Assembly: GCA_018304165.1 (NCBI GenBank)
Contig: JAGVWS010000026.1
Coordinates: forward strand, 1-32,159
Length of the DNA stretch: 32,159 bases
From: Candidatus Pacearchaeota archaeon
Lineage (GTDB): Archaea > Nanobdellota > Nanobdellia > Pacearchaeales > GW2011-AR1
Direction of reading: 5' to 3'
Position 1 is the first letter of the stretch, and every line of letters begins with the position of its first letter. The notes beneath the pieces were generated by a model. That model saw only the letters and a list, made by a program, of their open reading frames with translations, had not been told where the DNA came from and did not search any database. Of this stretch, positions 1 through 32,159 are shown in pieces. Position numbers and translations under genes: made by a program.

Positions 1-211
1 CTAACAATCCATTGTATCTTTCGCTTGTTAAGTTTCTTCATAAGAACCTGCTCTACAGCAGGTCTTATCTTCTTTACCGAGAGGACATTATTTCTGGATA
101 AGACAATAATTGAAAACTGCGAAAGATTTAAATAAAAGCCATGTTTTTCAGTAGAATAAAGAGGAAAAACAATTTTTTATAAAATTTAAACGCTCGCTTA
201 AAATTTTTCTC

Positions 212-829
212 ATGATTGAAATTTCATTAAAAGAAGTTGAAGAAACCCTGATAAAAGTAGCGTTGAGGGTAGCCAAGAGAGGAGAGGGAGCGCTGTTTGT
301 CGTCGGAGAGGCAGACTATAATGTTCTTGTTGATCAGGCAGTTCCTCCATTTAAAGCGCTGGACAATCCGAAGCTTCTTGAGTCTTTGGCCTTGATTGAC
401 GGAGCTGTAATTCTTGATTACAAAGGAATTGTGATGGCTTATGGAGCAATGATTAAAACCAATTCCATAATGAGAAATTTTGGGACGAGGCACAGCGCTG
501 CAATAACTGCTTCAAAAAAGCCCGGCAATCTTGTTGTTCTTGTGTCAGAAGAAGACAAGAAAGTCCGCGTGCTCAAGGAAGGAAGAGTGATAATGCAGAT
601 TGACGCTCTGCAGAGAGGAGTTGAGAAATCAGTACCGATAGCTGTTCAGATAATGGAGAGCATAGGAGCAGGAACTCTTGGAACAATAGGCACAGGATTG
701 CTGGCGCCGAGCCTTGGAATAGCATTAGTGCCCGGGGTTATATTATTCGGAAGCGCTTATTATTTAGGAAAGCTGATAACTCAAAGGTTTAATACTTCAG
801 GATTCTTTTCGTTTCTGGGTCTGGAGTAA
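212..829 (+). CDS. DisA_N/DAC-like diadenylate cyclase domain protein with hydrophobic C-terminal segment
   Basis: Translation contains ALFVVGE, IDGAVILDYKGIVMAYGA (DGA motif), GTRHSAAI (RHR-like motif) and VVLVSEEDKKVRVLKEG; hydrophobic C-terminus IGAGTLGTIGTGLLAPSLGIALVPGVILFGSAYYLG. Confidence 0.8.
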   Translation: MIEISLKEVEETLIKVALRVAKRGEGALFVVGEADYNVLVDQAVPPFKALDNPKLLESLALIDGAVILDYKGIVMAYGAMIKTNSIMRNFGTRHSAAITASKKPGNLVVLVSEEDKKVRVLKEGRVIMQIDALQRGVEKSVPIAVQIMESIGAGTLGTIGTGLLAPSLGIALVPGVILFGSAYYLGKLITQRFNTSGFFSFLGLE

Positions 830-853
830 AAATTCTTGAGTGTAATAATGCTT

Positions 854-1035
854 GGTGATTAGACAATAATTGCACCAATAAATTACCTCAGAACCAATAA
901 TAATTAACTGATAACCTGTAAAACACTGCTCTAAGCTGCATGTAAGTGTCTGGCATATTAATTGATATTAAGAGGGTTATTTATAATGAGCATAAAGTCT
1001 ATTGATAATAGTTATATTAAAGGTTAGTGTGGATT
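854..1035 (+). repeat. Copy A of ~185-bp dispersed intergenic repeat (inverted copy at 9250-9433)
   Basis: ggtgattagacaataattgcaccaataaattacctcagaaccaa... aligns along its length with the reverse complement of 9250-9433. Confidence 0.9.
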
Positions 1036-1059
1036 TACACTGCTCACCTAATTATATAA

Positions 1060-3387
1060 TTATTTTTCTTCCCTCTCCGTTTCCGTTTCACGCTCTTTTT
1101 CGTATTCCTTCTGCCGCTGCTCCTGCTCCTTTCTTGACGGGCATTTGGGATTGAAGCAGAACTCCCATGGCCTTCGGCCTTTCTTGAGCAGGAGAAGCTT
1201 CTGCCAGCTGCACTTTTCGCATAGTTTGCCGTCAATTTTTTTAACAAATCCCGCTGGCAGGCCGAAAGTAGTTCTGCAGTCGGGGTATTTATTGCAGGCA
1301 ACGAATGATTTATTAAAACGCTTGCTGAAGAGAATATGCAGATTTCCTTCATTGCAGGCAGGGCATTTGTTGAGGGTGTTTTCAATTTTTTCCTGCTGCC
1401 TTAAATTGTTGAGGGCATCAAGAAGCTCTTTGCCTATTTTTGCTTCTGATTTGCGGAATTCTTTTTCTATTTTGAGAATGACTTTCTTTGCCTTTTCAAT
1501 AATATTTTCTTCTTTTTTCTCAAGGTCTTTCTTTGCTTTCCGGATGGATTCCATTTCCTTCTCAAACTCCCTTGTAAGCTTCTCATCAATTATTATCGGA
1601 GAATATTTTTCCAGAGAGCTTATTAGAGAGATTCCTATTGGAGTGGCTTCAATGCTGCGCTCCTTAATATATCCGCGGTTGTAAAGAGTTTCAATAATCG
1701 CTGCGCGGGTAGCTTTTGTGCCGAGCTGTTTTCGTTCTAATTCTGAAACTAGCGACGCTGGAGAGTAACGCTTTGGCGGCTGGGTTTGTTTTTCCTCAAT
1801 GCGCATTTCAAGGATTTCTACATCGCCGTTGACTTCTGGAATTTCCTTCTCGCTTAACCTGATTGGATAGACTTCCATCCATCCTTTTTTCTTTATATGC
1901 AAGCCTTTAGCCTGAAATGATAAACCGTTAATAACAACTTCAACTTTTCTGTTTAGAACGAGTGCATTATCACACATTGAGGCCAAAAAACGGCGGGCAA
2001 TTAACTCATAAATTTTTGAATCCTCAGCAGAGAGATTTCCCGGAATTTCGCCAGTAGGATGAATGGCGGGGTGAGCTGGGTCGGATTTAGAGCCTTCAAT
2101 TGGGTGCTTTCTTGTCACTAATGATGATTCTTTTCTGAATTTTTTTGATAATTTCTTAACAATACCAAGAACGTCAATGCCGGGTGGAATTTTCTGAGAG
2201 GATGTTCGCGGATAGCTGATTAATCCGGACAGGTACAGCCTTTGGGCTGTCTGGAGGGTTTGAGAGGGAGTAATGCCGTAGAATTTGTAAGATTCTGTCT
2301 GCAGGGTTGTGAGGTCAAATACGGGGAGAGGGGGGATTGTCTGGTCAGTTGAAGTAGTTTCGGCGCTCGCTCGCTTATTCCTGATAATTTCAAACTGCTT
2401 GAGTTCTGAGCTTTTTTTTATATCCTTTACATATTTTAATTCTATTTTTTCATTGTTCCATTCAATTATTATAAATACCTGCCAGAAAGGCTCAGGCTTG
2501 AAGGATTTGATGGCAAGCTCTTTCTTTACAACGAGGTTTAGAGTAGGCCCCTGAACTCTGCCTATTGACATGATGCGAAAGTTGCCTGCCTTTCTTATAG
2601 CTTCCATCAAAGCGCGCGAAAGATTAATTCCATACAGCCAGTCTAAGTGATGCCTTGTTTCTCCTGCTACAGCAAGACCCCAGTCAAGGGTTGGGGAGAT
2701 ATTAGTGTAAGCTTTTTCAATTTCATCTTTTGTCAAAGAAGAAAATTTCATCCTCTTCGCGTCGCTTTCACCGCAAAGAAAACGAATGATATTCCATCCG
2801 ATAACTTCGCCTTCAACATCAAGATCCGTAGCTATGACATATGACTTTGCCTTTGCTGCAAGCTTCCTTAAAGTGAAGTAGTATTTCTTCGTAAACTCGG
2901 CGCCCTTGCGTGAATAAGAAGGAACCCATTCTAAGTTGAATATTGGCCATCCTCTTTCCCCCTCTTTTTGCTGCAAGCCGTAGAGATGCCCGACGGCGCA
3001 GGCAACGACAATTTTTTCATTGTTTTTCTGGACTTCGTAATAGTATACTCCTCCGGGCAGGTTGAACTTCCTGATTTTGCCTTCAACTCCCAGCCCTTCT
3101 GCTATTTTAGTTGCAGCCTGGGGCTTTTCAGTTATAATAAGAATATATTCTCCTTTTCCAATTTTCTTAACTGGAGGTTCTCTTTCAGCTTTTTCTTTGA
3201 TTGTTTTTTCTCTGGATTCTCTGGATTTCCATTCTGTTCCCTTATAACTTCCTGGAATTATCCTGCCCTGCCTTTCTATTTTCTCAACAGCTAATTTTGG
3301 CTTTTCAGGTATGGTGAGAGCATGCTTGACTGAAGTTTCATCCAAAGGAACGTAACCATTACCATCAGACTTTTTACGAGGAGGCAT
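1060..3387 (-). CDS. topA: DNA topoisomerase I (type IA) with C-terminal zinc-finger motifs
   Basis: Toprim region (YILIITEKPQAATKIAEGLG, DLDVEGEVIGWNIIRF), active-site region LISYPRTSSQKIP, C-terminal CPACNEGN..CNKYPDCRTTFGLP and CEKCSW fingers. Confidence 0.95.
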   Translation of the reverse strand: MPPRKKSDGNGYVPLDETSVKHALTIPEKPKLAVEKIERQGRIIPGSYKGTEWKSRESREKTIKEKAEREPPVKKIGKGEYILIITEKPQAATKIAEGLGVEGKIRKFNLPGGVYYYEVQKNNEKIVVACAVGHLYGLQQKEGERGWPIFNLEWVPSYSRKGAEFTKKYYFTLRKLAAKAKSYVIATDLDVEGEVIGWNIIRFLCGESDAKRMKFSSLTKDEIEKAYTNISPTLDWGLAVAGETRHHLDWLYGINLSRALMEAIRKAGNFRIMSIGRVQGPTLNLVVKKELAIKSFKPEPFWQVFIIIEWNNEKIELKYVKDIKKSSELKQFEIIRNKRASAETTSTDQTIPPLPVFDLTTLQTESYKFYGITPSQTLQTAQRLYLSGLISYPRTSSQKIPPGIDVLGIVKKLSKKFRKESSLVTRKHPIEGSKSDPAHPAIHPTGEIPGNLSAEDSKIYELIARRFLASMCDNALVLNRKVEVVINGLSFQAKGLHIKKKGWMEVYPIRLSEKEIPEVNGDVEILEMRIEEKQTQPPKRYSPASLVSELERKQLGTKATRAAIIETLYNRGYIKERSIEATPIGISLISSLEKYSPIIIDEKLTREFEKEMESIRKAKKDLEKKEENIIEKAKKVILKIEKEFRKSEAKIGKELLDALNNLRQQEKIENTLNKCPACNEGNLHILFSKRFNKSFVACNKYPDCRTTFGLPAGFVKKIDGKLCEKCSWQKLLLLKKGRRPWEFCFNPKCPSRKEQEQRQKEYEKERETETEREEK

Positions 3388-3650
3388 AAAAAACGAGAGG
3401 AAGGATAGTTTATTAGTGTTGCGGCTTTGTTTAAAAAGTGCTTGAATATCATCTCTGATAAATTAAATTATAGCTGATAAAAATTAGCATTAGAATTAAA
3501 TCTCAGTTAATTATATAATCTTGATATAACAAATGGTGATGTTATTGACGATGACAATGGGTGTATTGCTGAATTAGATCTGTACCATAATGCTCTAGTT
3601 GTTAGCTCGCTTTCTAAACAGACTGCGTTTGTTCAGCAAAGGTTAATGTG

Positions 3651-3772
3651 AGTATCTCCGATGAGTATTTATCACTAAAGAATAAATAGTCAATATTTAT
3701 ACATAACTAATCATTAATATAGTATTATATCAACAATATCACTCATCGGACTATATAAATATCAGAGATACT
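3651..3772. repeat. Long interrupted inverted repeat in intergenic region
   Basis: AGTATCTCCGATGAGT (3651-3666) versus ACTCATCGGA (3741-3750) and GAGATACT (3765-3772); the two 3' arms are separated by a 14-nt insertion. Confidence 0.7.
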
Positions 3773-3889
3773 ATAATGTTGCGGAAGTTATTTAAATAAT
3801 CAAAGGTTACAATAAGCACGGGGATTAATAGTGATTAATACTTTAATATTTGAATCATTGAAAGGAGGTGTTGAAATACAATCGTAAAA

Positions 3890-4279
3890 ATGGCTGATGG
3901 AAAAAGCGTGCCCACTTTAGTTAAAGTGATTGCTGTGCTCTACTATATTGGGGCTGTTCTCTTTGTTCTCGCAGGAATCATGATGATTGCCGGCGCAGGA
4001 GCAACTGGATTAATGGCTTTCATGCCTTTCTATTCCATATTTGGGGCAGGGCTCCTGATTATTGGAGCGATAATCTTCATAGCTGTAGGAGTGCTGGAGT
4101 TCTTTGTAGGAAGAGGGTTATGGCAGGGAAGGAACTGGGCCAGAATAACTGCGATAGTTCTTGCTGTTTTAGGTTTGATATCGGCTCTTATAAGCTTCTC
4201 AATATTGAGCATAATCATTGATGCTCTGATAGCAGGATATCTGCTCTTCAGCAAAGATGTGAAAGCGGCGTTTGCTTAA
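3890..4279 (+). CDS. Small integral membrane protein, function unknown
   Basis: Continuous ORF with about four hydrophobic segments; terminator-like palindrome at its stop codon. Confidence 0.7.
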   Translation: MADGKSVPTLVKVIAVLYYIGAVLFVLAGIMMIAGAGATGLMAFMPFYSIFGAGLLIIGAIIFIAVGVLEFFVGRGLWQGRNWARITAIVLAVLGLISALISFSILSIIIDALIAGYLLFSKDVKAAFA

Positions 4280-4287
4280 GCAAACGC
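4268..4287 (+). terminator. Perfect hairpin plus T-tract with the stop codon inside the loop
   Basis: GCGTTTGC TTAA GCAAACGC followed by TTTTTTTG; stop TAA at 4277-4279. Confidence 0.8.
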
Positions 4288-4322
4288 TTTTTTTGTTTCT
4301 TATATTTATTTTTCTTAATTTT

Positions 4323-5204
4323 TTATTTTTCAGATTTTCTCCTGTGCCTTTCTATGTTTTTAAGCTCCTCAATCCTTCTGTTTGCATCAATTGAGCTTGA
4401 GAACATCTTCCAGAATATTTTTGTGAGCCATTCAATCCATTCTTTGTCATAAATTGTATAGAAGACGAAAGTGATGTCTTTAAGCTCGCCCTCCCTTCCA
4501 GTAGGCAAAAAGATCTCCTTCATATTGAAGAATTGATTATCAACAATAGTAGTCCTCAATGGCTGGTCACGATGCCTGATTTCGACGAGCTCCTTGCCGT
4601 ACTTCTTGTTAAGAGAAAGAAGCTTTTCAATATTGCCAATGCCTGCCAGATCAACTCTGCAGACTGCTTTAATACTGATGCCTTTCTTTACCATGCCATC
4701 AATGACTTTGAAAATATCTGTTTTCCTGTCGCGGTATTGTGTGAAGGAAAGATTTCCGGAAAAAAGAATAAGCTGCTTCTTAACTTTGAGAAGCATATTG
4801 GCAAGGTTGTCAAGCTTTCCTATGAAGACTTCATCCTTTCCTGACTGCATCCAAACTTCTTTCTTCTTATTATCAACGTGCTGGAAGATATCAAAAGAAG
4901 AAAACTCTTCCTTGCCCTTCCTTAACAGGAGCTCATTTTCAAGGCTCTCCTGAAAAACTGAATGGCTTGCTTTTTCAATACTAGCCCAGTAAACAATCTT
5001 CAGTGCGCCTCTCGTGCCTCCGCGAAAGGTGCGGGTGGCAATGGTTCCATAGTTCCTGGAGATGTCATCAACATATCTGTCTGCCGTGCGCCAGTTCTTA
5101 TTTATTTTTTCTGCTATCTCCTGAATGCTTCTCGGCTTGGAATATACAAATTTCTCAATCTCTCTTACAACCTCATTAGTAAGCATGAACATACCAATAA
5201 TCAC
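4323..5204 (-). CDS. Winged-HTH transcriptional regulator-like protein with C-terminal PLD/TrmB-like sensor region
   Basis: N-terminal EIEKFVYSKPRSIQEIAEKINKNWRTADRYVDDI reads as HTH; C-terminal region resembles PLD-like/TrmB C-terminal domains (weaker). Confidence 0.6.
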   Translation of the reverse strand: MIIGMFMLTNEVVREIEKFVYSKPRSIQEIAEKINKNWRTADRYVDDISRNYGTIATRTFRGGTRGALKIVYWASIEKASHSVFQESLENELLLRKGKEEFSSFDIFQHVDNKKKEVWMQSGKDEVFIGKLDNLANMLLKVKKQLILFSGNLSFTQYRDRKTDIFKVIDGMVKKGISIKAVCRVDLAGIGNIEKLLSLNKKYGKELVEIRHRDQPLRTTIVDNQFFNMKEIFLPTGREGELKDITFVFYTIYDKEWIEWLTKIFWKMFSSSIDANRRIEELKNIERHRRKSEK

Positions 5205-5493
5205 TGTTATTTAAGCATTTTTGTTGTGTACAACACTATTGACAAAAATTGTACAGAAATATGTAAATAAAATACAAGTCTAGAGAAGATTATGATTTTG
5301 ATAAAAAAAGATGGCAGAGATTTGTATGGCCGTTCTAATAATTTTTCTGAAATTGAAGGTTATAATAAAAATTCTTTCTTTAATATACCACCGTTTGTAT
5401 TTTTTATGTATCAATTGAAAAATAGTCATGAGCTTTTGCAAATATGCTATGAAAAACGAATAAATTTAAATAGGAGCAAAATGGTTGTTAAAA

Positions 5494-6447
5494 ATGCTGA
5501 ATGAGGTGGTGGTGAATCTTCGTGATGAAAGTCTTATAGAAGCCGCAGGAGCAGTTATTGACGCAGCAATTACTCCAAGAAACAGAATATCTACACTATT
5601 TCCGGAAGTTGATGAAGCATATAGGCCTGCAAATCTGTGGAGAGATGTTTTAGAAATGCTTGACCAGGGAAGAAGCTTATACTCGCGGTTCCAAAAAGCC
5701 GATAGTAATGGCAGGGTAAGAGATATTTCTGTTCCCCAGGCCGCATTCCTGGAATTTGTCAATCGTTGTTTAATCCCTTTGGTTAAGTCTGTGCCTTCGC
5801 ATCCAGCAAGCCATGGAATTGAGAAAGGATGGAGCGCTGAAAGAAGCGTGAAAACTCACGTGCCGATAAGAACAGCGTTCTCAATGGATATAAGTGATGC
5901 TATTCCAGGAGTGGGGATTGACAAGGTGTATGATTTTTATTATGCTCTTCTGGAAGATTCAAAATTTGGGCTGACCGAGAGAGAAAGAGCCGGAGTTGCC
6001 GGAAACCTGGCATATCTATCAACAGTTCATTATGCTAGCAGAGGGACAAGAGGATTAGCTGTTGGTTCAGGATTATCAAATACTTTATTCAACAAATTAT
6101 TCATGGGAATTGATGTGGCTATACAAGAAGGATGCAATAGAAGAGGATTCAGATACAGCAGGTACTTGGACGATGTTACTGTAACATCAGAAGGAGATGA
6201 GTCCAATGAAGCGTTCTTGGGAATTCATCCAGTAGTTGCCGCGCATGGCTTCAGAATTTCTCCAAGAAAAACATTTGTTCAAAAAGCAAGCGAAGGGGAT
6301 ATTTACTTGCTTGGCCAGGTAGTAGTTAATGGGCGAGCGGTGATGAAGAACTCCAGAGAAATTAGAGAAGCCAATAAGAAAGGAAGATTAGAGCCGGAAT
6401 ACATTGAAAGGGTATTGAGCTCTGGGGATTACTCTCGGTGGATTTAG
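5494..6447 (+). CDS. Reverse transcriptase, divergent retron-like/unclassified group
   Basis: RT motif series: SNGRVRDISVPQAAFLEFVNRCLIPLV; SHGIEKGWSAERSVKTHV; AFSMDISDAIPGV (motif A Asp); RGLAVGSGLSNTLFNKLFMGID; FRYSRYLDDVTVTSEG (YLDD); HGFRISPRKTFVQKA; LLGQVVVNG. TATA-like TTTAAATA about 25 nt before ATG 5494; the ORF track starts at TTG 5485. Confidence 0.85.
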   Translation: MLNEVVVNLRDESLIEAAGAVIDAAITPRNRISTLFPEVDEAYRPANLWRDVLEMLDQGRSLYSRFQKADSNGRVRDISVPQAAFLEFVNRCLIPLVKSVPSHPASHGIEKGWSAERSVKTHVPIRTAFSMDISDAIPGVGIDKVYDFYYALLEDSKFGLTERERAGVAGNLAYLSTVHYASRGTRGLAVGSGLSNTLFNKLFMGIDVAIQEGCNRRGFRYSRYLDDVTVTSEGDESNEAFLGIHPVVAAHGFRISPRKTFVQKASEGDIYLLGQVVVNGRAVMKNSREIREANKKGRLEPEYIERVLSSGDYSRWI

Positions 6448-6452
6448 ATTTT

Positions 6453-6647
6453 CAAACATCAATTATCATTCCTTTTCTTCCGACATTTTAGTCAAACATC
6501 AATTATCATTCCTTTTCTTCCAACATTTTAGTCAAACATCAATTATCATTCCTTTTCTTCCGACATTTTAGTCAAACATCAATTATCATTCCTTTTCTTC
6601 CGACATTTTAGTCAAACATCAATTATCATTCCTTTTCTTCCAACGTT
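6453..6647. repeat. Tandem array of 40-bp repeats; the last copy is the 3' end of the metallophosphoesterase gene
   Basis: caaacatcaattatcattccttttcttccRacattttagt starts at 6453, 6493, 6533, 6573, 6613; the final copy decodes on the minus strand as NVGRKGMIIDV*. Confidence 0.97.
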
Positions 6648-7223
6648 AATCGCGCGGGAGCTTCCTATTATGTCATACATGCCGGCAGCTTCATGGATGT
6701 GGCTGAACAATGCCAGGTCAGGCTGGAATTTTTCAATGGCTTTTCTTATGGCGCGGCTGCCTTCAAATCCAAATGATTCTGACATAGTACCACGGGGATG
6801 AAGGTGAGTGACCATTACTTTCTTTGAGAATTTTCTCTTTGAGTTAAGAAGAGCCCTGTGGGAATCGTTCAAAAGCTTTTCTATCTCGCTCTCTGAAAGG
6901 ATGTTTGGACCGATATTTGCCCCGCCGGCTCCGAAGAATCCTAAACCATAATGTATGACATAAGAGCCATGAATGTTCTTTGAGTTGCTGTAGAGCTGTT
7001 CAAGGAAGTTAATGGCTGCATTGCTTTCGTGATTTCCAGGAACCATCAGGACTTTGATTCCGTGCCTGGCAAAGGGCCCTATAATTCCTTCTGTCAAAAA
7101 TTCTGTATGGGTTAAGTCTCCTGTGATCACAACTAAATCCACTTTTTCTTTCTTGGCACGCTCAGCCAGCTCGCGCGCTTTTCTTTTGTCGCTGTGAATG
7201 TCGCCAAAGGCCAGGATTTTCAT
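6612..7223 (-). CDS. Metallophosphoesterase (calcineurin-like)
   Basis: MKILAFGDIHSD..., VVITGDLTH, VPGNHES, VTHLHPRG, LFSHIHE motifs; likely start at internal Met (7223). Confidence 0.9.
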   Translation of the reverse strand: MKILAFGDIHSDKRKARELAERAKKEKVDLVVITGDLTHTEFLTEGIIGPFARHGIKVLMVPGNHESNAAINFLEQLYSNSKNIHGSYVIHYGLGFFGAGGANIGPNILSESEIEKLLNDSHRALLNSKRKFSKKVMVTHLHPRGTMSESFGFEGSRAIRKAIEKFQPDLALFSHIHEAAGMYDIIGSSRAINVGRKGMIIDV

Positions 7224-7300
7224 AGAAATCATCTGTATAGATTTGCTTATAAACTTAGCTTTCATCCTCCCAAAATTCCAGTAGCAAACCTTTAAATATA

Positions 7301-7319
7301 ATACGTACTTAATACGTAT
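7301..7319. promoter_or_regulatory. Candidate operator: inverted repeat ATACGT-N7-ACGTAT immediately before start codon
   Basis: TATA-like TTTAAATATA upstream; IR ends directly at ATG 7320. Confidence 0.5.
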
Positions 7320-8087
7320 ATGAAGTTTATACATAGAGTTTCAAAGGGAAGCAGGTTCAATCAGATATATGTGCCTGCAGAAATGAGAATGACATTTGAA
7401 GTCGGGGATTTGGTTGAAGTGCGTTTAATAGAGAAAAAATCCCGTGTTTATTATTCTGAGAATATTAAAGACTTGGGAGATTTTAAGAGAAAGATAATTG
7501 AAGAGATATTCTCTGTAATAAAGGACTTTAATAACATTGAGCAGGCTTTTATTGTTGGTTCTTTTTTAACCAGCAGGGAGGATTATAATGATATTGATAT
7601 TATAATAGTCGGGAAAAATGCTGAAGAGGAAGTCTGTTCAGTTTTAACTGAAAAGCTGCAGCTTAAATTCCATATAATTGCTGTTTCTGAAGAGAAATTT
7701 GGGCGTCTGATAAAAGTTTGTCCTGTAACCCGGAGCATGCTTTATTATTATGCCTCAAATAAAAAATTTTCTCTTTCGCAAAATACAAGCTTGGATAAAA
7801 ATCATCTAAAATTCCTGTTAATGATGCCGGAAGATCTTTTAGAGATAAGAGTAAAATCACGAGCATATTATGACAGCATCAGAAGGCTGATTGCCATAGA
7901 ACTCTTTTTGTTAGAAAAGGATTCAGATCCTCTAAAGATAAATAAGGAGATAAGCAGGATATTGGGAAAGAGAGTCTTTTCTTACTTAAAAAGAGGAGAG
8001 GAGATTAGCGACGCAATGCTTAAGGAAGTAAGAGAAATTATCAGGTCCAAACTTGATAAAATAAATAATTTGATAGATGCAAAATGA
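7320..8087 (+). CDS. AbrB-like N-terminal domain fused to MNT-type nucleotidyltransferase domain
   Basis: N-terminal RVSKGSRFNQIYVPAEMRMTFEVGDLVEVRLI (AbrB/SpoVT-like) followed by FIVGSFLTSREDYNDIDIIIVG (GS...DxD nucleotidyltransferase signature). Confidence 0.75.
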   Translation: MKFIHRVSKGSRFNQIYVPAEMRMTFEVGDLVEVRLIEKKSRVYYSENIKDLGDFKRKIIEEIFSVIKDFNNIEQAFIVGSFLTSREDYNDIDIIIVGKNAEEEVCSVLTEKLQLKFHIIAVSEEKFGRLIKVCPVTRSMLYYYASNKKFSLSQNTSLDKNHLKFLLMMPEDLLEIRVKSRAYYDSIRRLIAIELFLLEKDSDPLKINKEISRILGKRVFSYLKRGEEISDAMLKEVREIIRSKLDKINNLIDAK

Positions 8088-8401
8088 GCAAGAAAAGTGA
8101 TATTAAAAAGATAGTGAATATCTTATCAAAAGCACTAAGGCATAAGATAGGAAGCATTGTCAATAAAAATGAGCTGTATGCATCAAAATATGCCAAGGAT
8201 GCAGAAATATTAATGCGTGAAGCAGAAAAAGTTTCTTTAAGAGAAAACTGGAATAATCATGATAAGATAAATATCAGAAAGAAACTGGAAAGAGAACTTG
8301 AAATTGAGCTTAAGAGAAAAGATTTTCTGGCTGATGAAAAATTCAGCTTAATGGAAAGGGAAATTGAATGGGCTATGAAAGTGATATTCTCTGAAATTTA
8401 G
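8084..8401 (+). CDS. Small charged helical protein, ATGA-overlapping partner of the nucleotidyltransferase
   Basis: 4-nt overlap with upstream ORF; continuous 105-aa ORF. Confidence 0.65.
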   Translation: MSKKSDIKKIVNILSKALRHKIGSIVNKNELYASKYAKDAEILMREAEKVSLRENWNNHDKINIRKKLERELEIELKRKDFLADEKFSLMEREIEWAMKVIFSEI

Positions 8402-8410
8402 AAGTTTTTA

Positions 8411-9109
8411 CTACTTCCCGTAATTCCTCTTTCTCCTCGAGAATTCCTCAATGCAGGCTTTCAAATCATCCTTGGTGAATTCAGGCCACATCTTGTCAAG
8501 GAAAATCCATTCGCTGTAAGTAGCCTGCCATGGAAGGAAATTACTGGTACGCCTTTCACCGCCCGTCCTGATGATGAGATCGGGCTCGTCCGGCATGTAG
8601 AGATTATTATTAATAATATCCTCATTAATATTCTTTGACTTGACTTTACTGTTAATAATTCTCTTAACAGCTTCAATTATTTCTTCTCGACCGCCATAGG
8701 CAATGGCGAAGTTAACTGTGAGAGGATTATTATCCTTAGTATTATCTTCTAATTCTTCACACCGCTTCATTATATCTTCGGGAAGAAGTTTTAGATTTCC
8801 TATAAAACGAATTCTTATGCCTTCTTCATTGAGCTCCTGCAAGTTCAGATTCCTTAATTCATTCCTGAATATTTTGAAGAGCATCTCAAGCTCATTCTTT
8901 GGGCGGCTGTTGATGTTGTCTACAGACAGGGCATAGAGGGTTAGTTCAGTAATGCCGTAATTCATGAAATATTTGAGCAGTTCGCGGATTTTTCCCGCTC
9001 CGTATTTATGGCCTTTCCAGGGTTCCTTCATGAGCCTTTTGGCAAAACGGCGGTTGCCATCGAGAATGATTGACACGTGTTTAGGAATACTAACATCTGA
9101 TTTTAACAT
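8411..9109 (-). CDS. uppS: Polyprenyl diphosphate synthase (UppS family)
   Basis: HVSIILDGNRRFAK, GHKYGAGKIRELLKY, TLYALSVDNINSRPKNELEMLF, DLIIRTGGERRTSNFLPWQATYSEWIF. Confidence 0.95.
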   Translation of the reverse strand: MLKSDVSIPKHVSIILDGNRRFAKRLMKEPWKGHKYGAGKIRELLKYFMNYGITELTLYALSVDNINSRPKNELEMLFKIFRNELRNLNLQELNEEGIRIRFIGNLKLLPEDIMKRCEELEDNTKDNNPLTVNFAIAYGGREEIIEAVKRIINSKVKSKNINEDIINNNLYMPDEPDLIIRTGGERRTSNFLPWQATYSEWIFLDKMWPEFTKDDLKACIEEFSRRKRNYGK

Positions 9110-9249
9110 GAGCTAATTGGAGAATTCAGGGATTTTAAGCTTTATGGAAAACAACTATAGTGAAAGACATAAGTCTTTCCCTAAATAGCCAATGACAAAG
9201 TGGGGAAATACTAAAGTCCTTGGCTATATATAAAAAAAGGTGATTGATA

Positions 9250-9433
9250 CATTTCCGCACTAATTTTTAATATAACTATTATCAATAACCTTTATGCTCA
9301 TTATCAATAACCATCTTAACCTTAATTAGTATGTCAGATAATTGCATGCAGCTGAGAGCAGCGTTTTACAGCTTATTAGTTAATTATTCTTGGTTCTGAG
9401 GTAACTTATTGGTGCGATTATTGTCTAATCACC
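9250..9433 (-). repeat. Copy B of ~185-bp dispersed intergenic repeat (inverted relative to copy A)
   Basis: Reverse complement ggtgattagacaataatcgcaccaataagttacctcagaaccaagaataattaact... matches 854-1035. Confidence 0.9.
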
Positions 9434-9582
9434 AAAAAATAATTCCGTTAGTAATCTGAGAAAATCATCAATTAACGTAAATCCATCTCCATCAATTATA
9501 CATGACTAATTTTATGCTATAACCACTGAACATAGATCAGTAGTGTAGCGGATCATAACCAGCTTATTTTTTCTTAACAACT

Positions 9583-10899
9583 CTATTCTCTTTTTTTCAC
9601 TTTGTTATTAGACTTTTTTTCTTTTTTAACACTTTTCTTAGCCTTAATTTCCTTGAACTTTGTGTAAGGCCAGAGAGCTTTTGGAATCTTTATTGAGCCG
9701 TCTGGCTGCTGATTATTATCAATGAGGCAGGCTATCATTCTTTCAGTGGCTATGGCTGTGTTGTTTAAGGTATTGACAAATTTCATCTCCCTGCCGTCGC
9801 TAAACCTGATGTTGCTGCGCCTTGCCTGGTAGTCTGTGCAGTTGGAGCAAGAGCCGAGTTCGCAATAAGCTTTTTGAGAAGGAAAGTAACCTTCAAAATC
9901 AATTGTCTTGACAGGAACGCGGCCCATTTCCTGGGATGAAAGAACAACAAAACGGAAAGGAATTTCCAGGGCTTTAAGCAATTGGCGCGAATTATCAAGA
10001 ATTAGCTCAAATTCTTTCCAAGCCTGCTCCGGTCTGCAGAAAACAAATTGTTCCACTTTCTCAAATTGGTGAACCCTGAAAATACCCTTTGTGTCTTTTC
10101 CATGTGCGCCAGCTTCCTTGCGGAAAGAAGTTGAAATGCCTGCAAAACGGATGGGCATCTCATTGCTTTGGATTTCTTTATTGTAATAATAGGCATTGAT
10201 TGCGTGCTCGGCAGTTCCTATAAGGTATAAGTCCTCGCCTTCAATCTTGTAAATCATCTCGTCAAAAATACCGAGAGGCAATGCGCCTTCAAGAACCTCT
10301 CTTCTAAGCATGAAGGGGGGCTGAATTAAAGTAAAATGTCTTTTTGCCAGGAAGTTAAGGGCAAAGGATATTATTGCATAGTTTAGCTTTACTAAATTAC
10401 CTTTAAGATAATAGAAACGCGAAGCAGATACATTTGAAGCAGTTTGAGTATCAAGCAGGTCAAGAGATTCTAAAATATCTGCATGGTCTTTATGAAGAAA
10501 TTTTGGCTTTGATATTTTGCCGTGTGTTTCAATGACCTTATTCCTGGAAGCGTCGCCGACTGGAACGCTTTTGTCAATTATGTTTGGAATCTCCTTCCAG
10601 AGCCTGTTTCTTTCGGTTTCTCTTTCCTTCATGACAGCTTCCAAACGGGCAAGTTCCTGCGGAATTTCTTTTGCTTGCTTGAGCAGAGAATCAGCATTCC
10701 TGCCGCTCTTTCGTGCGATATTAATATCTTCGGAAATCTTATTTCTCCTGCTTCTAAGCTCATCAACTTCTTTTTTTAGAGAACGCCAATCCTTGTCAAG
10801 CTTTAGCAGCTGGTCAACAACTGATTCATCCATGCCCCTCTTTTTCTGGCTGTCCTTGACAATGTCAGAAGCATCCCTGATGAGAGTGATATCAATCAT
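9583..10899 (-). CDS. serS: Seryl-tRNA synthetase
   Basis: MIDITLIRDASDIVKDSQKKRG coiled-coil N-terminus; class II motifs GTAEHAINAYY, STSFRKEAGAHGKDTKGIFRVHQFEKVEQF, NTLNNTAIATERMIACLIDNNQ. Confidence 0.95.
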   Translation of the reverse strand: MIDITLIRDASDIVKDSQKKRGMDESVVDQLLKLDKDWRSLKKEVDELRSRRNKISEDINIARKSGRNADSLLKQAKEIPQELARLEAVMKERETERNRLWKEIPNIIDKSVPVGDASRNKVIETHGKISKPKFLHKDHADILESLDLLDTQTASNVSASRFYYLKGNLVKLNYAIISFALNFLAKRHFTLIQPPFMLRREVLEGALPLGIFDEMIYKIEGEDLYLIGTAEHAINAYYYNKEIQSNEMPIRFAGISTSFRKEAGAHGKDTKGIFRVHQFEKVEQFVFCRPEQAWKEFELILDNSRQLLKALEIPFRFVVLSSQEMGRVPVKTIDFEGYFPSQKAYCELGSCSNCTDYQARRSNIRFSDGREMKFVNTLNNTAIATERMIACLIDNNQQPDGSIKIPKALWPYTKFKEIKAKKSVKKEKKSNNKVKKRE

Positions 10900-11612
10900 G
10901 ATTGAGAAACAATATTCAGCTTTAAATAAGTTACTTTTGAGGAGATTATCTGAAAATCCAGTTACATTTGCAGCATGAACAGCAAACAATTATTGCCGAT
11001 ACTATACATCTTATATTTGACCAAGGCATTAATACAAGCCGGTAAGTTAAATACACCTATTCTTAATTAATGCCTATTAATTCGTTACAGTCTACAAATG
11101 CCTAATTTTTCAATTAATGTAAATCCACCGTCTAACTTTTCAACATTCAACTTTTCTTACAAAAAAATGTAGCCACTAACCATTTTCAGGTTTTTTATTA
11201 ATAAAAGAAATCTTTAGATATTATTTTATCAAAGATAAAGTTGCCAATTATTGCCTTACAACAACTTAAAAAATCAATAATTTAAATAGATGGGAAGAAT
11301 TATGGTGTAGTGTAGTTAAAAGCTGATTGAACCATAATTTGTTAATTTTTGTTAAATATCAGCCGGGATTCACTCACTCAATATGAGGTTAAAGCCGGCG
11401 ATTGCTAGTTATATTGACAGTGACGATATGAAAAATTGTTAAAACTGTCACTCTGCCGCTTGTTTTTGCAACCTCACCAAGTCGTAGTGAATTTTTAATA
11501 TGTATTATGGAAAGGTTTAAAAACGAAAATAAGGGTTTTAATGTATAGTTTAGAAAACATATATTAAGTGTATGTTAAATATATGGCTCTAAACGACTAA
11601 GGACTAAGGAAA

Positions 11613-11879
11613 ATGAAAGACAATTTCGACATCTTTTTCAGGCGCAAGCCGGCTTTGATGCTGATAGCCCTGAAAAAAGTATCAAAAGCGAGATATGGGA
11701 GTGTTTTGGCTAAGGAAGTAGACTGCACTTACAGTCACGCAGTTAAAATACTGCAGACACTTGAGAAGCTTGGACTTGTTGTGTTTGAAAAACAGGGAAG
11801 GATAAAGATAATAAAGCTGACCAAGAAAGGAACAGAAATAGCAGACCATATAGAGGATATAAGGAAGATTCTGCAGTAA
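11613..11879 (+). CDS. Winged-helix DNA-binding protein (MarR/ArsR-like)
   Basis: YGSVLAKEVDCTYSHAVKILQTLEKLGLVVFEKQGRIKIIKLTKKGTEIADHI. Confidence 0.8.
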   Translation: MKDNFDIFFRRKPALMLIALKKVSKARYGSVLAKEVDCTYSHAVKILQTLEKLGLVVFEKQGRIKIIKLTKKGTEIADHIEDIRKILQ

Positions 11880-12045
11880 GGGCTTTTAATAAGAATTTAG
11901 CTAAAAACCATAAACTTAATTTTTGTTTAGTTTGGACTTTGTGAGAGATTCTGGGAGGTGAACCGTTTTATCTTGCTCAACTAAAAAGCCCGATAGACAA
12001 CACTGCCAACAGTATTCATCAGAGATACTTCAAATTCCTCAATCA

Positions 12046-12171
12046 TGGTCCCGAGGGGATTTGAACCCCCGACACCTTGGTTTCTCGATTATTCACATAA
12101 TCATGAGCCCTCAAACTTTCACAAGTTTAAGGTTAAGAGCCAAGTGCTCTGCCAGGCTGAGCTACGGAACC
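12046..12171 (-). tRNA. tRNA-Lys(CTT) with ~52-nt intron at canonical position 37/38
   Basis: Reverse strand GGTTCCGTAGCTCAGCCTGGCAGAGCACTTGGCTCTTA-[intron]-ACCAAGGTGTCGGGGGTTCAAATCCCCTCGGGACCA; acceptor, D, anticodon and T stems can be drawn; no encoded CCA. Confidence 0.85.
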
Positions 12172-12260
12172 GTAACTTATTATTCAGATAAAGATTATTT
12201 AAAAAGTTATTCTCGCTTACAGTATCTCTGATACAGCCACAATTTAGGAATAGAATCAGG

Positions 12261-12345
12261 AATTAACTATTAATGTTAAATCAATTCAGCAATTAGCAGG
12301 AAAATTCAAGAATTAACTATTAATGTTAAATCAATTCAGCAATTA
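12261..12345. repeat. 50-bp-period tandem duplication (about 2 copies)
   Basis: aattaactattaatgttaaatcaattcagcaatta at 12261-12295 and 12311-12345, exact. Confidence 0.95.
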
Positions 12346-12487
12346 TCAGCGAGCATGGATATCATCATCACTGCCGACAGCATTATTATCGCTAATAATC
12401 ATCTTTCTATTTATGTTATAATTCATCGAAGATACCCGCTCACTTATGCTAGTTGTCTTTTATCATAATCGATAAACCTAAAATATT

Positions 12488-13016
12488 CTAACTCCGAATG
12501 TAATTAATATACATAAAGTTTAGTCCAGCATCTTTCATGACCTCTGATTGGCTTTTTATTTTATAATATGGCGGGATAGCTGGAAAGAACAGGTCGCATT
12601 CAAAGTCACTGTAGACTCTTGTAAGATATATTCCTGCGCAGTCAGGATGAGTTATAGCGTCAGCATAGCTCCTTGCTCCTCCGATATGAAATGCGCTTTC
12701 AACATTATTCCTGTCTGCTCCAGCAATTTCAAGGGCGTCATCAAGGCTTCTTGCGACCGATATTTCTTGGGTTTGTTTTAGTCTCTTGCTTAACCTGCGG
12801 CTTATAACTATATTCTTCCTTCCTGGAAGGAAGCCCATGGGCAGAGAGTCCATGGTTTTTCTGCCCATTATTACTGCGTTTTGCTTTGATGGGTCAGAAG
12901 TCTTTGTTGTTAAATCTCTGAACCTCCTGATATCTGCAGGGATTCTCCAGGGTATTTTTCCGTCTTTGGAAAATACCATTCCTGATGTCAACGGCAACGA
13001 CGATGTGAAAGTTCAT
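12488..13016 (-). CDS. folA: Dihydrofolate reductase with apparent +1 frameshift in N-terminus
   Basis: One frame reads MNFHIVVAVDIRNGI; the adjacent frame continues SKDGKIPWRIPADIRRFRDLTTKTSDPSKQNAVIMGRKTMDSLP. Removing one T from a TTTT run joins them. Confidence 0.85.
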
Positions 13017-13185
13017 ATGAGATATTATTTTAGCGACTGACATATGTTTAATATTTGTATGTAACTTATGGTAATTCAATAGGCATTATTAATAGGGTTT
13101 AATGAAGTAAAGCTAACTTTCTTATTATAGCTGGATCTTAATTATGGTGTGCTTAATAGTAGTGATGAGTGTTATCAATGTGTTA

Positions 13186-14217
13186 TCACACAGCTACTCT
13201 AAAATCTATTTTTGGATGAGGGTCGTAGCCAGTGAGCTGAAAGTCCTCAAATACTAGCTTGTCGAGGGGCTTGCCTCTTGGAAGAGCCAGAGCTGGAAGG
13301 GGCTTGGGAGTTCGCGATAACTGAAGAAGCAGTCCCGGAATGTGGTCAGAGCATTCAAAACCTTTTTCTTCTGGAGGAGCATTTTCTTCAATCCATGATT
13401 TAGTTTTAAGATAATCTTCAGGTTTTTCAGCATGCCCGATTCTGTCCCGCAGTTCAGCGAGGTTTTTTTCATCTTCGTAAAATTTTCCTCTATTTTCTGC
13501 CTGCCCGCAGTAAATATGGGCATCAAGCAAAATCTGGGAAAATTCTACGCAGTCAAGGCCGGTTGCATTGCCTATAGCTTTTCCTAGGGTAGCATAACAG
13601 GCAATGTTGAAAGGCACTCCAAGAGCCATATCACATGAGCGCTGGCTCAAATGAACTTTCATTTTTCCTGTTCTTGAATTGGCGCTGATTGTAAATGTGT
13701 AATGGCATGGAGGAAGCCTGCTTGCTATGGCGTTTGCAGGATGCCATGCACTAACAACCATCCTTCTTGAATCCGGGTCTCTCTTTAAAGTATCAATAAC
13801 ATACGCTATTTGGTCAATGACTAGAGCACCGTTATCTTCTCTTTTTACATAAGGGCTTCTTTCATCAAGCCATGCCTCTCCATCCAGCATGGCTTCTTTT
13901 GAAGGAAGAGGAAACCTTCTCCAGAATCTTCCGTAAGCAGTTTCCAGATTCCCATTTTCATCAGCCCATGCATTCCAAATCCCTGTTTTCTGCCTTAAAT
14001 CTCTTATGTGGTGCTGGCCTGACAAATACCACACTAACTCATGAAAAAGGGATTTTGTAAATATTTTCTTGGTTGTTACTAATGGAAAAGAATCATCTGA
14101 TATTCTATACTTTCTCTCCACTGCGAAATCGGCGATAGTGTGGACGCCTGTGCGGGTGCCTAATTTAAAATCACCATTGAGCAGCACTTCTTTAACTGCG
14201 GAAAGATACTCCTGCAT
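13186..14217 (-). CDS. thyA: Thymidylate synthase (ThyA) with insertion after DAHIY motif
   Basis: GTRTGVHTI, FHELVWYLSG, RDPDSRRMVVSAWHPA, LPPCHYTF, LSQRSCDMALGVPFNIACYA, LLDAHIY, FQLTGYDPHPKIDFRVAV. Confidence 0.95.
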   Translation of the reverse strand: MQEYLSAVKEVLLNGDFKLGTRTGVHTIADFAVERKYRISDDSFPLVTTKKIFTKSLFHELVWYLSGQHHIRDLRQKTGIWNAWADENGNLETAYGRFWRRFPLPSKEAMLDGEAWLDERSPYVKREDNGALVIDQIAYVIDTLKRDPDSRRMVVSAWHPANAIASRLPPCHYTFTISANSRTGKMKVHLSQRSCDMALGVPFNIACYATLGKAIGNATGLDCVEFSQILLDAHIYCGQAENRGKFYEDEKNLAELRDRIGHAEKPEDYLKTKSWIEENAPPEEKGFECSDHIPGLLLQLSRTPKPLPALALPRGKPLDKLVFEDFQLTGYDPHPKIDFRVAV

Positions 14218-14417
14218 GAGTATTCCTACCAGAAAATTTCTTTATATAGATTGTTGTTGTGGGAAATTATAATTATTCTGTCTAGCTTTAGTAAAGAAGA
14301 AGGAATAAACCAATACTGGTAAGAACAGAACTTATGGTAAAAATAGTAATATTTGATCAATGTTTATGTAACTGATAAAAATTATGGTGATGGGGTAAAT
14401 TCGGCACTAAAAATGGC

Positions 14418-14528
14418 TTTGTTTAATAAGTAGTTGAATAATGATATTTTTTAAACAGCTAAGCATGAGTATTTTTGAATTTATGCTTAGCTGTTGATTA
14501 CTTATTAAACAAACAATAGTTATTCAAC
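14418..14528. repeat. Nested and crossing perfect inverted repeats (pseudoknot topology)
   Basis: TTTGTTTAATAAGTA 14418-14432 / TACTTATTAAACAAA 14499-14513 (15 bp); AACAGCTAAGCAT 14454-14466 / ATGCTTAGCTGTT 14483-14495 (13 bp); GTTGAATAA 14433-14441 / TTATTCAAC 14520-14528 (9 bp, crossing). Confidence 0.85.
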
Positions 14529-14613
14529 AAAGTTACTAAAAATAAGATGATTACTATTTATAGAACCTTTAAGCGAGGTTGTTATATGCAGTAAGATTAT
14601 AAGATTTATAAGT

Positions 14614-14922
14614 TTATCTATACTCTCTCCAGGAATACTTGCATTTGGTGCACTTGAAGAAGCGCGTTTCTGCCTCGTCTCCGGCGCGGGTCTGTATCGT
14701 CCAGAAATAAGCCTCTTTGTTTTTGCACTTCCTGCACTCAGCATTTGTTACGGGAAAGATGTCAACGTCTTTGTCTTTAATTATTCCCACTTCCGGCTTC
14801 TTTTCTATTTTTTCAGAACTCTTAATCTTAATAATTCCTTTTATGGTGTGGCCACACTTCATGCACTGGGAATTCTTCTTCTTGTTAATTATCAATCCTC
14901 CGCACTTAGGACAGAATTCCAT
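14614..14922 (-). CDS. tfs: Transcription factor S (TFIIS/RPB9-like)
   Basis: N-terminal CPKCGG..CMKCG ribbon; C-terminal CRKCKNKEAYFWTIQTRAGDEAETRFFKCTKCKYSWREY. Confidence 0.95.
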   Translation of the reverse strand: MEFCPKCGGLIINKKKNSQCMKCGHTIKGIIKIKSSEKIEKKPEVGIIKDKDVDIFPVTNAECRKCKNKEAYFWTIQTRAGDEAETRFFKCTKCKYSWREYR

Positions 14923-14974
14923 AACCTTCCTCTTGGAGCGAAGGGTTTTTAAAACTATCGATATGTTTTAAGTA

Positions 14975-15358
14975 GTGGTTTTAGAGAATTTAAATCAGGC
15001 GAGGCTTGCTGTAGCGCAGTTTCTGAATACAGACCTGATAAATAAGGGTTTTGTTTATTTTGATTATTATGACTTTGTCCATATAATTACAGGATTTATT
15101 ATAATGTGACTTCTCGTCAAGTACAAAATATTTGGCAGTTCAAGGCCAAAGCAGTATCTTGCTGTTGCTACTATTGAAATTTTGTGGGAGTCTTTTGAGT
15201 GGTTCTTCTATAGCAGGGGGTGGGCATTTATTCCGGACACTCCAGAGAATGTTGCATGGGATTTTATAATGGGTCTGTTTGGGGCATGGCTCTATTTGAT
15301 GGTTAGGGGAAGGAAGGGCATTGATATTTTTAACTTAGTCAAAAATCCCAGAAAATAA
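14975..15358 (+). pseudogene. Membrane protein (DUF2238/VanZ-like) interrupted by in-frame TGA at 15107-15109
   Basis: Single frame: VVLENLNQARLAVAQFLNTDLINKGFVYFDYYDFVHIITGFIIM*LLVKYKIFGSSRPKQYLAVATIEILWESFEWFFYSRGWAFIPDTPENVAWDFIMGLFGAWLYLMVRGRKGIDIFNLVKNPRK*; TATA-like TTTTTAAAA about 25 nt before GTG 14975. Confidence 0.7.
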
Positions 15359-15958
15359 AAGCTTCACCCAGCCGAGTTTTGGGATTTTAAGAACTGCTCT
15401 TCCTATTACCTGCTCATCTTTTATGTTATAATCAAGGGAGATGTGGTCAGGATTTCCGTCGCCCTTCGTAGTGTATGTAATGAGTGTATTCTCCCTGTTC
15501 TCGCCGCTCTCGCTGCTCTCGCCGCGGGCGTTATTTATTTCAACAATCCTATGAATTATCGGATGTCGCTGGCCGGCTTCAAAGACTATAATGTCTCCAG
15601 CCTTCGGAGTTTCATCTCCTATCAGAAGGATTATATCCCCTTTCTCAAAGCCTGACTTGAGAACCCATTTTCTTGCCTCTGAACGGGTGATGTTTTTGCT
15701 TTCGTACCATGCGTGGTTTTTGAGCCACCAGCCGTCAAACTCCCCGAAAATGAACGCGTTGTGAGACATGGATGATGATTCCACGACTACTAATGGCAGC
15801 TTTGTGCCGAGGAGAAGTGATAAGCCCGGAAAGAAAATAAATTTAATGAATAAGAAAATAACAACTAAAGAAACAACCCATCCGGCAAGGCTCTCGTCAT
15901 GCCAGAGAAAATTCCAGGATTTTTTGAGGAGATTTGAATTTCCTTTTTTGTCAGTCAT
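15335..15958 (-). CDS. Signal peptidase I (archaeal/ER S26B type)
   Basis: VVVESSSMSH, GDIILLIGDETPKAGDIIVFEAGQRHPIIHRIVEI, TKGDGNPDHISLDYNIKDEQVIGRAVLKIPKLGWVKL. Confidence 0.9.
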   Translation of the reverse strand: MTDKKGNSNLLKKSWNFLWHDESLAGWVVSLVVIFLFIKFIFFPGLSLLLGTKLPLVVVESSSMSHNAFIFGEFDGWWLKNHAWYESKNITRSEARKWVLKSGFEKGDIILLIGDETPKAGDIIVFEAGQRHPIIHRIVEINNARGESSESGENRENTLITYTTKGDGNPDHISLDYNIKDEQVIGRAVLKIPKLGWVKLLFSGIFD

Positions 15959-16070
15959 CTTTAATTTTTAGTCAAGGTCTTTTTTAAACGTTGGGATTCG
16001 TTCAATTCTGGCGGAGCATAACACACGGAGCATAACTTCCGAAAGATTTATAAATAGATATCTTATGTAT

Positions 16071-16112
16071 ATCTTTAATGTGTATACATCTTTAATGTGT
16101 ATACATCTTTAA
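16071..16112. repeat. 17-bp tandem repeat (about 2.5 copies) in the 5' region of the AbrB-like gene
   Basis: atctttaatgtgtatac x2 then atctttaa. Confidence 0.95.
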
Positions 16113-16396
16113 GAGAGACATTCAGAAATGGCTTTAGGATAAGGAGAGTTGAATGCCAGAAATGCGGAGAAAAAATAAATCATCCAGGAGACATGTCAGA
16201 ATATAATCAGTTCGTTGAATTAAAGAATAAAGAGTTCAAAGTCAAACTAAGACTTGTAGGTAATAGCTACGCCGTAAGCATTCCAAGAGAGATAATTAAT
16301 TTTATGAGGGAGCAGGAAGAAGTAATGAATGACATGGTACATATGTGCTTTGACAGCGCGAAAAGATTAAATATAACCTTCGGGGAAGAAGATTAA
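16097..16396 (+). CDS. Zinc-ribbon plus AbrB-like DNA-binding protein (start uncertain)
   Basis: CQKCGEKINHPGD then LRLVGNSYAVSIPREIINFMREQEEV. Confidence 0.65.
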   Translation: MYTSLRETFRNGFRIRRVECQKCGEKINHPGDMSEYNQFVELKNKEFKVKLRLVGNSYAVSIPREIINFMREQEEVMNDMVHMCFDSAKRLNITFGEED

Positions 16397-16459
16397 TAAT
16401 AAACCGATAACGATAAACAATAAATGAAAAAAGCAATTATAGTTACTAATAAAAAGATG

Positions 16460-16559
16460 AATTGTAATAGATAATATGGAAAAAGCAATTATAGTTACTA
16501 ATAAGACTACTAATAAAAAAGCCAAAAGTCAATTGTAATAGATAATATGGAAAAAGCAA
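16460..16559. repeat. Direct repeats (29 bp exact, 71-bp spacing) upstream of and running into the cdc48 5' end
   Basis: aattgtaatagataatatggaaaaagcaa at 16460-16488 and 16531-16559; aaaaagcaattatagttactaataa also duplicated just upstream. Confidence 0.95.
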
Positions 16560-18771
16560 ACAGCTTGGATTAAGGAGAGGAGATATTATTTCTGTTAAAG
16601 GAGAAAGGGAGACCGTTGCCATTGTTGACAGAGCTTATCCTGCAGACATAGGAGAGGGAATAATAAGAATTGACGGGATTATAAGAAAGAATTCCAAGAC
16701 AAGCATAGGAGAAACTGTTGGGGTTGGAAAAGCTGCAGTCAAGGAAGCCAAGAAAATAACTATTGCTCCGGCGCAGAAAAATATAATGGTTCAGGGAGAT
16801 CCTCAGGGGATTAAAGCAAGCCTGCTAGGAAGGGCTGTAGTGAAGGGAGACGTGCTAATGCTTGGAGGGGCGAGAAGGAGAAGGGATTTAATGAGTGAGT
16901 TTGATGAATTGCCTGGAATCTTCGGAGACTTGATGGATCAGATGGGAATGCCCGGATTAGGATTTGGCGGGGTAAGCCAGATAAGGTTCATGGTTGTTTC
17001 TACATCTCCTAACCAGCCGTGCATAATAACTGAAAATACAGAATTAACTCTTTCAAGCAAGGCTGTTGAGTTGCAGGAGGAATCAGATAAGCCGCAAGTT
17101 ACTTACGAAGATATTGGAGGATTGACAGATGAAGTTAAGAAAATAAGGGAGATGGTTGAGCTTCCGCTGAAGCATCCGGAGATATTTGAGAAATTGGGAA
17201 TTGAGCCTCCAAAGGGAGTTCTTTTGCACGGGCCGCCTGGAACTGGAAAGACATTGCTTGCAAAGGCAGTTGCCCATGAGTCGGATGCAAATTTTGTTTT
17301 ATTAAATGGCCCGGAATGCATGAGTAAATTTTACGGCGAGTCAGAAAAAAATCTAAGAAGCAAGTTTGAAGAAGCAGAAAAAGGAGCGCCAAGCATAATA
17401 TTCATTGATGAAGTTGATGCAATTGCTCCAAAGAGGGAGGAAGCTTATGGCGAGGTGGAAAGAAGAGTTGTAAGCCAATTGCTGACTTTAATGGATGGCC
17501 TGAATGCACGGGGAAAAGTAGTTGTGATAGCTGCTACTAACAGGCCAAATGCTATTGATCCCGCATTGAGAAGGCCGGGGAGGTTTGACAGGGAGGTAGA
17601 AATTAATGTTCCTGACAAGGAAGGAAGGCTGGCCATACTGAAAATTCATACGAGAAATATGCCCCTCACGAAGGATGTTGACTTGAGTGAACTTGCCGGA
17701 ATAACTCATGGATTTGTCGGAGCAGACATATCCGCTCTTGCAAAGGAAGCTGCTATGTCTGTCTTGAGAAAAGTTCTTCCAAAATTAAATCTGAAAGAAG
17801 AAGATGAAATTCCTGAAGAGGTTTTAAAGGCATTGAGAGTAAGGAGACAGGACTTTATGGAAGCTCTTAAGATTGTAAGACCCAGCGCTATGAGAGAAGT
17901 TTTGGTGGAGACTCCTAATGTAACATGGGATGATGTTGGAGGACTTGACAATATAAAGCAGGAGCTTAAAGAAGCTGTGGAATGGCCCATAAAGAATCCG
18001 GAGAGTTTTAAGAGAATGGGGATAAGGCCTCCGAGGGGAATATTGTTATACGGTCCTCCGGGCACAGGAAAGACATTATTGGCGAGGGCAGTTGCCAAGG
18101 AAAGCGAGGCAAATTTCATACAAGTGAAAGGGCCTGAATTATTATCAATGTGGGTGGGAAAGTCAGAGGAGGGTGTCCGCAAGATATTTGAGAGAGCAAG
18201 ACAAGTAGCGCCGTGCATCATCTTCTTTGATGAGATTGATTCTCTTGCTTCGAGAAGAAGCGGAACAGAGTTCGGCGGAGGAAGGGTTACTGAACAAGTT
18301 CTGAACCAACTGCTTGCAGAGATGGACGGGATGGAAGAGCTGCAGGATGTTGTTATAATTGGAGCAACTAACAGGCCAGACATTCTTGATCCCGCTATTT
18401 TGAGGCCAGGGAGATTTGACAGGCTGTTGTTAGTGGTTCCGCCGACGAAAGCTGGGAGAAGAAAGATATTTGAAATTCACACCAAGAATATGCCTCTTAC
18501 AAAGGATGTAAATATTGACTATTTGGCTGAGGAAACAGAAGGATATGTAGGGGCAGATGTTGAGAGCTTGTGCAGGGAGGCGGCAATGCTGAGCTTGAGA
18601 GAGGACATGAATGCCAAGGAAGTTTCCATGGAGCATTTTGAAGCGGCAATGAAGAAAGTAAGGCCGAGCGTAAGCAAACAAGCAGCTGAAAGATACGCGA
18701 AGATAGAAGAAGAGTACCTGAAGAATGCCAAAGCAGCCCTCGCGCCGGAGATAAAGAGTTATCTGGGATGA
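16552..18771 (+). CDS. cdc48: Cdc48/VAT-family AAA+ ATPase; N-terminal ~30 residues and start codon missing or frameshifted
   Basis: Two AAA domains ([54 protein letters not shown]). The frame upstream of ATG 16786 encodes [76 protein letters not shown], i.e. Cdc48 N-domain. Confidence 0.93.
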
Positions 18772-18811
18772 GAAAGGAAACATTTTTATTCTGTTGTTAT
18801 TATAATAATTA

Positions 18812-19498
18812 ATGCAGATAGACTTTTATGAACATTACAAGAAAAAAGGAACATTAAAGCTTGACAAGGAATCTTTTAGAGATGATTTAGCTATAGATGA
18901 GCCTTATATTAAATTAGTAAAAAAGTATCTTAATAACTCTGGAAGAATATTAGAATGTGGTTGCTGTCCGGCGAGAACTGCATTATCATTAGCTTTTAAT
19001 GGTTTTCAGGTAACTGCTGTGGATTATAATGATAAGATATTGGGAGTAGCAAAAGAGAATGCGATTAATTTAGGGCTTGATGACAAAATTATCTTTATTT
19101 TAATGGACTTCTTTAATATTGAAAGAGAATTTGAAAAAAACTCTTTTGATTGCATAACTCATCAAGGAGTCATAGAACATTATAATGAAGAAGAAATTAA
19201 GAGAATATTAAAATTACAAATAAATATTGCACCACTAATAATATTTTCAGTGCCAATAAAGACAGAATTTAACGCAAAAGAATATTTCAAAGACTCAATG
19301 TATCGCAACTTGTGGACTGAAAAATACTGGCTGGAAGATGTTCTAAAAGACTTTTATGTAATGGATTTTAAAGTTGTAAGACAAAGGTCCGATAACCTTA
19401 TAGTTGTAATTGAAAAATTTAGCAAAGAAGTTATTGAGCAAATAAGAGAGAGTGAATCTAATAAGAACAAGGGAAAATTTAAAGAATTTATATACTAA
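18812..19498 (+). CDS. Class I SAM-dependent methyltransferase
   Basis: ILECGCCPARTALSLAFNGFQVTAVDYNDKIL ... FDCITHQGVIEHYNEEE. Confidence 0.85.
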   Translation: MQIDFYEHYKKKGTLKLDKESFRDDLAIDEPYIKLVKKYLNNSGRILECGCCPARTALSLAFNGFQVTAVDYNDKILGVAKENAINLGLDDKIIFILMDFFNIEREFEKNSFDCITHQGVIEHYNEEEIKRILKLQINIAPLIIFSVPIKTEFNAKEYFKDSMYRNLWTEKYWLEDVLKDFYVMDFKVVRQRSDNLIVVIEKFSKEVIEQIRESESNKNKGKFKEFIY

Positions 19499-19503
19499 TT
19501 TTC

Positions 19504-20403
19504 TTAAACCCTAAAATCCTCCGTCAGCACTTCGGTCCTGTCTTTTAAAATCAGCAGCGTGTTTTCGCTTTGGGCGACGGGCTCGCGGGATTTTTCAATG
19601 AGCTGAGGATACTGGTAGAGTATTCCTGCTTTTTCCATCAGGCTTAGCGAGAGCAATGCTTTCGTGCCGAATTTCCTGACGAGCCACCGGCTCGCGAAAG
19701 GCATTGTCCTGAATTCCTGCTCGATAAAAACTATGATCTCTCTTGCTAAACTGTCACGGATTGCCTTTCTCTGAATGAACCTGTAAATGCCGGAAGGCTT
19801 TCCTTCGTAGACAATTCCCGAGCCGGTTGTTGCAAAAGGCTCAATGGCGTAGCCGGATTCAACCATTTCTTCATTGCTGCCATTGTCGTAATTTGGAACT
19901 GTCTGGCCAGCGTGGACAACATACTTGTTAACCTGATGCCCGCATAAGTTCTTTATCGGAGAGAATCCATACTTCCCAATCTCCTTGTGAATTGCTCTTC
20001 CAACTTCTCCGAGAGTTATTCCTAATTTAGCAGCGTGCATTGCTGCCTCAAGCCCATCGCGCGAAGCTTTGATTAGCATCTCGTTTGATTTGTCGTTTTC
20101 TAAATCTAAAGAGAAAGCGCTGTCAGCGATGGCGCCATTAATGCTTATGCCTATATCTACTTTGAGTAGTCCGCGAGCCAGTGTAGTATCATCGTGAGAG
20201 GGAGTGTAGTGGGCGGCAATCTCATTAATTGAGAGGTTGACAGGAAAGGCAGTCTTGGCTCCGAGTTCATGGAGTTTTGCTTCAATTTTTTCGGCGATTT
20301 CAAGAAGAGGAACGCCTTTTTTGATAATTGATTTTGCATATTCTTTAACCTGCTGGTGGATTTTGCCGGCTTTGCGCAAATCATTGATGTATTGCGAATC
20401 CAT
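19504..20403 (-). CDS. map: Methionine aminopeptidase, type II
   Basis: INEIAAHYTPSHDDTTLARGLLKVDIGISINGAIADSAFSLDL, CGHQVNKYVVHAGQTVPN, SGYAIEPFATTGSG. Confidence 0.92.
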   Translation of the reverse strand: MDSQYINDLRKAGKIHQQVKEYAKSIIKKGVPLLEIAEKIEAKLHELGAKTAFPVNLSINEIAAHYTPSHDDTTLARGLLKVDIGISINGAIADSAFSLDLENDKSNEMLIKASRDGLEAAMHAAKLGITLGEVGRAIHKEIGKYGFSPIKNLCGHQVNKYVVHAGQTVPNYDNGSNEEMVESGYAIEPFATTGSGIVYEGKPSGIYRFIQRKAIRDSLAREIIVFIEQEFRTMPFASRWLVRKFGTKALLSLSLMEKAGILYQYPQLIEKSREPVAQSENTLLILKDRTEVLTEDFRV

Positions 20404-20549
20404 GAATTTATATTAGAAACTAATGATTTAAATAGGTTTGCGAAAGTGAAGATATAATTAGCTGTTGACTTATGGATGATGGGTATTGCTATTAATTTTT
20501 CCAAGAATGATAATTGGCAACATTTAAATTATTCATTAATTTTAATAAT

Positions 20550-21245
20550 ATGATGAAAATCTCAAAATACCAGATATTCTTAATTATTTTGTTCATAGCA
20601 TTCTGGACATGGGCGGCTATAAATCCAAAGTATAGCGATGGATGGCTTCTTGAAAATTATCTGGTATTCCTCTTTGTTCCGCTTATTTTGATAGTCAGCA
20701 TTTACTTCAAATTATCAAACTTATCATATACGCTGATAACAATATTCATGATATTGCATGTAATCGGCTCGCACTATACTTATGCAGAAACGCCGTTTGG
20801 ATATATACTGCAGGATTGGTTTGGCTCTGCAAGAAATATGTATGACAGATTAGTGCATTTCTCGTTTGGTTTTCTAATAGCTTATCCAATAAGGGAGGTT
20901 TTTGTAAGATTGGGAAGGACTAAGGGATTATGGGGGTTTTATTTTCCGATAGAATTAACTCTTGGATTTTCAGCGCTTTATGAGATAATAGAATGGCTGA
21001 CCGTGCAGGCAACAAGCCCGGGAGCAGGATTAGCATTTTTGGGGGCGCAAGGGGATATATGGGACGCACAAAAAGACATGGCATTAGCAGGAATAGGCTC
21101 AGTAATAACAATGATAATAATAGCCGTAATTAACTTGATTTATAACAGGAATTTCAAAAGCGAGATAAAAGAAAGCTTACATATAGAAAAAGGGGACAGA
21201 CCATTAGGAGAGATAAAACTAAAAGAGTGGATGAAAAGAAGATAA
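20550..21245 (+). CDS. DUF2238/YjdF-like integral membrane protein
   Basis: MYDRLVHFSFGFLIAYPIREVFVR...LTLGFSALYEIIEWLT...GDIWDAQKDMALAGIGSVITMI. Confidence 0.8.
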   Translation: MMKISKYQIFLIILFIAFWTWAAINPKYSDGWLLENYLVFLFVPLILIVSIYFKLSNLSYTLITIFMILHVIGSHYTYAETPFGYILQDWFGSARNMYDRLVHFSFGFLIAYPIREVFVRLGRTKGLWGFYFPIELTLGFSALYEIIEWLTVQATSPGAGLAFLGAQGDIWDAQKDMALAGIGSVITMIIIAVINLIYNRNFKSEIKESLHIEKGDRPLGEIKLKEWMKRR

Positions 21246-21266
21246 TTATTAATTGAAAAGAAATTC

Positions 21267-21283
21267 CCACAGCTGTGCTGTGG
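21267..21283. other. Perfect 7-bp hairpin
   Basis: CCACAGC TGT GCTGTGG just after the gene ending at 21245. Confidence 0.7.
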
Positions 21284-21425
21284 CTGGGTAAAAACTATAT
21301 AGCCGATGATTCTACAATTAACTAGACATCAACTTAACTTATTTACAGCTGTCATCAACATTAACCACGTTTATCAAAGCTGATTAAAGATAATTACTGA
21401 AATTTATCGCTAAATTATTATCTAT

Positions 21426-21476
21426 GAAGCCACGCAGCTCTGCTGCCGAGTGAGCGAAGCGAACGGTGGGAGCTTC
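21426..21476 (-). other. GC-rich structured element overlapping the 3' end of the GNAT-like gene
   Basis: GAAGC...GCTTC closing stem enclosing GCAGC-TCT-GCTGC hairpin and CGAGTGAGCGAAGCGAACG; GC-rich against an AT-rich background. Confidence 0.6.
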
Positions 21477-22020
21477 ACTCAATTCTTTTTTCTAATTTTA
21501 AGTTAAGAATTTTCGCAACTTTATCAGCAACCAATTTACCTTCATTACTATAAGCCCAATAAAAGAGAATTGGCTTAACATTCTTTTTACCAATTAACTT
21601 CCTAATACTTTTAACAAAACCATTTGATGATAAACCTCTCCTTCTATAATTCTTATCAATAATTGCAGAGCATAAATAAATAGCGCTGAAATTATCTAAT
21701 GTGACTTTTCTGTTTTTAACGGCGAGCCATAAATCATTCTCATTTATTTCTTTATTGATAAAATTATCCATTAATTCTCTTGTTGAAGGAATAATCAGAG
21801 TAAAGCCAATAAAATTATCGTCATCCCTGATAATATTCATGCATTCTGGCAGATTGTTCATTACGAAAACGCTATCTTCTTCTGTGGGATGCCATTGATT
21901 CTTATCGGTTGAAGTACCAAATTCTTTGATTGCTATTTTCCTAGTAAACTCATAATCCTTAATGCTCTGCTTTCCTGTATCTGTTGAATAAGTTATCATT
22001 TTGCTTGTTCTACTCCTCAA
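21475..22020 (-). CDS. GNAT-like acetyltransferase
   Basis: SAIYLCSAIIDKNYRRRGLSSNGFVKSIRKL motif-A-like region. Confidence 0.6.
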   Translation of the reverse strand: MRSRTSKMITYSTDTGKQSIKDYEFTRKIAIKEFGTSTDKNQWHPTEEDSVFVMNNLPECMNIIRDDDNFIGFTLIIPSTRELMDNFINKEINENDLWLAVKNRKVTLDNFSAIYLCSAIIDKNYRRRGLSSNGFVKSIRKLIGKKNVKPILFYWAYSNEGKLVADKVAKILNLKLEKRIE

Positions 22021-22502
22021 CCTTTCAATCTCCTCTCTTTAGGAACAAAGTTTCTAATCCTTCCGTCGTTTCCGAGCTTTCCGCAGCCGATGAGCTCATT
22101 ATCTGACTTTAAAACAATGAAGCCTTTAATGTTATTATATCCGGCTTCCTGTTCTTTGTTGAGGAGAACATCATGGCCTTTCAGCCACTCAAGTTCCTGT
22201 TCAGGGTCAATATTGATAATGTTTTTTGTAATCTGGCCTCTAAGAATATTAACCGCATCATGAGAGAGGCGGATGCCATCTTTCTCTATTTTAAGGAGAT
22301 AGAAGCCGGAAATCTCGATGTGAACGATTGAGCCAAGAAGATCAAGATTGTCGGGGGAAATATCAGCAGTCAATAAACGAACCTTGTCCTGACCAAGAGT
22401 GAGAAGAGTTCCATTAACCTTAGTGATGCCGAATTGCTCGTTAAGCTTCTTGAGCAGTTCTTTCCTATCATTATCTCCGAGAATTTTAAAATGAGTTGTC
22501 AT
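22017..22502 (-). CDS. PUA-domain RNA-binding protein (NIP7-like)
   Basis: SPDNLDLLGSIVHIEISGFYLLKIEKDGIRLSHDAVNILRG ... NNIKGFIVLKSDNELIGCGKLGNDGRIRNFVPKERRLK; overlaps its neighbours by 4 nt. Confidence 0.75.
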   Translation of the reverse strand: MTTHFKILGDNDRKELLKKLNEQFGITKVNGTLLTLGQDKVRLLTADISPDNLDLLGSIVHIEISGFYLLKIEKDGIRLSHDAVNILRGQITKNIINIDPEQELEWLKGHDVLLNKEQEAGYNNIKGFIVLKSDNELIGCGKLGNDGRIRNFVPKERRLKG

Positions 22503-23485
22503 TTTATTTTATCACTAAGCTTTTTAATTTTGCATAAGAAGAAACCTTCAGTATCATTGTCTTGGGGGTAAATCCTGCAAGCCATTGACAGACGCTTATC
22601 ATAGGTTTTATTATTCCAATTTGTTATTCCTTTTCTAACTTTAATTGGCAGATTGATTGTGATGATATCGGCGTCATACTTGTTTAACAAATAATCTATG
22701 ACTTCTTCATTCTCTTCAGGAGAATGAGTGCATGTTGAATAAATCATCTCTCCGCCAATCTTTAATATGCTGAAAGCGGACTCAATGAGTTTTTTTTGTT
22801 TTCTTGAAAGGCTTTCAATGAGCTTCATGCTCCAGTCAATGGCTGCCCTTGGAGAGCTTCTTAGAGTACCTTCTCCGGAGCACGGAGAGTCAAGAAGAAT
22901 TTTATCAAAGCGCAGGTTAGATTTCTCCAGAAGTTTTTTGCAGAATAGAGAGCCTTCCTCACAGGAAATAATAGTGTTGGAAACGCCCGCCCTTTCACAA
23001 TTAGCTGCAAGAATGCGGGTGCGGCCAGGGGAGGAATCATTAGCAATAATTAATCCTTTATTATTCATCATTGCTGCGGCCTGCGTTGTCTTTGAGCCCG
23101 GAGCAGCACATAAATCGAGGAAGGCATTATTTTCGCATGGCTGAAGAGCAAGGAGAGGCATCATGCTGGATATCTCCTGGACATAATAATATCCGAGGAG
23201 ATGCTCCCTGCTCCGGCCTAACTCGCCTGGAGCGAGTATTGACTCAATCAGCATTATTTCCTTAAAGTCTTTATAAAGCTGAGAGACTTTCCAGCCTCTT
23301 GCTATTAATTTAGACAGTAATTCGTCAGGAGAAATTTTTAGAGTGTTACAACGAATATAATTAAGAGGATTACAATAAATTGACTCAAGAAATTTAGAAT
23401 AATCATCATTTCCATTTAAAAGATTTTTTATGCGCTCCACAAATTTTTCTTTCAAAACAGGAGCGCGACGAATGTAGCCGGCCAT
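22499..23485 (-). CDS. NOL1/NOP2/Sun-family RNA m5C methyltransferase
   Basis: YYVQEISSMMPLLAL, FLDLCAAPGSKTTQAAAMM, LLDSPCSGEGTLRSSP, MIYSTCTHSPEENEEVIDYLL. Confidence 0.93.
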   Translation of the reverse strand: MAGYIRRAPVLKEKFVERIKNLLNGNDDYSKFLESIYCNPLNYIRCNTLKISPDELLSKLIARGWKVSQLYKDFKEIMLIESILAPGELGRSREHLLGYYYVQEISSMMPLLALQPCENNAFLDLCAAPGSKTTQAAAMMNNKGLIIANDSSPGRTRILAANCERAGVSNTIISCEEGSLFCKKLLEKSNLRFDKILLDSPCSGEGTLRSSPRAAIDWSMKLIESLSRKQKKLIESAFSILKIGGEMIYSTCTHSPEENEEVIDYLLNKYDADIITINLPIKVRKGITNWNNKTYDKRLSMACRIYPQDNDTEGFFLCKIKKLSDKIK

Positions 23486-23487
23486 GT

Positions 23488-23820
23488 TTAATGATAACCA
23501 AATCTCCTTTCATAGTCTTTATGATTAAAATATTCAACTATCATCAAGAGCATACTTTGGTCTTTAGTAGTTATAGAATAAACTAGCCTCCAAGCATTAG
23601 CTAGGGGATACCACCAGAGATTATCTATTCCATAGTCCTTAATATAAATCTTTGGAATAAGATATTTATGTATTCTTTCTCCGCAAAATGCATTTTCTTT
23701 AAAATCTTCTATTGCTTTTCTCAGTGACTTTTTCAACCAATTATTATCTTGTAGTTTATTAAAACTTTCTTCCAGAAAATCGTTTATGAAAATAACTTTA
23801 TCTGGCTTCTTTACGAACAT
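23488..23820 (-). CDS. Putative RelE/YoeB-like toxin
   Basis: LWWYPLANAWRLVYSITTKDQSMLLMIVEYFNHKDYERRFGYH matches the C-terminal pattern of RelE-superfamily toxins. Confidence 0.55.
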   Translation of the reverse strand: MFVKKPDKVIFINDFLEESFNKLQDNNWLKKSLRKAIEDFKENAFCGERIHKYLIPKIYIKDYGIDNLWWYPLANAWRLVYSITTKDQSMLLMIVEYFNHKDYERRFGYH

Positions 23821-23825
23821 AATGC

Positions 23826-24155
23826 TTAGTATGCCTTTCTATTTTTAAACTTCTCGTATACTTCAGGGCTCCAGATATAGACTACGTAGCCATTCTTATC
23901 AATTCCAATCTTGTTATTATCCCAAAGATAATGAAGTATCACATTAAAAGTGCCCCACATAACCTTTTTAGGGATTTTATTGAATAATTCTGTCTTCTTG
24001 AATTCTCCATTGTGAGCTCTAATAAATCGCTCGACCATCATAACCGTTTCAAGAGTAGGACTGCGAGTAATTATATTCTTAATATTGAATTTTGGCGAAT
24101 TTTGAAGTTCCATTTTTATAAATCTTAAGTATTTATCTACTGATAATATTATCAA
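23826..24155 (-). CDS. Putative winged-HTH antitoxin partner
   Basis: MVERFIRAHNGEFKKTELFNKIPKKVMWGTFNVILHYLWDNNKIGIDKNGYVVYIWSP; 5 bp upstream of the toxin-like ORF. Confidence 0.5.
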   Translation of the reverse strand: MIILSVDKYLRFIKMELQNSPKFNIKNIITRSPTLETVMMVERFIRAHNGEFKKTELFNKIPKKVMWGTFNVILHYLWDNNKIGIDKNGYVVYIWSPEVYEKFKNRKAY

Positions 24156-24201
24156 GTGATATATTTAAATGTTTCTAAATAGGTTGTTTCTTTAGCAATC
24201 A

Positions 24202-26700
24202 TCAAAACAGCCTCTTCTGGCTTTCTCCTTCAATAATATCCTTGGTTTCAATGCCGAAGACCTGGAATATGTTTTCTACGGCGGGAAGGACCTGGTTGTT
24301 TAAGTAGTAACTTATGTCGTAGGGCTTGTTGTCGTCTATTAAGGCAACTCTGTTGCCTATTCTCTTGCTCCTGGAGTTTGGCTTCCCTTTCGCGTCTTTT
24401 TTGGGCTCGGAAATATAATATTCAATAAGCATTCCGACATCTACCGGAATTCCTTCTTTTAGCATTTTTTCTGCAGCTAAGACGTGAGGGCCTTTGGATT
24501 TATAGCCGGAGATGGGCTTTTTTAGCTGGGTTTTTATTATAATATCTTTGCTATCAATTTTTCTATCCTTTAATTTTTTAATAATTTCTTTAGTGTATTG
24601 CAAAGCATTTATTTCATTTCCTTCATTTAATATCTTTCTTAGAACCCCGTTCTGGAGATTGCGGGCTAACTTACACCAGTCCCTTCTCACAGTTTCAAAG
24701 CCGCGTATTTTTAATTTTCCATTTTCATTAATAAGGGCATATTTTTTCTTTGCTCCGACTTCACCGCTTCTTGTGGTCACCCATAATCCGCGCATGTAGA
24801 AGTCCTCTAAATCAAGCTCCATGATGCCTGGAAGTTCAGAATTAAGCTCTTTGAGAAAATGAAAAGTTTCTTGTGCAGTATATCTTTTGTTAGTCTTTTT
24901 GTTTTGATTTACAAAGATTAAGCTGTCTGTATCTATGTAGATTACCTCTCTTCCTGATTTTTTTATCTTTTCCAAAGTTTCCTTAATGAATTTTCTGCTT
25001 ATAGCTGTAGCAGAAGCACTCGCCTGAGGGCAGTAATATCTGGCGCCAAAAAAACCTTGATAGCCATAAGCAGCATTAGCAATAAGTTTGAAAGCATTAC
25101 TCCTTGCCTTAACAATAGGATCAGGATTCTTCTTAAAAACTTCCTTGTATTCTTTTCTCTTAACAATGATTTCTTCTAAAAGTTCAGGAAAGAAACCTTT
25201 AGTGGGAGTAAAATAAAACTCTTTATTACCTGTATCCACAATAATGCAACTCTTGAGTTTTTTTTCAAGAATAGTGGATCTGGACAAGTTAAAAGTAGCA
25301 ATGATGCTTGGCCAAAAAGAAGTAAAATCAAAAACAACGACGTTTTCATATAAGCCCGGCTTGGGCTGGAGAACAAAAGCGCCCTCATATTTTTCACGGT
25401 CTCTTCTTTCGCCGATTTCATCATGGATTGGGCGTTTTTCAGCAATTTCATTGAACCTGTAAAGGTTGTGGAGGATGTAGTCTTCAACATGGGTAGACAT
25501 GCCATCGCGAGAAACATCAAATAAAGGCTTATGCATAATTCTAGAGAATTCCATCAGGTCAGGCCAAATTTTCTCAGCAAGCTTGTATGTGAGAGCAGAA
25601 TCCTGCAGGTTATAATGAAAAAACTTATTCCATTCGTCTTTAGAAAGCTTGCTAAAATGTTTAAATTCAAAATTAAGCTTTTTTTCGCTAAGAAGCTCGC
25701 CGGCAACTTCATTCAAAGAGAGAGTTTCGGACTGCAAGTACTGGGAATAATTAACATCAACAAATTTGTAAATATCGAGGTGAACAATGCCTTCAATTTT
25801 AGCAGATTGCCTTTTAGCGCCAGAAATTCTTGGCTGGGAAGAATCAAGGCCAATGGGCAATTTAACCTCCAGTTTTTTAGCCCTCTCCCTGATATAGGAC
25901 ATATCAAAATTATCAGAAAAATAACCTGTCAGGATGTCGGGGTCTTCAGTCTTAATATAATCGCAGAATTTTTCAAGCATGTCAGCCTCACTCTTGCAAT
26001 GCTCTACAAAATCAATATCATTTCCTTCTTTCTTCCAAGTCAAAACTTTGCGAAAATCCCCGCCGTAAAGAGAAATCATCAGTATTCTGCCCTTGCCAAT
26101 TTCCAGCTCATCAACCTCTATATCATAAGCAAGAATTTTGGGGCTGAAAAGCTCGTCACTTTTTTTATCTGATTCTTTAATGCTACCTACTTTGAGAACA
26201 AAATCAGCATTAATGGCAGAATCAATGCCTCCAAAATCGCCGGACTTATTAAGAACATCACCAGAAACTTTAAACCATTTTAATGGAATAACTTTACCGG
26301 ACATAATATAATGAGTGATAGTGCCAAGGTCATGCTCTCTTCTCTTTACAATCTCCTCAAAATCAATTTTGCCGGCAACAGACGGAGCATCTTTATAATT
26401 AGTGATGGAAATTTTAACGGCTTTAACATCCTGCCCAAGGAATTTTTTTTCGTGGAGTTCAGTTTTTAAGACATGGGTTGTGCGGGACTCTGAGTGCACT
26501 TTTATTTTTTCTATCTTCTCCATAACATGTTTTATCTGCTTTTCGCTTAGACCATCCTGAAGAATAGCCCAAAAGTAAGCATCAATTTTGTCAATCAGGC
26601 AGATTCTCCTGCCTTCCCTGCTCCTTCCGTAGATTTTAACATAATTCTCATCGTTAAAATCAAAAGCAGAATAATCAAGAGGGATGAATTCAATTTCCAT
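24202..26700 (-). CDS. polB: DNA polymerase family B
   Basis: Exo motif LAYDIEVDELE; FDFTSFWPSIIATFNLS; KLIANAAYGYQGF; VIYIDTDSLIF. Confidence 0.96.
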   Translation of the reverse strand: MEIEFIPLDYSAFDFNDENYVKIYGRSREGRRICLIDKIDAYFWAILQDGLSEKQIKHVMEKIEKIKVHSESRTTHVLKTELHEKKFLGQDVKAVKISITNYKDAPSVAGKIDFEEIVKRREHDLGTITHYIMSGKVIPLKWFKVSGDVLNKSGDFGGIDSAINADFVLKVGSIKESDKKSDELFSPKILAYDIEVDELEIGKGRILMISLYGGDFRKVLTWKKEGNDIDFVEHCKSEADMLEKFCDYIKTEDPDILTGYFSDNFDMSYIRERAKKLEVKLPIGLDSSQPRISGAKRQSAKIEGIVHLDIYKFVDVNYSQYLQSETLSLNEVAGELLSEKKLNFEFKHFSKLSKDEWNKFFHYNLQDSALTYKLAEKIWPDLMEFSRIMHKPLFDVSRDGMSTHVEDYILHNLYRFNEIAEKRPIHDEIGERRDREKYEGAFVLQPKPGLYENVVVFDFTSFWPSIIATFNLSRSTILEKKLKSCIIVDTGNKEFYFTPTKGFFPELLEEIIVKRKEYKEVFKKNPDPIVKARSNAFKLIANAAYGYQGFFGARYYCPQASASATAISRKFIKETLEKIKKSGREVIYIDTDSLIFVNQNKKTNKRYTAQETFHFLKELNSELPGIMELDLEDFYMRGLWVTTRSGEVGAKKKYALINENGKLKIRGFETVRRDWCKLARNLQNGVLRKILNEGNEINALQYTKEIIKKLKDRKIDSKDIIIKTQLKKPISGYKSKGPHVLAAEKMLKEGIPVDVGMLIEYYISEPKKDAKGKPNSRSKRIGNRVALIDDNKPYDISYYLNNQVLPAVENIFQVFGIETKDIIEGESQKRLF

Positions 26701-26813
26701 AAATAAGAGAATGGCCGGAGCTTTTTATACTTTAAAAATCCTGTAAGAGCTTTTGTTACTACTTATTAGTCATTTAAAGAAAGGTTTATAAATGCAGGAT
26801 TCCTACGCATAGT

Positions 26814-27296
26814 ATGACTCTTGAAATGGATGTTGATGATGCCGAAGTAGGGCCTGATAAAGCCTTGCTTGAAGGGAACAGACTAGCCAAAAGAGCGTAT
26901 GATGATGAAGACTGGAAAGCTTATGCTCAGGCGTGTAATAAATATGGCATTAAGCCGTGGGATTTGGAAGCCTATGAAAGAGGGATGGCTGACGTGACTG
27001 TTGCCGGGCAGAAACAGGCAGATTATGTAAAAAGTTATGTCCCAAAAATAAAACAGGGTGAGATGGAGTATAGGCCAAGCACCGTTGATGGATTGAGAGG
27101 ATACCTGAGGAAGGCGTTGAGAGATAATCCTGATAGCAGAGAGTTGGCAGATTTAAGCAGAGGATTGAGCAGAGATAACATCTCTGTTCTTATGAAAAAA
27201 GCCAACGAGGTTAGAAGAATGGCCGGACTTCCGCAATGGGAATGGGAGAGAATTGGTAATTTTTATTGCGTTAAGAGAAGAAGAGTAAAGAGATAA
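26814..27296 (+). CDS. Hypothetical protein
   Basis: 160-aa ORF with TATA-like TTTATAAAT upstream. Confidence 0.6.
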   Translation: MTLEMDVDDAEVGPDKALLEGNRLAKRAYDDEDWKAYAQACNKYGIKPWDLEAYERGMADVTVAGQKQADYVKSYVPKIKQGEMEYRPSTVDGLRGYLRKALRDNPDSRELADLSRGLSRDNISVLMKKANEVRRMAGLPQWEWERIGNFYCVKRRRVKR

Positions 27297-27298
27297 TT

Positions 27299-27661
27299 TT
27301 ATTTAACAAATTCAACACCTTCAACCTCTTTAAACTCTTTATCACCTGTTAAGAATTTAATTCCAAGATTTTTAGCCATGACATACGAAACACAGTCAGT
27401 TACAGAAACTTTTCTGTCTTTCCAAGACAGTCTAAATTTCATAGCATCTACTATCCATTCAGGTCTTACGGAATTTATATGCTTAGAATATTTTTCAATG
27501 ATTTCTTTTAAGTTTCCCTTTCCTCCTTTTAGAATATTATAACACAATTCTGCATAAATAAAATTGTTTATTATTACTTCACTGTCATTATATTTTATGT
27601 AATTTGGATTGCCCCGGACTATCTCAATTATAGCATAGGTATCAAAAACATATTTATTCAT
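27299..27661 (-). CDS. vapC: PIN-domain toxin (VapC-like)
   Basis: YVFDTYAIIEIVRGN, FIYAELCYN, VTDCVSYVMAKNLGIKFLTGDKEFKEVEGVEFV. Confidence 0.85.
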   Translation of the reverse strand: MNKYVFDTYAIIEIVRGNPNYIKYNDSEVIINNFIYAELCYNILKGGKGNLKEIIEKYSKHINSVRPEWIVDAMKFRLSWKDRKVSVTDCVSYVMAKNLGIKFLTGDKEFKEVEGVEFVK

Positions 27662-27887
27662 TGTATAACTCTTTATCAGTCTCTTTCATCATTTCTTCAG
27701 TGGATTTCTTGAATTTTATTTTTCCGAATGTCTCCCTCAAAACATTCTCCTTATGCTTTTTTGTTATAATCACATTTATCTCTTCTCCATTAGCTATTTT
27801 TTTCTCCCTTAAAAATCCTTTAGGGATCATAATTCCATAAGAATTTCCCCATTTCCTTATTTTAGTTGTTAATATTGCTTCTTCCAT
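27654..27887 (-). CDS. vapB: AbrB-family antitoxin (VapB-like)
   Basis: LTTKIRKWGNSYGIMIPKGFLREKKIANGEEINVII; overlaps the PIN gene. Confidence 0.85.
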   Translation of the reverse strand: MEEAILTTKIRKWGNSYGIMIPKGFLREKKIANGEEINVIITKKHKENVLRETFGKIKFKKSTEEMMKETDKELYNE

Positions 27888-27966
27888 GTATAAACCGTAT
27901 AAACATCAGTATAAAAATCTTTCTATTATAGCTATAATTTATTAATTTGAGATAACTTGCAAATAT

Positions 27967-29013
27967 ATGGGCTTGCAAATACGCGAGATTGTACCGCGAA
28001 GGCCGATTCAGATAAAGGATCTTAAGAACAAAACGATATGCATTGATGCATATAACATTATCTACCAGTTTCTTTCAAATATAAGACAGCCTGACGGCAC
28101 GCCTCTTAAGGATAGCAAGGGGAGAATAACAAGCCATCTTTCAGGATTGTTTTACAGGAATGTAAATCTTATTGAGGATGGCCTTAAGATAGTTTATGTT
28201 TTTGACGGGAAGCCTCCGGAACTTAAGGGAGTAACCGGAGAGATTAGGGAAGAGAGGAAGGATGAAGCTGCAGGAAAGTATGCTGAAGCGAGAAAGGAAG
28301 GAGATGTTGAGGGAATGGGAAGGTATGCAAGACAGATGGTTAGAATAACGAGAGAGATTGTTGAAGAAAGCAAGGAACTGCTGACCGCTATGGGCATTGC
28401 TGTTGTACAGGCGCCAAGCGAGGGAGAGAGCCAGGCTGCTTACCTCGCAAGAACAGATCCTCAGGGAATTTATGCTGTCGGAAGCCAGGACTATGATTGT
28501 TTGCTGTTTGGGGCGCCGAGGCTGATACAGAATTTAACTTTGTCGCAGAGGAGGAAGACGGCTTCCGGAGGGTATGTTGAGGTGTTTCCTGAACTAATAG
28601 AAATGGAGAGAGTTTTAAATCATCTGCAGATAAATATTGATCAGCTTATATGCATTGGGATTCTGTGCGGAACGGACTATAATCCCGGAGGAGTCAGAGG
28701 AATAGGGCCTAAGAGAGCCCTTCAGATTGTAAAGCTTTACAAACAACCAGTCCTGATTTTTGAGTCAGCCATGGTCAGAGAGAGAATGGCAGAGATGGGG
28801 CTGAGCGGAGGGGGTTTTGACTGGAAAGCAGTGTTTGAATTGTTTCACAAGCCTAATGTAGATACAACAGCAAGAATAGAATTTCCAAAAGTTGAGCTGA
28901 ACGAAGTAAGGAGGATACTTCTTGAAAGAGAATTTTCCGAAGAAAGAATCAACAAGCAGCTTGAAAGGCTTGAGAAAGCTGTAGAGCAAAGAAAGCAGAG
29001 GACGCTGTTTTGA
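27967..29013 (+). CDS. fen: Flap endonuclease 1
   Basis: MGLQIREIVPRRPIQIKDLKNKTICIDAYNIIYQFLS, YVFDGKPPELK, APSEGESQAAYLAR, GSQDYDCLLFGAPRLIQNLT, GTDYNPGGVRGIGPKRAL, C-terminal QRTLF. Confidence 0.97.
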   Translation: MGLQIREIVPRRPIQIKDLKNKTICIDAYNIIYQFLSNIRQPDGTPLKDSKGRITSHLSGLFYRNVNLIEDGLKIVYVFDGKPPELKGVTGEIREERKDEAAGKYAEARKEGDVEGMGRYARQMVRITREIVEESKELLTAMGIAVVQAPSEGESQAAYLARTDPQGIYAVGSQDYDCLLFGAPRLIQNLTLSQRRKTASGGYVEVFPELIEMERVLNHLQINIDQLICIGILCGTDYNPGGVRGIGPKRALQIVKLYKQPVLIFESAMVRERMAEMGLSGGGFDWKAVFELFHKPNVDTTARIEFPKVELNEVRRILLEREFSEERINKQLERLEKAVEQRKQRTLF

Positions 29014-29023
29014 AGACAGCGTC
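29001..29023 (+). terminator. Hairpin with the fen stop codon in its loop
   Basis: GACGCTGT-TTTGAAG-ACAGCGTC; stop TGA 29011-29013. Confidence 0.6.
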
Positions 29024-29045
29024 TTGGTGAATTGCGGATTGCTTA

Positions 29046-29837
29046 TTAATCGCTTGAGTCTGGAAGATGCCTTGAGCCGTCGTCTTCTTCCAAAGAGGGG
29101 TTTCTGAATTTTCCTGGGTCAAATCTGAACCTCTCGTCAACTTTGGCAGGCTCTCCAGTGAGAGCTTCTGAAAGAGGATTGATGACGTTTTCCACTCTTT
29201 TGGCATTGAGTTCCAACTGGAATTGTTTATACTCCTCTAATCGCTTCTTTTGGTAATCTCTGATTTTCTTGCGGGCAATTACTATTAGTCTTCTCAAGTA
29301 TATCAATAAGAGGATGAAGATAATAAGAATCGCAAGCTGCCATCCAAGAGAGAGCTTGAATATTAAATCTGAAATGGTATGGCCAATCCATGAGAAGAGC
29401 TTTGTCTGGGCAAGAATTATATTTGCGCCAAGCCCGATTCCCCATGAAGAAAGGTTGGAGAAAATAGTGAATGAACTGAATATGGTTGAAAAAGAATGCC
29501 ATAAATAAACCCAAATAATTAAAACCACAAAGAAGGCAAAAGAGAAGCTATATGGCTCTCCCACCAGGATTTTGAAGACATTTGAAGCTTTCTGAAGACC
29601 TCTGTCAATTGATGAAACAAACGAGTAGCTGAGGAGTTTGTACCTGAATTTGTCTGCTGCAAGACCAAAGAGATTGTTATCTGGATTATAAATTCTTCCT
29701 GAAATATTCTGGGCGGCATTGGAATAATTATTCAGCCTGTTAAATTCTTCTTCATCTATCTGCGATGATGACAATTGAACAAAGAAAGACGCAACTAATA
29801 AGCTAATAACTAACGCACCTAACAGCCCTCTTCTCAT
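29046..29837 (-). CDS. Membrane protein, function unknown
   Basis: N-terminal signal-like segment and several hydrophobic helices; charged C-terminus. Confidence 0.65.
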   Translation of the reverse strand: MRRGLLGALVISLLVASFFVQLSSSQIDEEEFNRLNNYSNAAQNISGRIYNPDNNLFGLAADKFRYKLLSYSFVSSIDRGLQKASNVFKILVGEPYSFSFAFFVVLIIWVYLWHSFSTIFSSFTIFSNLSSWGIGLGANIILAQTKLFSWIGHTISDLIFKLSLGWQLAILIIFILLLIYLRRLIVIARKKIRDYQKKRLEEYKQFQLELNAKRVENVINPLSEALTGEPAKVDERFRFDPGKFRNPSLEEDDGSRHLPDSSD

Positions 29838-29908
29838 AAATTATGAATGAGCAAGGACTTTATAAAACTTTTAGGTATGCTAAATATGCGAAACTGACTT
29901 AATAAAAA

Positions 29909-29926
29909 TTTGGGCGTAAGCCCAAA
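29909..29926 (-). terminator. Hairpin terminator-like element for the upstream minus-strand gene
   Basis: TTTGGGC-NNNN-GCCCAAA followed on the minus strand by TTTTTATT. Confidence 0.6.
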
Positions 29927-29959
29927 AATAATTGTAAAAATAAAACAAAAAATTCAGGT

Positions 29960-30589
29960 TTATTCCTCGTCTCTTGCGTATGCTCTTTGGGTTCCTTTTA
30001 AAGAAGTTATTGCCTGTTCTACCTTAGCGGCGCCTTCGCCTGATTTTTGCCCCTCAATATCTATTTGCCTGTTTATTCTCCACGTTCTAAGAGTCTTGCC
30101 AATACCTATGTGTAGAGTTGCAGCTGCTAAGAATGCAGTTACTAAAATTATTACTATCCCTAATGTTCCTAATGCAACTGCTCCCGCGAATATTACGGCA
30201 AGTGTGGAAGTCAATCCGGTAACGCCAGCGATTACAGATAGAGCGAATGCTATTATCCAAGCAGTGCTTTCAGTAAACATAGAGAATATATTCAGTATTT
30301 CCCCGAAAGCGAATAGTAATATTATGAAGACGGCAAGATAAAGAGCAAGATCTTCGGCAAAAACATCTGGTCCAGGCATGCCAAGCATTATCTTAAGAAG
30401 AATCGTACCAACCCAGCTTGCACTTCCGCCTTCGCTTAAGGCAGATATCTTTGTTTTTGGAGGAGTAGTTGATTGGCCACTGCTTAAGTAATCAATTAAG
30501 TAAATAACTCCAACAATTAAGATTACTAAAATTGCTAGAGAGATTATTAACTTGGCTCCGCTGAAGAATTTCTTTTTAATTTCTGCCAT
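29960..30589 (-). CDS. Multi-pass membrane protein, function unknown
   Basis: About five hydrophobic segments in a continuous ORF. Confidence 0.65.
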   Translation of the reverse strand: MAEIKKKFFSGAKLIISLAILVILIVGVIYLIDYLSSGQSTTPPKTKISALSEGGSASWVGTILLKIMLGMPGPDVFAEDLALYLAVFIILLFAFGEILNIFSMFTESTAWIIAFALSVIAGVTGLTSTLAVIFAGAVALGTLGIVIILVTAFLAAATLHIGIGKTLRTWRINRQIDIEGQKSGEGAAKVEQAITSLKGTQRAYARDEE

Positions 30590-30903
30590 CCTTTTTAACC
30601 TCCTTTCAAATTATGATAAATAAGGGAGATGTTTGGCATTTATAAACATTTCTGAGGTTGCAGAGGATATTTTGCAAAACAACCTTTACAACTCTCCAGT
30701 CGTTTTGAAGTGTCTCCGATATAACCCTAATATAGCGATATATTCAGGAAATCAATTATTAGCATTAATCCGATTATATAATATCAATAAGTGTTTGTTA
30801 GAACTTACCATCGCTAATCAATATAATAAATCATCGTGTCAAAATTAATTGATTGAATCAATAAGCTCGGAAACTTTAAAACATCGGGATGCTTATTTAT
30901 TTC

Positions 30904-31200
30904 ATGGATAGCATCTTTGATGTTATTGACAAAAACGGCAGGAATATCCGGCATACCAATAAACAATATTCTCATATGATGGAAGAGCATCCTTATATGT
31001 ATAAATATTTAGAGGAGATAAAAGAAGCATTACAAAAGCCCGATAAAATAACATCTTATTCATTTGACGAAGACGTCAGGTATTTTTACAAATACTACAA
31101 GCATTTAGAAAAGCCTAATAATTACCTTTTGGTCGTAGTCAAGTATTTAAACGGTGATGGCTATGTTATATCGTCATACTTAGAGAATAAAATAAAATGA
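30904..31200 (+). CDS. Small protein paired with DUF2283-like gene
   Basis: MDSIFDVIDKNGRNIRHTNKQYSHMMEEHPYMYKYLEEIKEALQKPDKITSYSFDEDVRYFYKYYKHLEKPNNYLLVVVKYLNGDGYVISSYLE; ATGA overlap with next ORF. Confidence 0.65.
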   Translation: MDSIFDVIDKNGRNIRHTNKQYSHMMEEHPYMYKYLEEIKEALQKPDKITSYSFDEDVRYFYKYYKHLEKPNNYLLVVVKYLNGDGYVISSYLENKIK

Positions 31201-31448
31201 AAGAGCATAAAACGTATGATATATATTATGATGAAGAATCCGATTTCTTAGAAGTATCTTTTGAACAGCCAACTATGGCTGGGACTACAGAAGAGATACA
31301 GGAAGGGGTTTTTGTAACCAGAGATGCAGAAACAAGAAGAGTAGCAAATGTAGGAATCTTATCATTCAAGAAAAGGGTAGGCATTCTTAAAGAAATATTG
31401 AATTCTCTTGGCAAGAGGCTTCCGATAGAGATAAGCAGGGCATCTAAT
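31197..31448 (+). pseudogene. DUF2283-like protein; native 3' end apparently replaced by IS insertion
   Basis: MKEHKTYDIYYDEESDFLEVSFEQPTMAGTTEEIQEGVFVTRDAETRRVANVGILSFKKRVGILKEILNSLGKRLPIEISRAS; the frame then stays open into the IS. Not listed in the ORF track. Confidence 0.7.
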
Positions 31449-32159
31449 TATACACAACACTTTTTGTATTCGAGGATTAGAAAGGTTTATATACTTGTTG
31501 TGTATAGTTTATACATAACAATGGCGTTTATCAGACAAATAAAAACTAAAAGCGGAACATATCTTGCGAAGGTAGAGGGTTATCGTAAAGATGGAAAAGT
31601 TAAGCAAAGAGTTTTAGAATATTTGGGAAAAGAGATTGATGGTAAACCTGTAAAAAAAGTTTTTACTAACAAAATAGAAGTAAAAAGCGTAAAACAAAGT
31701 TTAGATATTTTAGCCATTGATAAAGTTGCAGATGAACTAAAGATTAAATCTTTAGAAAATCCTTATGTTCTTTCTTTGGTTTATTCTCAATTGTTAGAAG
31801 ATAAAAGTATAAAAAAACTTGAATCATGGATAAAGTATACTGAAATACCATCAGTTTTAAGATTGGATAAAGTCTCTGTAAAAAAACTTTATGAATCTTT
31901 AGCAGACATAAATGATGAAAATTTTGAGAAAATAAATGAAGAAATGTTCTCTGTTTTTAATAATTATGAAGATATTTCAAAGGCTACAATTATAGATATA
32001 ACTGATACTTATTTTGCTGGAAGCAAAATAAACATTAAGAAAAGAAAGGGAAAAGATAAAAAAATAAGCAAATTAACTCAAATAGGTTTAGCAGTTTCTT
32101 TTGAGAATGGATTTCCAATTTTTCATAAACAATATCATGGAAATCTTTCTGGAATGGAC
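31449..32159 (+). mobile_element. IS element, left part (IS1634/IS4-superfamily-like), cut by window end
   Basis: TATACACAAC (31449-31458) and inverted copy GTTGTGTATA (31497-31506) before the transposase-like ORF. Confidence 0.7.
31521..32159 (+). CDS. Transposase (IS1634/IS4-superfamily-like), N-terminal part, runs off the window
   Basis: MAFIRQIKTKSGTYLAKVEGYRKDGKVKQRVLEYLGKEIDG...ATIIDITDTYFAGSKINIKKRKGKDKKISKLTQIGLAVSFENGFPIFHKQYHGNLSGMD; DDE-type first Asp in IDITDTYF. Absent from the ORF track because no stop lies in the window. Confidence 0.85.
   Translation, partial: MAFIRQIKTKSGTYLAKVEGYRKDGKVKQRVLEYLGKEIDGKPVKKVFTNKIEVKSVKQSLDILAIDKVADELKIKSLENPYVLSLVYSQLLEDKSIKKLESWIKYTEIPSVLRLDKVSVKKLYESLADINDENFEKINEEMFSVFNNYEDISKATIIDITDTYFAGSKINIKKRKGKDKKISKLTQIGLAVSFENGFPIFHKQYHGNLSGMD

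What the first reader, a model, noticed from the sequence alone, without database searches (positions are those of the whole stretch)
5205..6660. Divergent reverse transcriptase in an archaeal genome next to a repeat array copied from the neighbouring gene's 3' end
The 318-residue ORF carries the RT motif series in order, with both catalytic positions intact (Asp in SMDISDAIP and YLDD). The HGIEKGWSAERS, GSGLSN and LLGQVVVNG blocks look more retron-like than group-II-intron-like, and there is no maturase or endonuclease domain. Its motif B (GLAVGSGLSN) is neither the usual QGxxxSP nor the DGR-type SQ form. Six bp after its stop codon begins a 40-bp tandem array whose sequence matches the last ~33 nt (with stop codon) of the convergent metallophosphoesterase gene. 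A solitary RT beside direct copies of a gene 3' end has the ingredients of an RT-templated system (diversification, retron-like or defence RT), but does not match any layout I know.
Basis: partly seen in the sequence, partly recalled or inferred. Interest (0 to 1): 0.85.

Follow-up and report, generated by a model that had tools for sequence, protein, structure and literature searches.

The report
Regulated archaeal reverse transcriptase in swap-slot
A tiny symbiotic-type archaeon carries a retron-lineage reverse transcriptase that is one of many interchangeable gene cargoes controlled by a single conserved regulator and DNA switch, while the neighbouring 40-bp repeat array is a private duplication that has nothing demonstrable to do with it.

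Summary
The reverse transcriptase (RT) is real: profile, fold and tree all put it nearest to retron RTs. The 40-bp array is also real, but it is a private tandem duplication of the metallophosphoesterase (MPE) gene's 3' end. It was found in no RT relative, at none of 22 other MPE genes and nowhere else in the genome, so the RT-plus-array idea fails. In 7 of 8 RT loci (window included) the RT operon is divergent from a conserved TrmB-like helix-turn-helix/PLD-fold gene (window 4323-5204). That regulator sits in 38 of 180 same-family genomes and faces a hypervariable operon: 141 cargo genes in 78 families over 38 loci. The shared promoter holds two direct repeats 44 bp apart, whatever the cargo; all 16 genomes with that element carry it beside this gene. 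In three relatives the RT starts 78-116 bp from the regulator's start, leaving no room for a retron msr-msd; the retron NAXXH and VTG motifs are also missing. Best reading: a solo RT without its own ncRNA, expressed on cue from a regulated cargo slot stocked with nucleotide kinases, radical SAM and CYTH enzymes, most likely for antiviral or stress response. Function is inferred, not shown.

The parts
4323..5204 (-). TrmB-like HTH + PLD-fold regulator gene, divergent from the RT operon (probable start ATG 5184-5186)
   Evidence: Best structural match TrmBL2 (3e-9), then PLD-fold proteins; model pLDDT 90; homologues in 38 of 180 same-family genomes and beside the RT in 7 of 8 RT loci
5229..5244 (+). 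Operator half-element A, TACAACACTATTGACA (exact consensus)
   Evidence: A/B pair at 43-45 bp in 27 of 44 regulator loci, 0 of 2200 shuffles; 16 of 16 genome-wide hits lie beside the regulator gene
5261..5272 (+). TATA-like stretch of the operon promoter (inferred)
   Evidence: Position between the two repeats, about 20-30 bp before the first ATG in many loci; inference
5273..5283 (+). Operator half-element B, TACAAGTCTAG, 44 bp after A
5292..5504 (+). Possible first cistron, 70-aa ORF overlapping the RT start; no recognised family
   Evidence: its RNA is no more structured than shuffles (z +1.0)
5485..6447 (+). Reverse transcriptase, 320 aa (317 aa from ATG 5494)
5887..5889 (+). Catalytic Asp of motif A
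   Evidence: Invariant in the alignment of 8 members
6052..6081 (+). Motif B, GLAVGSGLSN (divergent)
6163..6174 (+). Catalytic YLDD
   Evidence: DD kept in all six members that cover it
6452..6647 (.). Private 40-bp tandem array made from the MPE 3' end; not part of the conserved system
6612..7334 (-). Metallophosphoesterase gene, right-hand flank of the slot
   Evidence: Pfam Metallophos 7.9e-20; on the operon side in 17 of 41 loci
1060..3387 (-). DNA topoisomerase I-type gene (named from its sequence), left-hand flank of the slot
   Evidence: Behind the regulator in 17 of 41 loci

Best explanation
The RT is one cargo of a regulated, hypervariable gene slot of Nanoarchaeia (DPANN archaea). 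A TrmB-type HTH/PLD protein binds two direct repeats (TACAACnCTAT, 44 bp apart) in the shared promoter and controls both itself and the divergent operon. An unknown signal sensed through its PLD-fold domain switches the operon on, giving an mRNA with little or no leader. The RT then works as a solo enzyme without a dedicated ncRNA, making DNA on RNA that is not encoded beside it. Viral or cellular RNA is the likeliest template, and the likeliest purpose is antiviral or stress defence. Other genomes fill the same slot with nucleotide-kinase-like, radical SAM, CYTH and other enzymes. Shown: RT identity and catalytic residues, regulator linkage, shared promoter element, cargo variability, absence of retron hallmarks. 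Inferred: binding of the repeats by the regulator, direction of regulation, template, defence role. The 40-bp array is an unrelated slippage-type duplication.
For: Clade of RTs with 100/100 support, on the retron side of the tree; fold nearest retron RTs. Regulator divergent from the RT operon in 7 of 8 loci. Operator pair in 27 of 44 regulator loci against 0 of 2200 shuffles; 16 of 16 genome hits beside the regulator, reversed-pattern control 0. Cargo: 141 genes, 78 families, 59 in one locus only; 558 of 703 locus pairs share none. The RT label needs at least 4 changes on the regulator tree, 2 forced by well-supported branches. Cargo domains: AAA_28 in 21 of 100 proteins, radical SAM 14, CYTH 8, dNK 4; four viperin-like matches, over the radical SAM core and adjoining residues. 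In L105, L107 and L108 the RT starts 78-116 bp from the regulator start. No Rfam RNA other than tRNA near the RT loci.
Against: No experiment; the genomes are incomplete, mostly metagenome-assembled. No cargo is a firm, full-length member of a proven defence family apart from scattered single hits. The regulator could serve metabolism, as other TrmB proteins do. The operator pair was not found at this stringency in 17 of 44 loci, including the RT loci L106-L108, whose promoters look different. L007 has the RT but no regulator. The viperin-like matches do not cover whole proteins and so are weak.
Confidence: 0.5

Rival explanations
1. It is a true retron whose msr-msd RNA is hidden: encoded elsewhere in the genome, inside the RT mRNA, or (in the window) in the 200 nt of the supposed 70-aa ORF.
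For: RT sequence, fold and tree are closest to retron RTs. Retron effectors vary, as the cargo here does.
Against: No upstream room in L105, L107, L108; about 64 bp in L106. Window 5285-5493 is less structured than most shuffles (z +1.0). No Rfam hit. NAXXH absent in all 8, VTG replaced by LLG in all 6 that cover it (motif definitions PMC6868368).
Confidence: 0.2
2. It is a housekeeping or repair RT (comparable to group-II-like RTs used in break repair) induced by DNA damage through the HTH/PLD regulator.
For: No effector gene is constant. One cargo protein is a methylpurine-DNA glycosylase and others are nucleotide-kinase-like. A G2L4 RT structure appears among the fold matches.
Against: The RT is rare and patchy (4 of 180 same-family genomes at E 1e-3, one of them a different retron-type RT) and trades places with unrelated genes, which does not suit housekeeping.
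Confidence: 0.2
3. One reading: RT and 40-bp array form an RT-templated copying system.
For: Physical adjacency in this one genome.
Against: No array in the RT relatives scanned, none at 22 other MPE genes, single genomic site, no marked structure (z -1.8).
Confidence: 0.03
4. It is a diversity-generating retroelement.
For: DGR RTs are common in the same family, including the own genome (L149).
Against: The clade lies apart from DGR RTs (100/100 split). No template/variable repeat pair in the window. Motif B is not GxxxSQ except in L105.
Confidence: 0.02

Closest known systems
Retron reverse transcriptases (PADLOC RT types VI, II-A, III-A; structures Ec86, Ec78, Eco7, Eco8)
   Same: Palm/fingers fold, motif order, length about 300-370 aa, nearest by profile, fold and tree
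   Different: No NAXXH, no VTG, no msr-msd next to the gene, no constant effector; W/Y-x-DD instead of YADD; linked to a TrmB-like regulator
Solo defence RTs (UG/DRT and Abi groups)
   Same: A single RT gene with apparently no msr-msd; suspected defence role
   Different: Sequence is much closer to retron models: Drt2 2.9e-5 and Drt4 2.8e-4 against 1.6e-17 for the St85 retron model in the same library
TrmB/TrmBL2 family archaeal regulators
   Same: Winged HTH followed by a PLD-like fold
   Different: No Pfam TrmB match; single dedicated repeat pair beside its own gene; conserved FRxGTRGALKIVYW stretch; faces interchangeable cargo
Prokaryotic viperins with nucleotide kinases
   Same: Other loci of the slot hold radical SAM proteins and nucleotide-kinase-like proteins
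   Different: The match is centred on the radical SAM core and does not cover the whole protein; not firm viperins, and not in the RT loci

Membership tests
Reverse transcriptase (RVT_1) | Catalytic Asp triad in RT motifs A and C | tested here: met
   Motif A Asp invariant in 8; DD in all 6 that cover it; PF00078 8.3e-7, 0.2 bits under the gathering score alone, over it in the genome scan
Reverse transcriptase (RVT_1) | RT fold | tested here: met
   pTM 0.78 model, Foldseek 1.2e-13 to retron Ec86 RT
Retron | RT groups with retron RTs | tested here: met
   Profiles and tree; sister position with a long stem of 1.5 changes per site; group II and UG rows were not in the tree
Retron | NAXXH in region X | tested here: not met
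   SxxxH in 7 of 8, none NAXXH (definition PMC6868368)
Retron | VTG at start of region Y | tested here: not met
   LLG in all 6 that cover it
Retron | Structured msr-msd RNA beside the RT gene | tested here: not met
   78-116 bp upstream including the promoter in L105, L107, L108; RT stop overlaps MPE stop in L105
Retron | msDNA production | not testable with these tools
   Needs wet work
Diversity-generating retroelement | Template/variable repeat pair | tested here: not met
   Self-comparison of the window
Diversity-generating retroelement | RT groups with DGR RTs | tested here: not met
   100/100 split
Group II intron RT | Maturase/endonuclease domains | tested here: not met
   320 aa, RT domain only
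UG/DRT defence RT | Best match to a UG/DRT model | tested here: not met
   Retron models score far better
TrmB-type regulator (neighbour gene) | HTH plus PLD-like effector-binding fold | tested here: met
   Structure match to TrmBL2; Pfam TrmB not matched

The most novel reading that the evidence does not exclude
DPANN archaea own an inducible, single-operator 'cartridge' locus in which one sensor-regulator and one promoter drive interchangeable response genes, and one cartridge is a retron-lineage RT that has lost its dedicated RNA and copies foreign or cellular RNA directly as an antiviral act.
Probability: 0.3. Interest if true: 0.85.

Novelty: new variant of a known kind. Interest (0 to 1): 0.62.

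Why it matters
A 2026 survey of archaeal immunity found few known systems in many archaeal genomes, and its main text does not mention retrons or reverse transcriptases (PMC12988326). A fixed regulator plus operator facing ever-changing cargo gives a simple handle for finding unknown response genes in these small genomes: search for the 44-bp repeat pair. A retron-lineage RT without the retron RNA would also bear on how RTs with and without a dedicated template RNA arose from one another.

Tried and rejected
Array as att site, template or RT product: no copies at other MPE genes or elsewhere. DGR repeats: none. Upstream msr-msd in the window: not structured. A common partner protein for the RT: none; upstream ORFs differ (70 aa; FhuF-like in L006; 145 aa in L008; AAA_28 kinase in L106; none in L105, L107, L108). 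ORF70 against the FhuF-like ORF: no similarity. Viral scan with the single RT: no relatives; phages and plasmids give only distant RTs. Calling the c18 radical SAM proteins viperins: rejected because the match does not span the protein.

Full report
Observation. The ORF at 5485-6447 is a reverse transcriptase. Motifs A, B and C are in order and both catalytic sites are intact. Pfam RVT_1 scores 8.3e-7. Retron RT models of PADLOC reach 3.4e-21, the St85 retron model of NCBIfam 1.6e-17, against 2.9e-5 for Drt2 and 8.7e-5 for group II introns. The AlphaFold2 model from eight relatives has pTM 0.78, and its first 18 PDB matches are all from retrons. The array at 6452-6641 is also real: 40 bp, 4.8 copies, 98% matches, its last copy being the 3' end of the MPE gene.

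The array is not part of the system. The unit exists only here in the genome. None of 22 other MPE genes of the family shows copies of its own 3' end apart from one 14-nt match. RT relatives in L006, L007, L105, L106 and L107 have no such array at the RT; L008 ends inside the RT gene and L108 was not scanned. A recent tandem duplication of a gene end plus 10 bp is enough to explain it: the full repeat copies differ from one another by a single G/A site.

Relatives. Protein and profile searches found seven further members, all in Nanoarchaeia: L006 (Pacearchaeota Bin_285), L007 (RBG_13_36_9), L008 (CSMAG_2760, cut by the contig end), L105, L106, L107 and L108 (interrupted). Seven of the eight (L108 left out) were put in a tree and form one clade with 100/100 support beside retron RTs and away from DGR RTs. 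The other RTs examined in same-family genomes, including one in the own genome, are mostly DGR-type (GxxxSQ), with two ordinary retron-type RTs (L009, L109). Group II and UG RTs were not in the tree, so the exact sister group is open; profile scores favour retrons.

Neighbourhood. In window, L006, L008, L105, L106, L107 and L108 the RT gene or operon is divergent from one gene, window 4323-5204; in L008 that gene is split into two ORFs. Its predicted structure (pLDDT 90) matches TrmBL2 and then PLD-fold proteins. The gene occurs in 38 of 180 same-family genomes. In 41 loci compared, the same frame recurs: topoisomerase I behind it (17 loci), MPE convergent on the far side (17 loci), and between them a changing operon. 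In 38 loci with cargo there are 141 cargo genes in 78 families, 59 found in one locus only, and 558 of 703 locus pairs share nothing. On the regulator's tree the RT label needs at least four changes, so the RT has probably entered or left the slot more than once. L105 shows the minimal unit, regulator plus RT, with the RT and MPE stop codons overlapping.

The shared promoter. The roughly 100 bp between regulator and operon carry TACAACACTATTGACA and, 44 bp on, TACAACTCTAT, followed by a start codon close behind. The pair is present in 27 of 44 loci and in 0 of 2200 shuffles. Across 180 genomes with up to three mismatches it occurs 16 times, once per genome, each time beside the regulator gene, with zero hits for the reversed pattern (positions compared). 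In the window it is at 5229-5283. This points to an autoregulated switch. Binding and direction (repressor or activator) are inferred. L106-L108 and some others have a different-looking promoter.

What the RT lacks. Region X has SxxxH in seven of eight, never NAXXH, and region Y starts with LLG, not VTG (definitions in PMC6868368). In L105, L107 and L108 the RT starts 78-116 bp from the regulator's start, promoter included. Window 5285-5493 is no more structured than shuffles, and Rfam finds nothing but tRNAs in these loci. By its RT it is of retron descent; by hallmark features it is not a retron.

Cargo and likely role. Other cargoes: NadR/nucleoside-kinase-like P-loop proteins (AAA_28 in 21 of 100), radical SAM (14), CYTH (8), deoxynucleoside-kinase-like (4), HAD, methyltransferases, one DNA glycosylase, one integrase-family protein. 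Four radical SAM proteins have viperin models as best PADLOC match, but only over the core and adjoining residues. High turnover behind a fixed switch, with enzymes that act on nucleotides and nucleic acids, fits defence or stress response better than housekeeping. That step is inference, and I give it about even odds.

Novelty. The papers I searched do not describe this RT clade or this slot; the library is partial, so this is absence of evidence. I file it as a new variant of a known kind: a retron-lineage RT in a new regulated setting.

Noticed in passing
852-1033 (+) and 9254-9435 (-): A 182-bp intergenic element present in about 25 full or partial copies over the genome; no unusual RNA structure. 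MITE-like or another dispersed repeat.
   Followed up: partly
12046-12171 (-): tRNA found by Rfam over 126 bases (model length 71) but missed by ARAGORN, so probably intron-containing.
   Followed up: no
L055 (own genome C19), 3404-4222: A second copy of the HTH/PLD regulator in the same genome (57% identical) with only a 63-aa ORF in the slot position.
   Followed up: partly
L057: Regulator and MPE separated by about 330 bp with no cargo over 80 aa: an apparently empty slot.
   Followed up: no
L006 10794-11948: The RT is preceded by a FhuF-domain ORF (Pfam 3.5e-6) and other short ORFs, perhaps a broken siderophore-synthetase-like gene.
   Followed up: partly
L009 9628-11345: An ordinary retron-type RT (471 aa) in a Pacearchaeota-family genome with an overlapping ORF that looks like a GHKL-type ATPase (name from sequence only).
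   Followed up: no
G000:C17:7961-8614 (L149): The own genome also carries a DGR-type RT (GNLTSQ motif).
   Followed up: no
L041 412-1230, L077 8168-9040, L047 6693-7412, L070 7460-8122: Radical SAM cargo proteins whose best PADLOC models are viperins, the match centred on the radical SAM core.
   Followed up: partly
7320-8401 (+): Two overlapping ORFs that look like a nucleotidyltransferase plus small helical partner (MNT/HEPN-like pair) between MPE and the UPP-synthase-like gene; not tested.
   Followed up: no
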